The notes beneath the pieces were generated by a model. It had not been told where the DNA came from. It saw nothing but the letters and a program-made list of their open reading frames with translations, and did not search any database. 64,000 bases of DNA from Verrucomicrobium sp. BvORR106 (GTDB taxonomy: Bacteria; Verrucomicrobiota; Verrucomicrobiia; Verrucomicrobiales; Verrucomicrobiaceae), in contig NZ_BATR01000092.1 in NCBI RefSeq assembly GCF_000739655.1, positions 62,001-126,000 of the forward strand. Direction: 5' to 3'. Positions 1 to 64,000 of this stretch are shown here, piece after piece. Made by a program: the position numbers and the translations under genes. Numbering within the stretch: the stretch's first letter is position 1; each line of letters begins with the position of its first letter.

Positions 1-46
1 CAAGATCCTCAATAATGTGGTAGTGAGCGCGACGCGTGGGGCGTAG
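1..46 (+). CDS. possible 3' end of an upstream gene
   Basis: A frame open from base 2 reads KILNNVVVSATRGA and stops at the TAG at 44-46, 23 bases before the next gene on the same strand. This would fit the last codons of a gene lying upstream in the polysaccharide locus. Only 14 codons are visible, so neither product nor coding status can be judged. Confidence 0.25.
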   Translation, partial: KILNNVVVSATRGA

Positions 47-69
47 CGCATGAGCATGGAACCTCGTCC

Positions 70-1563
70 ATGGATTTCGTAACCGTCGTCCTCGTCCTGC
101 TGGTTTACTACATCCGTCCTCAGGACTGGGTGCCAGCACTCATCGGCGTGGGCATCGTGACGCCAATCATGGCTGTGGCGATCTTTGCCATGGTGACCCG
201 GGCGAAGGATGAGGGGCGCAAGCTCCAGTTGGTGCTCACCCCTCTGGACTGGTGGGTGCTGGCGCTCTACATCTATATCGGGGTGACGCACCCTTATCCC
301 TACGGGGCGTTCAAGGACTCCCTGCCGTTGTTTGCCTTCTACTTCGTCACGGTGCAGGCGCTGCGCTCGGTCGAGCGTCTGCGCAAGTACCTGGTGTACT
401 GGTTGATCGCTCTCACTGTACTGGCCATGTTTGGTCTGCTCAGCAAAGTGGGGATCGATCCTACCGGTGCCCAGGCCTACACGGCCTCGAACAAGGGTCG
501 TCTGGCCCTGGGGACGTGGATGCACAACAACCCCAACTCGCTGGCGCACTCCGTGGTGGTCATCATCCCGCTCGCCTACTTCCTGTTTTTCTGGAAGCAA
601 GGCATAACGAAAAGGGCGGTGGCGATCACCCTTTGGATCATCGCGTATGAGTGCGTGTACTTGACCGAGTCAAAAGGGGCGGTCGTGGCGGGCTTTGCCA
701 CGCTTGTGCTGGCCTGGATGTTTGGGAAGTCCAAGATCGTGCAGGTGCTGGCCATCACGGCTGCCCTGGCCGGGGGCGGCGCTGCGATCAGCGTCATGCC
801 GCGTATGAGTGACATGGGGAACCTTCGTGCGGATGAAGGGGTGCAGGGGCGCTTGCTGGCTTGGGAGCAGGCCCGAACCGCCAGTCGCAACAGCTTTACT
901 GGTCAGGGGTGGAAGACGTTCCGCGCCACCATCCAATGGCAGAAGATGTGGCTCAACAAGGCCACTCACAGTGGCTACGTGCAGGTGGGGGCGGAACTGG
1001 GTCCCATGGGACTTGCTCTCTACATTGGCCTCTTCTGTCTGGGGCTTCGTGCGCTCCTTTTGTGCAAGACCAAGAACGAGATGGAGGAGGCGTGTCGACG
1101 ATGTCTCTTCGCCTTGCTGATCGGGTTCGCCATCTCGAACTGGATGATTGACCGTGCGTACCATACGGAGTTGTTCCTGTTCTTTGCCGGGATATCGGCG
1201 TTTCACCGGATCATGCTCTTTGACCGGGCGACGGAAAGCATGGCCGACCTCAAGGCGGCGGGCAAACCTGTGCCTGAGCTCATTGCTCCTCCTGTGGTGG
1301 CATGGCCTCCGCAGCCGATGCCCATGCTGGCCATGGCTGGCAACGCGCCCGGTGGGGCAGATTACTCAGGTTCCTTGTCCGTGATGGGCGCTGAACAACC
1401 TGCTGCACCCAGCCCTGCTACGGGGATCTGGCTGATCTCGGAGGAGGTGTTGAAGACCTTGCCCAGGTGGATGCTCAAGCCGACCTTGTTGGACGTGTCC
1501 TTGGCGGCCGGTGGCGCCTGGTTGACCTTCTATCTTTGGGACTACATTCTTAAGAATCTTTAG
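70..1563 (+). CDS. O-antigen ligase/polymerase-like membrane protein
   Basis: A 497-residue polytopic inner-membrane protein with roughly ten hydrophobic segments, opening with a transmembrane helix that ends in the YYIRPQDW motif. The stretch MHNNPNSLAHS near residue 155 and a large loop around residues 278-310 (GQGWKTFR ... ATHSGYVQVGAELG) followed by a helix fit the O-antigen ligase/Wzy family, whose members join or polymerise lipid-linked glycan repeats on the periplasmic face. Residues about 405-470 form a low-complexity Pro/Ala-rich segment before one last helix, an unusual tail for the family. Glycosyltransferase, Wza and BY-kinase genes nearby support a role in exopolysaccharide assembly. 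Ligase versus polymerase cannot be decided from sequence. Confidence 0.8.
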   Translation: MDFVTVVLVLLVYYIRPQDWVPALIGVGIVTPIMAVAIFAMVTRAKDEGRKLQLVLTPLDWWVLALYIYIGVTHPYPYGAFKDSLPLFAFYFVTVQALRSVERLRKYLVYWLIALTVLAMFGLLSKVGIDPTGAQAYTASNKGRLALGTWMHNNPNSLAHSVVVIIPLAYFLFFWKQGITKRAVAITLWIIAYECVYLTESKGAVVAGFATLVLAWMFGKSKIVQVLAITAALAGGGAAISVMPRMSDMGNLRADEGVQGRLLAWEQARTASRNSFTGQGWKTFRATIQWQKMWLNKATHSGYVQVGAELGPMGLALYIGLFCLGLRALLLCKTKNEMEEACRRCLFALLIGFAISNWMIDRAYHTELFLFFAGISAFHRIMLFDRATESMADLKAAGKPVPELIAPPVVAWPPQPMPMLAMAGNAPGGADYSGSLSVMGAEQPAAPSPATGIWLISEEVLKTLPRWMLKPTLLDVSLAAGGAWLTFYLWDYILKNL

Positions 1564-1619
1564 AGCCTGCTTGGACAAAAGTTCTTGGCGTCTGCAGAAG
1601 ACAAGGGAGGCGTTACCTG

Positions 1620-2927
1620 TCAGCGCTGAATCTGGGCTGCGATCGGTTGAGACTGCTGCCGCGTGAGCGGTTCGCAGAGCATCTTGAACTTCTGGGAAGC
1701 GGCTTGCCATGAGAAGTTCTCTTCCACCAAGCGGCGACCTTCTTGGCCCAGTTTGCGGGCGTGTTCAGGTTGCCGAAGCAGCGACAAGGTGGCTTCTGTG
1801 AAAGCGGGCATGGTATCGACAATCAATGCCTGTTCCCCATGGGTCACGGGTAATCCCTCGACCCCAACGGAGGTGGAGACCACCGCAAGACCTGCTGCCA
1901 GGGCTTCAAAGACCTTGATGCGTGTGCCTCCTCCCACCTGGAGGGGCAGGATCATGACCGAAGCCTGGGCGAGGTGGGGGCGCACATCGGGAACCGTGCC
2001 CGTGACCACGATGCTGGAATCTTGGGAGGCGAGTTCCTTTAAGTCAGTGGGTGGGTTTCTGCCGATGATCAGGAACTTGGCGTCTGGAAACTCCGCGCGG
2101 ATCGCTGGGAAGCACTCTCGCAGAAAGGTCCGAACGGCCTGACAGTTGGCTTCCCAATCCATCGAACCCAGGAACGCCACCGTATGGGGATTGGGTTGAG
2201 CGGATGGCTGAAAGTACTCGGCATCCACCCCCGTGGGCACATCGCCCAAGACGTTGGGCATGCCGCGCTCTCCCTGGAAGTACTGGGTTTCATCGGGGGA
2301 GACAGTGACCTGGCCCGCCACGGAGGCGGCGCAGTCGGATTCCATCTTCTCGGTGAGTTGGGTCTCCCGCTGGAAGATCCAGCGTTTGAGAGGGTTCTTG
2401 GCTGCAGCCGCATGGCGACGCCAGATCAAGGATTCCACATTATGCTGAAACGCGACCACTGGTGTGTGAGGAGGCGTTTGCAGATGCTTCAGATGTACCC
2501 AGGAAACCAGATAGTCTGAAACGATGAGGTCAAACGAGTGCCCTCCCGCGTTCTGCGTGATCCACGAGGAGATGCCGGGGGAAACGTAGCGTTGAGCCAT
2601 GTAGGGCAACTCGCCCCAGAGACTGTTCTTGAGCGCGCCCCAGACAAACTCCAGGCTGCCCCGGCGGGAGAATCGATGAGGAACGGCAATCAGGTGGTCG
2701 CAGTATTCTCCCGCCTTTCCAGCGGCATCCGGCGAGTCATCCGGTGTGGTAGGGCAGAGGTAGGTGATTTCAAAGTCCTGCTTCAGGAGTCGCAGCATGT
2801 GATATGTGCGGAGGCGGTCACCGCCGATCAAAGGATGCAGCAGGCGGCAGTTGATCCACAGCAGTTTCGGGCGCGAGCGGCCGGAAGTGTTTGGCGGAGC
2901 GGGAAAGGTCTTCTGGATGGAGCCCAT
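1620..2927 (-). CDS. glycosyltransferase family 4 (GT-B fold)
   Basis: The likely start is the ATG at 2927 (MGSIQKTF), because the longer frame runs into the preceding gene and its extra N-terminus is low-quality Arg/Ser/Thr sequence. The 435-residue protein begins with a GT-B acceptor domain (LLWINCRLLHPLIGGDRLRTYH) and has a C-terminal nucleotide-sugar domain (VAFLGSMDWEAN, VMILPLQVGGGTRIKVFEALAAG, VVSTSVGVEGL). It resembles the sugar transferases associated with PEP-CTERM/exosortase polysaccharide loci. It should transfer a sugar to a lipid-linked intermediate at the cytoplasmic face. It lies 28 bases downstream of the EEP-family gene in a four-gene minus-strand run. Sugar specificity is unknown. 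Confidence 0.85.
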   Translation of the reverse strand: MGSIQKTFPAPPNTSGRSRPKLLWINCRLLHPLIGGDRLRTYHMLRLLKQDFEITYLCPTTPDDSPDAAGKAGEYCDHLIAVPHRFSRRGSLEFVWGALKNSLWGELPYMAQRYVSPGISSWITQNAGGHSFDLIVSDYLVSWVHLKHLQTPPHTPVVAFQHNVESLIWRRHAAAAKNPLKRWIFQRETQLTEKMESDCAASVAGQVTVSPDETQYFQGERGMPNVLGDVPTGVDAEYFQPSAQPNPHTVAFLGSMDWEANCQAVRTFLRECFPAIRAEFPDAKFLIIGRNPPTDLKELASQDSSIVVTGTVPDVRPHLAQASVMILPLQVGGGTRIKVFEALAAGLAVVSTSVGVEGLPVTHGEQALIVDTMPAFTEATLSLLRQPEHARKLGQEGRRLVEENFSWQAASQKFKMLCEPLTRQQSQPIAAQIQR

Positions 2928-2955
2928 CGGTGGGGATGATCTGTCAGGGGCGCGA

Positions 2956-4098
2956 TCACCGGCTGACTTTGCTGAATTCGGCGAAGAGCGCGCGGTGTTG
3001 CGAGGTGCGGCTCGGTTCGGCCTCATGACGAAGTGTTTCCCAGTGCCCCTTCGAGTGTAGCGCGTAGTCGATGCGCAGCCAGGGCCGGAACAGAGCCAGC
3101 GGGTTGTTGGTTTGTCCGGGGAAGGTGTAGCCGTAGCCGTGGCCAGCCTCACTGTGGCCATCCACCAGATGCTGGCAGAGCGTGCGATGGAAGGGGCCGA
3201 ACGGAGGGTTGTTCAAGTCTCCCACCAGGATGACGGGGATCGTCTCCCGGCCAATCTGGTCGGAAACCTGGCGGATCTGCTGCAGCGTGATCTCCCAGTA
3301 AGCTTCACGATTGTGACGCTTCTGGGCGAAGGGCGTGCCGGGGATGCCAAGCACCCCTGAAAGGAATCCACCATTGCGTTCCGACAGCAACATGCCCCGG
3401 TGAGTGGGGAAGTGCATGTTGTACACCGCAATGCGGGTGCCCACCCAATCGAGTTCAAACCGGGCGCCGAGCTCGGTGCGCTCCACTTTACCCTCCTTGT
3501 TGGCTGGGTGATTGAAGACGATCGGCTGGGTGTTGAGGATGGGAAACTTGCTGAGGAGGAGGAACTCGCCTGAACTGGAACCGTGGGAGAACTCTTTGTA
3601 CCCGTCCGCTTCCAGGTAGGATTGAGCCCGGCCGCCGGAATCCTGCAGAGCGAGCAGGTCGGGTTGGTTTTGGTTTTTGAACGGCTGGAGGCTGGTGCCC
3701 TGGCTCTGCCCCCGGTTATAGGTCATCACCTTCAGGGTGCGTGAGCCTTGAGCGGCGGAGGAGCCAAAGTTCAGCTCATAGCCCAGAGCCGGTCCGAGAA
3801 AACATAGGAGGGCCAGAAGCAGGGGCAACCCTGTGCGAAGGGTGTCAAAAAGCAGCGCTGGCGCAATCATGATCAGCCCCGGGATGGACCAGAGCCAGGA
3901 GGGAAGGAACAGCAAGAAAGCCGGTGTGGGGTTGTGCTGCCCCACCCAATGGACGGCGAGAGCTGCCAGAAGCAGCCAGGCCAGACTCAACCATGAGAAA
4001 AAACGGATGGCACTCCGGATGAGGCTGAGGAGCCAACGGCACCCCTGCATGGGAGTGACCGGAGGGGTGTCGCCGGAGGAGTTGGCTGAGCCGGACAT
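2956..4098 (-). CDS. membrane-anchored endonuclease/exonuclease/phosphatase-family protein
   Basis: A 380-residue protein with three hydrophobic segments within residues 25-105, then an EEP-fold catalytic domain facing the periplasm. Visible motifs are KVMTYNRG, LLALQD, VGDLNNPPFGPFHRTL and RIDYALHS. Two conserved positions differ from the usual family: the metal-binding Glu of LQE is Asp, and the Asp of the terminal SDH motif is Gln (TSQHRAL). The enzyme may therefore have altered metal use or lower activity. Family members cleave phosphodiesters in nucleic acids, lipids or glycans. Placement among polysaccharide genes suggests an envelope glycan or lipid substrate, which is inference. The start is the first ATG after the gap to the pseudopilin gene. 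Confidence 0.75.
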   Translation of the reverse strand: MSGSANSSGDTPPVTPMQGCRWLLSLIRSAIRFFSWLSLAWLLLAALAVHWVGQHNPTPAFLLFLPSWLWSIPGLIMIAPALLFDTLRTGLPLLLALLCFLGPALGYELNFGSSAAQGSRTLKVMTYNRGQSQGTSLQPFKNQNQPDLLALQDSGGRAQSYLEADGYKEFSHGSSSGEFLLLSKFPILNTQPIVFNHPANKEGKVERTELGARFELDWVGTRIAVYNMHFPTHRGMLLSERNGGFLSGVLGIPGTPFAQKRHNREAYWEITLQQIRQVSDQIGRETIPVILVGDLNNPPFGPFHRTLCQHLVDGHSEAGHGYGYTFPGQTNNPLALFRPWLRIDYALHSKGHWETLRHEAEPSRTSQHRALFAEFSKVSR

Positions 4099-4131
4099 CG
4101 GGCGCCGAACTTGAAGAGCCGTGTCAAATGC

Positions 4132-4437
4132 CTATCGGCTGGAGGGCGCACGGCTGTCTGCCGGATCCAGCAACGGGGGCGACTCAGACGGGGTCAGATT
4201 TCTTGGGCGGGGCGTAGTTTCCACCTGCTCCTGGGGCGAACTCGCTGGCGCTCCCGTATGATGTTTGAAGATGGAAGCAACCACCATGGTCAGCGTGATC
4301 AAGACAGCGAGGGCAACCAGGGTTTCGAGCAGGGTAAAACCGTTCTGATGCCGCCAGGAGGAGACAGGGAGGCTGGCCGATGAGGAGACGGAGAGGCGAC
4401 GCATAGAGGCAAGAGCGATCAAAGGCGGGTGTCCCAT
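4132..4437 (-). CDS. orphan type IV pilin-like prepilin (pseudopilin)
   Basis: A short protein of about 101 residues with a prepilin N-terminus: a basic leader ending in HQNG, then FTLLETLVALAVLITLTMVV with Glu at mature position 5. A prepilin peptidase would cut after the Gly and N-methylate the Phe. After the helix only about 50 Pro/Ser/Thr-rich residues remain, with no visible globular domain. The start is either the ATG at 4437 or the one at 4404; both leave a leader of plausible length. No other secretion or pilus gene is adjacent. It sits between a tiny lipoprotein gene and the EEP-family gene on the same strand. Confidence 0.65.
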   Translation of the reverse strand: MGHPPLIALASMRRLSVSSSASLPVSSWRHQNGFTLLETLVALAVLITLTMVVASIFKHHTGAPASSPQEQVETTPRPRNLTPSESPPLLDPADSRAPSSR

Positions 4438-4481
4438 CGCCGTGAAGGGGCGGGAATGGGGACCTGCGGGCAGATGGAAAA

Positions 4482-4640
4482 CTAGAGGCCGCGGCTCACG
4501 CCAGATCCGCGGGGCGGCACGCTGGCATTGGTTCCGCCGCCGAAGTAGGGGTACTTGTATCCCGGTCGGCCGACGCACCCGCTCAACATGCAGGCGATCA
4601 GAAGAAAGAGGACAATCCGTGGCTTGGTAAAGTTGCTCAT
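4482..4640 (-). CDS. small lipoprotein
   Basis: A 52-residue product starting at the ATG at 4640: MSNFTKPR, a hydrophobic stretch, and the lipobox LSGC with Cys at residue 21. The roughly 30-residue mature part is Gly/Pro/Tyr-rich (GRPGYKYPYFGGG). Lipid attachment at the Cys is expected. A longer frame upstream exists but lacks a second good signal sequence. It is the first gene of a co-directional minus-strand run with the pseudopilin, EEP and glycosyltransferase genes. No known function is recognised. Confidence 0.6.
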   Translation of the reverse strand: MSNFTKPRIVLFLLIACMLSGCVGRPGYKYPYFGGGTNASVPPRGSGVSRGL

Positions 4641-4879
4641 GGCGTCGGGCGGATTTGAACAGCGCCTCATTACCGCTGGCTTGGCAAAAACCAAGAAGAG
4701 AAAATGAGAAAATGCGATTTGGTTACGCAAGTGGGGAACGCAGGTGGCTTGGAAGCTGCTTTTTTGGCCATCCAGGGTCACTTGCCCGGAATTGACGTTT
4801 AGTTGGCAAAACTTGGGCTTGTCAGTCGTCGAAATCTGCTTTTTATCAATGAGTTGTCGTTTTTTATCTAAATCCCAGT

Positions 4880-5158
4880 ATGCGAGAAGCCGCCGTAAAT
4901 CTTCTTCAGCTCAAGGTGCAAAACCTGATTGACCCCATCTATTGGGCAATCGTGTTTGCATGGTTGGGGCTGGTCGTTACCAGCCTGGCCAGCATTTGGG
5001 GACGGGTAACGAGCAACACTTCCAAGCTATTCTGGTCTGCAATAGTTTTGTTTCTTCCATTAGTGGGCCTTTACATTTATTTGTTCTATTGCTTATTTGC
5101 GGCCGACTACTCGGCCTTTGAACGATTTGGCTTTTTCAGGAGAAAGCTTCAGGACTGA
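4880..5158 (+). CDS. small two-helix membrane protein (PLDc_N-like)
   Basis: A 92-residue protein with two transmembrane helices, about residues 20-40 and 52-74, separated by a short polar loop, and a basic C-terminus (FFRRKLQD). Helix layout and the LVGLYIYLFYCLF segment resemble the phospholipase D nuclease N-terminal domain family of short membrane proteins, which has no catalytic residues and no defined role. It ends eight bases before the barrel protein gene, so the two are likely co-transcribed. Confidence 0.6.
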   Translation: MREAAVNLLQLKVQNLIDPIYWAIVFAWLGLVVTSLASIWGRVTSNTSKLFWSAIVLFLPLVGLYIYLFYCLFAADYSAFERFGFFRRKLQD

Positions 5159-5165
5159 CTGCGCT

Positions 5166-7460
5166 ATGGCCCCCACTCGCCCGCCCTATTTCTCCCGCAC
5201 TCAGCTGGCCATCCTGCTGTCCTCCGCTGCTTTTGTTGCTGCGCCATTGAGCGCTCAGCAAGGTGGGAACACGGTGGCAGTGAACCTGCTCCTTCCTCCA
5301 GCCTTTCAAGCTGCTGAAGGGGCGGCTCCGCTGGGCGATGCCCCGCCGAACCTCCGGCCACCTGAGTTCGAGACCATTCAGCCGCTGCCTCCCTCTGCGA
5401 AGCCAGCAGCGCCCGTCCCGGCTCCCTCACCCGCGGTTCCGGTCACGCCTGTCCCGGCTCCGGCACCCGCCCCGGCCCCAGCTCCAGTGGTTCCTGAATT
5501 GACGCCACCGTCGTTCACGCCAGAACCGGCTCCGGCTCCGGCCCCGACAGTGGTTCCCGCGATCTCTCCGACTTCAGTAGTGCCTCTGGATCCCCAGGTG
5601 GCACCCGCGATGTCGGTACAGAGTGCCACCAAGGAGCCCGCTCCGTATCAGGCCAGGCAGGTCGAAGAAGCGCCTGCTGAAGTCAACACTGCCCGTGAGA
5701 CCATGGTCACGACGCAGTCGGATTCCTATTATGAAACCGCTCCGGCGGTTCAGGCTCGCCCAATGGGTCGGCGGTCGACCGGTGCAGGCCGCGTGATCGG
5801 CCAGCGTTATGAGGTGCCTCAAGCGTTGAGCCAGTCCCGTTTGGACAGCCCGATGCGGCCGATCCCTCAAAATTCTGCCGCCCCCTCTCAGGGTGGTTAT
5901 TTCCCGACCCAGGCCGAGTCTCCCATTCTCGCGGGTGGGAATGCTGACTATCCCCGTGCCAAGGGGGACAGGGGGTATTGGGCCTACTCGGGTCTCTGGC
6001 CGGTACGGTCGGCTCCAGACAACTACTATCAGCGCAATGGAGCATTCTATGATCGTTTGGAGCGCGGGCTTCGAACGGTGATGCCCTCCAATAACGCGTT
6101 GTATCATTCGCCTGATCCGGACTTCCTGACCGTTGATTTGGACTACGGGTTTGGGATCTTCTCCGAAGACATTGCAGAAGACCGGGTCATGCTGAAGCTG
6201 GGCCCGTTGTACCTGGATTTCTTGGGTGTGTCGGCCTCCATGCTGTACACGGACTACTCAGGAGATGCTCCCTTGCCGGACGGCGTGGAAGATGACGGCT
6301 GGATCAGCATCATCGGCATTCCGATTCGTGCCGCCCTGCGGATCACGGACAACATTTACATCACGTCCTCGATGTTCTTCTACTTCCTGCCTGGGGAAGG
6401 GGAGGTGGGGTTCTCCACGGGGATTGGTTCTGGCTGGGCTCTCGGCACGAACGCCCGGCTCAATGTGGAGTGGGAGAACGGTCCCTGGATGTTCCGTCTG
6501 TATGACTACTTCGGGGTGTCCAACTCGCTTGCCGACTTCTATGAAGGTTGGGAAGTCGGGGAAGTGGATGCGGTGGGTCGCTACCGCTTCGGTTCGGAGA
6601 TTCTCGATAGCAGTTCGCGCAACGAATCGTTCTGGGATCCACGCTTTGGGGGATACCGCAACGACATCGGCTTCGAATTCCAGCGCCCGTTCCAGAACGA
6701 ATGGTGGCTTCTCGGTAACGTGATCCATTCTGACTACTGGGCTCAGTCGGACTTTGATGATCACACCGACATGGATCAGTTCAACCTGTTCTACAGCTAC
6801 ATGGGGGATGACTGGATGTTCGCCCCGAGCTTTGGCTACCAAGGATCTACTCCTGACCATTTCGACACCATGTCCCATCAGGTGTTCGCCCGCGTCACCG
6901 GACGCGTGACGGAGTATCTCTCCCTGTATGGTCAGGTGGGCTACTTCTGGCAGAACGGTGAAGATGCCTCGGAAGATGGTTCCTTCACCTGGGACGTTGG
7001 GGTGAGTCACGACCTGACGCAGTACACCCGCCACTCCCTCTCCGGCGGCCAGGTGTACACCCTCTCCGAGCAGCTTGACGAGTACCTTGGCCAGTACGTC
7101 CGTTACACGATCAACCACTCGGTCAACGAGCGTCTCCGCCTCGGGGCCTACGGTCAGTATCAGGACTCCCGCCGCCTTGGCGATGGTGCAGAATTCCAGG
7201 GTTGGACCCTCGGCGCGAACGTCGGCTACAGCTTGGGTGACGACACCGGAATCACTGCTGGTATCACTTATCAGAACAATGAAGCCGCCGAGGAAGGCAC
7301 CACCGACGAGGAAATCTGGATCTACTATGCTACGATCCAGCGTCCTCTTCTGGCTCGCTTGAACGCTAACGTCACCTACCAGTATCTGGATCAGCGGGGT
7401 GCGAAGGGCAGCAATGTGAAAGAACATTTGTTAATCATGGGTGTTAACTACGTGTACTGA
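5166..7460 (+). CDS. large outer-membrane beta-barrel protein with Pro/Ala linker
   Basis: The chosen start is the ATG at 5166, giving MAPTRPPYF followed by a hydrophobic signal peptide ending at LSAQ; the frame extends further upstream but overlaps the previous gene. The 764-residue protein has a Pro/Ala linker at about residues 75-140 rich in PAPAPAP units, a polar region to about residue 270, then aromatic-rich alternating strands to the C-terminus, ending in VNYVY. A terminal aromatic residue is typical of barrel proteins inserted by BamA. The linker could span the peptidoglycan. Position just upstream of the Wza-like and BY-kinase genes suggests a role in polysaccharide export or anchoring. 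No named family is recognised. Confidence 0.7.
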   Translation: MAPTRPPYFSRTQLAILLSSAAFVAAPLSAQQGGNTVAVNLLLPPAFQAAEGAAPLGDAPPNLRPPEFETIQPLPPSAKPAAPVPAPSPAVPVTPVPAPAPAPAPAPVVPELTPPSFTPEPAPAPAPTVVPAISPTSVVPLDPQVAPAMSVQSATKEPAPYQARQVEEAPAEVNTARETMVTTQSDSYYETAPAVQARPMGRRSTGAGRVIGQRYEVPQALSQSRLDSPMRPIPQNSAAPSQGGYFPTQAESPILAGGNADYPRAKGDRGYWAYSGLWPVRSAPDNYYQRNGAFYDRLERGLRTVMPSNNALYHSPDPDFLTVDLDYGFGIFSEDIAEDRVMLKLGPLYLDFLGVSASMLYTDYSGDAPLPDGVEDDGWISIIGIPIRAALRITDNIYITSSMFFYFLPGEGEVGFSTGIGSGWALGTNARLNVEWENGPWMFRLYDYFGVSNSLADFYEGWEVGEVDAVGRYRFGSEILDSSSRNESFWDPRFGGYRNDIGFEFQRPFQNEWWLLGNVIHSDYWAQSDFDDHTDMDQFNLFYSYMGDDWMFAPSFGYQGSTPDHFDTMSHQVFARVTGRVTEYLSLYGQVGYFWQNGEDASEDGSFTWDVGVSHDLTQYTRHSLSGGQVYTLSEQLDEYLGQYVRYTINHSVNERLRLGAYGQYQDSRRLGDGAEFQGWTLGANVGYSLGDDTGITAGITYQNNEAAEEGTTDEEIWIYYATIQRPLLARLNANVTYQYLDQRGAKGSNVKEHLLIMGVNYVY

Positions 7461-7515
7461 TCCGACGCCCATCTCCTTGGACTCAACTCTCCCCTGAAGC
7501 TCAACCTCCTCTGAC

Positions 7516-8361
7516 ATGAAATTATCAACCAAGGCCATCTGCTCCTTCGCGGCCCTGACTGTCACGGTCTCCACCCTCCTGAGTGGCGAGCCCCAAAGCG
7601 GTGGCGGGATCTCAAACCGGCAAAAAGGTTCGGAAACCAAACAGGATCTCCCTGGTGACTTCCATTCCTACTACGGTCAGAAGCTCAACCGCTATCGTGA
7701 CCTGAACCGTCGCATCGCCCGTATCGATCTGGATGCTGACCTCAACTATGACGGCTCCATCCGTCAGGGTGATCAGCAGGATCAGGGCGGCTTTGAGCAG
7801 ACACCTCCCGGGCTGATCCTTGGGGAAGGTGAAATGTCCAAGATCGTGGTCGAAGTGAAACCCTATCGTATCGACTTTGACGGTGATGTGGTGGTGGGCC
7901 TGGAAGTTTGCGGCATCAACCGTGCGGCTGAGTCAGGCGAGTTTGGTTCCTTCGAAGAAGAGCAGCAGGCTGTGGGTCGCGTTCGCGTTTGGCGTGACGC
8001 CGCTCGTACGGAGCTTCTGCTCGACTCCGCCAATCCTCAGATGCGCCTCATCGAGTTCGCGATCAGCGCTGATCGCTATCCCGCCAACCTTCCGAGCATC
8101 ATTCCCCGGTTCGTTTACGTGGAAGGTGTGAAGCCATCCGGTGCCTATCTTGGTGACATTCGCCTTCTGGGTACGGTGGCGCATCGCGGCAAGGGTGATC
8201 CCACCCGTGGCGTGGATACCCCCAGCCCTCCGCTCAAGCTTTTCCGTACTGCCTTCGATCACATCCTGATCACGGTGCAAGAAGAGCCGGTTCGCAAGGA
8301 TTTCGTTAACAACAACGCCGAAGGAGTCTGGGTCAGCCCTGCTTCACGTTCGACGAAATAG
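7516..8361 (+). CDS. secreted protein of unknown function in polysaccharide locus
   Basis: A 281-residue protein with a signal peptide (MKLSTKAICSFAALTVTVSTLLSG). The mature part contains an acidic DLDADLNYDG segment near residue 75, a calcium-loop-like pattern, followed by beta-rich sequence (GEMSKIVVEVKPYRIDF, VVVGLEVCGIN). No domain is recognised. It is 55 bases downstream of the barrel protein gene and about 200 bases upstream of the export lipoprotein gene on the same strand. A periplasmic or surface partner of the barrel protein is plausible but unproven. Confidence 0.65.
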   Translation: MKLSTKAICSFAALTVTVSTLLSGEPQSGGGISNRQKGSETKQDLPGDFHSYYGQKLNRYRDLNRRIARIDLDADLNYDGSIRQGDQQDQGGFEQTPPGLILGEGEMSKIVVEVKPYRIDFDGDVVVGLEVCGINRAAESGEFGSFEEEQQAVGRVRVWRDAARTELLLDSANPQMRLIEFAISADRYPANLPSIIPRFVYVEGVKPSGAYLGDIRLLGTVAHRGKGDPTRGVDTPSPPLKLFRTAFDHILITVQEEPVRKDFVNNNAEGVWVSPASRSTK

Positions 8362-8440
8362 TCCTTCACCGGAGTTCCAGATCTGAAGCCAACGGTTAGC
8401 TAGTGCAAGTGTTGCATTTTTGACGCCGAAGGCGACTTTT

Positions 8441-8466
8441 GCGACCGCCAGGTTATTGGCGGTCGC
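8441..8466 (+). terminator. perfect 10-bp stem-loop between secreted protein and wza-like gene
   Basis: GCGACCGCCA pairs exactly with TGGCGGTCGC across a six-base loop. The sequence after it on the plus strand is TTCAAATTT, a weak U-tract, and the loop lies 80 bases after the stop of the preceding gene. It could be a terminator or an RNA element in the leader of the export gene. A TTGACA box follows at about 8493, which fits a new promoter downstream of it. Confidence 0.4.
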
Positions 8467-8559
8467 TTCAAATTTGGTGCCATGTGAACGTTTTTTTGAC
8501 AGCGCTTCCGTGACAGGCATCGAGATTGCACCCAAAGTTTCCAAGGCCCTCGCAATTTA

Positions 8560-9312
8560 ATGTCGAAAACTGTTCTGATGCTTTGCTCCCAGCCCACCCT
8601 CTCCTCACCCGGAAAACCCGCTAAGTTTAGCAGAGTCGCACGGTGCGCCGCCGGCATGTTGGTCTTTGTGAGCGCGGCGCTGGTTTCTTGCAAAACGAAG
8701 CCAGCTCTCGACACCCCGCATTACGACCCCAATTCGGCACCGAGGGTCCAGGCTCCCACGGATCCCAAGAACATCCCGATTCGCCCCGGTGAAACGTTGG
8801 ACGTTTACGTGCTTGAGGATGCCACACTCAACGGCGGCTATACGGTTCGGGCCGAGGGGCACATCATCTTCCCCACGATGGGGAGAATCCAGCTGGCTGG
8901 CTTGACGCCCACCCAGGCAGAAGCCCGGATGAAAGAGCTCCTGGAGAGCCAGAAGCTGCGGGTGGCTACCGTGATCTTGGACCGGACCTCCATGGTGGGT
9001 TCCAATCAGGCCAACGCCACGACACAGCAGATGCTGGTGTACATCACCGGCAAAGTGGCCCGCCCTGGGCAACACAACCTGACGGTGGAAATTGGCAAGA
9101 CCATGGGAGTCTATGAGGCCATTTTGATCTCAGGTGGATTTGCCCGCTTCTCCAATGAAGCCAAGGCTTATGTCCTACGGCAGGCTGCTCCGTCGCAGCC
9201 CAAGCAGAAGATGCCGCTCGATCTGAAAGCCGTGGCCGAGGGCAAAGCGTCAGACATCCCCATCCGAACGGGGGATATCGTGGTGGTGCCAGAAAAAGTA
9301 TTCGGATTCTAG
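8560..9312 (+). CDS. polysaccharide export lipoprotein (Wza/OPX family)
   Basis: A 250-residue outer-membrane polysaccharide export protein. A signal segment ends in the lipobox LVSC with Cys44. The polysaccharide export (SBBP) domain follows at about residues 72-130 (IRPGETLDVYVLED, GHIIFPTMGRIQLAGLTP), then an SLBB domain at about 155-205 (MLVYITGKVARPGQH, VYEAILISGGFA). It ends at VVPEKVFGF, with no C-terminal amphipathic helix like that of Escherichia coli Wza (about 380 residues). It may therefore need a separate outer-membrane barrel, for which the protein at 5166-7460 is a candidate. The BY-kinase gene follows after 64 bases, matching the usual Wza-Wzc pairing. Confidence 0.88.
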   Translation: MSKTVLMLCSQPTLSSPGKPAKFSRVARCAAGMLVFVSAALVSCKTKPALDTPHYDPNSAPRVQAPTDPKNIPIRPGETLDVYVLEDATLNGGYTVRAEGHIIFPTMGRIQLAGLTPTQAEARMKELLESQKLRVATVILDRTSMVGSNQANATTQQMLVYITGKVARPGQHNLTVEIGKTMGVYEAILISGGFARFSNEAKAYVLRQAAPSQPKQKMPLDLKAVAEGKASDIPIRTGDIVVVPEKVFGF

Positions 9313-9376
9313 AGACTCAAGCCGCTTTTTGGGTCTTCCCAGTTAGCCGATCAATCCACCTTTTCAGAGACGCGAC

Positions 9377-11662
9377 ATGCAGACCAGTAATCAGAAAGCC
9401 CTGCCGGTGGGGCTGAATATTCTCACCCAAGTTCTGGGCTATCTCAAATACGGCCGCCTGATGGTGCTGCTGATGATTATGGGGTGCCTTTTGGGGGTCT
9501 GTTATTTCATGTTCACTCCCTCGGTGTACTACTCCCGGGGGTTGATTGACATGAAGTTCTTCGCACTGCCGATCACCTCGGACAGCATTGAGGCGATCAG
9601 TCAGGCCCGTGCCCAGCGCAATGTCGCGGGTCAGCTTGGCTCCCGCCAGATGTTGGCCTGGACGGCTCACCGGCTCGGTATCGGTCAGTCCACAGACAGC
9701 TATGAAAAGCTGCGTGAGGGCCCGCTCCGCAAGGTGTCCGTCGGCATTCTCGACTTTGCGACCCTTCAAGTGGACGTGTATTCGCCCCATCCTTGGGTGG
9801 TTCGTGAATTCCCCAAGGCTCTGGTGGACCAGTATGAATCTTACTATCGTGAACAGCGTCTGGCCTGGATGGATGTGGCGGTGAAGAAGTACCAGGATGA
9901 ACTGGTGCTGCTGAAGCAGAAGATCGACGCCAAGCTCAAGGGGCAGGTGGACTTCGAGCGGACGAACACCATCACGGAGTTGATGATCGAACAGAACGCC
10001 CTGGCTCAGGTGCCGGTGGATCTGCTTCGAGCACAGCACAAGCTCCGCAAGTACGACGATGTTCGCAGTGTCATCACTGCGCGGCGGGCAGTCGGGCTCG
10101 ATCCCTTGGAGGAGCTTTCGATTCTTGAAAATGCCAAGACCATTGCTACGGAGAAGAGCACGGTCGGTCAGGTGTTGCCCGCCTCCGGCGACATGAAGGA
10201 TGCCTTGACCCATCCAGCATTGGCTTTTGGCCTGCCCACAGCTCAACAGGTGGTGGTGCAGCCCAACATGATGGAAGGCCTGCGCGCCTGGCAGCAGCTG
10301 GAGCGTGACAAACGGACGGTGGAGAAGGAAGTTGAAGAGGCCTCGCGGACCTACCTTGAAGATCACGACGTGATGAAGAAGCTGCGGGAGAAACTCCGGC
10401 TCATCAACGAAGGTCTCACTGCGGAGCTGGATGTGGAGCGCAAACGTTTCGACGTGGACTATCGCCGGGTGCAGCAGGAGATTGTGCAGTTGGAGACCAA
10501 GATCCCCGAGTATGCCAAGTCCACGGAGAAGCTAAACAAACTCCGTCAGGAATACACCCTTGGTCAGGAGGGGGACCTTGCCTGGAGCAAGGCCTACACC
10601 GACCTTTCCAAGCTGGTGACGACCATGGAATTCGGTGTGGACAAGGAACGCGTGGACATCCGGTTCCGTGAGTTTACCACCCTGCGTGACGAGGATCCGG
10701 TGAGCCCGACCAAGTCCAAGCTGGCGATGATGGCGATGGTTCTCGCCATCGGCCTCGGGTTGGGAGTTCCCTTCGCCTTGGAGCAGTTGAACGACCAGTT
10801 CACCAGTCTCGAGGCCTTTGAAAAGGCGACCGGCATCAAAGGCATCGGCGTGGTTCCCAAGTCCACTCCGGAGATTCTGGAGAACATCACCCGGCCTGTG
10901 GAAGATGGTTCCAAAAAGCCTAACAACGTCCTGGAGTGTTATCGAGTGATCCGGGCCCACCTCGCTCTCCAAGCAGGGAACAAGGAGGGGGCGAAGGTGA
11001 TCATGCTCACGAGTTCCCGTCCGAGCGAAGGCAAGACCACCACGTGTGCCAACCTCGCATGGGCCTTCCAGTCTTCGGGCGCGCGGACGCTGCTTGTGGA
11101 CCTCGACTTCCGTCGTGGCCGTGTGCACCGTCTGTTCAGAGAGACCCGCGGTCCTGGCCTGTGCCAGGCGTTGACGGGTGAAATGACGTTGGAAGAAACC
11201 AAGCGGCACACTCCGCTGCCTCTTCTGGACTACTATTCCCGTGGAGACACGGTGGCGGGTTCATCGGAACTGCTCTGCCGTCTTGGTCTTGAGCAGGCGA
11301 TCGAAGAGTGGAAGCACGACTACGACTGGATCTTGCTCGATACACCTCCCGTTCTGGGCTTGAGCGAGACTACCTCTCTTCAACGTGTGGCCGACGGTGT
11401 GGTCATGGTTGTGAAGTCCGAGATCACTCATCGCCGGGACGTGGTCGAAGCCATCGGTCACATCCAGAAAGCCGGTGCCAAGCTCTTCGGTGTGGTGCTC
11501 AACAGCGTGGACCTTTCCAAGATCTCAAACTACTACAACTACTACTACTCTTCGGCGCACTACTACCAGATGTTCGAGGACGAGGATGAAGGTCTGTCGC
11601 AACCTCAAACCCGCAATGCGGGCAAACCCAAGGTGCGCATCTCCAGCACTTCATTGAAATAG
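9377..11662 (+). CDS. Wzz/BY-kinase fusion: chain-length determinant and tyrosine autokinase
   Basis: A 761-residue inner-membrane protein. It has a transmembrane helix near residues 28-50, a long periplasmic coiled-coil segment of the Wzz/GumC type, a second helix near 448-468, then a cytoplasmic BY-kinase domain. Walker A is SSRPSEGKTTT (about 545-555), Walker A' LLVDLDFRRG (about 572-581) and Walker B ILLDTPPVLGL (about 652-662). A tyrosine cluster at about 716-730 (NYYNYYYSSAHYY) is the expected autophosphorylation site, followed by an acidic stretch and about 25 further residues. It should control polymerisation and export of the polysaccharide together with the adjacent Wza-like protein. 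A separate phosphatase is not seen in the window. Confidence 0.92.
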   Translation: MQTSNQKALPVGLNILTQVLGYLKYGRLMVLLMIMGCLLGVCYFMFTPSVYYSRGLIDMKFFALPITSDSIEAISQARAQRNVAGQLGSRQMLAWTAHRLGIGQSTDSYEKLREGPLRKVSVGILDFATLQVDVYSPHPWVVREFPKALVDQYESYYREQRLAWMDVAVKKYQDELVLLKQKIDAKLKGQVDFERTNTITELMIEQNALAQVPVDLLRAQHKLRKYDDVRSVITARRAVGLDPLEELSILENAKTIATEKSTVGQVLPASGDMKDALTHPALAFGLPTAQQVVVQPNMMEGLRAWQQLERDKRTVEKEVEEASRTYLEDHDVMKKLREKLRLINEGLTAELDVERKRFDVDYRRVQQEIVQLETKIPEYAKSTEKLNKLRQEYTLGQEGDLAWSKAYTDLSKLVTTMEFGVDKERVDIRFREFTTLRDEDPVSPTKSKLAMMAMVLAIGLGLGVPFALEQLNDQFTSLEAFEKATGIKGIGVVPKSTPEILENITRPVEDGSKKPNNVLECYRVIRAHLALQAGNKEGAKVIMLTSSRPSEGKTTTCANLAWAFQSSGARTLLVDLDFRRGRVHRLFRETRGPGLCQALTGEMTLEETKRHTPLPLLDYYSRGDTVAGSSELLCRLGLEQAIEEWKHDYDWILLDTPPVLGLSETTSLQRVADGVVMVVKSEITHRRDVVEAIGHIQKAGAKLFGVVLNSVDLSKISNYYNYYYSSAHYYQMFEDEDEGLSQPQTRNAGKPKVRISSTSLK

Positions 11663-11713
11663 TTTCCTGATCCCATCCCCTCTTTCCAGAGGGGGAATTC
11701 AGCTGGTCACTTT

Positions 11714-11742
11714 AGCCCCTGTCACCTCACGGTGCGGGGGCT
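11714..11742 (+). terminator. candidate terminator after the BY-kinase gene
   Basis: AGCCCC (11714-11719) pairs with GGGGCT (11737-11742), with an inner CACC/GGTG stem, followed by TTTGT. It lies about 50 bases after the kinase stop and overlaps the end of the convergent deacetylase-fold gene. The U-tract is short, so the call is tentative. Confidence 0.4.
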
Positions 11743-12821
11743 TTGTACAGGTAGTCGCGATAACGCTCAGGATCTCCTGCGTGCCCGTCCTCGGCGGCGT
11801 GAAGCATGTTGACCATCTCGCGGCTGGTGACGTGGTGGAGCTGGATCTTGCTGCCGTTCGGGAGCTGGTTTTTGGCGGCGGAGTGGAAGGCTTCCGCAGG
11901 CGATCCCAGGAGCGTTTTGTAGTTGCGTGAGATGCCGCCGTGAGTGTGCAGCTTGACGAAGATCCAGGGGGCTCCTCCCACCACGCTGGGGCAAAGCTCC
12001 AGCCAGAGCGGCCAGCGACCTGCGTTCCAGGGATTCGCGCCAGAGACCTCGGCGTTCTCCACCCGGGGAATGAGGTTCCATTTCCGTCGGTTCCAGTTGA
12101 GTCCCAAGGGACCCTGCACCAGGAGCAGATGATCGTCCCGATCCCGTAGCCCCGCGGTTGCGCCCTTCTTTACCGCTGTGCCGACATCATGGGAGTTCGC
12201 TGCCGACGTGTCTTGCGCGTAGTAGATGGAGTTGATGGTGCGCGTCTGCGTGAAGTGTGGCGCAGAAGGCATGGTGAAGTCGGCATAGCAGCCCTTGCGC
12301 CGCAGGATGCCCAGTTCATGGGGGACTCCGCAATTGCGCCCATCCGCATCGCCACAGTTGTTGATTGCCCAGTTGCCGTGGATGAAGCCAAAGCGGACTC
12401 GCCCGTCCTGATCTTTTCCCAGGCAACCTAGGCGACGGAGGTCGGCGATGCCCGCATCGAGTTTTTCCTCGAGCCCCGCGGCGGTGTCATGGTGATGGTG
12501 CAGGTGCACCTCCACCTCGCTCCCAGTCCGGCGACAAAGATTGGCCAGGTTGCTGACGATTTCCTCGTGGTGCTGTTCCACGGGATAGAAGAAGGTGTGC
12601 TTGTACCCCACGCCCGCGGCGTCCCGATAGCGCTCCGCAAGGTCGGGCAGGCGAGTGTTCCATTCCGCCATGGCACGGCGAGCCCCTTCCAGGTCCGTGT
12701 CATGAAACGGCTCAAAGTGATCACAGACCGCGAGCATCACGTGCCACGTCTCATGCTCCTGCCAGCGACGACGGGTGCGGTTGAGATAGGGGGTGAGCCA
12801 GCGGTCAAAAGCTCTCAGCAT
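11727..12821 (-). CDS. polysaccharide deacetylase-like protein
   Basis: A 364-residue protein of the glycoside hydrolase/deacetylase fold found in exopolysaccharide clusters. The N-terminal motif AVCDHFEPFHD (Asp34) and the His-rich motif EVHLHHHHD near residue 107 would bind the metal, and FIHGNWAINN around residue 150 is also family-like. It has no signal peptide, so it may act in the cytoplasm on lipid-linked or nucleotide-linked sugars, or it may not be catalytic. It is the last gene of a minus-strand run with a GT2 glycosyltransferase, a methyltransferase and an epimerase. Removal of N-acetyl groups from a sugar repeat would fit beside the HexNAc epimerase. Confidence 0.72.
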   Translation of the reverse strand: MLRAFDRWLTPYLNRTRRRWQEHETWHVMLAVCDHFEPFHDTDLEGARRAMAEWNTRLPDLAERYRDAAGVGYKHTFFYPVEQHHEEIVSNLANLCRRTGSEVEVHLHHHHDTAAGLEEKLDAGIADLRRLGCLGKDQDGRVRFGFIHGNWAINNCGDADGRNCGVPHELGILRRKGCYADFTMPSAPHFTQTRTINSIYYAQDTSAANSHDVGTAVKKGATAGLRDRDDHLLLVQGPLGLNWNRRKWNLIPRVENAEVSGANPWNAGRWPLWLELCPSVVGGAPWIFVKLHTHGGISRNYKTLLGSPAEAFHSAAKNQLPNGSKIQLHHVTSREMVNMLHAAEDGHAGDPERYRDYLYKAPAP

Positions 12822-12830
12822 GGAACAGAG

Positions 12831-14003
12831 TCAGGGAGTGGGTGGAGGGGAGCGACGGGCGGGCGGTTGCCGCCAGAGCCGGTTGGGATCCTTCAGGGAA
12901 GCCAGCCAGGCAAACAGCGCGCGGAGGTTGGCGGTCTGGAGAAGGAGAAAGCCGGCGGGAATGGAGAGCGCCTTGTGTTTGATGCCTGGGAAAAGCATGC
13001 CCGCCGCGGCGAGGGCATAGCACAGGACTTGACCTGCAAACGCTGCCACAAACAGCGGGTGACGAAGAAGTAGCACCGTGACCATGAGCAGCAGCCCCAG
13101 CATCCAGGGCACGGCGAGGCGGAGATACTTGTGCGAGATCACCTGCCACCAGATGGGACATTTCCCGGGAATCAACCAGACTGGATGGCGCACCAGCATT
13201 TGATAGTTGCCCGCCAGAGTGCGGAGCTTGCGGCGGCTCTCCACTTCAGGATCGAGCGTCTGTGGATCAAAGGCCCGGGCGGCCGGATTGAACAGGACTC
13301 TTTTGCCCTGTATCACCGCTTGCATGGGGAGCACCACGTCATCGAGGAGCGTGTCTGGAGGCAGAGGACGATAAAGATCCCGTCGCAAAACATAGATGGC
13401 CCCGGTGCAGCCCACCACCGAGTTGAACTGTCCTTCCCATTCACGGAGCTTCTTCTCCAGCTTCCAGTACAGATCCACGCCCTGGCCGCCTCCTGCCTCA
13501 GAGCCCGCGATCTCCAGCGATCCGGACACTGCGCCGACCTCTAGATCGGCAAACGGAGCAGCGAGATGCTGAATAGCATTCTGGGCAAAGGTCTGGCGGG
13601 CATCGCAAAACACGAGGAGGTCGCCCGTGGCCACGCTCGCAGCGGCATTGAGTCCGGCGGGTTTGCCGGATTTCATTGGCTGCTCCAAAACTTTGACCAG
13701 GGGGCTGGTCTTTCGGGCCACATCGGCCGTTTGGTCTGTGCATCCATCGCACACCACAATGAATTCCACAGGGCCGGGCCAGGTCAGGGAGGCGAGGTTT
13801 TGCAGCCGTGCTTCGATGCGGGCCGCCTCGTTGTGCACGCAGAGCAGCACGGAAAAGGTGGGGGACGGTCCCGAGTTGCCTGGCTTGAGGGAGCGGGGGA
13901 ACTTCCGGGCCAGCAGGGCCATGAGCACCGGATAGCCTACGTGGACATAGGCCAGCAGCAGCACGAGTCCGGCAAAGACAGCCATGGCCAGGAGGTCGCT
14001 CAT
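12831..14003 (-). CDS. membrane glycosyltransferase family 2
   Basis: The start is taken at the ATG at 14003 (MSDLLAMAVFAGLVLLLAYV); upstream codons in the frame overlap the methyltransferase gene. The 390-residue protein has one N-terminal helix, a GT-A domain (FSVLLCVHNEAARIE, FIVVCDGCTDQT, LLVFCDARQTF, LLDDVVLPMQA) and C-terminal hydrophobic segments. The DxD position reads DAR, and the terminal motif is RRKLRTLAGNYQ, typical of processive GT2 enzymes of the CESA/NodC type. It would extend a polysaccharide at the inner membrane using UDP- or GDP-sugars. Nine bases separate it from the downstream deacetylase-like gene. Confidence 0.85.
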   Translation of the reverse strand: MSDLLAMAVFAGLVLLLAYVHVGYPVLMALLARKFPRSLKPGNSGPSPTFSVLLCVHNEAARIEARLQNLASLTWPGPVEFIVVCDGCTDQTADVARKTSPLVKVLEQPMKSGKPAGLNAAASVATGDLLVFCDARQTFAQNAIQHLAAPFADLEVGAVSGSLEIAGSEAGGGQGVDLYWKLEKKLREWEGQFNSVVGCTGAIYVLRRDLYRPLPPDTLLDDVVLPMQAVIQGKRVLFNPAARAFDPQTLDPEVESRRKLRTLAGNYQMLVRHPVWLIPGKCPIWWQVISHKYLRLAVPWMLGLLLMVTVLLLRHPLFVAAFAGQVLCYALAAAGMLFPGIKHKALSIPAGFLLLQTANLRALFAWLASLKDPNRLWRQPPARRSPPPTP

Positions 14004-14019
14004 GGATGGCAAGGGGGGC

Positions 14020-14757
14020 TCAACGCTTCTGGAACACCAGCAGATACTGGCCGCCCAAAGGGAGTCCGGAGAGGGAAGGTTCGCTGGGGCGCAGGAAGGC
14101 CAGGGACGAAGGGTAGATGAAGTAATAGGTCCGGTCGAGGAACGTGAGTCCGCCGGAGGAGACCAGCTTTTTGGCCTCCAGAGGCCAGAGCATGATGGCG
14201 TCCCGGTCAAAGGGGACCAGGCGCATCAGCAGCCGCACGATCGGGTTCCACGGATTGTTCTCCCAGAAAGCGAAGACCCCACCGGGCTTGAGGATGCGGA
14301 CGATCTCCTGAACGCATCCGGCGCGATCCGCAGGCGGAATGTGATGGAACACCCCGTTGCAAAAGGCCATGTCCACGGAGCTGGAGGGAATACCGGCCAG
14401 ATCGTGGGTGAATGAGATGCGGGCGGTCCCTGGGCCTCCGTCCTGACCGTGTGTGCGCGTCGCCTCGGTGACCGACTCCGTGGAGGGATCGAAGCCGAGG
14501 TAGTCGTTAATCCCTAGAACTGAAGTGAGCTGCGGGGCGGAGGTGCCGGTGCCGCAGCCGTAGTCCAGGCAGCTTTTGGGCTGGCCCAGCTTGAGGTCGG
14601 CCAGGCGCTGTTGCAGCCAGCGCACGCGGCCTTCCGCATAGTACTCCTTTTTCTCCCCTGTGAACTTCAGCCCCTTGTTGAGGGCGGTGTCATAGTCTCC
14701 GGCAAACTCGTCGAACTCCTCCTGACGGGCTTTGGCTGGGGACGGTTCGGAGGGCAT
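14020..14757 (-). CDS. class I SAM-dependent methyltransferase
   Basis: A 245-residue Rossmann-fold methyltransferase. Motif I is SCLDYGCGTGTS (about residues 62-73), followed by LGFDPSTESV, an acidic motif II, and VDMAFCNGVFHHIPPADR with the post-II HHI signature. The context (epimerase upstream, GT2 downstream, 16-base gap) suggests methylation of a sugar or of the terminal repeat, which in other systems sets chain length. No residue reveals the acceptor. Confidence 0.82.
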   Translation of the reverse strand: MPSEPSPAKARQEEFDEFAGDYDTALNKGLKFTGEKKEYYAEGRVRWLQQRLADLKLGQPKSCLDYGCGTGTSAPQLTSVLGINDYLGFDPSTESVTEATRTHGQDGGPGTARISFTHDLAGIPSSSVDMAFCNGVFHHIPPADRAGCVQEIVRILKPGGVFAFWENNPWNPIVRLLMRLVPFDRDAIMLWPLEAKKLVSSGGLTFLDRTYYFIYPSSLAFLRPSEPSLSGLPLGGQYLLVFQKR

Positions 14758-14818
14758 GGAAAGGAGAGGTCAGTGGGGGCGTGGGCGTGTGCCTAGCTGT
14801 ACGGCGGAATGGGCAGGA

Positions 14819-15844
14819 TCACAAGTTGTCCCAGTACCACTCCAGCGCCTCGCTCAGACCGTCGGCGACTGAGTGAGTGGGCTCGTAGCCCAGCAGCCGC
14901 TGCGCCTTGTAAATGTCCGCCATGGAATGCTGGACGTCACCCGCGCGAAAATCGCGATAAGTCGGGGTCAGGCCGGCGAGCTCTGGGGCGAGGCGGGCCA
15001 CGGCGTCTCTCAGCGAGTCAAAGAGTTCGGTCAGGGTGGTGCGTCCTCCCAGGCCGACGTTGAAGGCCTCACACTGCAGATCGGGGTGCTCCGCCGTCGC
15101 GGCCAGGATGTTGGCCTGCACCACATTCGCCACATAACAAAAGTCACGGGTCGTGCTGCCATCGCCATTGATGAAGACCGGCTCCTGTTTGCGCAGGAGG
15201 GAAATCCAGAGGGGGATTACCGCGGCGTAGGCACCATGCGGATCCTGCCGGGGGCCGAAGATGTTGAAGTAGCGCAGTCCCACGCTCTCCAGTCCGTGAC
15301 ATTTTTGAAACGTGGCGGCGTACACTTCATCCATGTACTTGCTCGCCGCGTAGGGCGAGAGGGGGGTGCCGATGCTGTCCTCACGCTTGGGCATGACGGG
15401 GTCATCGCCATACACGGAGCTGCTGGAGGCGTACACCACACGCTTGAGACCGTGCTGGCGGGCGCTGATGAGCAGGTTCAGGAAACCCGTGACGTTGGCG
15501 TCATGAACCTCGCGCGGCTTTTCAATGGAGAGCGGTACCGAGCCGATGCCAGCCTGGTGCAGGACGTGATCGGCACCTTCCAGAAAGGCGAGACAGTCGT
15601 CGAGCAGCCGCACATCGCGTTCCGCGAAGGTGAACCTGCTCCAGGCCTCTGCGCCCACCGCCTGCTGCACCTGTTCCAGGTTGTGCCGTTTGCCCGTCGC
15701 GAGATTGTCCACCCCCACGACGGTCTGGCCGGTGCGGAGGAGTTTTTCGACGAGATGGGAGCCGATGAATCCCGCGGCCCCCGTGACCACCCAGCGGAGT
15801 GGCTTGGCTTCGAGGGAGGAGAGAACGCTCTGGTACCGGCTCAT
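14819..15844 (-). CDS. wbpP: UDP-HexNAc 4-epimerase of WbpP/TviC type
   Basis: The start is the ATG at 15844 (MSRYQSVLSSLEAKPLRW), which matches the N-terminus typical of WbpP/TviC proteins; the longer frame overlaps the divergent gene. The 341-residue extended SDR has the NAD motif TGAAGFIGSHL (about 22-32), VDNLATGKRHNL, the serine motif YASSSSVYGD, and the catalytic YAASK near residue 160. RYFNIFGPRQDPHGAYAAVIP and STTRDFCYVANVVQAN are family hallmarks. It should interconvert UDP-GlcNAc and UDP-GalNAc, or the uronic-acid forms. It is the first gene of the minus-strand sugar-modification run. Confidence 0.85.
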   Translation of the reverse strand: MSRYQSVLSSLEAKPLRWVVTGAAGFIGSHLVEKLLRTGQTVVGVDNLATGKRHNLEQVQQAVGAEAWSRFTFAERDVRLLDDCLAFLEGADHVLHQAGIGSVPLSIEKPREVHDANVTGFLNLLISARQHGLKRVVYASSSSVYGDDPVMPKREDSIGTPLSPYAASKYMDEVYAATFQKCHGLESVGLRYFNIFGPRQDPHGAYAAVIPLWISLLRKQEPVFINGDGSTTRDFCYVANVVQANILAATAEHPDLQCEAFNVGLGGRTTLTELFDSLRDAVARLAPELAGLTPTYRDFRAGDVQHSMADIYKAQRLLGYEPTHSVADGLSEALEWYWDNL

Positions 15845-15968
15845 TTGCTTGATTGGACTAGGGTTGCAGCGCGCCCTGCTTCGACTTTTGCCGGGGCGCT
15901 TGCAAGGATAAATTTGCACATTCGAATTTCTCGCGGCATGCATGGCGCGCCTCTCAAACGTTCGCACC

Positions 15969-17615
15969 ATGAGCCACTCTGGACCTGAACCTGTTTCCAC
16001 GCTGCAGACCTTCCCCGAGCCGGCTGCCGGGCGGGGGTGGGGTGTCTGGGCCCTGACCTGGGCGGCTTTCTTTTGCGTGGCGCTGTTCCTCCAGTGGCGG
16101 GGCAGTGCCCACGGCAGTGATCTGGGCGGAGATCCTGATGAGGCGGCTCATGCTGTGACCAGCCTCATGGTGCGGGATTATCTCTTTCAGGCACCCGGGC
16201 AGCATCCGCTCCGGTTCGCGGAGCAATACTACGACCGTCTGCCCCGGGTGGCGCTTGGGCACTATCCGCCGGGGTTCTACGCGCTCGCGGGAGTCTGGCT
16301 CGGGTTCAAGCCCACACAGGGGGCTCTGTTGATGTTGCAGGCTGTGCTCCTGGCAGCGCTGGGGACGGCAACCGCCCGCGTGGGAGCGAAGCTCGTCGCA
16401 CCATGGGTGGCCGTGGGGGCTGGTCTGCTGGTGATTCTCGCCCCTCCCATCCAGCAGCTCGTGTTGCTGGTGATGTCGGATTTGTTTCTTGCGTTGGCAT
16501 GTCTGGTGGCGACCTGGGCCATGGCCGCCTTTTTGGAGCGACCCTCAAAGCGGCTTGCTCTTGGCTTCGGCTTTGCCGCTGCGCTGGCCATCTTGATCAA
16601 AGGTTCCGGCCTTATGCTCGCTCTGGTGCCGCTTTTGGCGATTGCCATTTCGGGCCAGTGGCGGCTCGTGCTCCGGCCTTCACTCTGGCTGGCTCCGGTG
16701 CCGGTGGTGCTTTTTGCGATGCCGTGGCAGCTCTTTTCCTACAAGTTCACGAAGGAAGGCATGAGCGGACTGCCCGTGACCGAGCACTTTCGGCGCGCCT
16801 TCGGTTACTATGGCGATGCCGCCTCTCACTATCTCGGTTACCCGGTGCTGGTCCTCCTCGGCGTGGCCGCACTTGTCATGTTGATCGGCTGGCTGAGAGG
16901 CCGACGCCCCTCAGCCTATGAGTCAGCGCTGTGGGCGTTGCTCTTTGCAGCACTGGTCCTGATCTTCACCGTGCCCGCCGGTATGTCGGCCCGCTATCTG
17001 GTGCCTCTCGTGGCTCCAGCGTTTCTGCTGCTGGCACACAGTGTGTGCGTGTGGAGTCGGGAGTTGTCCTTGCGACCTGTTTGGATCGGTGGAGTGGTTG
17101 GCCTTGGTGTCTTGGGTGGCTCGCTGGTGACGACTGGGCAATGGATGCCGAAGGACAAGAACGTGCACGGCTACACCGCGGCCGTGAATGCCATGGTGGC
17201 CACGCTGCCTGCCTCGCCCCCGCAGGCGGACGATGCGTGGCTGGTCTGTTCCGACGCGAGGGGGGAAGGCGCGCTCACCGCCGCCGCCGCGTTTGATGGG
17301 CTGGTGCGGCAACACCCTCATCTCCGCGTGCTGCGTTCCACCAAGGAGCTTGCCAGCATGGACTGGCTTGGGCGGGACTACACACCTGCATTTGCGACCG
17401 AGACCGCCTTGCTGGAGCATCTCACGAAGAAGTCCGTCAGCTATGTGGTGATTGACGAAGGCGTGCCTGAGTCCAACCGCATGCCCTACTACGCCCAGCT
17501 CAAACGGGCGCTGGAACAGTCGGGCTCCGGCTGGCTGCTCTCTCATTCCCTGCCGGTGGTACGTGGTCGTGAGCAGGGCACGCTTCTGGTGTATCTTCGT
17601 GATCATTCTCCTTAG
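15969..17615 (+). CDS. membrane glycosyltransferase, ArnT/GT39-like
   Basis: The ATG at 15969 (MSHSGPEPVS) is preferred because the longer frame adds only nine residues. The 548-residue protein has about ten transmembrane helices. The first periplasmic loop carries GSDLGGDPDEAAHA, the acidic pattern that polyprenyl-phosphate-sugar transferases of the GT39/GT83 group use in catalysis, and GHYPPGFYALAGVW follows. The last 150 residues form a soluble domain. It would move a sugar from a lipid phosphate carrier onto a glycan or protein in the periplasm. It is divergent from the epimerase run and 33 bases upstream of a GT4 gene. Confidence 0.75.
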   Translation: MSHSGPEPVSTLQTFPEPAAGRGWGVWALTWAAFFCVALFLQWRGSAHGSDLGGDPDEAAHAVTSLMVRDYLFQAPGQHPLRFAEQYYDRLPRVALGHYPPGFYALAGVWLGFKPTQGALLMLQAVLLAALGTATARVGAKLVAPWVAVGAGLLVILAPPIQQLVLLVMSDLFLALACLVATWAMAAFLERPSKRLALGFGFAAALAILIKGSGLMLALVPLLAIAISGQWRLVLRPSLWLAPVPVVLFAMPWQLFSYKFTKEGMSGLPVTEHFRRAFGYYGDAASHYLGYPVLVLLGVAALVMLIGWLRGRRPSAYESALWALLFAALVLIFTVPAGMSARYLVPLVAPAFLLLAHSVCVWSRELSLRPVWIGGVVGLGVLGGSLVTTGQWMPKDKNVHGYTAAVNAMVATLPASPPQADDAWLVCSDARGEGALTAAAAFDGLVRQHPHLRVLRSTKELASMDWLGRDYTPAFATETALLEHLTKKSVSYVVIDEGVPESNRMPYYAQLKRALEQSGSGWLLSHSLPVVRGREQGTLLVYLRDHSP

Positions 17616-17648
17616 TGGGGATGTGCCTAAAGTTTAGCCCTGTTCTGC

Positions 17649-18818
17649 ATGCGTCCCCGGTTGCTCTTTGTCTCCAATCTCTTTCCCGATACGAAGGAAC
17701 CGTATCGTGGTCTGGACAATGTGACGCTGCTGCATCATCTGAAGGACCGCTGGGACATCCGCGTGGTCGCCCTCCGGCCCACGTTGAGCGCCTGGCGGGG
17801 AGCAGGGCTGGCGTTGTTGCCTCGATCCCAGGATGAGGTCTTCCAGCCGCGCTATGTTCCTGTACCCTATATCCCCAAGGTGGGCGACGCCTGGAACCCC
17901 GGGCTCATGCATCGGGCCCTGCAACGGGAGTTGGTGAAGGTGAAGGCAGAGGGGGCTTGGGATGTATTGCTGGCAAGCTGGCTGTATCCTGACGGGTGGG
18001 CGGCCACCCGGGCGGCTGCCTCAGCCGGCACGCCCTCCGTGCTGATTGCCCAGGGTTCAGACGTGCACAAGTATTTGAAAGTGCCCCGGCGCAAGCAGGC
18101 CATTCTAGAAGCCGTGGGAGCGAGCCGCGGCGTCATCACACGGAGCCGGTCCCTGGCGACACTGCTGGGTGAGGCGGGTGCGGAGAAGTCCAAACTCCAT
18201 CCCGTGCACAATGGCGTGGATGTCTCCCTGTTTCATGGGGGCTCCCGGGATGAAGAGCGCGCCAAGCTGGGGCTCAAGGACAAGGCCACCGTCATTCTAT
18301 ATGTGGGCAATCTGCTGCCGGTGAAAAATCCCGAGCTGCTGCTGCGGGCCTTTGCCCGGTTGCGCGGAGGATGGCAGGGGGCACCGCTCCAGCTCCGGCT
18401 GGCGGGTAAAGGGCCGATGAGAGAGGGATTGGAAAAGCTGGCGGTTGAGCTGGGCATTTCAGACAGTATTTATTTCCTTGGTCCGCAGGATGCCGGACAG
18501 ATCGCGTCCTGGATGAGGGCGGCGGATGTGCTCTGCATGAGCAGCCACAATGAAGGATTGCCGAACGTGGTGCTGGAGGCCATGGCCAGCGGACTGCCCG
18601 TGGTGGCGACGGACGTGGGCGGAATTCATGAAATCGTGGATGCCCCGTGGAAGGGCGCTCTCGTGCCGCCGGCAAAGGAGGAGGAGTTGGCTGCAGGTCT
18701 CCACCGTGTGCTGGAGGATGCCCCCGACCGGCAGCGCCTCGCGACCTATGGCTCCGGATTGTCCTGGGACGCCACCGCCCGGGCCTGCGACCGGATTCTA
18801 CAGACTGCGTTGGAGTAG
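17649..18818 (+). CDS. glycosyltransferase family 4
   Basis: A 389-residue GT-B enzyme starting MRPRLLFVSNLFPD. It has the N-domain motif YRGLDNVTLLHHL, the linker KLHPVHNGVDVSLF, and C-domain motifs ILYVGNLLPVKNPELLL, LRLAGKGPMREGL, IYFLGPQDAGQIASWM and the donor-binding EX7E motif in HNEGLPNVVLEAMASGLPVV. It uses an NDP-sugar with retention of configuration. It sits between the membrane glycosyltransferase and a small membrane protein on the same strand, within the polysaccharide locus. Confidence 0.9.
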   Translation: MRPRLLFVSNLFPDTKEPYRGLDNVTLLHHLKDRWDIRVVALRPTLSAWRGAGLALLPRSQDEVFQPRYVPVPYIPKVGDAWNPGLMHRALQRELVKVKAEGAWDVLLASWLYPDGWAATRAAASAGTPSVLIAQGSDVHKYLKVPRRKQAILEAVGASRGVITRSRSLATLLGEAGAEKSKLHPVHNGVDVSLFHGGSRDEERAKLGLKDKATVILYVGNLLPVKNPELLLRAFARLRGGWQGAPLQLRLAGKGPMREGLEKLAVELGISDSIYFLGPQDAGQIASWMRAADVLCMSSHNEGLPNVVLEAMASGLPVVATDVGGIHEIVDAPWKGALVPPAKEEELAAGLHRVLEDAPDRQRLATYGSGLSWDATARACDRILQTALE

Positions 18819-18867
18819 GTCTCTGAGGAACCTTGACGTTGCGTGGGGAATTCTCCACACTTCGTTG

Positions 18868-19314
18868 ATGCCAGAAAATCCGGCACCTCAGATCCCGTCG
18901 AAACCGTCGGTCGTCCTGTCTCAGGAGTCTGGTGCAGATCTCTTTGCCCCATTCCCGGAGAAGGGGCAGCCATGGACGGAGGACGATCGGAAAAGACTGT
19001 TGCAGTTCTACACGAGCCATCCGGCGGTGATGTGGACTGGCACTGCATCAACCTTGCTGATGTACGGCTCGGTCGGACTGATTGCCTGGCATTTCTTTGT
19101 GGAGCGGTTCCCTGCCTACCGGCTCCAGCTTTGGCTCATCATTTGCGGATTGCTTGGAACCCTGTTCGCTGTCCTGTCGTCTCGGCTTTGTCCAAAAGAG
19201 GTAGCAGTGCACCGGCGGAGGGTGAAGAGCAGCCGGAATACCCACCTCCTGCTGGTGGGAATGAGCGTGGCGGTCTTGTTGGTAGCAGCTTGGCGGATGA
19301 ATCTCTTCCATTAA
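18868..19314 (+). CDS. small membrane protein of unknown function
   Basis: The ATG at 18868 (MPENPAPQIPS) gives 148 residues. The first 60 are polar; two or three hydrophobic segments follow (TLLMYGSVGLIAWHFF, LQLWLIICGLLGTLFAVLSS, THLLLVGMSVAVLLVAAW) with a basic loop between the second and third. No family is recognised. It lies 49 bases after the GT4 gene and 59 before the deacetylase gene. A 16-base near-palindrome, GTGGGGAATTCTCCAC, lies just upstream at 18843-18858. Confidence 0.6.
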   Translation: MPENPAPQIPSKPSVVLSQESGADLFAPFPEKGQPWTEDDRKRLLQFYTSHPAVMWTGTASTLLMYGSVGLIAWHFFVERFPAYRLQLWLIICGLLGTLFAVLSSRLCPKEVAVHRRRVKSSRNTHLLLVGMSVAVLLVAAWRMNLFH

Positions 19315-19373
19315 CGACGGTGAGGAGGGAAGGCTTGCCAGGGGAGGTTTTTTTGTGGTTGCATGGACTCCTC

Positions 19374-20420
19374 ATGTCGCCCGTCTCGCATTCCTCCGTC
19401 GCTCCACGCGCCGTCCTCGCCGCATTTTTGGGATTGCTCTTGCTCCTCTGTCCCTCGCTCGTTTTGGCACAGGCGGTAGGAGAGACCCGTGTCGCCAAGT
19501 GGAAGGACGATCGCAAAGCCGCCTTCCTCCTGATGTTTGACGACAGCTGGCCGAGCCATGTGCAGGTGGCTGCGCCGGAACTCGTGAAGCGGGGCCTCAT
19601 CGCCACCTTCTACATCAATCCGGGAAAAGGGGAGTACCTCAAGTATTCGGCCGACTGGCAGGAGAAGCTGTGGAAACAGGGCATGGTTTACGGAAATCAC
19701 ACCATGACCCACAAGGGAGTGAAGGATCTGGAGAACGCGGAGTGGGAGATCGGGGAGTGCGCCCGGATCATCCGGCAGATCTCGCCGGGCAAGCCGGACC
19801 GCCTGGTTTCCTATGGTCAGCCCGGGGTGGCCAAGGACGCCTGGAACATCACCCCCGCCCAGCTGGAGGAGTTGTTGAAGAAGCACCATATGATCGACCG
19901 GCCGCCCTTCACCGGGCATGGGGCGGTTTATCACCTGAAGACCACCGAGGAGATGCTGGCCCTGGCGGACAAAGCGATCGCCTCTGGCGGCATGGAGTAC
20001 CTCGTGGTGCACGGCGTGGAGCGCACCACTCCACGTCTCGGGTATCAGGATTTCTGGCCACTGCCTCAGGCCGTCTTCTTCCCGTTGTTGGATGCGCTGA
20101 AGGAGCGGAGCGATCGTGGCGACCTGTGGATCACGGACCACATCTCGCAGCATCAGTATGAAACGGAACGGAACTCCGCTGCAGCCAAGGTGGTAGAGGC
20201 GGGTGACAAAGTCATCAAGCTCGAGCTGACCACCACGGCAGATCCCAAGTACTACGACCTGCCGCTCACTTGGGTGACACGGGTGCCCGCCGGTTGGAAG
20301 AAGGTGAAAGTCGTCCACGACGGTAAAGAACAGAAAGTGTCCGTGCAGCCAGATCAGACGGTGCGGTACGACGCCCTGCCCGATGGCAAACTGCTGCTGT
20401 TGCAGCAGGACGAAGGCTAG
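19374..20420 (+). CDS. secreted polysaccharide deacetylase
   Basis: The ATG at 19374 gives MSPVSHSSV and a clear signal peptide ending LVLAQA; the frame upstream overlaps the previous gene. The 348-residue protein has the NodB-type motif FLLMFDDSWPSH (Asp56 and Asp57) and the metal motif NHTMTH (about 108-113). A C-terminal beta-rich domain of about 90 residues follows (ITDHISQHQYE, VIKLELTTTADPKYYDLPLT). Such enzymes remove acetyl groups from N-acetylated glycans outside the cytoplasm. It is the second deacetylase-fold protein of the locus and the one with intact-looking catalytic motifs and an export signal. Confidence 0.85.
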   Translation: MSPVSHSSVAPRAVLAAFLGLLLLLCPSLVLAQAVGETRVAKWKDDRKAAFLLMFDDSWPSHVQVAAPELVKRGLIATFYINPGKGEYLKYSADWQEKLWKQGMVYGNHTMTHKGVKDLENAEWEIGECARIIRQISPGKPDRLVSYGQPGVAKDAWNITPAQLEELLKKHHMIDRPPFTGHGAVYHLKTTEEMLALADKAIASGGMEYLVVHGVERTTPRLGYQDFWPLPQAVFFPLLDALKERSDRGDLWITDHISQHQYETERNSAAAKVVEAGDKVIKLELTTTADPKYYDLPLTWVTRVPAGWKKVKVVHDGKEQKVSVQPDQTVRYDALPDGKLLLLQQDEG

Positions 20421-20433
20421 GGGGACGGCCGGT

Positions 20434-20453
20434 GTGTCGGGGGTGCGACACAA
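20434..20453 (+). terminator. stem-loop after the deacetylase gene
   Basis: TGTGTCG pairs perfectly with CGACACA across a six-base loop, 14 bases after the stop codon. AAAATGAATTTTT follows, so the U-run is displaced. It may end the polysaccharide transcript before the next operon. Confidence 0.4.
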
Positions 20454-20503
20454 AATGAATTTTTCCCGTATCTCTTTCTGTCGGAATACGTTTAACCTCA
20501 CGT

Positions 20504-23212
20504 ATGCTCCGACTTCGAGTCACCGGCAACGGCTGTGCAAGCCGTCGGTGGCGCGTCCTCTGGTGTGGAATGGTGGCGGGTGGGTTCTTTGCTACGACCG
20601 CTTTGCTCCCGGCTCAAACGCTGGATCTGAAGCGTGTCTTTGACGAGCGTAACCTGCCCCCCGTGCGGGTGCTGATCCAGCAGGGCGAGTACCAGCAGGT
20701 GGCGCGGTTGAGCGAGCTGTACATTCAGAATGGTGCGCCTTCCCCCGGGTGGTGGGGGTTGCGGCTGGAGGCGCTTCGAGCCTTGGGGCGGAAGGACGAC
20801 GTGCTGCGTGTCGCCAAGGAGGCGGCCCTTGCCCATGGCAATGACTTGAAGACGCTCATGGCCTGCCATGATGCCGTGTTGGCCTACGGGCAAAAGGATG
20901 CCGCTACCGGGTATCTCCAGCAGGTGAATGCCGCGGCCAAAAAGCAGACAGCCAGCCAGCTCACCGCCCAGGATCTGGTGGTGCTGGGGCGTGCCGCCCT
21001 CGCTGCTGGGGCGGATCCGCAGAAGGTGGTGGCGCAGTTCTACGTGCCTGCCAAAAAGAAGGACCGCACGCTGCTGGACGCCTATCTGGCGGGTGGGGAA
21101 CTGGCGCTCCAGAAGTCCGACTTTGCCAAAGCGGCCGATGAATATCGTGCGGGCCTTAAAGAGCACAGCCAGAACAATGACCTCCGCTACGGCTTGGCGC
21201 GCGCTTTTCAGTCCTCGGACCGGAAGCAAAGCCTGACGCTGGCCCAGCAGGTGGTGGAGAGCAATCCCTCACACGCTGGAGCGCTCCTGCTGCTGGCGGA
21301 GTACTCCATCGGAGCTGAGCAGTTCACGGAGGCGGACAAGGCTCTTGACGCTGTGACCTCCGTGAATGGCGATCACCCCGAGGCCTGGGCCATGAGATCC
21401 GTGCTGGCCACCCTGGTCTCGAACCGGGAGAAAGAGGCCACGAGTGCGAGGAAGCAGGCGTTGGAAGCCTGGGCGCAGAATCCGGAGGTGGACTATGTCA
21501 TTGGTCGCTGCCTGTCCCGTGCTTATCGTTTTCAGGAGGCCAGTGATCACTTGCGCGAAGCAGTGAAAATGGATCCGGGGCACCTGGAGGCCAAGCTGCA
21601 ACTCTGCCATGCCCTCTTCCGCCTCGGCCGTGAGGACGAGGCCTGGAAGCTGGCCGAGGAGATCCGCAAGGCAGATGCCTACAACGTGCAGGCCTACAAC
21701 ATTGGTCTGCTGGAGGCGGAGATGAAAGGGTTCGCGGTAAGGACGGAGCCGGACTTTGTGCTGAAGATGCCGACGCGGGATGCGGCCATCTACGGCGATC
21801 GGGCCCTGCAGCTGTTGCGCGAGGCGAAGGAGGTGCTGTGTGCCCGTTATGGCTTGGTACTGGACCACCCGGTGCTGGTGGAGTTCTTCCCTTCCCAGCA
21901 GGATTTCGCCATCCGCACCTTTGGCAATCTGGGCGGGCAGGGCATCCTGGGGGCGTGCTTCGGTACGGTGGTGACGATGAACAGCCCGGGCAGCGTGGCG
22001 GCCAACCGCAGCAACTGGGAGAGCACGCTGTGGCATGAGTTCTGCCATGTGGTGACGCTGACGGTGACCCGCAACCGCATGCCCCGCTGGCTGAGTGAAG
22101 GCATCTCGGTGTATGAGGAGCAGCGGCGGGATCCTGCCTGGGGAATGCGCATGACTGGCAGCTACCGGAAGATGGTGCTGGACGAGAAGACCTTCACGCC
22201 GCTGAGCAAGATGAGCGGCGCTTTCCTGAACCCGGAGAGCAGTGACCACCTCATGTTTGCCTACTTTGAGGCGGCGCAGGCGGTGGACTGGATGATCGCC
22301 ACCTATGGTGAGACGAAGTTCCAAGGAGTGCTGAAGGATCTGGCTGAGGGCCGGCGGATCAATGAAGCGCTGGACCGCAACATGGCGTCCGTGCAGAAGC
22401 TGGACGCTACCTTTGCCGTCCACCTCAAAGGGAAGGCCAAGCAACTGGCGGTCAAAGCAGACTGGACGGAGCCGGAGAAGGATGTGCTGGATGTGCGGGA
22501 CGCCTCGGCCATGGCGGCGTGGCTCAAGGATCGGCCCAACAATCTCTGGGGGCTGCGACAGGCCACTCGCCGCTTGCTCGCCGGGGAGCGCTGGACGGAG
22601 GCGCTGGAGGTTTCGCGCAAGTTGATCGCCTTGTTCCCAGAAGACCCTGAGCCGACGAACGGCTATCAGCTCGCTGCCCAGGCCTATCGGGGGCTCAAGC
22701 AGCCCAAAGAGGAGGCTGCCATGCTGCGAGAGTGGATCGGGCGTACGGCGGATGCCTCCCAGGCGAGCCTTCGCCTGATCGAGCTGGAGACCGAGGCCCG
22801 CCAGTGGCCTGGAGTGCTCGTGGCGGTAAAGCGGTTACTCGCCATCGATCCCTTCCTGAAACGCCCGCACGAGGCCATGGCGGCGGCAAGTGAAGCTCAA
22901 GGGGATCGCGAAGGCGCGGTGGTGTCCCTGAAGCACCTCATGACCCTGGGCCCGGACAATCCGGTGCAGGTGAACTTCGCGCTGGCACGGCTCTTGCAGC
23001 CCACGGATGCGAAGGCCGCACGTCTGCACGTGCTGGATGCCCTGGCGGAGGCACCGCGTTTCCGCGCCGGGCATGAATTGCTTCTGAAACTTCAGCCTCC
23101 CGTGCCTGTTTCTGCTCCTGTGCCCGCAACCGCGCCAGTGCCAGTGCCAGTGCCTTCTCCTGCTCCCACCCCACCGCCGGTAGGGGCCGGAACCCCGCCT
23201 TCTGTGCCATGA
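20504..23212 (+). CDS. TPR protein with peptidase MA-like (gluzincin) domain
   Basis: A 902-residue exported protein with an N-terminal signal segment (VLWCGMVAGGFFATTALLPAQ). TPR-like helical repeats fill about residues 40-420, and a metallopeptidase-like domain follows: H511-E-F-C-H515, with E532 in RWLSEGISVYEE as the third zinc ligand of the gluzincin pattern. More TPR-like repeats follow, and the tail is Pro/Ala/Val-rich (VPVPVPSPAPTPPP). The motif suggests an active periplasmic zinc peptidase or a binding domain. Its last four bases overlap the start of the DUF4159 gene, so it is translationally linked to the Bat/MoxR-type operon. The tail could cross the cell wall. Confidence 0.82.
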   Translation: MLRLRVTGNGCASRRWRVLWCGMVAGGFFATTALLPAQTLDLKRVFDERNLPPVRVLIQQGEYQQVARLSELYIQNGAPSPGWWGLRLEALRALGRKDDVLRVAKEAALAHGNDLKTLMACHDAVLAYGQKDAATGYLQQVNAAAKKQTASQLTAQDLVVLGRAALAAGADPQKVVAQFYVPAKKKDRTLLDAYLAGGELALQKSDFAKAADEYRAGLKEHSQNNDLRYGLARAFQSSDRKQSLTLAQQVVESNPSHAGALLLLAEYSIGAEQFTEADKALDAVTSVNGDHPEAWAMRSVLATLVSNREKEATSARKQALEAWAQNPEVDYVIGRCLSRAYRFQEASDHLREAVKMDPGHLEAKLQLCHALFRLGREDEAWKLAEEIRKADAYNVQAYNIGLLEAEMKGFAVRTEPDFVLKMPTRDAAIYGDRALQLLREAKEVLCARYGLVLDHPVLVEFFPSQQDFAIRTFGNLGGQGILGACFGTVVTMNSPGSVAANRSNWESTLWHEFCHVVTLTVTRNRMPRWLSEGISVYEEQRRDPAWGMRMTGSYRKMVLDEKTFTPLSKMSGAFLNPESSDHLMFAYFEAAQAVDWMIATYGETKFQGVLKDLAEGRRINEALDRNMASVQKLDATFAVHLKGKAKQLAVKADWTEPEKDVLDVRDASAMAAWLKDRPNNLWGLRQATRRLLAGERWTEALEVSRKLIALFPEDPEPTNGYQLAAQAYRGLKQPKEEAAMLREWIGRTADASQASLRLIELETEARQWPGVLVAVKRLLAIDPFLKRPHEAMAAASEAQGDREGAVVSLKHLMTLGPDNPVQVNFALARLLQPTDAKAARLHVLDALAEAPRFRAGHELLLKLQPPVPVSAPVPATAPVPVPVPSPAPTPPPVGAGTPPSVP

Positions 23213-24075
23213 CGAAACGACGTTGTTTCATCTACCTCTGCGTCGGGCTCCTGGCCGGGCTGGGGGTGTTCCATGCCCAGGAGCCAGGCAAGCCCAAAAA
23301 CTTTGGCATCACCGACGGCTCCGTGCCTGAGGACCCGCGGGATGCCATGCGGGGTGACTTCCCCATGTGGCCTGTCAGCAAGGAACTGCCCAATGACAGC
23401 TTCACCTTTGCCCGGGTGCGGTACAACTCCTACAATCATTGGGGCCGTCATGACAAGTGGACGACGGACTATCCCGATGCGGATCTAAACTTCGCCTACC
23501 GGCTCCAGCAGCTCACCGCTCTGCAGGTGGACCCGAAGGGGGCGATCGTGGACATCAAGGCGGAGCAACTGCGCCACTACCCCTTCATCTACATGGTGGA
23601 GCCCGGGGACATTTCTCTGACGGCGGATGAGGCGCGCACGCTACGCGAATACCTGCTCAATGGCGGCTTCCTCATGGTGGATGACTTCTGGGGCACCCAT
23701 GAGTGGGACACCTTTTACACCGCCTTCAAACAGATCTTTCCTGAGCGGGAACCCGTGGAGCTGCCGCTGACGCACGAGATCTTTCACATCGTGTTCGACC
23801 TGAAAGTGAAGCCGCAGATCCCATCGGTGGGCGCGGCTATTGCGGGGCGCCGGCGCGGCATCACTTATGAATGGAACAAGCCCGGCTCGGAGGAGGTGCA
23901 CTATCGCGGCGTCTTCGATGACAAGGGCCGCATGATGATGATCATCTGCCACAACACGGACCTCGGTGATGGCTGGGAGGAGGAGGGGACAGACCCCTGG
24001 TACTTCCGCGAGTTCTCCGAGAAGTACGCCTACCCGCTGGGCATCAACATCCTCTTCTACGCCCTTACCCACTGA
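23209..24075 (+). CDS. DUF4159 domain protein
   Basis: A 288-residue protein with a signal peptide (MTKRRCFIYLCVGLLAGLGVFHAQ). The body matches the DUF4159 family: FTFARVRYNSYNHW, LRHYPFIYMVEPGDISLT, LREYLLNGGFLMVDDFWGTHEW and ICHNTDLGDGWEEEG. The fold resembles a glutamine-amidotransferase-like domain without known catalysis. In planctomycetes and verrucomicrobia this family is regularly next to MoxR and DUF58 genes, as here. It starts within the TPR-peptidase gene (four-base overlap) and ends seven bases before the MoxR gene. Its exact role in the complex is unknown. Confidence 0.85.
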   Translation: MTKRRCFIYLCVGLLAGLGVFHAQEPGKPKNFGITDGSVPEDPRDAMRGDFPMWPVSKELPNDSFTFARVRYNSYNHWGRHDKWTTDYPDADLNFAYRLQQLTALQVDPKGAIVDIKAEQLRHYPFIYMVEPGDISLTADEARTLREYLLNGGFLMVDDFWGTHEWDTFYTAFKQIFPEREPVELPLTHEIFHIVFDLKVKPQIPSVGAAIAGRRRGITYEWNKPGSEEVHYRGVFDDKGRMMMIICHNTDLGDGWEEEGTDPWYFREFSEKYAYPLGINILFYALTH

Positions 24076-24082
24076 TACCCTC

Positions 24083-25138
24083 ATGTCTGCTCTGCCGCCC
24101 TCCCTTCCCGCTCCGGTAGCCGCCCCTGCGCCTGTCAGTGAACAGGACCTCGAACGCAAGACTGTGGAGCTGCTGCACAGTGCGCATGATCGCATCCTCA
24201 AGGAGGTGTCCAAGGTCATTGTGGGTCAGAAGGAGGTGATCGAGCAGATGCTCATCGCCCTGCTGGCGGGCGGGCACGGCTTGATCACCGGGGCGCCGGG
24301 GCTGGCCAAGACCCTGCTCATCAACTCGCTCGCCCAGGTCTTCAGCCTCAGCTTCCGCCGCATCCAGTTCACCCCGGACCTCATGCCCTCAGACATCACG
24401 GGCACGGAGATTCTCGAGGAAACTACCGAAGGTCGTGACCTCGTGTTCCACAAGGGGCCCATCTTTGCGAACATGATCCTGGCAGATGAGATCAACCGCA
24501 CCCCGCCCAAGACGCAGGCTGCCCTGCTGGAGGCCATGCAGGAACATCAGGTGACGGTGGCGGGGCAGACCTTCGTGCTGGAGGAGCCGTTTTTCGTGCT
24601 GGCCACGCAAAACCCGATCGAAATGGAGGGCACCTATCCTCTGCCGGAGGCGCAGCTCGACCGCTTCATGCTCAATGTGGTGATCGACTACCTGGCCGAG
24701 GATGAAGAGGTGGCGGTGGTGACGCAGACGACCTCACGCAAAGCCGAGCCCATCCAGCCCATCTTCTCCGGCGAGGATCTGCTGCGCTGCCATGATCTGG
24801 TAAAGAAGGTGCCGATCGCGGAGGAGGTGGTGCGCTATGCCGTGCGTCTGGCCTCGTCCACCCGTCCGCATCGGGAGCATGCGCCGGACTTTGTGAACGA
24901 ATGGGTGAACTGGGGCGCGGGCACCCGGGCCAGCCAGTACCTCGTGCTGGGGGGCAAGACGCGGGCTGTTCTGCAAGGACGGGCGCATGTGAACTTCGAC
25001 GACATCAAGGCCCTGGCGCGGCCTGTGCTGCGGCACCGCCTGCAGCTCAACTACCGCGCCGAGGCCGAAGGCGTCACGGTGGACAGCCTGATTGCCAAAC
25101 TCATCCAGACCGTGCCGCTGCATCCTGTCGCGAAGTGA
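24083..25138 (+). CDS. MoxR-family AAA+ ATPase
   Basis: The ATG at 24083 (MSALPPSLPAPVAAP) is chosen; upstream codons lie inside the DUF4159 gene. The 351-residue ATPase has Walker A GAPGLAKT, Walker B MILADEINRTPPKTQAALLEAMQE, sensor 1 FVLATQNPIEMEGTYPLPEAQLDRF and a C-terminal lid domain. MoxR proteins act as chaperones with vWA-domain partners in assembling or activating membrane or periplasmic complexes. The partners are very likely the DUF58 and BatA-type proteins encoded directly downstream. Confidence 0.95.
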   Translation: MSALPPSLPAPVAAPAPVSEQDLERKTVELLHSAHDRILKEVSKVIVGQKEVIEQMLIALLAGGHGLITGAPGLAKTLLINSLAQVFSLSFRRIQFTPDLMPSDITGTEILEETTEGRDLVFHKGPIFANMILADEINRTPPKTQAALLEAMQEHQVTVAGQTFVLEEPFFVLATQNPIEMEGTYPLPEAQLDRFMLNVVIDYLAEDEEVAVVTQTTSRKAEPIQPIFSGEDLLRCHDLVKKVPIAEEVVRYAVRLASSTRPHREHAPDFVNEWVNWGAGTRASQYLVLGGKTRAVLQGRAHVNFDDIKALARPVLRHRLQLNYRAEAEGVTVDSLIAKLIQTVPLHPVAK

Positions 25139-25165
25139 TTCCGTTTTCATCTGCTGCTCTGACTC

Positions 25166-26095
25166 ATGGCTTCCGCCCCTTCCAATGTTGATCTCGCCGC
25201 GCTCATGCGTGTCCGCTCTCTGGAGTTGCGGGCGCGTCTGGTCATGGAAGGCTTCTGGAAGGGGATGCACCGCAGTCCGCTGCACGGATTCTCAGCGGAG
25301 TTCAGCGAGTACCGCCAGTACGTGGTGGGGGATGATCCCCGGTTCATCGACTGGAAGGTGATGGCCCGCAGCGACCGCTCCTACGTGAAGAAGTTCGAGG
25401 AGGAAACCAACCTGCGCTGCCAGCTCCTGCTGGATGCGAGCTCCTCCATGGCCTATGGCTCGGTCGGCTTCTCCAAGCTGGACTACGCCGCCACTCTGGG
25501 GGCGACACTGGGCCTCTTCCTCAAGGAGCAGGGCGATGCCGCAGGGCTGACGGTGTTTGATGAAAAGATCCGGGATCACCTGCCGGCACAGGCCCGGTCT
25601 GGCCAGTGGCATGCGCTGCTGGTGAACCTGCAAAAGGCCGCGGCCTCCCCTGTGGCGGGCGGGCCACGGCTGCCCCTGCGGCCACTGGGGGAGATGATCC
25701 GCCGTCGGGCGCTGCTGGTGCTGATGTCGGACTTTCTCATGCCGCTCGATGGATTGGACCAGGACCTCGGGCTGCTCGGGGCCATGCAGCATGACGTGGT
25801 GGTGTTTCACCTCATGGATCCCGCGGAGTTGGACTTCCCCTTCACAGAGGGGGCGCAGTTTACGGATGCGGAGACGGGTCGGCAGTTGCTCCTCGATCCC
25901 ACGACGGCACGGGCCTCGTACTTGAAGCGGCTCAATGCGCATCTGGAGCAGTTGCGGGGCATCTGTGCCCGCCAGGGGGCGGAGTACCGCCTCATTCGCA
26001 CGGACACTCCTCTGGAGAAGGACCTCTTTGACTTCCTGCACGCTCGTCGCCATCTGGCGGCGCGTCACCGGGCCGCACCCCGCAAGGCCGCATGA
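25166..26095 (+). CDS. DUF58 domain protein (vWA-like)
   Basis: A 309-residue cytoplasmic protein with the DUF58 hallmark YVVGDDPRFIDWKVMARSDRSYVKKFEEE at about residues 50-80 (two pieces of one motif) and a vWA-like core with the MIDAS triad DASSSM near residue 92. It has no signal peptide or helix. In Bat-type operons DUF58 proteins couple the MoxR ATPase to membrane vWA proteins. The gene lies 27 bases after moxR and overlaps the next gene by four bases (ATGA). Confidence 0.93.
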   Translation: MASAPSNVDLAALMRVRSLELRARLVMEGFWKGMHRSPLHGFSAEFSEYRQYVVGDDPRFIDWKVMARSDRSYVKKFEEETNLRCQLLLDASSSMAYGSVGFSKLDYAATLGATLGLFLKEQGDAAGLTVFDEKIRDHLPAQARSGQWHALLVNLQKAAASPVAGGPRLPLRPLGEMIRRRALLVLMSDFLMPLDGLDQDLGLLGAMQHDVVVFHLMDPAELDFPFTEGAQFTDAETGRQLLLDPTTARASYLKRLNAHLEQLRGICARQGAEYRLIRTDTPLEKDLFDFLHARRHLAARHRAAPRKAA

Positions 26096-28218
26096 ACCTG
26101 TTGTTCCCATTTTTCCTGATCGGGATCGCGGCAATTGCGGTGCCCATCCTGCTGCATTTCCGCAGGCAGCCCCCGCAGAAGGCGGTGCCCTTCAGCTCGC
26201 TGATGTTCCTGGAGCAGACGCCCGTGCCCCCGCGCACCCGGCGCAAGCTGGAGGACTGGCTGCTGCTTCTGCTCCGCTGCCTGGCGCTGCTGCTGCTGGC
26301 GTTGATGTTTGCCCGGCCCTTCTTCCGCACCCGTGGGGACATGGTGGCCACGACGGGCACCACGTGGTGCCTGCTGGTGGACACGAGTGCTTCCATGAAC
26401 CGTCCGGGGGCGAAAGAGGAGGTGAAGGCCCGTCTCGGTGAAGCCCTTGCCGCGGTGCGGGAGCAGGACCATGTCATGCTGGTGACCTTTGACCGCGAGC
26501 CCCGGGAACTGCTGGGTTTTGACGCGTGGCAGAGCCTGCCGGAGGGTGGGCGCAAGGCGGAGCTGCAACGGCTGCTGGATGGCGCGAAGCCGGGCTGGCA
26601 GAGCACGGATTTGGGGCGGGCACTGCGCTATGCCGCCGGTCGGTTCCAGGGGCAGGCAGGCGAGGGTTCACGTAAACAACGAATCGTGCTGGTGAGTGAT
26701 CTCCAGGAGGGCTCGGCGCTGGAAGCGCTGCATGCGGACAGCTGGCCGGACAAGGTGACGGTCACGCCGCTGCTGGTGAAGGCCCCGTGGAAGGACAACT
26801 TCACCCTCTCCACGGCCTCGGTGGCCGTTGAGGAGGAGGCCGCCGCGGTGCCCGGCAAAGGGGCTGCACCCACGGGGGGTGAGGGCGCGATCCGCGTGCG
26901 AGTGACGAGCGGGCGCGAAGCCGCCAATGAGAAGTTCACGCTGAAATGGGCGGGCGGAGGAGAGTCCATTGAGGCCTCCGCGCCACCGGCAGGCACGCGC
27001 ATACTTCGTGCGCCGGGGCGGCCTGAGGCGGCGGCGGCTGCAGATGGCGTGCTGCATCTGTCCGGGGATGCGCTGGACTTTGATAACCACCTCTATGTGG
27101 CCAAGGCCCGGACCCGGGAACTTCGAATCGTCTGCGTGGGCGACCGGCTGTCTCGCACAGATACGGCTTCTCCTTTGTTCTATCTCGTGAGGGCCTTCCA
27201 ACCGACGACGGGGCTGAAACCGGTGATATTGGAAAAGACCTACCAGGAGCTGGGGCGGACGGATCTCCCCGGCACGGCGGTGGTCTTTGCGTTCGGGGAG
27301 GGGACAGAGGCTTCTGCGGCGTTGTTGAAGGACTGGGTGCAGACGGGCGGCGCGCTGGTGTATGTGGCCCAGGACGGGGACAAGGGCGGGCTGCTGCGGT
27401 CACTCACGGGAGAAGCCGGACTGGGGTTCAAGGAAGCAGCTTCGGGCGAGGCGCTGCTCCAGGATCTGGCGTTTGACCACATCACCCTGCGGGCGTTTGC
27501 CGAAGCGGGCGTGCGAGACTTCAGCAAGGTCCGGTTTTGGAAACATCGTCAGCTCGCCCTGGGAGAGCCTGCCGGCAAGGGCCAGGTGCTGGCACGCTTC
27601 GATGACCGCACGCCCGCGTGGATGGAATGGACGGTGGGGAGCGGGCGGATGCTCTATGTCGGTGCCAGCTGGACCGGGGCGGAGAGCCAGTTCGCCGTCT
27701 CCTCCAAGTTTGTGCCGTGGCTCTATGGCCTGCTGGATTGGGCATCGGGAGGCACTGCGATGGGCACGGTTTACACGGTGGGGGACAGCATCCCTGCCGC
27801 TGCGGGCAACTGGCAAGGGACGGTGTCTGTCACCGGGCCGGATGGAAAAACGGCGCTATGGGATGCGGCCAAGGAGCCCAGCTTCACGGGAACTTCCCTG
27901 CCGGGGATCTATCGCTTCGGCACGGGTGAGGCGGCGCAATCCCTGGCGGTGAATCTGGCGGCGGCTGAGGGGCGGCTGGCAGCGCTGCCCATGGAGCGTC
28001 TGTCGGAGCTGGGGGTGGCTTTGGAGCCCTCCCTGAGCGGTCGCGTGAGCGCGGATGCCGCCGCCGCGCTGGTACGCCGGGAGGATGCGCTGGAAGAACA
28101 GCGGCAGAAGATTTGGAAGGCTGTCCTGCTGGCAGCGCTTGTCGTATTGTTGATGGAGACCTGGCTGGCGGGCCGGCGTGAAGGGAAAGCCCGCACCCCT
28201 GAAGTACAACCTGCATAA
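26092..28218 (+). CDS. BatA-type membrane protein with vWA domain
   Basis: A 708-residue protein. The N-terminal double-transmembrane Bat domain is clear: MNLLFPFFLIGIAAIAVPIL, LLHFRRQPPQ, then PPRTRRKLEDW and a second helix ending FARPFF. A vWA domain follows with MIDAS WCLLVDTSASMN (about residue 100) and IVLVSDLQ. The middle part is periplasmic and includes a GATase-like segment (GTAVVFAFGEG, GALVYVAQDGD). A C-terminal helix (IWKAVLLAALVVLLMETWLA) ends the protein. Start codon overlaps the DUF58 stop. It likely forms the membrane core of the complex that MoxR remodels. Confidence 0.88.
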   Translation: MNLLFPFFLIGIAAIAVPILLHFRRQPPQKAVPFSSLMFLEQTPVPPRTRRKLEDWLLLLLRCLALLLLALMFARPFFRTRGDMVATTGTTWCLLVDTSASMNRPGAKEEVKARLGEALAAVREQDHVMLVTFDREPRELLGFDAWQSLPEGGRKAELQRLLDGAKPGWQSTDLGRALRYAAGRFQGQAGEGSRKQRIVLVSDLQEGSALEALHADSWPDKVTVTPLLVKAPWKDNFTLSTASVAVEEEAAAVPGKGAAPTGGEGAIRVRVTSGREAANEKFTLKWAGGGESIEASAPPAGTRILRAPGRPEAAAAADGVLHLSGDALDFDNHLYVAKARTRELRIVCVGDRLSRTDTASPLFYLVRAFQPTTGLKPVILEKTYQELGRTDLPGTAVVFAFGEGTEASAALLKDWVQTGGALVYVAQDGDKGGLLRSLTGEAGLGFKEAASGEALLQDLAFDHITLRAFAEAGVRDFSKVRFWKHRQLALGEPAGKGQVLARFDDRTPAWMEWTVGSGRMLYVGASWTGAESQFAVSSKFVPWLYGLLDWASGGTAMGTVYTVGDSIPAAAGNWQGTVSVTGPDGKTALWDAAKEPSFTGTSLPGIYRFGTGEAAQSLAVNLAAAEGRLAALPMERLSELGVALEPSLSGRVSADAAAALVRREDALEEQRQKIWKAVLLAALVVLLMETWLAGRREGKARTPEVQPA

Positions 28219-28228
28219 ATCTCACGCC

Positions 28229-31200
28229 ATGAAAACGCCCTCTGTGCCCCACTTGCTCGCCAGGCGGTTCGAACCTCTCATCGAGGCGGAGCGCACGGTT
28301 CGCGGGTACAAGTTTCTCGCCACGGTGTGTGCCGTGGCCACGGCGGCCTTGACTCTCTACTGGCTGGGGTTGCTGCCGGTGCCGGCGCTGAGCGGCTCCA
28401 ACAAGGTGCTGGTGCCGTTGGCGGCGTATGCCGGGCTGATCCTGATCGTGGCGGGAGGCTGGTGGTGGATCTCGCGCCGTCCGGTGGATCTGCTGGACCT
28501 GGCACGGGGGATCGAGGAAGAACATCCCGAGCTGCAGGCTGCCCTGCTCACGGCGCTGGAGAAGCCGGATGACGCCGCGCTTTCCCGCTACCTGCATGAG
28601 AAGGTGGTGAAGGATGCCGTGCGGCACGGGATTGCGCACGACTGGATGGGCAAACGCCGCCGCCAGCAGATGATGTGGTGGAAGAGTCTCGGCATGATCT
28701 CCGTGCTGGCCCTGGTGGCGCTGCAGATGCTGGTGTTGCTGCCCCGGCTGCGACCTGCCCCGGTGGTGGCGAAGGCGACCCCGCAGGCCCCGGTCGAGGT
28801 GCCGCCAGCCCAACTGGAAGTGGAGGTTCGCCCCGGTGATGCCGAGGTGGAACGCGGGACCCGCCTGGTGGTGGAGGCCCGTTTCAAAGGCGGCGTGCCT
28901 GAGAATGCGGCGATCGTGGTGAGTGCGGATGCGGTCGGGGAGCAGGAGCTGCAACGGGTGCCTATGAAGGCGGGGGTCGAGGCCTCTGCCTTCGGTGGCG
29001 TGATCACGAAGGTGGACAAGGACAGCTTCTACCGTGTGGCGTATGGGACGCAGTCCTCGCCCGTCTTTCGCATCACGACCTATGTGCACCCTGAACTGGT
29101 GCAGTCTGACGCCATCATCACCCCGCCGGCCTATTCCGGCCAGCCGGTGAAGGAGGTGAAGAAGACGCAGAATGTCACCGCGCTGGAGGGCTCCCAGGTG
29201 AAGTTCCGCATCAAGGTGAACAAGCCGGTGGCGCAAGCGGAGCTGTACGGCGAGGACAAGCAGAGTGTGCCGCTCGTGCCGGCCAAGGATGATCCGCTGA
29301 TGCTGGAGGGCACCATGACGCCGGAGGCCACGCAGAAGTACCGGCTGCATCTGGTGGATGCACAGGAGCGCTCCAACAAACAGCCGCCGTGGTTCAAGGT
29401 AAACATTCTGGCCGATCAGCCGCCCAAGGTGGAGATCGTCTTTCCGAAGCGCGACCTCGCCGTGTCTCCCATTCAGGAGATGCCGCTTGAGGCCAAGGTG
29501 TGGGATGATCTGGGCGTGCGCCGCGCCGGGGCGGTCTTCATGCTGGGGGATCAGGAACGCGAGGTGCTGCTCTCTGGTGACAAGCTGGAAGGCAAGAAAC
29601 ACCACGAGCTGAAAACCATGATGGAGATGGAGTCCCTCAAGGCAGAGCCTCGGCAGTTGCTCTCCTACTATGTCTGGGCGGAGGATGCGGCCCCGGGAGG
29701 TCAGGTGCGCCGCACGCAGAGTGACATGTTCTTTGCCGAGGTGCGGCACTTTGAGGACATCTTCCGCGAAGGGGAAGCCCCGCCCGGAGGTGAAGGCGGA
29801 GAGGGCGGTGGTGGCTCCCCGGCCACGAAGCTGGGCAAGCTGCAGAAGGAGGTGCTCAATGCCACGTGGAAGGTGGTGCGCACCGCGGGCGCGGGGAAGA
29901 AGTTTGACCAACTGGAGAAGGACATGGGCGTGCTCCATGAATCCCAGGAGATCGCTCGCCAGCAGACGGAGGAAGCCATCGGCGAGGCGGAAGATGAAGA
30001 GGTGAAGACGGCGTTGACCGATGCGCACAAGGCCATGCAGGAGGCGGTGAAGACCCTGCACCAAGGGATTGAGAAGAAGGATCTCCAGGCCAACACAACA
30101 GCGCTGACTCCGGAACGTCGGGCCCTGGAGGCGCTGAATCGCGCGCAGAGCAGGGAACATCGGGTGATGCGCAATCAACAGCAGGAGTCTTCCGGAGCCT
30201 CCAGCCAGTCCGAGGAGCGTCAGCTCATGCAGCTTGAGCTGAAACAGCAGGAGAAACGGTACGAGGAGGAAAAAGCCGCGGGTGAAGAGAAGACCGCAGA
30301 GCAGCAGGAGAATCTGCAAGTGCTGGCCCGCCTGAAGGAACTGGCCCGGCGTCAGGAGGCGCTGGCAGAAAAGATCAAGGAGGTGGAGAACCAACTCCAG
30401 CAGGCCAAGACGGAGGAGCAGAAGCAGGAGCTGGAACAGCAGCTCAAGCGGTTGCAGGAAGAACAGGAACAGCTCCTCAAAGATGTGGATGATCTTAAGG
30501 AACGCATGGACCGGCCGGAGAACCAGGCGAACATGGCCCAGGAGCGGGAGCAGCTGGACCAGGCCCGTGAACAGGTGCGGGAGGCTGCGGATCAACTGGC
30601 GCAGCAGCAGACTGGCAGTGCCGCCAGCGCGGCCACCAAGGCGCAGGAAAATCTGGAGAAGGTGCGGGACGAGTTTCGTGAACGCACGGCCCGTCGATTT
30701 GCGGATGAGATGAAACAACTCAAGCAGGACACGGCGAATCTGGCCAGTCAGCAGGAGAAGCTGGCGGAGCAGATTGCTGAACAGGCTGCACCCCAGGACC
30801 AGAAGAATGGCAAAGGCCGAGAATCCAAAGACCAGGTGGATGAGCTCAAGGAACGCCTCCAGGCCAACCAGGTGTCACGCCAGGCGGAGGCCCAGCGGGA
30901 GTCCCTGGAAAAGCTGATGGAGCAGATGCGCCAGTTGAGCGAGCAGGCAGAGCCTTCTGAGCCGCTGCTTTCCACCGCTCTGCATGATGCCATGCGCAAG
31001 GCTCACTCTGCGGGCATTGAGGATGCGCTGGGTGAGGCGCGCGATCAGGTGCAGTATGGACGCCTGGCGGATGCGCAGGTGCAGGAGCGCAAAGCTGCCA
31101 AAGGCATTGAAGACCTGAAGCAGAGTGTGGACAAGGCGGCCGAGAGCGTGCTGGGCAGTGAGACCGAATCCCTGCGCATGGCCCGGGCGGAGCTGGACAA

Positions 31201-32368
31201 GCTGCTGGAGGAAGCCTCCCGTGATGCCAACCGGGGCGAGCCTCAGTCACAGAAGGAAGGCCAGGCTCAGGGCGATGCCAAGCAGGCACCAGGAAACAAC
31301 GCGCAAACCGCGCAAGCGGGGAAGGTTGGCGCTGGTGAACAGTCTGACAAGAAAGAAGGGGACGGGAAGACTCCGGGAGGAGAACAGGGCACGGGAGACA
31401 GTCCGTCTCAAGATCCCGCCAAAGAGGCCAAGACTGCCCAAGCCCAACCTGGTGAGAAAGGCCAGCAACCAGGATCGGGCCAACAACCTGGAGAGGAGCC
31501 GGGCCAAGGGCAGAGGCAAGGCCAGGAGAAGAGCGATCAACCCGGGCAGGGCCAGGGTCAGGGGCAGCAAATGGCGGCCAACGAACCGTCGCAAGGGCAG
31601 GGCAAGGGCCAGGGGCAGACACCCGGCCAACAGCCCGGACAATCTCCAGGGCAGGGTCAGGGTCAGGGACAGGAGCCAGGGCAAGGACAAGGCGAAGGCC
31701 AGGGCCAGCAGGGGCAAAGTCCAGGACAGGGGCAGATGGCTGGTACGCAAAGCGGCCAAGGTCAGGGACAAGGACAAGGCCAAGGGCAGCCGTCTCCGCA
31801 AGGAGGACAGCAGAGTTCCTCGAACCCTGGTCAGGGACAGGGGCAAGGACAAGGTCAGGGGCAGCGCGCCGGTCAGCCGGGTCAGGTGGCAGACGGCTCG
31901 CCCCGCGGTGGCAGTCGGCGGGGTGGTGGTGCCATGGGCGGTGGAGGTGGGGAATCGTCCGCCGGGGATGCTGGTGGAGGAGGTGAGGGCGGTTGGTTCT
32001 TTGACCAGCCCGAAGAGCAGGCCAATGACAGCGCCATCACCGGTGCCAACTACGAGGGGTGGGCCGATCGTTTGCGCCGGGTCGAAGAAGCTCTTTCCTC
32101 GCAAGAACTGCGTGAGCAGGCGGCCCGGGTGCAGGACAATGCGCGCAATCTGAGGGTGGACTCCCGCCGCAATGATCTGCCGCCGCAGAGCGACCAGGTG
32201 CGCATGCAGATTGTACAGCCGCTGGCGGAACTCCGGGACCGGGTGATGGAGGAACTGGCGCGCAAGGAGTCCGCCAATCCGCTGGCACCTCTGGATCGCG
32301 ATCCAGTACCGCACCGCTACCGCGAGCAGGTGCGCCGTTATTACACTGAACTCGGGGGAGGCAACTGA
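28229..32368 (+). CDS. giant DUF4175-like membrane protein with coiled coil and Q/G-rich tail
   Basis: The ATG at 28229 (MKTPSVPHLLARRFE) gives 1379 residues. Helices lie near residues 32-50, 58-76 and 155-172, followed by a periplasmic beta-rich region to about 520. Residues about 540-1000 are long, charged, heptad-rich coiled coil full of Gln, Glu and Lys. Residues about 1003-1225 are low-complexity, dominated by GQGQ, PGQ and SQGQ units, and a conserved-looking helical end follows (WFFDQPEEQAND, RRYYTELGGGN). DUF4175-like proteins are regular members of MoxR/DUF58 operons in these phyla. The coiled coil could reach across the periplasm. It lies 10 bases after the BatA-type gene. Confidence 0.82.
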   Translation: MKTPSVPHLLARRFEPLIEAERTVRGYKFLATVCAVATAALTLYWLGLLPVPALSGSNKVLVPLAAYAGLILIVAGGWWWISRRPVDLLDLARGIEEEHPELQAALLTALEKPDDAALSRYLHEKVVKDAVRHGIAHDWMGKRRRQQMMWWKSLGMISVLALVALQMLVLLPRLRPAPVVAKATPQAPVEVPPAQLEVEVRPGDAEVERGTRLVVEARFKGGVPENAAIVVSADAVGEQELQRVPMKAGVEASAFGGVITKVDKDSFYRVAYGTQSSPVFRITTYVHPELVQSDAIITPPAYSGQPVKEVKKTQNVTALEGSQVKFRIKVNKPVAQAELYGEDKQSVPLVPAKDDPLMLEGTMTPEATQKYRLHLVDAQERSNKQPPWFKVNILADQPPKVEIVFPKRDLAVSPIQEMPLEAKVWDDLGVRRAGAVFMLGDQEREVLLSGDKLEGKKHHELKTMMEMESLKAEPRQLLSYYVWAEDAAPGGQVRRTQSDMFFAEVRHFEDIFREGEAPPGGEGGEGGGGSPATKLGKLQKEVLNATWKVVRTAGAGKKFDQLEKDMGVLHESQEIARQQTEEAIGEAEDEEVKTALTDAHKAMQEAVKTLHQGIEKKDLQANTTALTPERRALEALNRAQSREHRVMRNQQQESSGASSQSEERQLMQLELKQQEKRYEEEKAAGEEKTAEQQENLQVLARLKELARRQEALAEKIKEVENQLQQAKTEEQKQELEQQLKRLQEEQEQLLKDVDDLKERMDRPENQANMAQEREQLDQAREQVREAADQLAQQQTGSAASAATKAQENLEKVRDEFRERTARRFADEMKQLKQDTANLASQQEKLAEQIAEQAAPQDQKNGKGRESKDQVDELKERLQANQVSRQAEAQRESLEKLMEQMRQLSEQAEPSEPLLSTALHDAMRKAHSAGIEDALGEARDQVQYGRLADAQVQERKAAKGIEDLKQSVDKAAESVLGSETESLRMARAELDKLLEEASRDANRGEPQSQKEGQAQGDAKQAPGNNAQTAQAGKVGAGEQSDKKEGDGKTPGGEQGTGDSPSQDPAKEAKTAQAQPGEKGQQPGSGQQPGEEPGQGQRQGQEKSDQPGQGQGQGQQMAANEPSQGQGKGQGQTPGQQPGQSPGQGQGQGQEPGQGQGEGQGQQGQSPGQGQMAGTQSGQGQGQGQGQGQPSPQGGQQSSSNPGQGQGQGQGQGQRAGQPGQVADGSPRGGSRRGGGAMGGGGGESSAGDAGGGGEGGWFFDQPEEQANDSAITGANYEGWADRLRRVEEALSSQELREQAARVQDNARNLRVDSRRNDLPPQSDQVRMQIVQPLAELRDRVMEELARKESANPLAPLDRDPVPHRYREQVRRYYTELGGGN
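31500..31890 (+). repeat. in-frame GQGQ low-complexity tandem repeats
   Basis: A stretch of degenerate six-base units (CAGGGN/CAAGGN) coding Gln-Gly, broken by Pro, Ser, Glu and Ala. Both CAG/CAA and GGT/GGA/GGG/GGC are used, so the repeat is kept at protein level and not only by recent DNA slippage. It lies inside the DUF4175-like gene and stays in frame. Confidence 0.8.
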
Positions 32369-32379
32369 TTCACACGAGC

Positions 32380-34770
32380 ATGGAGCACAAGGGTTGGGTC
32401 TGGCAGGGTTGGGAAGGCATCTGGCCGTGGGTGGCCGGGGGCATTGCGTTGGCGGCACTCGTGGCGCTGATCTACAGCTACCGCCAGGCCACGACGCATC
32501 CGTCTCGGAAGCTGGCGGGATGGGCGTGTAAAATTGCCGTGTTCATCCTGCTTCTGCTGGCGCTGCTGGAGCCCATGTCTGTGACGCAGACGGCGAAGAA
32601 AGGGGAGAATGATGTCCTGATTCTGGCAGATGACAGTGCGAGCCTCGGTCTGAAGGATCCAGCGACCGGGAAACCTGTCGGCCTGATCCCTGGCGTGGAG
32701 GCCGGGGCGGTGGCTCCCACGGGATGGTGGAAACAACTGGAGGATGTGTTTCGGGTGCAGGGCTTCTCGTTTGACGACCGCCTGCACGACCGGGCGGACC
32801 TTGGGACGCGGACCTTCGGGGCCACGCGATCTGCTCTGGTGACCAGCCTGGAGGCGCTCCTGAAGCGCTTTGAGAAACAGCCTGTCGCAGCCGTGGTGGT
32901 CTTCACCGATGGCAATGCGACGGACGCGGCGAAACTGGAGACCCTGCTGGCCTCCAAGCCTGGGGTGCCGGTCTTCCCTGTGGTGCAAGGGTTGAAAGAG
33001 GCCCCTAAAGATCTGGCCCTCCAGAGTGTGGATGTCACCCAGACACCCTTTGAAGACTCGCCCGTGGCCGTGAGTGCGCGTGTCTCGGCCCGTGGCTTCG
33101 AGAAGGAGGAGCTAAGTCTGGTGGTGCGTGATGAGGCTGGCAAGGTGGTGGTGACGGAGAAGCACCTGCTTCCTGCCGGTGCGGTGGATCATGTTTTCCA
33201 GGCGCGTTTCCGACCCTCCAAAACGGGGCTGTCCTTCTACAACGTGATGGTGGTGCGTTCCGCAGCCACGGGCGCTTTGGACGATGAAACCAAGCTGACC
33301 TCCGCTGCTGGCGAGACCACTCTGGAGAACAACCGGCGCACCATTGCCGTGGACCGGAAGACTGGCCCTTACCGGGTGCTCTATGTGGGCGGGCGGCCCA
33401 ATTGGGAATACAAGTTCATGCGCCGGGCGCTGGAGCTGGACAACGAGGTGAAGCTGGTGAGCCTGATCCGCATGGCCCGCCGGGAGCCCAAGTTCCAGTG
33501 GCGGGGCCGGGAGGGGGAGACGTCGAACCCACTCTTCCGCGGCTTCCGTGGTGAGGGACAGGAGGAGGCCCAGCGCTATGACCAGCCTGTGCTGGTCCGG
33601 CTGGGCATCAGCGACAAGAAGGAGCTGGCGGATGGGTTTCCGCGAACCTCGGAGGAGTTGTTTGGCTCCTTCCGCGCCGTCATTCTGGATGATGTGGAGG
33701 CGGAGTTTTTCACCCAGGAGCAGATGGACCTGCTGGAGAAGTTTGTGAGTGTTCGTGGCGGCAGCCTGCTCATGCTGGGCGGACAGGAGAGCTTCCGCCT
33801 GGGCAAGTACGATCATACCCCGGTGGGGCGCATGCTCCCTGTTTATCTGGATGCGGCCGGATCCGGCCCGGCGGGACCGGTGCAGGATGCCGCCTTCAAT
33901 CTCACCCGTGAGGGTTGGCTGGAGCCCTGGATGCGTCTGCGCAGTGTGGAGGGGGATGAGGAGAGCCGTCTGGCCAACATGCCGCCCTTCTTCTCCGTGA
34001 ACCAGACCACCGCGATCAAACCAGGGGCCAGCGTCCTGGCCACGGTGACTGATGGTGCGAGGAAATCCCATCCCGCCTGGGTCGTGCAGCGCTATGGCAA
34101 CGGCCGGGTGGCGGCGGTGATGGTGGGCGATGTGTGGCGGTGGGGCATGCGTGACCCCGAGTCTCACACGGACATGGATAAGGCCTGGCGGCAGATGCTG
34201 CGCTGGCTGGTGGTGGATGTGACGGATCGCGTGGATCTGGCCGTACCCGTGACGGCGGGGGGCTCACATGAACTGGTGACGCCGCAGGTGCGGGTGCGGG
34301 ACAAGGCTTTTCGCCCCCAGGATGATGCGAGTGTGAAAGTGGAGATCGCAGAACCGGACGGCACCAAGCTCAATCTCGCGGCCGAACCTTCCAGCGCCGA
34401 AGCGGGACTCTTCGAGGCGGCCTCGCATGCCAGCCGGGCGGGGGCCTACCGAGTGAAGACCACAGTACAGGACAGCACTGGCGCAGTATTGGGGGAAAGC
34501 ACCACCGGCTGGGCGCTCAATCCGGCCGCAGCGGAATTTGCCTCCCTCACACCCAACCGGCCATTGTTGGAAAAGATCGCCCAGTGGTCCGGCGGCCGCG
34601 TGCTGCAGCCGGAGGAACTTGATGCCTGGGCCGCGGAGCTGCCCCAGTCAGCCATGCCGATGATGGAGATTCGCAGTGAACCGCTCTGGAATCAATGGTG
34701 GCTGCTGCTCCTGGTGGTGGCCCTGCTGGGTACGGAATGGTGGATGCGCCGCCGTCAGGGCTGGAGATAA
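32380..34770 (+). CDS. membrane protein with vWA-like and GATase-like domains
   Basis: A 796-residue protein with two N-terminal helices (WVAGGIALAALVALIYSY and WACKIAVFILLLLALLEP), a vWA-like domain with MIDAS LADDSASLGL near residue 85 and VVVFTDGNATD, a periplasmic beta-sandwich region, and then a GATase-like domain (YRVLYVGGRPNWEYKFMRRA, GSLLMLGGQESFRLGKYDHT). A final helix (WWLLLLVVALLGTEWWMRRR) sits at the C-terminus. It follows the DUF4175-like gene by 11 bases and is probably the second vWA subunit of the membrane complex. The GATase-like domain lacks an obvious catalytic Cys. Confidence 0.85.
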   Translation: MEHKGWVWQGWEGIWPWVAGGIALAALVALIYSYRQATTHPSRKLAGWACKIAVFILLLLALLEPMSVTQTAKKGENDVLILADDSASLGLKDPATGKPVGLIPGVEAGAVAPTGWWKQLEDVFRVQGFSFDDRLHDRADLGTRTFGATRSALVTSLEALLKRFEKQPVAAVVVFTDGNATDAAKLETLLASKPGVPVFPVVQGLKEAPKDLALQSVDVTQTPFEDSPVAVSARVSARGFEKEELSLVVRDEAGKVVVTEKHLLPAGAVDHVFQARFRPSKTGLSFYNVMVVRSAATGALDDETKLTSAAGETTLENNRRTIAVDRKTGPYRVLYVGGRPNWEYKFMRRALELDNEVKLVSLIRMARREPKFQWRGREGETSNPLFRGFRGEGQEEAQRYDQPVLVRLGISDKKELADGFPRTSEELFGSFRAVILDDVEAEFFTQEQMDLLEKFVSVRGGSLLMLGGQESFRLGKYDHTPVGRMLPVYLDAAGSGPAGPVQDAAFNLTREGWLEPWMRLRSVEGDEESRLANMPPFFSVNQTTAIKPGASVLATVTDGARKSHPAWVVQRYGNGRVAAVMVGDVWRWGMRDPESHTDMDKAWRQMLRWLVVDVTDRVDLAVPVTAGGSHELVTPQVRVRDKAFRPQDDASVKVEIAEPDGTKLNLAAEPSSAEAGLFEAASHASRAGAYRVKTTVQDSTGAVLGESTTGWALNPAAAEFASLTPNRPLLEKIAQWSGGRVLQPEELDAWAAELPQSAMPMMEIRSEPLWNQWWLLLLVVALLGTEWWMRRRQGWR

Positions 34771-34773
34771 CCC

Positions 34774-35775
34774 ATGAGGTGTTTGGATCGATCGATGAAA
34801 CGACTTTTGCCATTCCTGATGACTGCTGCAGCGGGGACGCTTGCGGCTGCCGAACTCGTGCCAGCGCCGAGAGATCTGCGGGTGCTGGTGGTGATGGGGG
34901 CGGAAGGCGCTGCGGAGTACAAGCCCCGGTTTGAGAAGGAGGCGGACTCATGGAAGAAAGCCTGTGAAAAGGCCAGGGTGGCCTGTGAAGTGGTCGGAGT
35001 TTCGCCTGAGCAAAAGGAAAAGCCGGACCTGAGTTTGATGAAACAATGGGTGGAGACTGCTGCCAAGTCCCCGGACCAGCCCGTCTGGGTGGTGTTGATC
35101 GGCCATGGCACCTTTGATGGCCGGGAGGCCAAGTTCAATCTTCGCGGTCCCGATCTCACCCCGCAGGAACTGGCGACCTGGATGAAGCCTCTGGTGGGCG
35201 AGGTGGCCGTGATTCAGACCGCCTCCTCCAGCGCACCCTTTCTGAAGTCCCTGGCAGGAGCCAAGCGGGTGTTGATCAGCGCCACCAAGAGCGCAGACGA
35301 GGTGTTCTACACCCGCTTCGGCCAGTTCTTTGCCGAGGCCGTAAGCGGGTCGCCGGAACCCGATCTCGATCAGGATGGGCAGGTGTCTCTGCTGGAGGCG
35401 TTCTTATGGGCGTCCAAGCAGGTGGACCGGTTCTTTGCGACTGAGGGAAGACTCGCCACAGAGCATGCTCTTCTGGAAGACAACGGTGACGGAGTCGGCA
35501 GCCGCGCCGATGCCTTCGACGGCCTGAGGTTCGCCAAGGCCCCGGCAGATGGCAAAATTCCTGACGGTCAGGTGGCAAAGCAGTGGAGCCTCCTGCTGAG
35601 TCCCGATGATGCGTTGATGACCGAGGAAGTGCGGAAACACCGGGACGAACTGGAGCGCAGCGTCGAAGCGTTGAGAGCAAAGAAAGGGGCGATGGCCGCG
35701 GATGTTTATTATGCGGAGTTGGAGAAGTTGCTGCTGGAGATCGCGAAGATCTATGAGACCGCGGGGGATAGTTGA
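34774..35775 (+). CDS. caspase/legumain-fold protein without catalytic cysteine, EF-hand loop
   Basis: A 333-residue exported protein. The start at 34774 has GGAG seven bases upstream; MKRLLPFLMTAAAGTLAAAE begins the signal sequence. The core has the caspase/legumain His motif VVLIGHGTFDGR (His111) and, where the Cys motif should follow, VIQTASSSAPF at about 146-156. All three cysteines of the protein lie before residue 75, so a catalytic Cys is missing. DLDQDGQVSLLEAF near residues 197-210 is a complete EF-hand-type loop (Asp at 1, 3, 5; Gly 6; Glu 12). It closes the operon, three bases after the vWA gene. It may be a calcium-binding pseudo-enzyme, or use Ser instead of Cys. Confidence 0.7.
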   Translation: MRCLDRSMKRLLPFLMTAAAGTLAAAELVPAPRDLRVLVVMGAEGAAEYKPRFEKEADSWKKACEKARVACEVVGVSPEQKEKPDLSLMKQWVETAAKSPDQPVWVVLIGHGTFDGREAKFNLRGPDLTPQELATWMKPLVGEVAVIQTASSSAPFLKSLAGAKRVLISATKSADEVFYTRFGQFFAEAVSGSPEPDLDQDGQVSLLEAFLWASKQVDRFFATEGRLATEHALLEDNGDGVGSRADAFDGLRFAKAPADGKIPDGQVAKQWSLLLSPDDALMTEEVRKHRDELERSVEALRAKKGAMAADVYYAELEKLLLEIAKIYETAGDS

Positions 35776-35949
35776 GGAGGGCTGCGGCTGTCGGGAATTG
35801 TTCGTAGTTCAAACTTCAGTTTGCCTCAGTCGAAGCTCTTCCTCGAAGAGGATGCGGCCAAAAGCCCAACCCCGGAGGACTCCTATGGCGGCTTGCGGCA
35901 CGTAAGCGGCCTAAACGCTGTCGCGCGCGAGAACGTTCCGTCAAATCTG

Positions 35950-36254
35950 CCTGCCTACGCCTCGCAAGCTCACACCATCTTCCCTCTGCCAAAAAGCAAC
36001 CAACACCGATGTAGTTGACGACGTGAGGAGACACTAAATGAAGCGTCTGCAGCAATCATAACGCAGTAGACATCCAACCTCCCAACACCCTGTTGCCGCA
36101 TGTTCCAGCGGATACCTTGGCCCTTTGATCCCTCCGTCAGCCACTGCGCAATAGACCGGAAAGTTTGTGTCTCCTTACGTCGTCAACTACGACCGCCATT
36201 GGTATCGCTTGGGCAGAGGGGAAGCGCCGGTCCTGTTGCAGGCGTAGGCAGCCT
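35950..36254. repeat. imperfect inverted repeat, about 90-base arms
   Basis: The left arm (about 35950-36040), read in reverse complement, matches the right arm (about 36161-36254) with gaps. Best blocks are GTGTCTCCTCACGTCGTCAA versus GTGTCTCCTTACGTCGTCAA, then GGCAGAGGG and GGCGTAGGCAG in the same order and spacing. About 120 bases separate the arms. No transposase is present, so it could be a MITE-like remnant or a large RNA hairpin. Confidence 0.65.
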
Positions 36255-36310
36255 GAAAGGGACGTGTTGGCTTCGGTGGGTTGCGAAGGGTTCTAGCCGT
36301 CACAGGGCGT

Positions 36311-36382
36311 AGCCAAAGCGGCGGTTCCCGCGCGCACTCCAAAGATGCTTCGCGTCCAGGTGGAGGGGCGTGCAGATAAGAG
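36311..36382 (+). repeat. dispersed intergenic repeat, copy 1
   Basis: Starting with GCCAAAGCGGCG, this stretch aligns over about 70 bases with the intergenic stretch at 43812-43884, ending in GATAAGAG versus GAGTAAGAG. Identity by eye is about 70 percent, with blocks TCCNAAAG, GCG, CAGGTG and GGGCG conserved in order. Both copies are outside genes. Confidence 0.6.
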
Positions 36383-36427
36383 TATGCCTTCCCAGCCTTC
36401 GAGGTCAGAGGCCTGGCGGCATCCGCA

Positions 36428-37630
36428 TCATCCCAACATCTCCCCACATAACCACAACATCCGCGGCAGATGAAACGGCCCTTTCCATAAATTCCCCTTC
36501 AGCCTCACTGACGGCGTGCCATCCCGGTGCAAGTAGCCATACCACTCGCCGTGCTGGGCATCCGGGAAGTGAGCAAAGCTCCAGTCATGCACCTGCTGGT
36601 GCCAGCGGGCGTACTTCTCATCGCCGGTGGCTTTCCAGGCCATGAGGGTGGCAATGATGGCTTCACAATGAGGCCACCAGAATTTCATGTCGTGCCAGTA
36701 CTCCTGCACCGGCAGCCCGTGAAGATCGCGGAAATAAAAGAGTCCGCCGTGTTCCTTGTCCCAACCTCGCTCCCACATGCAGTTCAGAATCTGGAGCCCC
36801 AGTTGCACGAGCGTTTGGTCGTTCCGCAGGCGGCCTTCATGCAGGATGAACCACGCGCACTCGATGGCATGACCGGGGTTCAGCGTGCGGCCGTCAAAGT
36901 GATCGATGATGCTGCCATCCGGGGCGACTGTTTCCATCAACACCGCAAGCTCCGGCTTGAAGAATAGACGCTCAATCGTGCCAATGAAGTGATTGATCCA
37001 CTCCGTGGGCGTACGGCCGGAGATGGACTGATCACCCAGATTCGCCCGCAACTCCTGCGCGGTGGCGATGCCAATCATGAGCGGGCCGATGCCGAGCATG
37101 GGGCGCGTCTCAGGATTGACCTTGGGCGTCACCGCACCGGGCTCAAAGGCAAGGTGCAAATAACTGGCGAAGTCACGTTCTGCGGCGGAGGCGGCGTCGT
37201 CACTGCCGGTGGCTCGTGCCAGCGCGGCGTGGGCGATGGCGGCAAACGACTCGCTGAAAGCGTAGCGGCGCATGCGCAAGGGTTGGCCGTCGCGCGTGGT
37301 GGTGAAGTACATCTTGCGCCGGTCGCCAGCGCTGTAGCCGTACCGGTCCAGAAAGCTCACGCAGGATTGGGCGGCTTCGAGCCAATCTGCCCTGGGTTCG
37401 AGGTGTTGATGGAGGGTGGCGAACATCCAGCCTGCCCGACCCTGGAACCAGATGCTCTTGTCGGTGTCGAGGATGCGGCCGTCCCGATCAAGGGAGGTGA
37501 TGAGGCCTCCATGTTCATGATCGAGGCCGTGTTTCAGCCAGAAAGGCAGGACATCGTTGACCAGGGTCTGCCGATAGAGCGTGCGGAGCCGCTCGTGATG
37601 CCCGGGATCCGCTGGTGTGCCGGAGCTCAT
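36428..37630 (-). CDS. N-acylglucosamine 2-epimerase (AGE/RnBP family)
   Basis: A 400-residue alpha/alpha-barrel epimerase. The C-terminal half matches the renin-binding-protein type: DMKFWWPHCEAIIATLMAWK (motif with the catalytic His), FPDAQHGEWYGYLHRDG and KGPFHLPRMLWLCGEML. The N-terminal half has HEHGGLITSLDRDGRI and KSIWFQGRAGWMFATLH. These proteins interconvert N-acetylglucosamine and N-acetylmannosamine in the cytoplasm. The start overlaps the stop of the sialidase gene (ATGA), so the two are translated together. This points to use of ManNAc derived from sialic acid, although no sialate lyase is in the window. Confidence 0.88.
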   Translation of the reverse strand: MSSGTPADPGHHERLRTLYRQTLVNDVLPFWLKHGLDHEHGGLITSLDRDGRILDTDKSIWFQGRAGWMFATLHQHLEPRADWLEAAQSCVSFLDRYGYSAGDRRKMYFTTTRDGQPLRMRRYAFSESFAAIAHAALARATGSDDAASAAERDFASYLHLAFEPGAVTPKVNPETRPMLGIGPLMIGIATAQELRANLGDQSISGRTPTEWINHFIGTIERLFFKPELAVLMETVAPDGSIIDHFDGRTLNPGHAIECAWFILHEGRLRNDQTLVQLGLQILNCMWERGWDKEHGGLFYFRDLHGLPVQEYWHDMKFWWPHCEAIIATLMAWKATGDEKYARWHQQVHDWSFAHFPDAQHGEWYGYLHRDGTPSVRLKGNLWKGPFHLPRMLWLCGEMLG

Positions 37631-38787
37631 GGGGCGGGGGAGGCGGTGATCCAGCCCAGCTCGAACCTCGCGAGCCGGATAACTTCGTAGGCTCCCTTTT
37701 CGCCGGTTTCATAGAGACAGCCCACGCGCCCGTCGGGCAGTCGGGCGAGGGTGGAGTAGGCGAACCATTCGGGTTCAAGGAGTCTCTTGGCGGACCAGGT
37801 CTTTCCGTCGTCCGTGCTGAGCTGCACGGCGCCCCGGTGACGCTGCTTCGTGCTGTCGGGGCCGGAATAGAGGAGGTGACCAGCGTCATAGCGGAGAAGC
37901 GAGGCGGCACAGGGCGGAGCGGGGAGCTGAGGCACTTCATAGACATCAGACCAGGTCACTCCGCCATCCTTGCTGACGGCTGTCTTCCGGCAGTCGGAGG
38001 TGCGATGCTCGTCCCGCGTGTTGAGCATGACGCTGCCGTCGGACAGTTCTGCCATCTGCACTTCGTTGACGCGGCTCACCATTTGTCCCTTGGCGTTGGG
38101 GGCAGTGGCTCCCGGCGCGTTGTTGCCCATCTGCCAGGTTTTCCCGCCATCATCACTGTATACGGCATAGACGTTCCACTGACCGGCTGGTCCCTCATTG
38201 AAGGGGACGATCAACCGGCCAGCATGGGATCCCGCGATGAGTTGGATGCCGATGCCAGGACCGCTGGCAAGAGTCGTGACCTTCTCCGCGCGCTTCGTCG
38301 TCGCGGTGATGTCTTGGGGCGCAGACCAAGTCGCCCCCTCATCGTCAGACGTCATGAGCAGGTTCTTCACGATGGCCTCACCGGTGACTCCCGGCTGTAG
38401 CCCCTTGTTGAACTCGGAGAGCCCGGCAGGATAACGCTGGAACATGACGAACACCCGTCCCGTCCGGGCATCTTGCACCGGCACCGGGTTGTTCAGAGAA
38501 TGGTCGCCATCATCCTGCACCACCTGCAGGGCTGACCACGTTGATCCGCCATCGGTGCTGCGTTTCAGGATGATGTCGTTGGCCGACTGGTCACCGAGCG
38601 TGCGCCTGCCTTCAGCAAATGCCAGCAGCGTGCCCTTCTGTGTGACCAGCAGAGCGGGGATGCGGATGCCGCCGTAGCCGCTCTCACCCTTCGTGAAGAC
38701 GACCGTATGATCGGGTGCCGCTGCGTTGAGCGGACCGCTGGCCAAGGCAACGACGCAGGCGAGTCTTGAAATCAAGGGGAAGCGCAT
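37627..38787 (-). CDS. exo-alpha-sialidase (GH33-like)
   Basis: A 386-residue secreted six-bladed propeller with a signal peptide (MRFPLISRLACVVALASGPLNA). The RIP motif is GGIRIPALLV (Arg42). Asp-box repeats are STDGGSTW, TSDDEGATW, YSDDGGKTW, SKDGGVTW and STDDGKTW. Further active-site-like segments are MAELSDGSVMLNTRDEHR (a likely Glu nucleophile partner and second Arg) and YSTLARLPDGRVGCLYE (candidate Tyr and Glu). It should release terminal sialic acid from glycans outside the cytoplasm. The 2-epimerase gene overlaps its stop codon. Confidence 0.9.
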   Translation of the reverse strand: MRFPLISRLACVVALASGPLNAAAPDHTVVFTKGESGYGGIRIPALLVTQKGTLLAFAEGRRTLGDQSANDIILKRSTDGGSTWSALQVVQDDGDHSLNNPVPVQDARTGRVFVMFQRYPAGLSEFNKGLQPGVTGEAIVKNLLMTSDDEGATWSAPQDITATTKRAEKVTTLASGPGIGIQLIAGSHAGRLIVPFNEGPAGQWNVYAVYSDDGGKTWQMGNNAPGATAPNAKGQMVSRVNEVQMAELSDGSVMLNTRDEHRTSDCRKTAVSKDGGVTWSDVYEVPQLPAPPCAASLLRYDAGHLLYSGPDSTKQRHRGAVQLSTDDGKTWSAKRLLEPEWFAYSTLARLPDGRVGCLYETGEKGAYEVIRLARFELGWITASPAP

Positions 38788-38931
38788 GGGACAACATTGT
38801 AGCCACCGTGACCGCCAGGAAAGCTTGGTCTGCCTGTCTTACCTGCATACAAGCGGCGGGCGCGAAATGATGGCTTGAGCTTGAAGCCCGGGGCGACTGA
38901 GGCGAAAGCTGGGGCGCTCCGGCCCCCAAAC

Positions 38932-39486
38932 ATGGATACCTTCCTCCACTGCCTGATCTCGGGTTTCCACCACATCGTGCCGGAAGGGCCGGACCACGTT
39001 CTGTTCGTGCTGGGACTGTTCCTGATGTGCCGGGAGGTGGGTTCATTGTTGTGGCAGGTCACCCTGTTCACCCTGGCACACTCCCTCACGCTGGCTTTGG
39101 CGCTGTGTGGTTTGGTCACCCTGCCGGACCGACCGGTGGAGATCTTGATCGCCCTCAGCATCGCCTTCATCGCGGTGGAAAACCTCGTGATGAAAGATTT
39201 GAGCCGCTGGCGACCGCTGGTGGTGGTCGTGTTCGGCCTCGTCCACGGTTTCGGCTTCGCCGGGGCCTTTGTGGAGTCGGGCATCCCCCTGAATGATCCT
39301 CTGGTGGCGGTGCTGGGGCTGAATTTGGGAGTGGAGTTGGGCCAGCTTGCAGTTCTGGCTGTGGCATTTGCGTTGTTTGGCCGGTATTGGGAGCGCGGGT
39401 GGTACCGGAAGGCGGTCACCATTCCCGGTTCCCTGGCGATCGGAGCGCTGGGGCTGAGCTGGGCTGTCATGCGCATGGCCGCCTGA
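38932..39486 (+). CDS. HupE/UreJ-like membrane protein
   Basis: The ATG at 38932 (MDTFLHCLISGFHH) is preferred over an upstream one whose extra residues are not membrane-like. The 184-residue protein has six helices and the HupE/UreJ-type motifs GFHHIVPEGPDHVLFVLGLF, TLAHSLTLALA and LVHGFGFAGAF, with conserved His and Asp that may bind nickel. No hydrogenase or urease gene is in the window. A metal permease or chaperone role is therefore inference. The gene is divergent from the sialidase gene. Confidence 0.8.
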   Translation: MDTFLHCLISGFHHIVPEGPDHVLFVLGLFLMCREVGSLLWQVTLFTLAHSLTLALALCGLVTLPDRPVEILIALSIAFIAVENLVMKDLSRWRPLVVVVFGLVHGFGFAGAFVESGIPLNDPLVAVLGLNLGVELGQLAVLAVAFALFGRYWERGWYRKAVTIPGSLAIGALGLSWAVMRMAA

Positions 39487-39553
39487 GGACTGTCTCACAC
39501 CGCCGCATGGTAAAGGTTTGCAAAACGCTTGGATGCCCATATTTTGCCGGGCG

Positions 39554-40441
39554 ATGCGTCCCAAAAACGTCCTTTTGACCCTCTCCGTACTGTGGCTGAT
39601 GCTCGGTCTGCCGCTGGCTTCTTTGCAGGCCCAGTCAACCGGGGGAGGCCAGCCAGGGGCAGCTGCTCCGGTGATCACCTCCTCGGCACCAGGGACGATT
39701 CCACCTGGGGCACAGGCGTCGGCGCTCGATGGTGGCATCGGCAACATCAAACACAAAATGGGGCTTCTGTTTTACCCCATGGTGGTGCTCTCGCTTTTCA
39801 CCCTGGCGCTCATCTTCTTCAACGGCTTCACCATCCGCCAAAATGCCGTCGTGAGCGATGCCTTCATGAACTCTGCGGACGCCCTGATCCGCAAGCAGGA
39901 CTACCTGGGCCTGTTGGCCGTCTGCAACCGTCGCAATGAGTGCGTGGCCCGGGTCACGGCCAAGGCGCTGGACTTTGCCACCAAGAACCCGACCGCGAGC
40001 TTCGACGAAGTGCGCGAGGTGACCGAGGCCGAGGGTAGCCGTCAGGCGAGCCTGATCCTTCAGCGCATCTCCTACTTGGGCGACGTGGGCTCTATTGCCC
40101 CCATGATGGGACTGCTGGGCACGGTGTTTGGTCTGATCACCTCCTTCAACCAGATCTCCCACACGCAGTTTGCGGGTAGCCAGGCCGTGGGCGTGGCTAC
40201 TGGGGTGTATGAAGCTCTTTTCTGTACGGCTGCCGGTCTCATCATCGGTATCCCAGCCCTCATGATCTACGCCATGCTGCGTGGCAAGGCCCAGCGCCTC
40301 GTGTCGGAGCTGGAATCTGCCAGCACCCACCTCATGGCCCTGCTTTCCGCCCAGTACAAGCGTGCTGCTCGCGCCGCTGCTTCCCGCTCGGCCGCTGCCT
40401 CCGCCGGGCACGGCGCGCACACGGAAATCCCCGCGCTCTGA
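39554..40441 (+). CDS. ExbB/TolQ/MotA-type proton channel protein
   Basis: The ATG at 39554 (MRPKNVLLTLSVLWLMLGLP) starts a 295-residue protein with a cleavable-type signal peptide ending at LQAQ, as often seen in ExbB of this phylum. A first helix near 75-95 is followed by a cytoplasmic domain and then two helices: SIAPMMGLLGTVFGLITSFNQI and GVYEALFCTAAGLIIGIPALM, the TolQ/ExbB hallmark. It forms the proton channel that, with ExbD, energises an outer-membrane or periplasmic partner. The ExbD gene follows after 101 bases. Confidence 0.93.
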   Translation: MRPKNVLLTLSVLWLMLGLPLASLQAQSTGGGQPGAAAPVITSSAPGTIPPGAQASALDGGIGNIKHKMGLLFYPMVVLSLFTLALIFFNGFTIRQNAVVSDAFMNSADALIRKQDYLGLLAVCNRRNECVARVTAKALDFATKNPTASFDEVREVTEAEGSRQASLILQRISYLGDVGSIAPMMGLLGTVFGLITSFNQISHTQFAGSQAVGVATGVYEALFCTAAGLIIGIPALMIYAMLRGKAQRLVSELESASTHLMALLSAQYKRAARAAASRSAAASAGHGAHTEIPAL

Positions 40442-40542
40442 TCAGATTCCGGCCTGCGCCGGGCCCTCACAGCGCAGGAGACGGCACGTCGAGGTGATTG
40501 GAACCCCGGTGCCGCCTGAGGCCCATAAATAGGATCGAACGC

Positions 40543-41025
40543 ATGAAATTCCGCAACGTCAGCAAGATCGAGCCCATTCCCCTGCAGTTGGCTCCCCTGA
40601 TCGACATCCTTTTGCTCCTCCTTCTGTTCTTCATCATCACGATGAACTTCGCCAAGCAGGAGACAGAGATCGAGATCGCTGTGCCTGCTGCCGAGGAAGG
40701 CAAGGAGAACACCGACCGGACCTACGGTGAGATCGTGGTCAACGTCAAAAAGGACGGCACCATCACCATGGAAGGGCAGACGCTCACGGAAGAGCAGCTC
40801 CTGAACAAGCTCAAATTGATCGCCAGTGTGCAGAAGGATCAGGCGGTGATCCTGCGCAGTGACGAGAACAGTCTCTACAAGTTCACCATTAATGTCTTGG
40901 ATGTCTGCCAGAAAGCGGGCATTTGGAACGTCTCTTTTGCGACGCGACCACCAGAATCCGATGCCCCAGGCGGTGCGCCGCCCTCAGCCCCCGCCCCTTC
41001 GGCAGCTGCCTCCACCGCCTTGTAG
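40543..41025 (+). CDS. ExbD/TolR biopolymer transport protein
   Basis: The ATG at 40543 (MKFRNVSKIEPIPLQL) gives 160 residues. One helix near residues 15-36 carries the essential Asp in LAPLIDILLLLLLFF. A periplasmic domain follows (GEIVVNVKKDGTITMEGQTL, AVILRSDENSLYKFTINVLD) and a Pro/Ala-rich tail. It pairs with the upstream ExbB protein. No TonB gene is adjacent; the TPR protein downstream may replace it as the partner. Confidence 0.92.
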   Translation: MKFRNVSKIEPIPLQLAPLIDILLLLLLFFIITMNFAKQETEIEIAVPAAEEGKENTDRTYGEIVVNVKKDGTITMEGQTLTEEQLLNKLKLIASVQKDQAVILRSDENSLYKFTINVLDVCQKAGIWNVSFATRPPESDAPGGAPPSAPAPSAAASTAL

Positions 41026-41049
41026 CGCGCGTCTATTTCCAGAATTTTC

Positions 41050-43587
41050 ATGAAAGCCCCAGCCCTGGTTCGTTCCACCGGTCTTGTCATCGCCAGCCTC
41101 GCCATGGGGGTGGGGGTGGGTTCGACCGGATTCCAAGCCACGGCCTTGGGGCAGGCAGTGCCTCGGGCAGTGCCCATTGCTGAGCCGGGTGCCGCACCCC
41201 GGGCCATCCCTGTGGAGACGCCACAGGCTCCACCCCGGGCTACGCCTGCAGTGGATCCAGGCCGGGTGCCCGGACCGGATGAGGACCTGTACGACTACGC
41301 GACGCTGACCTACAACCAGCAGGACTACAAGCTGGCCATCAAGCCCTACACGGACTACGTCACGAATTACCCGTTGGGGCGGCATGGGGCAGAGGCTTGG
41401 TTCCGTCTGGGCGAGTGCTACTACAAGACGAAGCAGAACGACGACGCGAAGCGCTGCTACAATGAGGTGCTGACCCGCTTCCCGCGGACTGACAGCGCTG
41501 GCCTTGCGGCCTACCGCATGGGCATGTTCTCCTACAACGCCAAGGACTACGCCAAGGGGGCGACCTTCTTTGAGATCGCCGAGAAGCTGGGCACGAACGT
41601 GGATTTCAAGCTGGGTTCCGTCTTCAACAAGGCCCTCTGCTACAAGTACTCCAACCAGAAGGAAAAAGCGCTCACCGCCTTCAAGGTGGTGGCGGGTGTG
41701 AAGGGGGGCGATTTGCAGAATCGCGAGTTTGCCCTTCAGGAAGTGGCCTTGGGCTCCAGTGAACTGGGCAAGAAGGAAGATGCCATCGCGACCTACCTTG
41801 AGATCATTGCCGACGCCAAGGATGACAAGGTGCTGGGCGACGCCCTTCTGCGCTCGGGTTTGCTCTACAACGACCTCAACAAGCCGGAGCAGGCGCTCAA
41901 GAATTTCGAGCGGGCCCTCGCTCTGAAGGATCTGCCCTCTGACAAGAAGGGCGTGGCGGTGTACGGCTTGATTCAAGGAAACTACGTCAAGGGCGACTAT
42001 GACGGTGCCATTGACACGTACACGAAGAACGCCACCGTGCTGGCTCCGGAAGACTTGCAGGGCAAGATGCTGCTCATCGTGGGCAATGCCTACAAGAACA
42101 AGCAGATGTACCGCCAGGCGGTGGACACCTTCCTCGTCATCGAGAAGAACCACCCCGACACCAAGGAGGCCCTTGAGGCCGGCTATCAGAAGCTGGTGTG
42201 CTTCTTCCAGCTGAATGACAAGGACATGCCCATCTTCGCAGAGCGGTTCGAGGAACGCTACGCCACGAAGTTCCCGGGTCATGAGTACCTGCTGATGTCC
42301 CGGCTCATCCGCGCCGACTGGTGGTTCAGCAAGGCCGAGTACAAGCAGGCGGCCGCCGCGTTCTCCGGGCTGGACGTGAGCAAGGTGCCCAACAAGGTGC
42401 GCGCCACGGTGATCTACAAGAAGGGCTTTGCCGAGGCCGAGGCCGGCAAGTACACGGATGCGGTCAACACGCTGACAATGTTCATCCAGGAGTTTCCCAA
42501 GGATGCCAACCTGCCCGTGGCCCTGGCCCAGCGGGGGATCTCCTACAAGGGCATTCCCTCCTTCGACAAAGCGCTGGCGGACTTCACGGTGATCATCAAG
42601 GACTTCCGCGGGCATCCAGCACTGGAAATGGCCTACTATCAGAGTGGGGACATCAAATCCCGCCTGCGTGATTTCCCCGGGATGATCACGGATTTTGAGA
42701 CGCTGGTGAAGACCTTTCCCGCGACTCCGGCCGCCGCCGAGTGCTGGTATCGCATCGGCCGCGGTTACTTCGATCTGAAGACACGTGAAGGCTACGGCAA
42801 GGCCATTGAGCCCCTGCGCAAGGCCATTGAGCAGGATCCCAAGAAGTACCTGGACGAAGCCAGCCAGTTGCTCATCTCCTGCCAGACCCTGCGGGAAGAC
42901 GTGGATGGTCTTTCCAAGGAGATCGACAAGTACTACGAAGTGCGTGAGACCGCGAGCATCTCCCCGGCCATCCTGGCCTGGCTGGGCGAGCGCTACTTCA
43001 AGCGCGACAACTTCAAGGCCGCCGCCAAGTACCTGGTGAAGGCGACCACTCCTGACAATCCCTCCGGCACGCAGGGCATTGTGTGGAACTACCTCGGCAT
43101 GGCCGAGCTGGAGAATGGCAGCTATGATGCCGCCATCCGCGCGCTCGACTTCTATCTCGCGCAGACTCCGGAAGGGGCCAGCCGTGCGAAGGCGCTCCTG
43201 ACCAAGGGGCACGCTCTCCTGGGCAAGAAGAGTCTGGACGAGGCTGATGCCTGTGCGATTGAAGGACTCCAGATCATGAAAGAGGGCCGTCTGCACGCCC
43301 AGTTGCAGCTGCTTCAGGGGGACATCTTCATGGTGCGTGGCGAAGTGGCCGCCCCTGGCGGTGACCTTGACGGTGCCAAGGCTGCCTGGCAGAAAGCTGC
43401 AGGAAACTACGTGGTGGTGAGCCAGGTGTTCGTCGATCCCGAGATCACTCCGGAGGCCGCTCACAAGGCCGCTGAAGCGCTGGACAAGCTGGGCCAGAAA
43501 GACAAAGCCAGCTCACTGAGGGACCAGATCAAGACCAAGTACCCGAACTTCGTTCCCAAGGGCCGGATCAAGGACAAGGAAGCGTAA
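41050..43587 (+). CDS. large exported TPR protein
   Basis: An 845-residue protein with an N-terminal hydrophobic segment (TGLVIASLAMGVGVGSTGF), a Pro/Ala/Arg-rich spacer to about residue 75, then about 16 TPR-like units to the end. Typical units are AWFRLGECYYKTKQNDDAKRC (shown in part) and YLEIIADAKDDKVLGDALLR. It starts 24 bases after exbD. A periplasmic scaffold powered by, or attached to, the ExbBD motor would fit; YbgF/CpoB next to TolQR is a smaller precedent. No enzymatic motif is seen. Confidence 0.82.
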   Translation: MKAPALVRSTGLVIASLAMGVGVGSTGFQATALGQAVPRAVPIAEPGAAPRAIPVETPQAPPRATPAVDPGRVPGPDEDLYDYATLTYNQQDYKLAIKPYTDYVTNYPLGRHGAEAWFRLGECYYKTKQNDDAKRCYNEVLTRFPRTDSAGLAAYRMGMFSYNAKDYAKGATFFEIAEKLGTNVDFKLGSVFNKALCYKYSNQKEKALTAFKVVAGVKGGDLQNREFALQEVALGSSELGKKEDAIATYLEIIADAKDDKVLGDALLRSGLLYNDLNKPEQALKNFERALALKDLPSDKKGVAVYGLIQGNYVKGDYDGAIDTYTKNATVLAPEDLQGKMLLIVGNAYKNKQMYRQAVDTFLVIEKNHPDTKEALEAGYQKLVCFFQLNDKDMPIFAERFEERYATKFPGHEYLLMSRLIRADWWFSKAEYKQAAAAFSGLDVSKVPNKVRATVIYKKGFAEAEAGKYTDAVNTLTMFIQEFPKDANLPVALAQRGISYKGIPSFDKALADFTVIIKDFRGHPALEMAYYQSGDIKSRLRDFPGMITDFETLVKTFPATPAAAECWYRIGRGYFDLKTREGYGKAIEPLRKAIEQDPKKYLDEASQLLISCQTLREDVDGLSKEIDKYYEVRETASISPAILAWLGERYFKRDNFKAAAKYLVKATTPDNPSGTQGIVWNYLGMAELENGSYDAAIRALDFYLAQTPEGASRAKALLTKGHALLGKKSLDEADACAIEGLQIMKEGRLHAQLQLLQGDIFMVRGEVAAPGGDLDGAKAAWQKAAGNYVVVSQVFVDPEITPEAAHKAAEALDKLGQKDKASSLRDQIKTKYPNFVPKGRIKDKEA

Positions 43588-44068
43588 GGGCAAGGGGACT
43601 TGGCGGTGCCTCTGACGTGAGTCTTTGGCATCGTTTGGTACATCCAACCTCGCGCCAGCGTCTTGGTGTGCTGGTGACTTGACACCGCTTTCGCCAGCGA
43701 ATAGCAGGAGCGAATGGAGGCTGGATGGCATGGGGATAGGGACGCGCTGTGACGTCGCGGCCCGCCCAATTCCTCTGCTTATGTGATTGGGTATGAGGAC
43801 ATCACTAGGTCCGCCAAAGCGGCGATACTCGCCGCAGTCCCAAAAGCGCTGCGCGCTCAGGTGTTGGGCGAGGTGAGTAAGAGGGCGCGGCTACAGGCTT
43901 GTGATGCCGGAGGGTGAGGGAGGAACTGCGAGCGGAGGATCACAGCCACCGCCTTGGTAGCTTGCACCCGCAGCACCATGTCGCCTGACGTTCCCGGCAG
44001 GATGCCGAGAACTGCACGCAGGATGCGTGCGGTCCTCAAGATAGGCTCCCCCACTCAGTCCAATGCCC
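43588..44068. other. 481-base gene-free region with repeat and stem-loops
   Basis: The region lies between the convergent TPR and phnY genes and has no convincing gene. It shares ACATCCAACCTC (43639-43650) and the repeat at 43812-43884 with the region 35776-36427. Near phnY there are two stem-loops: GGCA/TGCC at about 43996-44006 and a 13-base stem at 44007-44037 with loop AGGAT. The second may help end the phn transcript, although it has no U-tract. Confidence 0.65.
43812..43884 (+). repeat. dispersed intergenic repeat, copy 2
   Basis: It begins CGCCAAAGCGGCGATACTCG, contains small hairpins (GCGGCGATACTCGCCGC, AGCGCTGCGCGCT) and aligns with 36311-36382. The hairpins are better preserved here than in copy 1. 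Confidence 0.6.
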
Positions 44069-45487
44069 CTACCACGGCAATGAAAACGTCTTCACCGTCG
44101 TCATGAATTTCATCGCCTCGATCACCCCCTCCTTGATCCCCAGGCCGCTGTCTTTCACGCCGCCAAACGGGGAGAGTTCAAGGCGATAACCCGGAATCTC
44201 GTTCACATTCACGGTGCCGACTTTCAGCGTCTTGACCGTCTTGATCACCGCATCCATGGAGTTCGTGACGATGGCACTGGAGAGTCCGTATGGGGTGGCG
44301 TTGGAAAACTCCAGGGCGTCATCCAGGTCCTTCACAGGGAAGATCGGTGCCAGAGGGCCGAAGCACTCGTTGGTGGCGAGGTAGGCCGACCTCGGCACAT
44401 TCGCGAGGATGGTCGGGGCCATCTGGGCACCCTGGCGGACCCCGCCGAGAAGCACGGTGGCTCCCTTGCCCGTGGCCTCCTGCAAGGCCCGTTCCAATGC
44501 GATGGCCGCAGGCTCGTCGATGACGGTGCCCACGACGGTGGATTCCTCCGCTGGATCCCCGTGAATATAGGTCGCGGCCAGCTTCACGAACCGGGCAGTG
44601 AACTCCTGGATCACCTTCTCATGCACCAGCAGTCGACGGACCGCGGTGCAGCGCTGGCCGCTGTTGCGGAAGCTGCCTTCACAGGCCAGCTTCGCGGCAA
44701 GATCAAGATCTGCGTCCTCCAGGATGATCATCGGAGAATGCCCTCCAAGTTCCAGGCAGAGCTTCTTGTAGCCGGCGGTGGCGGCGATCTTCTTGCCGAC
44801 GGACGCGCTGCCGGTGAAGGTGACCAGCTCCACGCGTTCATCTTGAATGAGCGGCGTGGTGACCTCTTCCAGCGAGCCATGCACGACGCTGAGCATCCAC
44901 CCTGGCAATCCTGCCTCGTAGAGCACTTCAGCCAGACGGGCCGCCGTGAGCGGTGTCTTCTCTGAAGGTTTGAGGATGATGGGGGCTCCCGCTGCAATGG
45001 CCGGGGCCAGCTTGTGCGCCACCTGATTGAGAGGATGGTTGAAGGGAGTGATTGCGGCTACCAGAGACAACGGTTCACGGTGCGTGAAGATCTTCCGCGC
45101 TTTGCCCGTGGGCGAGATGTCGCAGGAGAATGTCTGCCCGTCATCGCGAAGCGCCTCCATGGCGGCGAATGAGAAGACATCACAAGCACGGCCCACCTCA
45201 TACCGTGTCTCCTTCAGGCAGAGACCCGCTTCCCGGGTGATGATCTGCGCAAGCTCTTCGCGTCGGTCGTTGAGCAAGACATGGGCACGGTTCAGGATGG
45301 TCGCCCGTTCATACCGGGTGAGCGGCACATGTGGAGCCAGATGCGTGGCAATGACTTCATCGAGCTGGCTACGCGTGATCCGGGCCACGCTGCCGACCCG
45401 GCTGCCGTCCCAGGGGTTGAAGACTTCAAGACGGTCGTCCGACTGCGTGGCGACGCCCGCCAGATAAGAGGGGAGTTCGAGATTCAA
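44069..45487 (-). CDS. phnY: phosphonoacetaldehyde dehydrogenase
   Basis: A 472-residue NAD(P)-dependent aldehyde dehydrogenase. It has AAITPFNHPLNQVAHKLAPA, the cofactor motif FTGSASVGKKIA, catalytic Glu in LELGGHSP and catalytic Cys in NSGQRCTAV. The C-terminus (YRLELSPFGGVKDSGLGIKE, ending KTFSLPW) closely resembles Sinorhizobium PhnY as I recall it. It should oxidise phosphonoacetaldehyde to phosphonoacetate, the substrate of PhnA encoded upstream. It is the last gene of the minus-strand operon, 24 bases after the alcohol dehydrogenase gene. Confidence 0.88.
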   Translation of the reverse strand: MNLELPSYLAGVATQSDDRLEVFNPWDGSRVGSVARITRSQLDEVIATHLAPHVPLTRYERATILNRAHVLLNDRREELAQIITREAGLCLKETRYEVGRACDVFSFAAMEALRDDGQTFSCDISPTGKARKIFTHREPLSLVAAITPFNHPLNQVAHKLAPAIAAGAPIILKPSEKTPLTAARLAEVLYEAGLPGWMLSVVHGSLEEVTTPLIQDERVELVTFTGSASVGKKIAATAGYKKLCLELGGHSPMIILEDADLDLAAKLACEGSFRNSGQRCTAVRRLLVHEKVIQEFTARFVKLAATYIHGDPAEESTVVGTVIDEPAAIALERALQEATGKGATVLLGGVRQGAQMAPTILANVPRSAYLATNECFGPLAPIFPVKDLDDALEFSNATPYGLSSAIVTNSMDAVIKTVKTLKVGTVNVNEIPGYRLELSPFGGVKDSGLGIKEGVIEAMKFMTTVKTFSLPW

Positions 45488-45511
45488 GGGAGATTGTTGG
45501 TAGGATCAGGT

Positions 45512-46636
45512 TCAAGGTCTCACAGCGACACGCTGCCAGCCCCGGGATCGCGTGAGGGAGACCGCCTCCTCCAGGGAGGCAAGCGGCTGGGCCGGGCTGA
45601 CCAGCTTGTCGTAGGGCAGCTGGTGCAGGGTCGATTCGAGGAAATTGAGCCCCTCCGCCAGGTGCAGCGGGGAGTAGTTGTGCATGCCACGGATGGTGAG
45701 GCATTTGCGAATGACGGCCTCACCGGTAAGCTGGAGTACCGTCTCCGGGTGGACCATGCCCGCCCACACATACATGCCACCGGGGCGGAGCATTTGCACC
45801 CCCGGTGGGACCACGGATGCCGAGCCGGTCACCTCCACGACCAAGTCTACCCCGCCGGGGCACTCCTGTTGCATGCGCTCCCGGGAGCGGCCCCAGTTTG
45901 CATCATCACCGAGAACGGGTATACCGCCGAAGTCGGCGACGAGATCCAGCCGTTGGGGTTGGATGTCTGAGCAATAGACCTGCTGCACACCCTGGTGACG
46001 CAGCCATGCACAGGCATAGAGTCCGAGCAATCCACCGCCCTGCACCCAAGCGGAGCGACAGGGAAAGGGCAACTGGGCGAGTGCGCTGACCACAGTGGCC
46101 AGGGCACAGTTGGCCGGGGCGACCACGGCATCCGGCAGCGTGTCCGGCACCTCCAACACGGCCGTGCCGGGGCGCAGCAGGATGTGGGTCGCATAGCAGC
46201 CATTGAGGCCCGTGCCATCACTCAATGCGGCGTGACCATATTTGAAGAGGTGATCACACTTCTGGGGCAGGTGCCACGACGCACAGGCCCGGCAATGGCT
46301 GCAGCTGTCGGCCAGGCTCCAGGTCACCCGGGCACCGGGCACGATGCCCTGACGACTGCTTTCCACCACCACCCCCACTGCCTCGTGACCCAGGACGCAC
46401 GGGACCGGGGCGGAGCGACGGCCGTCGATGGTATGGAGGTCAGAGCCGCAGATGGTGGCCAGCGAGATCTCCACCAGCACCTCCCCCTCGCCCAGATGCT
46501 TGGGCAGAGCCTGCTCGTGAAGCTCGAAACTGCGGGAGGGGCCATGAAACAACTGAACGCGGGCCTTCGATGCGCGGCGAGACTTTCTTGAGCCGGCCGG
46601 GGCCGGAGAACGGGTGGGATGAAGGGTGGCACTCAT
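45512..46636 (-). CDS. zinc-binding alcohol dehydrogenase, phosphonate-associated type
   Basis: The ATG at 46636 (MSATLHPTRS) is chosen; further upstream the frame runs inside the transporter gene. The 374-residue MDR-type enzyme has the catalytic zinc site ICGSDLHTIDG and VLGHEAVGVV, a structural zinc loop CSHCRACASWHLPQKC, and the cofactor motif GGGLLGLYACAWLRHQG. It matches the group of zinc alcohol dehydrogenases known to co-occur with phosphonate catabolism genes, whose substrate is unproven. Between PhnA/transporter and PhnY, oxidation of 2-hydroxyethylphosphonate to phosphonoacetaldehyde is a natural proposal. This is inference. Confidence 0.82.
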   Translation of the reverse strand: MSATLHPTRSPAPAGSRKSRRASKARVQLFHGPSRSFELHEQALPKHLGEGEVLVEISLATICGSDLHTIDGRRSAPVPCVLGHEAVGVVVESSRQGIVPGARVTWSLADSCSHCRACASWHLPQKCDHLFKYGHAALSDGTGLNGCYATHILLRPGTAVLEVPDTLPDAVVAPANCALATVVSALAQLPFPCRSAWVQGGGLLGLYACAWLRHQGVQQVYCSDIQPQRLDLVADFGGIPVLGDDANWGRSRERMQQECPGGVDLVVEVTGSASVVPPGVQMLRPGGMYVWAGMVHPETVLQLTGEAVIRKCLTIRGMHNYSPLHLAEGLNFLESTLHQLPYDKLVSPAQPLASLEEAVSLTRSRGWQRVAVRP

Positions 46637-46661
46637 AGGTTGCAAAAGGATGTCAGGCAGT

Positions 46662-47945
46662 TCAGCGGCGGATAAGCAGGGCCAGCAGCGCGCTGCAAAC
46701 CGCGAAGACCGAGACAATCGGAAAGACGAGGGTGGTGTTTTCGACTCCCGGGATGGTGGCAAAGGGGTTGTGCTGGACCATCCAGCCGATGAAGGGCTCA
46801 CCCAGACCGGCCATGGCGTAGGCAAAACAGTTGATCACTCCCACGGCCGTGCCGGCACGGGCGCGGCCCAGCAGGTCGGGAGCCAGAGCCCAGAAGGCCG
46901 CCTGAGGTCCATAGGCAAAGAAACCGCACAGAAACAGGACGGGCAGCCCCAGCCAGTGCCCTTTGGGGAGCAGGTACATGCCCATGGCGGTGACGGCGGC
47001 CAGGCCCATGAAGGTGGCGATGATGCCGGAGCGACGGGAGCCGCAGAACCGGTCGGAGATCCAGCCTGTCGCCACGGCCCCGAGCGCCATGCCCACCGGC
47101 AGGGCGATACTGATCCATTTCCCGGCGGGGTTGCTTTTAAAATCGGGACCTAGGAAATAGACGGGCACCCAGATGAGGAGCCCGTAGCGCACGGAACTCT
47201 GGAAGCCGATGGCCAGGCCGGCGAGCATGAGCTTGGCACTGCCCAGCGCGGCCCGGTAGCGCTGCCAGGACGTTTCGCCGGTGACCGTGGGGGCGGGCGT
47301 GCCGTCCGCCTTCTTCTCGTCGGTAAAGTCCGCGAACCCGAGCTTTGCGGGCCGGTCTCGGGCCAGCAACCACACCGCCACACCCCCAAGGAGCATGAGG
47401 ATCACTGGCAGACGGAAGATCCAGCGCCAGCTCAGGTGCAGCACGTCCAGAATCAACAGGGAGGTGACGTAGGACAGCACGGAGGAGAGGCCGGCGGAGA
47501 GCAGGTAGAAACCAAAGGCCTTGCCGCGCTCATGAGTGCCAAACCAGTTCGCCACCAGACGACTGCCCGGAGCCCAGCCCATGCTCTGGGCCAGTCCGTT
47601 GGCGCTCCAGGCGATGGCCAGCGATTTGAGTCCGGTGCCAAAGCTGGTGACCCAGTTCAGTACGAATGAAAGCACCGTGCCCAGGCTCATCATCCGGCGT
47701 CCGCCGAAGCGATCGCCCAGATTGCCATTGATGGCCTGCCCTACGGCATAGGCCCAGAGCATGCCGGCGCTCACCCAGCCCAGTGTCTGCTTGTCCAGCC
47801 CGAGCTCTGCCTGAATGCCCGGAATGGCAAACCCGAAGGTCTGCCGTCCGGTGTAGTAGAAGAAATAGCAGAACATCACCGCCCCGAGCACGCGCTTTTG
47901 GGCACGGCGGAAGGCGGGGTCCTGATGAGATACAGCGGCGGCCAT
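46662..47945 (-). CDS. MFS transporter of organophosphate/phosphate antiporter type
   Basis: A 427-residue protein with 12 helices. The N-terminal FCYFFYYTGRQTFGFAIPGI, the GNLGDRFGGRRMM loop and the WAPGSRLVANWFGTHERGKA region are typical of the GlpT/UhpC group, which imports organophosphates in exchange for phosphate. A GlpT-like transporter accompanies phosphonoacetate hydrolase in Pseudomonas fluorescens 23F. It most likely imports phosphonoacetate or a related C2 phosphonate. The start is two bases after the phnA stop, so expression is coupled. Confidence 0.88.
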   Translation of the reverse strand: MAAAVSHQDPAFRRAQKRVLGAVMFCYFFYYTGRQTFGFAIPGIQAELGLDKQTLGWVSAGMLWAYAVGQAINGNLGDRFGGRRMMSLGTVLSFVLNWVTSFGTGLKSLAIAWSANGLAQSMGWAPGSRLVANWFGTHERGKAFGFYLLSAGLSSVLSYVTSLLILDVLHLSWRWIFRLPVILMLLGGVAVWLLARDRPAKLGFADFTDEKKADGTPAPTVTGETSWQRYRAALGSAKLMLAGLAIGFQSSVRYGLLIWVPVYFLGPDFKSNPAGKWISIALPVGMALGAVATGWISDRFCGSRRSGIIATFMGLAAVTAMGMYLLPKGHWLGLPVLFLCGFFAYGPQAAFWALAPDLLGRARAGTAVGVINCFAYAMAGLGEPFIGWMVQHNPFATIPGVENTTLVFPIVSVFAVCSALLALLIRR

Positions 47946-47947
47946 GG

Positions 47948-49189
47948 TCAGAGGGTGCCGTTGCAGGTGAATTCGAAAATGTCGAAGTTCCGCGGGTCCG
48001 CCTTGGCGCGGGCGGCGTGGGAGGGCTTCAGCGGATGGCTGAAGACAAAGGGCACCATTTCCTCGTACCTGCCGCCGTGGCTGCGCAGACCGCCTGCCAG
48101 GGCCTTCAGATCATGATAGGCGGGCGTGCGGCCCAGCACCACGTCCCGGCCGCTGGCCACCACGAGGTCACCCATGCGGTCCTCCGGGAGTTCGAGGAGC
48201 CTGGCCCCGATGGCCCGGGTGTGGCACTCGGTCACTCCGGTGCGGCCCAGCAGCCACTCCTGAACTACGCGGATGTCCACGCCGGCTGGCACATGCACTT
48301 GGGCAAAGGAACCGAGGGCTCCGTGATGCACGACATAGGGGTCCGTGATCGGCAGAATGACGCGGAACCCGTCGCCGAACTGCGCCTGCAGTTCGCTTTC
48401 CAGGTAGATGACATTGGGAGTTCCATCGTCCTTCTGCTTGGCGTTCATGCCGTGGTCTGCGGTTACCCCGATCACCGCACCAAACGCCACGAGGCGGCCG
48501 AGTTCGGCGTCAATGGCGGCATAGAAGTCCAGCGCCTCCTGCTCCTCCGGCGCATGCTTGTGCTGCATGTAGTCGGTGGTGGAGAGATACAGGAAGTCCG
48601 CCATGCCGCGCTCCAGGAGGGCCACGCCCGCCTTCAGCACGTACAGGCTGGCGTCACCGCTGTAGATCTCCGGCGTGGGGCCCACGATGGTTTCCACGTC
48701 GTCGATTCCATGGGTGGCTTTTACGGCCTGGGCGGCCTTTTCAGCAGAGAAGGCGGCACCGCCCTCGCTGATGAGGCCGGAGGCAAAAATGTCGCGGAGC
48801 TTTTCCTTGGCGGTCACCACGGCCACCTTGCGTCCGGCCTTCTGGGCGGCGGGGAAGATCGTCTCCACCCGCAAGAACTTGGAGGAGTTCATCATCACCT
48901 CCTCATCCTGGGCCGCATCATAGAAGAAGTTCCCGCCAATGCCGTGCACACTGGGAGGGGTCCCGGTGACGATGCTGGTGTTGTTGACGTTGGTGAAGGT
49001 GGGCATGGCTGCACGGGCGAAGCCGCGCCAACCCTGAAGGCTCATTTTGGCAAGGTGGGGCATGAGCCCGCGAACCAGGGCAGCATCGAAGTACTCGGTG
49101 GCGGAGCCGTCCAGGCACACGACCACCACGGGGCGTGGTGGCAGGGTGTAAGTGCGCTGGTTGACGGTGAAAGAGGCGGTGGAATACAT
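47948..49189 (-). CDS. phnA: phosphonoacetate hydrolase
   Basis: A 413-residue alkaline-phosphatase-superfamily enzyme. Family hallmarks are VVVCLDGSATEYFD (metal Asp), PTFTNVNNTSIVTGTPPSVH (nucleophilic Thr), YLSTTDYMQHKHAPEE, VTADHGMNAK, LPITDPYVVHHGALGSFAQV and LPEDRMGDLVV. These agree block by block with P. fluorescens PhnA. It uses two zinc ions to split phosphonoacetate into acetate and phosphate, independent of C-P lyase. It is second in the operon, 19 bases after the PhoD-like gene. Length is normal for the family. Confidence 0.95.
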   Translation of the reverse strand: MYSTASFTVNQRTYTLPPRPVVVVCLDGSATEYFDAALVRGLMPHLAKMSLQGWRGFARAAMPTFTNVNNTSIVTGTPPSVHGIGGNFFYDAAQDEEVMMNSSKFLRVETIFPAAQKAGRKVAVVTAKEKLRDIFASGLISEGGAAFSAEKAAQAVKATHGIDDVETIVGPTPEIYSGDASLYVLKAGVALLERGMADFLYLSTTDYMQHKHAPEEQEALDFYAAIDAELGRLVAFGAVIGVTADHGMNAKQKDDGTPNVIYLESELQAQFGDGFRVILPITDPYVVHHGALGSFAQVHVPAGVDIRVVQEWLLGRTGVTECHTRAIGARLLELPEDRMGDLVVASGRDVVLGRTPAYHDLKALAGGLRSHGGRYEEMVPFVFSHPLKPSHAARAKADPRNFDIFEFTCNGTL

Positions 49190-49208
49190 GGGTCGGGTTC
49201 GAGGAAGT

Positions 49209-50540
49209 TCAGGCGGGGGTGAGATCAGCCAGAGTCAGATTGTAGGTGAAGACCCGTTCGCCATGGCGGTTGACCAACTCAGCGGAGATGCGGGCGGGGG
49301 AGACGGTGCTGTCCACCTCCATGACGAGGAAGACATGCGGCTCCACCGCGCTGCGCACCAGGTTCGGGTGGTAGGTATTGAGCTTGGGGATGACGCTGCT
49401 GTGAATGGGGGAGGCGATGAATTGCACCAGATCGTAGCCCACCGTCTTCTTCGACTTGTAACGCAGCACCCGGCTTGCGTGAATGTCGCCGCCGACGAGA
49501 ACCACGCCGGGGATCTTGTTCCTGGCGATGAAGTCCTCCAGCGCCTTTCGCTCGTGCATGTAGGTGCCCCAGTCGTCCTTCTCCCGGCTCTGCTTGTCGT
49601 CCCAGATCACCCCGCAGGCCAGGAGCTTGAAAGGGGCGGTGGAGGCCTTCAGCCCGCGCTGCAGCCACTCCCACTGGGCGGCTCCCAGCAGCGAGGGTTT
49701 GGAGGGGTCAGCATAGGACTTCTCTGTTTCCGAGAACCATCGTGTGTCCAGCAGAAACACCTCCACCGGGCCGTGGCGGAAGCTGGTGTAGATGCCTTGA
49801 TTGTCTTCGCCAAACGACCACTGTGGACGGTAGCGGCAGTACACCGTACGGCTGTTCTCCTTGCCCGCGGCACGTCCATCGCAATCATTCCCGGCAAAGT
49901 CGTGGTCGTCCCAGGTCCACCAGCAGGGGCGACTCTGAAGCAGCTTCTGGTACTCAGTCACGGCAGCAAACTCGCGGTGTCGTTTCGTCTGGATGTCGAG
50001 CTTCGTGCTGTCGATGTACGGCGTGTCCCCGATCAGGATCACTGCATCCACCTGCTCCTCTGCCATGCGGGTCCAGACGGCCCGGCTGCCGGCATCTTCT
50101 TTGGCACAAGAGCTGATGGCAAAACGCACCTTGCCGGGTTTGGCAGGATCTGGAGCCGTCTTGAACGTCTGTTCCGCAGCGTCTGCGAGGGGGGTGCCTT
50201 TCGACGTGACACGGTAGCGGTAGCTGGTCCCCGGGCGCAGTCCTTCTACCTGCCAGTGCAGGCAAAAATCGTGCTCAGCCGTCGCCTGCGCTGGTACCTT
50301 GATGGCGGCGCCACCGGTGCTGGGCGTCACCTCGAGTACATATTCACCGGGAGCCGCGACGCGCATCCAGAGGGCACTCTTGTCTGACTCGGTGTGTCCC
50401 ACGATGGGCCCCAGCACGTCAGATGAAACTGCGGGGGCGGCCGCGGCTTGGTTGAGGGCGGATGCGGCCGTGCAGGCGAGCGTTCCTGCAACGAATTGCC
50501 GACGACTAACCCTGCCAGAGGAACGAGAAGATGATTTCAT
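49209..50540 (-). CDS. PhoD-like phosphodiesterase/phosphatase with Tat signal
   Basis: A 443-residue exported metallo-phosphoesterase. The twin-arginine signal is VSRRQFVAGTLACTAASALN. An N-terminal fibronectin-like domain (VGHTESDKSALWMRV, LRPGTSYRYRV) precedes the catalytic core: FAISSCAKED, VILIGDTPYID, WWTWDDHDFAGNDCDG and LVGGDIHASRVL. PhoD enzymes use iron and calcium to cleave phosphodiesters in the periplasm. As first gene of the phosphonate operon it could release phosphonates from ester-linked polymers or lipids before uptake, which is inference. Candidate operator sites lie 34-105 bases upstream of its start. Confidence 0.9.
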   Translation of the reverse strand: MKSSSRSSGRVSRRQFVAGTLACTAASALNQAAAAPAVSSDVLGPIVGHTESDKSALWMRVAAPGEYVLEVTPSTGGAAIKVPAQATAEHDFCLHWQVEGLRPGTSYRYRVTSKGTPLADAAEQTFKTAPDPAKPGKVRFAISSCAKEDAGSRAVWTRMAEEQVDAVILIGDTPYIDSTKLDIQTKRHREFAAVTEYQKLLQSRPCWWTWDDHDFAGNDCDGRAAGKENSRTVYCRYRPQWSFGEDNQGIYTSFRHGPVEVFLLDTRWFSETEKSYADPSKPSLLGAAQWEWLQRGLKASTAPFKLLACGVIWDDKQSREKDDWGTYMHERKALEDFIARNKIPGVVLVGGDIHASRVLRYKSKKTVGYDLVQFIASPIHSSVIPKLNTYHPNLVRSAVEPHVFLVMEVDSTVSPARISAELVNRHGERVFTYNLTLADLTPA

Positions 50541-50573
50541 AGAAGGTGGCGACAGGCCAAAAAGACACTTTTG

Positions 50574-50645
50574 TTTCTAGAAAGCAACTTTTTACGCTTT
50601 TAGATCACTCGCTATTTCTTTTGGGAAACATTTCGTTCACTCAAG
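50574..50645. promoter_or_regulatory. candidate operator region upstream of phosphonate operon
   Basis: It contains the perfect palindrome TTTCTAGAAA (50574-50583), a TTTCTTTTGGGAAAC block (50615-50629), and a block GAAACATTTCGTTCAC followed by TCAAG (50625-50645). The last block recurs with three changes at 51440-51460 upstream of the XRE-cupin gene. AT-rich sequence around it also suits a promoter. Confidence 0.65.
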
Positions 50646-50737
50646 AAAACCCAGTCAGAGGGTTCGTTTGGATCGGTGCACGAGCTCCCCCAGCACACGC
50701 TGTTGGAACAGGTGCGAGAGGGTCAGAAAATGCGGAA

Positions 50738-51349
50738 CTACTTGCTGCTAAGCCGATTGGCAGCGGTCAACGCTGCCGGGTCCATGCACATGACACAGAG
50801 CACCCTCGCATCTTTGTCGGTCTCGTTGAAGACGCGGTGGTCCGTTTCTGCATCGAAATAGAGACTGTCTCCGGCGTCGAGGCGGTAGAGGTCGTTGTCG
50901 TACTCGAAAGTGACGGTACCCTCCAACACGAGGAGAAACTCCTCGCCCTCATGCTTCATGGCGAGCTGACGGCCGCCTTTGGCGGGGACGCGCACCTCGA
51001 GTGGGTCCATGGCCCGGTCCGCGCGGCGGTGGGCGAGGGATTCGTAGTAATTGTTGAGCTTGTTGCCCGCCTCGGAAGGGATGTAGTTGCGCTCGATCGG
51101 CTTGCGTTCACTGCGGCGCACGACGCTGATCCGGGGCTTCTCGTCCAATCCCTCAAGAAGCTCTGAGAGCTTGATTCCCAGCGTTTCTGTGAGTTTGGCC
51201 AGCGTGGTGAGCGTGGGGGTGACCCGGAAATTCTCCACCTTGGACAGCAGCCCTTTCGCCAGACCTGAAGACTCAGAGACCTCTTCCAGCGTCAAGCCTC
51301 GCTTTAAGCGGGCGTTTCGGATGCGTTGGGCGAGTTCTACCAAATTCAT
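50738..51349 (-). CDS. XRE-family regulator with C-terminal cupin sensor
   Basis: The ATG at 51349 (MNLVELAQRIRNARLKRG) gives 203 residues. The helix-turn-helix domain spans about residues 5-62 (LTLEEVSESSGLAKGLLSKV ... TLGIKLSELLEG), and a cupin_2 domain spans about 115-190 (HEGEEFLLVLEGTVTFEYD, YRLDAGDSLYFDAETDHRV). Such regulators bind a small ligand or metal in the cupin and act on adjacent genes. The gene is co-directional with, and 197 bases upstream of, the PhoD-PhnA-PhnY operon. It is divergent from the LamG gene. Shared palindromes in front of both the operon and this gene suggest autoregulation plus control of phosphonate use. Confidence 0.9.
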   Translation of the reverse strand: MNLVELAQRIRNARLKRGLTLEEVSESSGLAKGLLSKVENFRVTPTLTTLAKLTETLGIKLSELLEGLDEKPRISVVRRSERKPIERNYIPSEAGNKLNNYYESLAHRRADRAMDPLEVRVPAKGGRQLAMKHEGEEFLLVLEGTVTFEYDNDLYRLDAGDSLYFDAETDHRVFNETDKDARVLCVMCMDPAALTAANRLSSK

Positions 51350-51429
51350 AGTGCTGTGGCGATCCCGAAGCCTAGCACAGGGGGGCCGATGGAGCAAAGC
51401 AGGATGGCGTGAGAAAAAACGGTCTCGAC

Positions 51430-51485
51430 TTTCTCAAAAGAAACATTTTGTTTACACAAGGTCACTTTCTTTTCTTTTGAGAAAC
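51430..51485. promoter_or_regulatory. candidate operator pair in the regulator/LamG divergent region
   Basis: TTTCTCAAAAGAAAC (51430-51444) and TTTCTTTTGAGAAAC (51471-51485) contain the same 14-base site, TTTCTCAAAAGAAA, in opposite orientation, each an imperfect palindrome itself. Between them lies the block shared with the region upstream of PhoD (51440-51460). The pair is centred about 110 bases from the regulator start and 45 from the LamG start, so it could control both. Confidence 0.7.
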
Positions 51486-51502
51486 TTTAGCCTCCGACCG
51501 CA

Positions 51503-52399
51503 ATGAAACACCTGCTGTCCCTATTGTGCGCTACAGGATTGCTGGCTGGCCTGGTCCAGCCCGCTCGTGGCTCCGTCTCCCTCCTGGACGGGTTGAGCTT
51601 CTACCTCGATTTCGAGGGCAGTGCTCCAGTGGACACCTCCGGGAACAATGTGGTGGTGACCAATTCGGGGGTGACCTCCAACACACTGACCGGGCACTAC
51701 GGCGCAATAGCCGGAGTCGCTGGGAACGCCGGGTACTTCAACCGGGCGGACAAGGACTGGCTTCAAATCGGCCTCGGCTATGGAAAGCTGGCGGCGGATC
51801 CTGCGCCACAACCACTGGCCTACAGCTTCACCATCAGCGCCTGGTACTACCTGCAGCCTGAAAGCGCCCCCACGGACCGTCTCTTCCTTTATGAGGGCGA
51901 TGTGGACTATGATCTGTCGTTCGGCATTCGCGGGGATCTGGCCTCGTCCAATGGATCCTATGTCGGCACCGCCTACAACCCGGGGAAGGCCAACTACGAT
52001 GTCTCAAACGCGGCTTACTATGACTCGACGACCCATGAGGGCGCCTGGCAGCAGGTCGTGGAAACCTTCTCTTCTGACGGCACCACCGTCACAAAGAAGA
52101 TCTACCTCAATGGGGAACTGGTCGGCACCACGTCCACGATGGCCCAGGGTTCGCTCTACTCTCCTGCGATCAACTTGGGGACATTTCGCGACAACAACGG
52201 TCGCTTCTGGGACGGTTTCATGGACGAGGTTGGCCTCTGGAACCGCGCTCTGACCGACGTCGAGATCTCCGACCTCTACGACCTGACCTACATCGACGGA
52301 CTTTCAGTGACCAGCCTTGCTCCCGAGCCCTCAAGAGCTGTCCTGCTGATGCTCGGCATCGTGGGGCTCCACCTGCGTCGATCCCGACGCAGAGCCTAG
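51503..52399 (+). CDS. LamG-domain surface protein with PEP-CTERM-type tail
   Basis: A 298-residue exported protein. A signal peptide (MKHLLSLLCATGLLAGLVQP) precedes a concanavalin-A-like LamG domain: GLSFYLDFEGSAPVDTSGNN, YSFTISAWYYL, YLNGELVGTTS and GFMDEVGLWNRALTDVEIS. The end is APEPSRAVLLMLGIVGLHLR (P-E-P, hydrophobic helix, RRSRRRA), the PEP-CTERM arrangement processed by an exosortase. It would be a secreted glycan-binding or structural protein. The pseudopilin cassette starts 47 bases downstream, with only a short hairpin (TTGGCTCCGAGCCAA, 52404-52418) between. Confidence 0.85.
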   Translation: MKHLLSLLCATGLLAGLVQPARGSVSLLDGLSFYLDFEGSAPVDTSGNNVVVTNSGVTSNTLTGHYGAIAGVAGNAGYFNRADKDWLQIGLGYGKLAADPAPQPLAYSFTISAWYYLQPESAPTDRLFLYEGDVDYDLSFGIRGDLASSNGSYVGTAYNPGKANYDVSNAAYYDSTTHEGAWQQVVETFSSDGTTVTKKIYLNGELVGTTSTMAQGSLYSPAINLGTFRDNNGRFWDGFMDEVGLWNRALTDVEISDLYDLTYIDGLSVTSLAPEPSRAVLLMLGIVGLHLRRSRRRA

Positions 52400-52446
52400 T
52401 TCTTTGGCTCCGAGCCAAGCTGGTGGGAAAACCATGCCCGCACGCC

Positions 52447-53133
52447 ATGAAAATCCCAACGACGATCCCAAGCGCCCGCGCTCGAATCGCGGGCTTTACC
52501 CTGATTGAACTGCTCCTCGTACTGGCCGTGATGACAGTTTTGCTGTCTTTGGTGGTGCCGGCCGTGCAGAGCACGGGGGCAGCGCGACTCACCGCGGGAG
52601 GCAAGCAGGTGGCGGGACTCGTGGGGGCGGCCCGCCAGACCGCCATGTCCCACAACACGCTGTCTGCCCTGGTGCTGCTCACCAGCCCAAGCCAGTCCCA
52701 GGCATATCGGGCCTTCGCCATCATCTACTACAAGGAAGGCGAGGGCTGGGTGCAAAAGGGAAACTGGGAACTGCTGCCGGAAGGCGTGGTGGTGGATGCG
52801 TCCAACACCGCTGATTGCACTTTCCTTTTGGACTCGCCCGAACCGTTCCCCTTTTTGACTGACGAGCAGGGGCAGGCGGCCCCGCCTGTACGGTACCAGG
52901 GGGCGGGGGTTCAGGGTAACAACGCCATGGTCGCACGCATCTTCACAGCTGGGGGCGGGTTGCTGGATGCCTCGGTGCCCTCCCAGATCCGTCTTGTGGA
53001 AGGACATGTGGTGGACGGCACGGTTCAACACCCCAGGCCCGGTGCCGATGGCAGGCCGGACAATTTTTTTGACATCGCCATCCTGGGGGCCACCGGCCTG
53101 CCGAAAATCAGTCGTCCACAACTCGAACCATGA
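52447..53133 (+). CDS. Verru_Chthon cassette protein D-like pseudopilin
   Basis: The ATG at 52447 (MKIPTTIPSARARIA) gives 228 residues. The prepilin motif is GFTLIELLLVLAVMTVLLSL, cut after the Gly, with Glu5. The following helix and AGLVGAARQTAMSHNTLSAL resemble GspH-like pseudopilins. The four-gene set of which it is the first member matches the cassette found in multiple copies in Verrucomicrobium and Chthoniobacter genomes. The letter assignment is from family memory and is less certain than the cassette itself. Its stop overlaps the next start (ATGA). Confidence 0.78.
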   Translation: MKIPTTIPSARARIAGFTLIELLLVLAVMTVLLSLVVPAVQSTGAARLTAGGKQVAGLVGAARQTAMSHNTLSALVLLTSPSQSQAYRAFAIIYYKEGEGWVQKGNWELLPEGVVVDASNTADCTFLLDSPEPFPFLTDEQGQAAPPVRYQGAGVQGNNAMVARIFTAGGGLLDASVPSQIRLVEGHVVDGTVQHPRPGADGRPDNFFDIAILGATGLPKISRPQLEP

Positions 53134-53642
53134 AACCGATTCAGCGCCTTTCTGCCGGCTTCAGCCTTGCTGAGGTGGTCCTTGCCACAGGGATCTGCTC
53201 CGTGGCCCTCATGTCCCTGATTGGGGTGCTGGGTGTCTCCCTCTCCGCGGAGCGGGATTCCGCCCGGGACACTGCCCTGACAGCCATGTCTTCACAAATC
53301 GTGGCCAGACTTTCAAAGCAGCCTTTTGATGATTTGATCCAGAGCGCCGGATCTGCCTCGGCAGATGGAGACGGGGCCGTGCCGGATGCCGCTCCGGTCT
53401 TCTACTTTGACTCCCAGGGCATGCTGCTCGCCAATGCCAGTGGGCCGGATGAGTTGAGCGCCGCCTATCGCTGCCTGGTGACGCAGCGCCCTTGTGAGGA
53501 CACCAGAAATCCCACCACCGGCACTTGCAACCTCGTCCGTGTGGAGATGGCCTGCTCCTGGCCCGTGACGACGGGAAGCGGTACCACCACTGCCCAGCCA
53601 GCCGGCCACCAACGTCTGTATGCAAACATCGCCCGATACTGA
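53130..53642 (+). CDS. Verru_Chthon cassette protein B-like pseudopilin
   Basis: A 170-residue protein with leader MKPIQRLSAG and prepilin helix FSLAEVVLATGICSVALMSL (Glu5). The body has SAERDSARDTALTAMSSQIV and ends in a short beta-rich part (GTCNLVRVEMACSWPV). It resembles GspI-type minor pseudopilins. It overlaps its neighbours on both sides (four and 23 bases), which implies translational coupling and fixed stoichiometry. Confidence 0.78.
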   Translation: MKPIQRLSAGFSLAEVVLATGICSVALMSLIGVLGVSLSAERDSARDTALTAMSSQIVARLSKQPFDDLIQSAGSASADGDGAVPDAAPVFYFDSQGMLLANASGPDELSAAYRCLVTQRPCEDTRNPTTGTCNLVRVEMACSWPVTTGSGTTTAQPAGHQRLYANIARY

Positions 53643-54576
53643 TTCTCGTGAAAATGTCACGGCGCGGGCCTTCACCCTGGTGGAACTGCTGGTTTCCATC
53701 AGCGTGCTGGCTCTGATCGTGGCGCTGCTTGGGGGCTCGCTCACGGCGGTGAGCCAGGCCTGGACGCGGGGCGAGGGCAATGCGGAACGCCGCGGCAGTT
53801 CCCGGGCGCTGGCAGATTTCCTGGCATCGGAGTTGCAGGGAGCCCTGCTTCCCGTGGAAGGCGTGGACCCACGGGGGCAGGGCAATTTGCAGTTTCTCGC
53901 CAGCCCTCCCACCGCCCGTTTGCCGGAGGGGTGCGCCTGGTCCGACTCGCTTTTCTGGCAGTCGCCCCTGGCCATGGAGACCACCTTCGGGGAGATCGCC
54001 GTGGTGGGTTATTTCATCAAGTGGTCGGAGGGCCGGCCGATGCTCTGCCGCCTGTTCATCCCGCCTTCTGTCCGCAAGGACGGTGTCGTTTCCAAGAACC
54101 CAGACTTCAGAGTCTTTGCCAGTGGACCGGACGCGTGGCTGGACCCGGACCTCGTGTCGCGGAACGTGGCCCCAGAGAACAAGTCCGGAGGCTACCGGGG
54201 GTTGTTTGCCGATCTCGTGCCCGGGTTCTGGGTGCAGTGCTACGGGCTGGATGGTCAGGCACTGCCCCGCAGCTATGACTCCCGCCAGGGCTACGACTGC
54301 CTCTTTAAGCCTGAAGGCAGGCTCAGCTACACCGAGAAGCGTTACCTCCCCGCCACTGTGAGGGTGTCGCTGGCCCAGGTGGACTCGGGTCATGCGTTTG
54401 AACTGATGCGGGCGGCCGATGAGGTGCGCGCCATTGCGGCCGAACCCGCTGTCAGGGACGCGGCCGCCTTCCTCCAGCGCATGCAGTCCGCCGCGGAGAG
54501 CTCTCCCGCCTTGGCGGCGCTGCTCCCGGGACTTCGCATCTACACCACAGAAATTCAGCTGCTGCACTCCCGATGA
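53620..54576 (+). CDS. Verru_Chthon cassette protein C-like pseudopilin
   Basis: A 318-residue protein. The leader ends in ARA and the helix reads FTLVELLVSISVLALIVALL (Glu5), with Ala in place of the Gly before the cleavage site. A GspJ-like body follows (GSSRALADFLASELQGALLP, VVGYFIKWSEGRPMLCRLFI). The Gly-to-Ala change at position -1 is tolerated by some prepilin peptidases. It starts 23 bases inside the previous gene and overlaps the next by four bases. Confidence 0.78.
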   Translation: MQTSPDTDSRENVTARAFTLVELLVSISVLALIVALLGGSLTAVSQAWTRGEGNAERRGSSRALADFLASELQGALLPVEGVDPRGQGNLQFLASPPTARLPEGCAWSDSLFWQSPLAMETTFGEIAVVGYFIKWSEGRPMLCRLFIPPSVRKDGVVSKNPDFRVFASGPDAWLDPDLVSRNVAPENKSGGYRGLFADLVPGFWVQCYGLDGQALPRSYDSRQGYDCLFKPEGRLSYTEKRYLPATVRVSLAQVDSGHAFELMRAADEVRAIAAEPAVRDAAAFLQRMQSAAESSPALAALLPGLRIYTTEIQLLHSR

Positions 54577-57569
54577 AGTCTTGCTCAACGACCTCCGCTT
54601 CCCGACCAAAGGGGGCTGCTCTCATCATCACGCTGCTCATCATCGCCCTGCTCACGGTCATGGTGGTGGTGTTTTTGGACACTTCACGCATTGAGCGCAG
54701 TGTGTCCGCCCATCATATGGAGCGGTCACGGGCCGCGCAGCTGGCCAGAGAAGGGGTGGATCGCACCGTGGCCCTACTGCAGAAGGAGACCGTGGACGCC
54801 CCTCGTCAGGAGGGGGAGAGTGAAGAGCAGTTTGCCCTTCGCAAGCGGAACTGGATCAGCCAGCCCGGAGCGCTCCTGGTGCCGGATGTCCTGCCTGCCA
54901 GCCAGAAGGAAATTCGCCGGAAGGTGGAGCTCTCCAGCGGCACATCCCGGGCATCTGCATTCACTTCACCTGTCTTCGAGCCGGCCAATCTCAATGTTCA
55001 AATTCTATCGGACCCGAAGCCTGGATCACGGCTCATCACCGACATCAAGGACCCCGCGACCGGCAAGCCGGTACCGTTGAAGTTGCGGTGGATCTATGTG
55101 CGGGAGGATGTGAAGGGAGGAGGCCTTTCCTATGACACAGCGGAAGAACCGGACTCTCGTGACAGCGCCCGGCCCATCATCGGGCGCTTCGCCTACTGGG
55201 TGGATGACGAGAGCAGCAAGATCAACTGCAACCTGGCCTGGAAGCGCACTCCGCCCGCCCGTGCCAACAAACATCCGGCATCCCACCCGAGCCGCATCAA
55301 TCTCACCAGCCTTGCGGGGCAGGATGGCGCCCGTCTCGATGAAGCGGCGGCGGATGCACTGCATCAGGAGGCGGTCCAACGACCGTTCAACTCCTTTACC
55401 GATGTCAGGCGGATCGAGGAAAGCATGCCGGGTGTTTCCGCCCTGCTGGCCCGGCACAAGTTTGAGCTCACCCACTACAACCAGGATCCGGACACCACCT
55501 TCTTTGGAGAGGAGCGAATCCTGCTCACCACCAATCCCGCCCTGGTTCCAAAAAATGCAGACGGAACCTATGCGCGAAAGTTTCTCGACATTCTTCGAGA
55601 TGATCCCGAGACGCTGGGCCTCACCAAGGAGCAGTTGGATCCTGGAAACTACGACCACCTTGCCGCCGGCCAGCCTGACTATGCCGGTGCGGGCTCCAAT
55701 GTGCTGCTGCCGAACAAGCTCGATGGCGTGGTGCGTGATCTCATGCGTTACGTCAGCTCCCGCGAATGGCCCATTTCACCCGGGGTCAGTTTCAAGGATA
55801 AATACTATCCAGGTGCCGCCAGTGACTCGGATGCCCAGCTTTCCCAGTTGGCGGTGAACATCATCGACTATGTGCGCGCCAAGGAGTCTGCCATGGACGT
55901 GTTCGCGCCGATGCGTTTTGGCCCGAACCCGGCTGGTGAACTCACCACCCACCCTTCCTATGGGTATGCTGGGTCCAACACCTTTCTGGGCATCAGTCGT
56001 GCGCCTTACATCACAGAGGTGGGGATGTACATGAAGAATGACCCGGTGACGGTTCCCAATCCGGTGCCCTCCGGCTGGCCTCGGGACGCGCAGGGCAAGC
56101 CCAAGAACCTCTACCCGCTGCACTACCGGTTTGAGGTCTTCCTTCCGCCCAATTATGGCGTGGATGATGGCGTGGATCTGGTGCCGGACAAGAGTGCGGA
56201 GCCCACGCCGAACTCCTCCTATGGCTGGCATTTCAGCAACCCTGACATCACGGCCTCGGACAGCACCTTCACGCAATATCTGCCCGGCCCCGGTGGCCGA
56301 GTGACCAGCACCAAGGGCCGTTCCATCACCGTCCGAATTTTCAAAGAAGACGTTGAGGGCGGGCAGACCAAGCTCATGCCGGGCCAGCGGCTGGTGGTAA
56401 ACAAGGTGCTCTATCGCGATGCTCCGTGGTCCGTGCGCAAATACTGCCCCTGGCGGCTGGCCATGTATCTCTGGAAGTCGGACGCCGAGGGCTTCATGAC
56501 CGGGCCCCATGCGCCTCGCATCGTCATCACTCCAGAGCATGGCACCATCCGCTGCGACATGGGCGACCCGGCCACCACCACCCCGGCCAACATGGTCTCC
56601 CATGAATGTGATGATCCCCGGGCGAGCGTGCACCCCAGCGACTGGAAGCCGAACAAGAACAATGGCAACACCTTCGGTGCGCCAAACTCCCGCTCTACCG
56701 TGGGGGCGAACCCGCTGAGTGTGCGACCGCAACAGGACGTGGATGCCGGAGGCAAGATCACGGATGCCAGCTTCTACATGCCTCCTCCGAAGGGACGAGG
56801 AGCCAACGGACCCGATGGCGATGACGGCCGCCTCGGCTCCGTGGCCGAGCTGGGCTATGTCCACACGGGCAACAACGCAGCCACTGGCAGCATCCCCTGG
56901 CGCACATTGCGGCTTCAGGTGAACAACTACACAGTAGCCAATCCTTCGCTGCCGGACTGGGCACTTCTGGATCTTTTCAGCGTGCCCAATACCGGCACCA
57001 CCTCCAATGGAGGGCTCTACAAACCACACGGCACCTCGGTGGGAGGTCGCGTGAATGTGAATTCCCGCACGCTGCCGTTTGAGAATCTCACCCGCTCCCA
57101 GGCGCTGGTGGCGCTCCTCACTGGAGCCAATGGCATGACCTTGGAAAAGGCAACGGAGATCGCGGGCAACATCTACCGGCGTGAACTTTCACCGCTGAAC
57201 AACCGGCTCGGGAAGAGTTTCGGCAAGAGCTATGGCTTCCCGTGGAAGGCCGCGCCGGCGGCCTCTGACCCCAATGCCTATGACATCCCGTGGGAGATCT
57301 GCGAGGTGAAGGGCGTGGCCGATGAAGGGGAGGCCAGTGAGAGTCTTGTGCGCGAGATTGGCAGCCTCATTACTTCGCGAGGTGGTGTGTTCACCGTTTA
57401 CACCGTGGGCCAGGCGATGAAGCAGACGCTTAGTGGAGCTCTCACGGTGACAGCGGAACAACGTCAGCAGGTCATGTTGGAGCGCTACGTGACCAATCGC
57501 GGCACGGCCAATGCGGCTGATGACGAGGTGCGATTTCGCGTGGTGTATTCTCGAAACCTGACGCCGTAA
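54573..57569 (+). CDS. Verru_Chthon cassette protein A (large GspK/PilX-like)
   Basis: A 998-residue protein with the N-terminal segment KGAALIITLLIIALLTVMVV, followed by VVFLDTSRIERSVSAHHMER and AQLAREGVDRTVALLQKE. This is the PilX/GspK-like start without a canonical Glu5. The remaining 900 residues are polar and beta-rich, with NPVPSGWPRD, a helix-hairpin-helix-like segment near LTGANGMTLEKATEIAGNIY and a C-terminal VDDEVRFRVVYS-like strand region. GspK caps pseudopilus tips; this larger protein may do the same for a cassette-specific pseudopilus. No secretin or ATPase is nearby. Confidence 0.82.
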   Translation: MKSCSTTSASRPKGAALIITLLIIALLTVMVVVFLDTSRIERSVSAHHMERSRAAQLAREGVDRTVALLQKETVDAPRQEGESEEQFALRKRNWISQPGALLVPDVLPASQKEIRRKVELSSGTSRASAFTSPVFEPANLNVQILSDPKPGSRLITDIKDPATGKPVPLKLRWIYVREDVKGGGLSYDTAEEPDSRDSARPIIGRFAYWVDDESSKINCNLAWKRTPPARANKHPASHPSRINLTSLAGQDGARLDEAAADALHQEAVQRPFNSFTDVRRIEESMPGVSALLARHKFELTHYNQDPDTTFFGEERILLTTNPALVPKNADGTYARKFLDILRDDPETLGLTKEQLDPGNYDHLAAGQPDYAGAGSNVLLPNKLDGVVRDLMRYVSSREWPISPGVSFKDKYYPGAASDSDAQLSQLAVNIIDYVRAKESAMDVFAPMRFGPNPAGELTTHPSYGYAGSNTFLGISRAPYITEVGMYMKNDPVTVPNPVPSGWPRDAQGKPKNLYPLHYRFEVFLPPNYGVDDGVDLVPDKSAEPTPNSSYGWHFSNPDITASDSTFTQYLPGPGGRVTSTKGRSITVRIFKEDVEGGQTKLMPGQRLVVNKVLYRDAPWSVRKYCPWRLAMYLWKSDAEGFMTGPHAPRIVITPEHGTIRCDMGDPATTTPANMVSHECDDPRASVHPSDWKPNKNNGNTFGAPNSRSTVGANPLSVRPQQDVDAGGKITDASFYMPPPKGRGANGPDGDDGRLGSVAELGYVHTGNNAATGSIPWRTLRLQVNNYTVANPSLPDWALLDLFSVPNTGTTSNGGLYKPHGTSVGGRVNVNSRTLPFENLTRSQALVALLTGANGMTLEKATEIAGNIYRRELSPLNNRLGKSFGKSYGFPWKAAPAASDPNAYDIPWEICEVKGVADEGEASESLVREIGSLITSRGGVFTVYTVGQAMKQTLSGALTVTAEQRQQVMLERYVTNRGTANAADDEVRFRVVYSRNLTP

Positions 57570-57595
57570 CCGAAAGCGAAGGAGAGATACCAGAT

Positions 57596-57967
57596 TCAGT
57601 CCCCGTCCTTGGCCAATGCCTTGGCTCCTTTTGACACGCCTTTGACGACTGCTTTGGTGGTGGAGACCAGGATGCCCGTCAGCACAAGGGCGGCGAGCGC
57701 GAGTCCGAAGCAAACTTTGAAGGTGATGGAGGCGACCTTCATCCAGTCATCTGCCTGGACGTTGCTGGCATTCAGAACATCCGCGAGTCCCCAGAATCCG
57801 ATCACGCCCACCACCAGAGCGGCAAGGGCCCAGCGCACAAAGGCGGGGATCTTCAGGGGCGGGATGATCTTCGACACCAGCCAGCCACCCACGGCGATCA
57901 GTGCGCCGACTCCATAGGCGACAGCGGCGATCACCAAGCCTTCGATAAGGAGAATGAGAAAAAGCAT
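57596..57967 (-). CDS. small membrane protein of unknown function
   Basis: The ATG at 57967 (MLFLILLIEGLVIAAVAYG) gives 123 residues with three hydrophobic segments: residues 1-32, 42-62 and 78-100. A Lys-rich tail follows (KAVVKGVSKGAKALAKDGD). No family is recognised. It is convergent with the cassette protein A gene (26-base gap) and downstream of the cysI terminator, so it likely has its own promoter. Confidence 0.6.
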   Translation of the reverse strand: MLFLILLIEGLVIAAVAYGVGALIAVGGWLVSKIIPPLKIPAFVRWALAALVVGVIGFWGLADVLNASNVQADDWMKVASITFKVCFGLALAALVLTGILVSTTKAVVKGVSKGAKALAKDGD

Positions 57968-58111
57968 GGGGATAGAGAAATTGATGTGGGCTGCCTTGTC
58001 AAGGTGTCGGGGAAGGGGTCGAGAGTCTGCGCCAAACGCTGGCATTCCGCGCTTGGAGTTGTTTCTCGCGTAATCCCTCGGTTGCCTGAACAAACATCTA
58101 TTAGGGCTCCC

Positions 58112-58151
58112 CAACAAAAAGCCCCCATCCGCGCCAGGGCGAATGGGGGCT
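58112..58151 (-). terminator. intrinsic terminator of the cysJ-cysI transcript
   Basis: On the minus strand AGCCCCCATTCGC pairs with GCGGATGGGGGCT (one G-U wobble) across a six-base loop, followed by TTTTGTTGG. It begins 27 bases after the cysI stop. This is the clearest terminator in the window. Confidence 0.88.
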
Positions 58152-58178
58152 CGAAGTTCAGGCTTTGGACGCTATGAC

Positions 58179-59903
58179 CTAGCTCGAAAGGTAGGCTTCG
58201 TCCTTGATGTTCTTGTGGAAGTCATCGCCCTGCACGGTGGCCTGCACATAGCCGGAGCGGATGACGAAGTCACCGAAGTGCTCTCCTTCATTGCGCTCCG
58301 TGGCGTAGTGCTTCAGGATGGGGGCCAGCACGGCTTGAATGTCCTCTGCGGCCACGTCCTGACGATACAGCTTGCTCAGACGTTGGCCCGCATGGCCACC
58401 GCCCAGATACAGATTGTAGCGATCTGGGCCGCGGCCCACGAAGCCGATCTCTGAGATGAATGGACGGCCGCAACCGTTGGGGCAGCCCGTCATCCGGATG
58501 GTGATTGCGTCGTGACGCAGGCCGACTTCTTCCATCGTCTCCTCCAGAGTGGTGAGTACATCCGGGAGATAGCGTTCCGCTTCGGCAAGAGCCAGGGCGC
58601 AGGTCGGCAGGGACACGCAAGCGATGGAGGCGAGGCGGAGGGCGCTGCGCTCATGGCTCTGGTGCATGCCGTACTTCTCCAGCAGAGCTTCTACCTCGGC
58701 GCGCTTCTTGGCGGAGATGTTCGCGATCTGCAGGTTCTGGTTTGCGGTCAGGCGGAAGTCGCCGTCATGGATCTTGGCGATCTCCCGCAGCCCGGTGCGC
58801 ATCGGATACCCGGGGGTGTCCAGCACGCGTCCACCCTGCACGAAGAGGGTGTAGTGGAAGTTGCCGCGCTCATCTTCGACCCAGCCGTAGCGGTCGCCGT
58901 TGTCCTTGAACTCGTAGGGACGCACGGGTTCGAGGTCGTAACCGAGGTATTTGTTCAGCTCGGAAAGGAACCACTCGGGGGAGCGGTCCTGAATCGTGTA
59001 CTTCAGGCGGGAGTGCTTGCGGTCCGTGCGATCACCGAAGTCGCGCTGCACCAGCACCACTTTCTCAGCCACGTCCACCACCTTGTCGGCGGCGCAGTAG
59101 CCAATCACGTCAGCGATGCGGGGGAAGGTGGCCTCGTTGCCATGGGTCATGCCCATGCCGCCGCCGACGGCGACGTTGTAGCCGATCAGCTTGCCGTCTT
59201 CCACGATGGCGATGAAGGAGAGGTCGTTGGCGAAGATGTCCACGTCGTTGCTCGGAGGCACGGCGATGGTGATCTTGAACTTGCGGGGCAGGTAGGTCTT
59301 CCCGTAGATCGGCTCCTCCTCCTCCTCCTCGCTGCTCTTCACCTTCTCCCCGTCCAGCCAGATTTCATGGTAGGCACCGGTCTGGGGGGTGAGGTGGGTG
59401 GAGATGTCGCGGGCCGCCTTGATCACTTCCTCATGCACACTGGAGAGGAAGGGGTTCGGGTTGCACATGACGTTGCGGTTCACGTCACCGCACGCTGCGA
59501 TGGTGTCCATGGCCGCGTCATTGATCTCCTTGATCGTGCGCTTCAGGTTGGTCTTGATGATGCCATGAAGCTGGAAGGCCTGGCGGGTGGTCAGCTTGAT
59601 GGTGCCATTGGCGTAGGAGTCCGCCATGCGGTCCGTCTCGAGCCACTGGTGGGGCGTGGAAACTCCCCCGGGCAGGCGGATGCGCAGCATGAAGGAGAAG
59701 GCCTTCTCCAGGCGGTGCTTGCGACGGTCCGGGCGCAGGTCACGATCATCCTGCTGGTAGCTGCCGTGGAACTTGATGAGCTGCTGGTTGTCCTCAGAGA
59801 GGGAACCAGTGGAGAGGTCGGCCAGATCCTCCGCGATGTTGCCGCGCAGGTAGTTGGAGCGGGTTTTGATTCCTTCGTTGGCGGACAGTTTCTTTTCAGA
59901 CAT
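58179..59903 (-). CDS. cysI: assimilatory sulfite reductase hemoprotein (beta) subunit
   Basis: A 574-residue siroheme/4Fe-4S enzyme. Cluster ligands are in ACVSLPTC (about residues 429 and 435) and [10 protein letters not shown] (about 474 and 478). Other family motifs are [40 protein letters not shown] and [14 protein letters not shown]. It reduces sulfite to sulfide with electrons from CysJ. A Glu-run ([20 protein letters not shown]) before the conserved [12 protein letters not shown] is a bit longer than usual. It is downstream of cysJ with an 85-base gap and ends at a strong terminator. Confidence 0.96.
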
Positions 59904-59988
59904 TGGCGTGGGTGCCGCAGGTTGGCGGGACGGGGTTGGAAAGAGCGGCGGGGTTGGGTGTTGGGATATAAAACTTGGTAGAGTGTCC

Positions 59989-61782
59989 TCAGTAGACGTC
60001 GCGCTGGTAGCGCTTGGTCTTTTTCAGATCCTCAACATAGGCCTCGGCAGCTTCGCGGGACTTCCCGCCTTCCGTCGCGACCACGGAGATGAGCGCCTCG
60101 TGCACGTCGTTCGCCATGCGGGCGGCATCGCCGCAGACATAGAAGTGAGCGCCGTCCTGAAGCCAGGCATAGAGTTCCTTGCTGCGGTCCAGCATGCGGT
60201 TCTGGACATATACCTTCTCGGGCTGGTCCCGGGAGAAGGCCACGTCCAGCTTGGAGAGGGCCCCGCTCTTCAGGTGCTCCTGCCACTCCACCTGGTAGAG
60301 GAAGTCATACGTGTAGCGCTGGTCGCCAAAGAAGAGCCAGGACTTGCCACCCTGACCCAGGGCACCGCGGTGCTCCACAAAGGCGCGGAAGGGGGCGACG
60401 CCCGTGCCGGGGCCCACCATGATCACCGGCACGTCTGAGGAGGCGGGCAGGCGGAAGTTTTTGTTCTGGTGGTTGTACACATCTACCTTGTCACCCTTGT
60501 TCACCAGGTCGGCGAGGTACGTGGAGGCAACTCCCTTGCGGCTCACGCCATGCGCATCATACCGCACGGAGGCGATGGTGAGGTGCACTTCACCCGGGTG
60601 GGCGAGGGGGCTGGAGGCGATGGAGTAGAGACGTGGCGGCAGCTTGCGGAAGATGGTAACCAGGTCCGCGGCGGAGAGACCCTTCGGTGCGTAGTCTGCA
60701 ATCGCGTCGGCGATCCAGCGGCCCCAGAGGTAGTCCTTGAACTTGTCCTTGGCATCTTCGCTGAGCAGTGCGGCTAGCTTCTTGGACTTCGTCAGCGCCT
60801 GCAGCTTGGTCAGCACGGGGCGGGAGAGCGCGGTGATGTCGAAGTCTTCGCGCAGGGCGTCAGACAGGGGCTTGCTGCCCTCGCCGTTCAAGGAAACATC
60901 TTCGCTGCCGCTGAGCTTGGAGGCCTTCAGGATGCCCTGAACCATGTCCGGGGCGTTCACGGGGATCACCGCCAGCGCATCGCCGGGCTCATAGACAAGG
61001 CCAGAGCCTTCCAGGGAGATCTCGTAGTGCCAGGTCTCCTTGGAGGTGCCTTTGCCATTGAGCAGCACGCGTTCGAGGAGCTCACCACCGAAGGGGTTCT
61101 TCTTCCCGTAGGCGGCGACAGCAGGAGCCGAGGCCACGGCACCACCGGCCACGATGGGGGCTTGGGCGGAGGGAGCGAGGGCCCGGAGGGCGGCAAGCGC
61201 AGCCTCCAGCCAGGTGCGGTGGTTCTCCTCATAGTCCACATCGCAATCCTGACGCGGGGAGACGCGGGTGGCGCCAAAGCTGGCGAGCCGGGCGTCCACA
61301 TCTTTGCCGGTCTGGCAGAATCGCTCGTAGGAAGTGTCTCCGAGGGCGCACACGGAGTAGTGCAGCTTCGGCAGGGAAAGGGTCTGCCCCATCAGCGCCT
61401 TGTAGAAGGAGGTGGCGGATTCCGGGGGATCCCCGTCGCCCCAGGTGCTCACGATCACCAGGAGGTTCTCAATCTTGGCCAAGTCTGCCGGAGCGATGTC
61501 CGACATGTTTTTCACCGTGGCCTGGAAGCCATGCTTCTTGGCTTCCTTGGCAGAGAGGTCCGCAAGCTTCTCGGAGTTCCCAGATTCCGTCCCGTACAGA
61601 ATCGTCAGTTTCACGGCAGTGGCCGGTGCCGCTGCGGCAGGCACTGCTTCTCCGGCGGAGAGGTATCCACCCAGCCAGAAGCGTTGAGCAGGGGAAAAGC
61701 TGGCGATCAGGCTTTCGATGGACCGACGTTGGTCGGGGGAAAAGGGCGAGTGCTCGGGAAGCATTTCAGGGATGAAGTTCAC
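59989..61782 (-). CDS. cysJ: sulfite reductase (NADPH) flavoprotein alpha subunit
   Basis: A 597-residue diflavin reductase: an N-terminal flavodoxin domain with FMN motif [17 protein letters not shown] (about residue 58), a connecting domain, the FAD motif [18 protein letters not shown] and the NADPH motif [14 protein letters not shown], ending in the typical RYQRDVY. It passes electrons from NADPH to CysI for sulfide production in cysteine synthesis. It is the first gene of the cysJI transcript. A weak minus-strand promoter-like pair (TTGCGC, TAAACT) lies about 50-75 bases upstream. Confidence 0.96.
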
Positions 61783-62051
61783 TGGGATGAAGGGAACCCA
61801 ACGAAGCTGTAAGTACGTTGGACCGCAAGTTTAGTCCTGAATTGCGACCGCGCAAGGAGTAATTCTAAATTCCCCATGGGAAAAGTAGGCAATTGCGCAA
61901 TGCATTCAGGTTGAGTGGTTAATGACAGTGGTGAGATAGGTGTACGACAAGCGATCGCCGTACAGAAAGTCTGATCTTAATTGACCATCTGTGATAGCCC
62001 AGGAGCTGGAAGTTTGTCTTGGCAGGGGCTGAGGTGGCTCTGCGAGGCTCA

Positions 62052-62405
62052 TTACGGCTTCTTCCACCAGTCGCCGTCTCTTTCCCAAGGCTGCCGGGGG
62101 CTTTCGTCATCAGGGGGGCGTTTGGGAGTGCGCGGGAGGATGACGGGCTTGTCTTCATCGTCCTCCTCGGACGGTGCGGGATGTCGTTCGCGGTGGCGGA
62201 GGGTCAGGGCTCCGGCTAGAAAGCAGAGAGCGCAGAAGGCGAGGAGGCCTAGCAGGCTCCAGGCCAGAGCGTCAGCAGCGGGGAGGGGATCGGAGCGCGC
62301 TCCGTATTCGACAACAGGCTGCGTCTCCGTCGCGGCAGGCGGAGGATCGCCCTCAGGTTCGAAAACCAGGGCTGTCTCAGGCTCATCCAGCGCTTTCATC
62401 CCCAA
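62052..62405 (-). CDS. single-helix membrane protein, unknown function
   Basis: A protein of about 117 residues. The first 45 residues are acidic and Pro-rich, one helix follows (AWSLLGLLAFCALCFLAGAL), then a charged tail (RHRERHPAPSEEDDEDK, PWERDGDWWKKP). It overlaps the end of the upstream acetyltransferase gene by 23 bases; the ATG at 62399 would cut this to 17. The overlap suggests coupling with the acetyltransferase. No family is recognised. Confidence 0.55.
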   Translation of the reverse strand: MGMKALDEPETALVFEPEGDPPPAATETQPVVEYGARSDPLPAADALAWSLLGLLAFCALCFLAGALTLRHRERHPAPSEEDDEDKPVILPRTPKRPPDDESPRQPWERDGDWWKKP

Positions 62406-62871
62406 AGACCAATCGCATGGGAATCATGTGGGAGAAGACAAAATCGTGCTTCTGGAAGAAACGCTGGCTCTCCGCACTGATCTTGTCCGTGAGGAGGGTG
62501 ATGCGCTTGAACTTTTTCTCCCGGGCGAACTCGATGGCGTGCTTCAGGAGCATGGAGCCATAGCCCTGGCCGCGGTGCATGGGGTGGACGATGACGTCTT
62601 CCATGAGGATGACAAAGCCGCCCTCGGCCGTGCTGATGGTGAAGAGCAGGTTCACCATGCCGATCAGCGTGTGATCGTTGCGCAGGACAAAAATGCGACC
62701 GCGCAAAGGCTGCTCCAAGATGAGCCGGAGACCGTGCTCCTGCTTGATCCGGTTGGGCGTAAAGTCCTCCTCCTCCCCAAGCAGAGCCACCACCAAGTTC
62801 GCCAGTTGAGGGAGATCTTCCAGCGTGGCGGGCTCGATGCGGGGTTCAGACGGGGCAGACAGTTGAGGCAT
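62383..62871 (-). CDS. GNAT-family N-acetyltransferase
   Basis: A 162-residue acetyltransferase with the acetyl-CoA motif VIVHPMHRGQGYGSMLLKHA (about residues 92-111; the loop is RGQGYGS), preceded by LIGMVNLLFTIST and followed by RITLLTDKISAESQRFFQKH. The substrate, amine or other, is unknown. It is divergent from rpmH and leads the pair with the single-helix protein. Confidence 0.9.
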   Translation of the reverse strand: MPQLSAPSEPRIEPATLEDLPQLANLVVALLGEEEDFTPNRIKQEHGLRLILEQPLRGRIFVLRNDHTLIGMVNLLFTISTAEGGFVILMEDVIVHPMHRGQGYGSMLLKHAIEFAREKKFKRITLLTDKISAESQRFFQKHDFVFSHMIPMRLVFGDESAG

Positions 62872-62955
62872 GTGAGTCCATCTTATACTCTTATGGACCG
62901 ACGCGAAAACGATTTCTCTCCCCCGGGATGGGATGAAGGTCAGATGACTCAGAAG

Positions 62956-62983
62956 TTGACAACCTTTTCGAACCCGTTAGTTT
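62956..62983 (+). promoter_or_regulatory. candidate sigma-70-type promoter of rpmH
   Basis: TTGACA (62956-62961), a 16-base spacer, and TAGTTT (62978-62983) lie about 65 bases upstream of the rpmH start. The -35 box is perfect and the -10 box keeps TA...T. Confidence 0.55.
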
Positions 62984-63047
62984 GCCCGCCCCATTGATTC
63001 CAGCGGTGCGCCGCAGGTGTCATTTACCTTTCATCCACCCTGCGAAT

Positions 63048-63254
63048 ATGCCCAGCAAACGTACCTACCAGCCCTCCAAGCGCACCCGCAAACAACAGTT
63101 TGGGTTCCGCGCCCGGACGAAAACCGTGAACGGACGTGACATCCTGCGTCGCCGCCGCCGTGCTGGCCGCAAGCGTTTGCTTCCCAAGGGTGTGGAAGTG
63201 CACTTCAAGCGCCACACGCAGCAGCACAACACGAGCGGTTACCCGTCGTACTAA
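63048..63254 (+). CDS. rpmH: 50S ribosomal protein L34 with C-terminal extension
   Basis: The ATG at 63048 starts [20 protein letters not shown], the L34 signature, followed by [20 protein letters not shown] and RKRLL. Normal L34 ends about here, at 44-47 residues. This protein continues for about 21 residues ([20 protein letters not shown], ending PSY), giving 68. The stop is unambiguous and rnpA follows after 35 bases in the usual order. L34 sits in the large subunit near 23S rRNA; the tail is basic and may add rRNA contacts. Confidence 0.95.
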
Positions 63255-63289
63255 CTTTTCTGCCCGCTTTAGGGCTCCGGTCCGCAGTC

Positions 63290-63682
63290 ATGCGATTCCC
63301 CGCCGCGCGCCGACTTCGGAGTGCTTCCGAATTTGGTCGTGTGCGGGCTGAGGGCACCACTTACCCCGGGCGCTATGTCGTGCTCGGGGTTTTGCGTGCC
63401 GGTGAGGAAGCCCCTTGGAGGTCTGGCCTCATCACATCACGGAAGGTCGGTGGAGCGGTCCAGAGGAATCTGGTGCGTCGTCGCCTTCGGGAGATCCTGC
63501 GCGCCACCCCTCTCGCTCCGGGAGTCTGGCTTGTGGTCATCGCCCGCTGGAAGGCGGCCGGTGCCACGTTTGACGAACTGCGCACCGACTTTCAAAAAGT
63601 CGCCAAGCGTGCGGGAGTCTTGGTTCGTGAGAGCCAGCCACCCCAGACCCAGACGCGGCCTGTGGTCCGTGAAGCGGAATGA
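63290..63682 (+). CDS. rnpA: ribonuclease P protein component
   Basis: A 130-residue basic protein. It has [36 protein letters not shown] (the RNR-type RNA-binding motif, here [11 protein letters not shown]) and [18 protein letters not shown]. It binds RNase P RNA and helps cut the 5' leader of pre-tRNAs. The last four bases overlap the start of yidD, the conserved arrangement. Confidence 0.94.
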
Positions 63683-64000
63683 AGACGCTCATTCGCATCG
63701 CCATCCGGGGGTATCAGATCTTCATCTCCCCGGTGTTGCACTTTGTCGGCGGCCCAGGCAGTGGCTGCCGGTTTGAGCCCACGTGCTCGCATTATTTCCT
63801 GCAAGCCGTGGAGCGGCACGGCGTCATCCGTGGGGGCTGGATGGGGGTGAAGCGGATCGGTCGCTGCAACCCGTGGGGTGGGAGCGGGCACGATCCGGTG
63901 CCGGACTTGTCACCTGGAAAGACCTCAGAATGTCATTGCCAGAACGGTCATCTGCTCCACCAGTCTTCCTCCACCTCCCCGGAGCCTGAGATACCGCCCC
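63679..64000 (+). CDS. yidD: membrane protein insertion efficiency factor (3' end outside window)
   Basis: The frame from the ATG at 63679 overlaps the rnpA stop (ATGA) and stays open to the window edge, at least 107 codons. It reads [20 protein letters not shown], then [11 protein letters not shown] (the paired Cys motif), [20 protein letters not shown] and DPVP, which is YidD. Normal YidD ends shortly after this. Here a Ser/His/Pro-rich tail of more than 25 residues follows with extra cysteines (ECHCQNGH). YidD aids membrane protein insertion with YidC, whose gene probably lies next. Confidence 0.93.

Follow-up and report, generated by a model that had tools for sequence, protein, structure and literature searches.

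Paired palindromic arrays beside an XRE-cupin gene are predicted operators of a local phosphonate regulon in Verrucomicrobium sp. BvORR106

Which protein reads the AT-rich palindromes on both sides of an XRE-cupin regulator gene in Verrucomicrobium sp. BvORR106, and which genes do they control? We analyzed a stretch of 64,000 nucleotides (contig NZ_BATR01000092.1, positions 62,001 to 126,000 of the forward strand), hereafter called the window. The regulator gene (xre) lies between an operon for phosphonate use and a divergent lamG gene, with the following features.

44069..45487, minus strand: phnY-like phosphonoacetaldehyde dehydrogenase (TIGR03250, 618 bits against a cut-off of 636)
45512..46636, minus strand: zinc alcohol dehydrogenase (ADH), HpnZ-like (TIGR03366, 311 bits against a cut-off of 328; start set at the ATG of MSATLHP)
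46662..47945, minus strand: MFS transporter, like organophosphate:phosphate antiporters of the PgtP/GlpT kind (TIGR00881 (PgtP), 189 bits, below cut-off)
47948..49189, minus strand: phnA, phosphonoacetate hydrolase (TIGR02335, 474 bits, above cut-off)
49209..50540, minus strand: PhoD-like phosphatase/phosphodiesterase, first gene of the operon (Pfam PhoD above cut-off; NCBIfam PhoD equivalog 58.5 bits, far under the 1000-bit cut-off)
50738..51349, minus strand: XRE-cupin regulator of 203 aa, predicted to bind both arrays (Pfam HTH_3 42 bits, cut-off 23; Cupin_2 65 bits, cut-off 27)
51503..52399, plus strand: LamG-domain protein, divergent from xre (Pfam Laminin_G_3)

The family name of TIGR03366 is 'putative phosphonate catabolism associated alcohol dehydrogenase'. 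We propose, with a probability of roughly 0.85, that the AT-rich islands are operators through which the XRE-cupin protein, as a local and autoregulating repressor, controls phoD-phnA-MFS-ADH-phnY and the divergent lamG/xre pair. The computed support consists of the sites themselves, their conservation, their spacing, the rarity of the pair and the co-variation with the recognition helix; binding, co-operativity, repression and a ligand are inferred.

The initial annotation had described a block shared by the two promoters and palindromes of the type TTTCT...AGAAA. Both block copies were correct to the base, at 50627-50645 (AACATTTCGTTCACTCAAG) and 51442-51460 (AACATTTTGTTTACACAAG), that is, 87-105 bp 5' of the phoD-like ATG (50540) and 93-111 bp 5' of the xre ATG (51349). 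The palindromes were likewise found at 50574 (TTTCTAGAAA), 50615 (TTTCTTTTGGGAAA, imperfect), 51430 (TTTCTCAAAAGAAA) and 51471 (TTTCTTTTGAGAAA), within islands having a GC content of 0.36-0.44 (50500-50649) and 0.40 (51400-51499), against about 0.55-0.76 outside, in 100-bp windows. Although block and palindromes are both present as described, they are not two motifs, but rather neighboring sites of one 20-21-bp lattice. Judged from the sequence, the four palindromes and the two blocks are a single type of element, a putative 16-bp operator resembling GTTTCYTNNNAGAAAC. The sites are given below with scores from the 16-bp model V16 (trained without this genus) or from model P17; G001 and G003 are congeners.

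50573..50588, minus strand: predicted strong operator site, phoD promoter (GTTGCTTTCTAGAAAC on the minus strand; 16.1 bits, V16; identical in G001 and G003)
50614..50629, minus strand: predicted strong operator site, phoD promoter (GTTTCCCAAAAGAAAT on the minus strand; 16.5 bits, V16; identical in congeners)
50635..50650, minus strand: predicted weak site, phoD promoter (GTTTTCTTGAGTGAAC on the minus strand; 10.2 bits; not conserved in G001/G003)
51429..51444, minus strand: predicted strong operator site, xre-lamG intergenic region (GTTTCTTTTGAGAAAG on the minus strand; 15.4 bits; identical in G003, one base off in G001)
51450..51466, unstranded: predicted weak middle site, xre-lamG intergenic region (GTTTACACAAGGTCACT; 7.1 bits, P17; its GTTTACACAAG part the same in both congeners)
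51470..51485, unstranded: predicted strong operator site, xre-lamG intergenic region (TTTTCTTTTGAGAAAC; 20.3 bits, the top V16 score in the window; congeners differ at the outermost base alone)
50627..50645, unstranded: block on the phoD side, composed of the end of a strong site, a 5-bp spacer and the start of the weak site; not conserved in congeners
51442..51460, unstranded: block on the xre side, composed of the end of a strong site, a spacer (about 5 bp) and the start of the weak middle site

The strong sites are exactly 41 bp (2 x 20.5) apart in both promoters (50573/50614 and 51429/51470), and the weak sites at 50635 and 51450 stand 20-21 bp from a strong one. All four strong sites adjoin the regulator's own gene. 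Site 50573 begins 32 bp ahead of the phoD-like start codon. The second array lies 79 bp ahead of the xre start and 17 bp ahead of the divergent lamG, and may therefore act on both lamG and xre.

Motifs were sought among relatives with a palindromic EM finder trained on up to 300 bp 5' of regulator and phosphonate genes, with the own genus excluded. The relatives were 57 regulator loci from named genomes, plus more from further relatives, and were split by record titles into Verrucomicrobia-type and Planctomycetes-type loci (a few deviate: L051 is Luteitalea, and L059 is titled only 'bacterium'). The stretches L004-L012 were exchanged for the longer L090-L098. Training excluded the own-genus loci L001-L003, L031, L088 and L089, as well as L041, which has two regulator copies, and L043, whose upstream sequence is the same as that of L093. 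Sequence came from 61 of the 63 loci, giving 46 + 46 sequences; L061 and L078 gave none once near-identical upstreams had been removed. In L041 (4405-5537), the two copies of the regulator gene are in tandem.

Verrucomicrobia-type loci yielded a 17-bp motif, gTTtccTtnaAggaAAc, and Planctomycetes-type loci yielded GTTGAcTnanAgTCAAC. Their log-likelihoods were 95.8 and 136.0, against 35-50 and 38-54, respectively, in eight shuffles each. The 16-bp form, gTTtCTtnnaAGaAAc, fits the relatives less well (74.9 against 95.8), and the 16-bp model was picked because the window sites are 16 bp long. With V16, five matches of at least 15 bits were found in the 64 kb; four are the palindromes described here, and the fifth (59888) lies at the start of a coding gene. 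The 17-bp model placed the coding site 59888 first and the four window sites at ranks 2 to 5; with the Planctomycetes model, the four were not top-ranked. In the congener loci L088 and L089, the same four sites were the sole matches of at least 14 bits in 16-17 kb. Although the 61 loci with upstream sequence had trained the motif, only 35 of them carried a site of at least 12 bits, and none was found in verrucomicrobial loci such as L032, L034, L036 and L042.

Since the islands are AT-rich within GC-rich DNA, functionless low-complexity leftovers could in principle look like such sites. Dinucleotide shuffles of the two intergenic regions gave four sites in 0 of 1000 runs (means of 0.05 and 0.04 per region), and shuffles of the AT-rich cores alone did so in 0 of 2000 (mean 0.22). 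Moreover, congeners keep the strong sites with few or no changes although parts of the flanks have diverged, and the motif recurs in other genera. A coincidence of base composition is thus hardly credible.

Conservation among congeners differed along the two regions. Upstream of phoD, three congeners showed near identity at both strong sites and from AAAAGCG through to the start codon, with differences at a few of the bases separating the strong sites; the outer part, with the block and the weak site 50635, was not conserved in G001/G003. The block common to both promoters, as the initial annotation had it, is real in the window, but its phoD-side copy is not kept in two congeners. Upstream of xre, the congeners retained both strong sites, apart from a single-base difference in G001 and a change at the outermost position of the site facing lamG; within the middle site, the GTTTACACAAG part was retained.

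How far does the regulon extend? A genome-wide motif scan had been suggested for defining it, and we rejected the single motif for this use: GTTTCYTNNNAGAAAC with at most two mismatches barely exceeded its reversed control (110+123 genome matches against 89+104). A pattern for the 41-bp pair, taken from the own sites, matched with no more than one mismatch at these two promoters alone, in the own genome as in G001 and G003. With three mismatches, 1, 2 and 2 further places appeared in these genomes, against 0, 0 and 2 for the reversed control. A 21-bp block pattern, derived from its two copies and allowing up to three mismatches, occurred at two places only in the 8.69-Mb genome, both of them here. 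Thus, the lone palindrome is common, and the specific feature is the paired arrangement. The restriction of the pair to two promoters makes the regulon appear local, covering the phoD operon and the xre/lamG region.

Spacing was also enriched in relatives. Around the 39 of 92 upstream sequences whose best site reached at least 13 bits, a second site (>8 bits) at 20-21.5 bp was found in ten, three of them closely related (L095, L096, L097), so that the count is partly phylogenetic; with shuffled flanks, 100 runs averaged 0.34 such cases and never exceeded 2 of 39. Ten own-genome stretches around other close matches, among the matches listed, held no second site >9 bits at 20-21 or 41 bp, and in eight of them the close match was inside a long open frame. 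The other two lie between genes. One (L104, G000:C98:192459), a strong single operator-like site scoring 17.2 bits, has a PAP2/PMT_2 gene on one side and stands ahead of a TonB-dependent receptor on the other; G001 has this stretch at 98% identity, and no counterpart was found in G003. The other (L110, G000:C159:98986) is a single site of 14.2 bits whose flanking genes have no Pfam match. Both were left out of the regulon.

We then consider whether the neighboring regulator is the protein that reads these sites. In its structure model (mean pLDDT 86.8), five N-terminal helices are followed by strands, and the recognition helix comprises residues 32-39. The nearest named relative in the searches is the Verrucomicrobium sp. 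BvORR034 regulator, 98% identical. Among regulators of the family, [AG]KG[LI] at residues 31-34 went with GTTT half-sites (16 T:3 G) and T[RK]S[WV] with GTTG half-sites (6 T:38 G; Fisher 1.3e-7), counts that omit half-sites with a fourth base other than T or G and are not independent but partly phylogenetic (L094-L097, for example, are mutual relatives). Counted by loci with a clear majority, the association was 7:1 against 0:16 (Fisher 2e-5). In genus g8, G021 and G023 have the KG type with GTTTCTTGAAAGAAAC, and G049 and G024 have the RS type with GTTGCC/GTTGAC sites; both regulator types accompany the same phnA-MFS-ADH-phnY genes with matching operators (L090, L091 vs L094, L097). This switch within one genus argues against mere phylogeny as the source of the link. 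The correspondence of residues 31-34 with base 4 is of interest as a naturally occurring exchange of specificity around one and the same operon.

These results bear on a quite improbable alternative, namely that some other DNA-binding protein recognizes these sites, PhoB at a Pho box or a different XRE protein for instance, and that the neighboring regulator is a bystander. Lone palindromes of this kind are indeed common in the genome; nevertheless, the operator type tracks the recognition helix of this regulator family, and the pair with at most one mismatch is confined to these two promoters. The Pho box consensus consists of CTGTCAT direct repeats with an 11-bp period. Matches with up to three mismatches numbered 6 in the window against 4.6 by chance, and none was near the arrays (50000-52000). 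The proposal that the sites are operators of the protein encoded between them is thus supported by the recurrence of the motif in other genera, the helix-operator co-variation and the rarity of the pair, with the qualification that the second array may also serve lamG.

Under the repressor model, each 16-bp inverted repeat would bind one regulator dimer, and dimers would be placed every 20-21 bp, or two helix turns, on the same DNA face, a spacing at which they could bind side by side. As long as inducer is absent, the regulator would keep phoD-phnA-MFS-ADH-phnY, lamG and its own gene repressed; a pathway phosphonate in the cupin would release it, the first guesses being 2-hydroxyethylphosphonate or phosphonoacetaldehyde. 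No sigma-70-like promoter was found at either array. In planctomycete-type relatives, a -10 box overlapped a site in 3 of 18 cases, no significant excess over the null mean of 1.35 (P 0.15). We therefore discarded promoter overlap as proof of repression, including an apparent -35 overlap in four of these loci.

The same missing promoter and non-significant overlap would also suit a regulator that binds these arrays as an activator or with a dual role, and the 79 bp between the second array and the xre start is an activator-like distance. We regard this as unlikely: site 50573 on the phoD side starts 32 bp ahead of that gene's start codon, lamG begins 17 bp beyond the end of the site on its side, and the Pseudomonas XRE-cupins characterized in PMC7901475 (regulons of seven) all inhibit, according to its accessible text.

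A further reading, in which the palindromes act as RNA hairpins (an attenuator, a terminator or a regulatory RNA), is very improbable. The xre-side array can form a long RNA hairpin, more stable than most shuffled sequences for either strand (z -2.7 and -3.5) and a by-product of two palindromes that read alike both ways; the phoD-side array folds no better than shuffles (z -0.7 and 0.0). Neither a terminator-like site (50400-51600) nor, at E-values up to 1, an Rfam match (50000-52000) was found.

We return to the repressor model and its targets. The lamG gene is probably a second target. Of 23 Verrucomicrobia-type loci, 9 have a relative of it close to the regulator, against 0 of 34 others; with 29 LamG matches over the 8.69 Mb of the own genome, this is more than the own-genome density would predict. 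A divergent lamG adjacent to the regulator, with operator-like sites between, was found in L031 (own genus), L047 and L068. The latter two belong to distant genera and share the order divergent lamG, site, xre.

The association with phosphonate genes was examined across loci and genomes. Among 96 genomes (own and relatives), PhnA above cut-off was found in 14, the regulator (at least 50% identity) in 12 and both in 11; G062 has the regulator without PhnA, and G006, G061 and G073 have PhnA without the regulator. For the comparison of neighboring ORFs, 129 of 136 were used, and the seven longest were dropped. Relatives of PhnA (at least 45% identity), PhnY or the MFS transporter (at least 50%) lay within the flank in 25 of the 57 loci, and a PhnX cluster member in a further eight (one checked, 332 bits); the remaining 24 had neither within the flank. 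An iron alcohol dehydrogenase related to PsrA was present in ten loci, the single one checked scoring below cut-off. In Planctomycetes-type loci (L053, L063, L065 and others), the regulator stands beside PhnX and an iron alcohol dehydrogenase (with PhoD-like in some), which replace PhnY/PhnA. The pattern suggests one regulator family with two end routes, PhnY/PhnA or PhnX.

Which phosphonate enters this pathway? PhnW above cut-off was present in only one of the 11 genomes with both regulator and PhnA (G069), and 2-aminoethylphosphonate (AEP) was therefore judged the less likely substrate; the own genome has no PhnW above cut-off. An alcohol dehydrogenase together with a phosphonoacetaldehyde-using enzyme, without PhnW, would fit 2-hydroxyethylphosphonate better than 2-aminoethylphosphonate. 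In the accessible part of PMC12366243, oxidation of 2-hydroxyethylphosphonate to phosphonoacetaldehyde is weighed as a less likely role for another enzyme.

The sensor domain was compared with known structures. A profile of the regulator (43 orthologs, A4), searched against PDB sequences with hmmsearch, matched HppE with an E-value of 3e-11 over positions 7-180 of 186; it also matched the V. cholerae HTH_3 regulator 1y9q (1e-11) and the SinR HTH (7e-12), and, weakly and partially, MPnS (1.7e-4) and Psf4 (4.5e-4). A control XRE-cupin family from the same bacterial family (A5) gave 5e-19 for 1y9q and only 0.005, partial, for HppE, a contrast that is only indicative with a control profile so small and uneven (15 sequences; L013 about 26% identical to the rest). 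Residues H133, E137 and H171 were at least 90% conserved in the 43 orthologs, and R87 was invariant. The conserved Y102, H133 and E137 align with the Tyr, His and Glu of HppE, and R87, by our reading, falls two columns off its Arg. We take the two-His-one-Glu of HppE to be its metal site, with H133 and E137 as the aligned residues in the regulator; the Asn presumably near the phosphonate in HppE is aligned with an Ala. In the fold search, HppE, HEPD, MPnS and Psf4 ranked after 1y9q. HppE is not singled out by fold alone: generic cupins had the same Z, and the HppE alignment covered both domains only with an rmsd as large as 10.8.

The full-length profile match to HppE makes a phosphonate ligand, perhaps 2-hydroxyethylphosphonate, plausible for the cupin, and there are hints of common descent of phosphonate sensors and phosphonate enzymes. 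We put forward, tentatively and as the more doubtful part of this work, that Verrucomicrobia and Planctomycetes possess a family of phosphonate-sensing XRE-cupin repressors whose sensor, kin to HppE/MPnS, may hold 2-hydroxyethylphosphonate in a metal site, and which would govern an undescribed 2-hydroxyethylphosphonate route from operators phased at two helix turns. If this is true, the PhoD-like and LamG proteins might free 2-hydroxyethylphosphonate from polysaccharide esters; the alcohol dehydrogenase would convert it to phosphonoacetaldehyde, which would pass to PhnY plus PhnA or to PhnX, without PhnW.

Several known proteins resemble the window regulator in part. HppE, MPnS/HEPD and Psf4 also combine an HTH-like domain with a cupin but are enzymes acting on hydroxyalkylphosphonates, whereas a regulator would not be expected to turn a phosphonate over. 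Being related to HppE/MPnS points to a ligand for the regulator and connects sensors of phosphonates with enzymes that act on them. The regulator 1y9q is likewise XRE plus cupin and is its best Foldseek match, with 21% identity in the fold alignment, but is closer to family A5 (5e-19) than to the family of the window regulator (1e-11). PhnF/GntR regulators control C-P lyase operons; they too exert local control of phosphonate use, but differ in both protein family and enzyme system. A GntR regulator and PhnF are mentioned in PMC9381506 and PMC10574752, as far as their accessible text goes.

Regulators of hydrolytic phosphonate pathways, in the part of the review PMC10574752 that is accessible, are LysR proteins (PhnR, AepR, PalR) and two-component systems; the word 'cupin' is absent from its main text. 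Like the window regulator, PhnR, AepR and PalR are encoded beside phnA/phnY or phnX and are expected to respond to substrate (PMC10574752, same part). They are LysR proteins, whereas the window regulator is an XRE-cupin, with no LysR family among its 7 Pfam and 9 NCBIfam matches. Among the matches listed from open-licence papers, no title or beginning of an abstract describes an XRE-cupin regulator of phnA/phnX clusters, an absence that is weak evidence; the one match for XRE, cupin and phosphonate together concerned a LysR regulator of another pathway.

The closest models are the XRE-cupins of Pseudomonas. In the accessible text of PMC7901475, the characterized members are local inhibitors of neighboring genes, their palindromic sites are taken as dimer-bound, and they are thought to leave DNA once the cupin binds a pathway precursor; we applied this model to the window regulator by analogy. 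They differ from it in targets and sequence, and the terms 'tandem' and 'bp apart' are absent from the main text of that source, which thus leaves tandem sites of fixed spacing unmentioned. ErfA, PsdR and PauR, as described there, share with the window regulator the combination of HTH_3 and Cupin_2, a gene beside its targets, palindromic sites and usually few targets. For PsdR, according to the same text, two binding sites surround its own gene, as predicted for the window regulator. The regulon proposed here for phosphonate use, in Verrucomicrobia as in Planctomycetes, is both concrete and testable.
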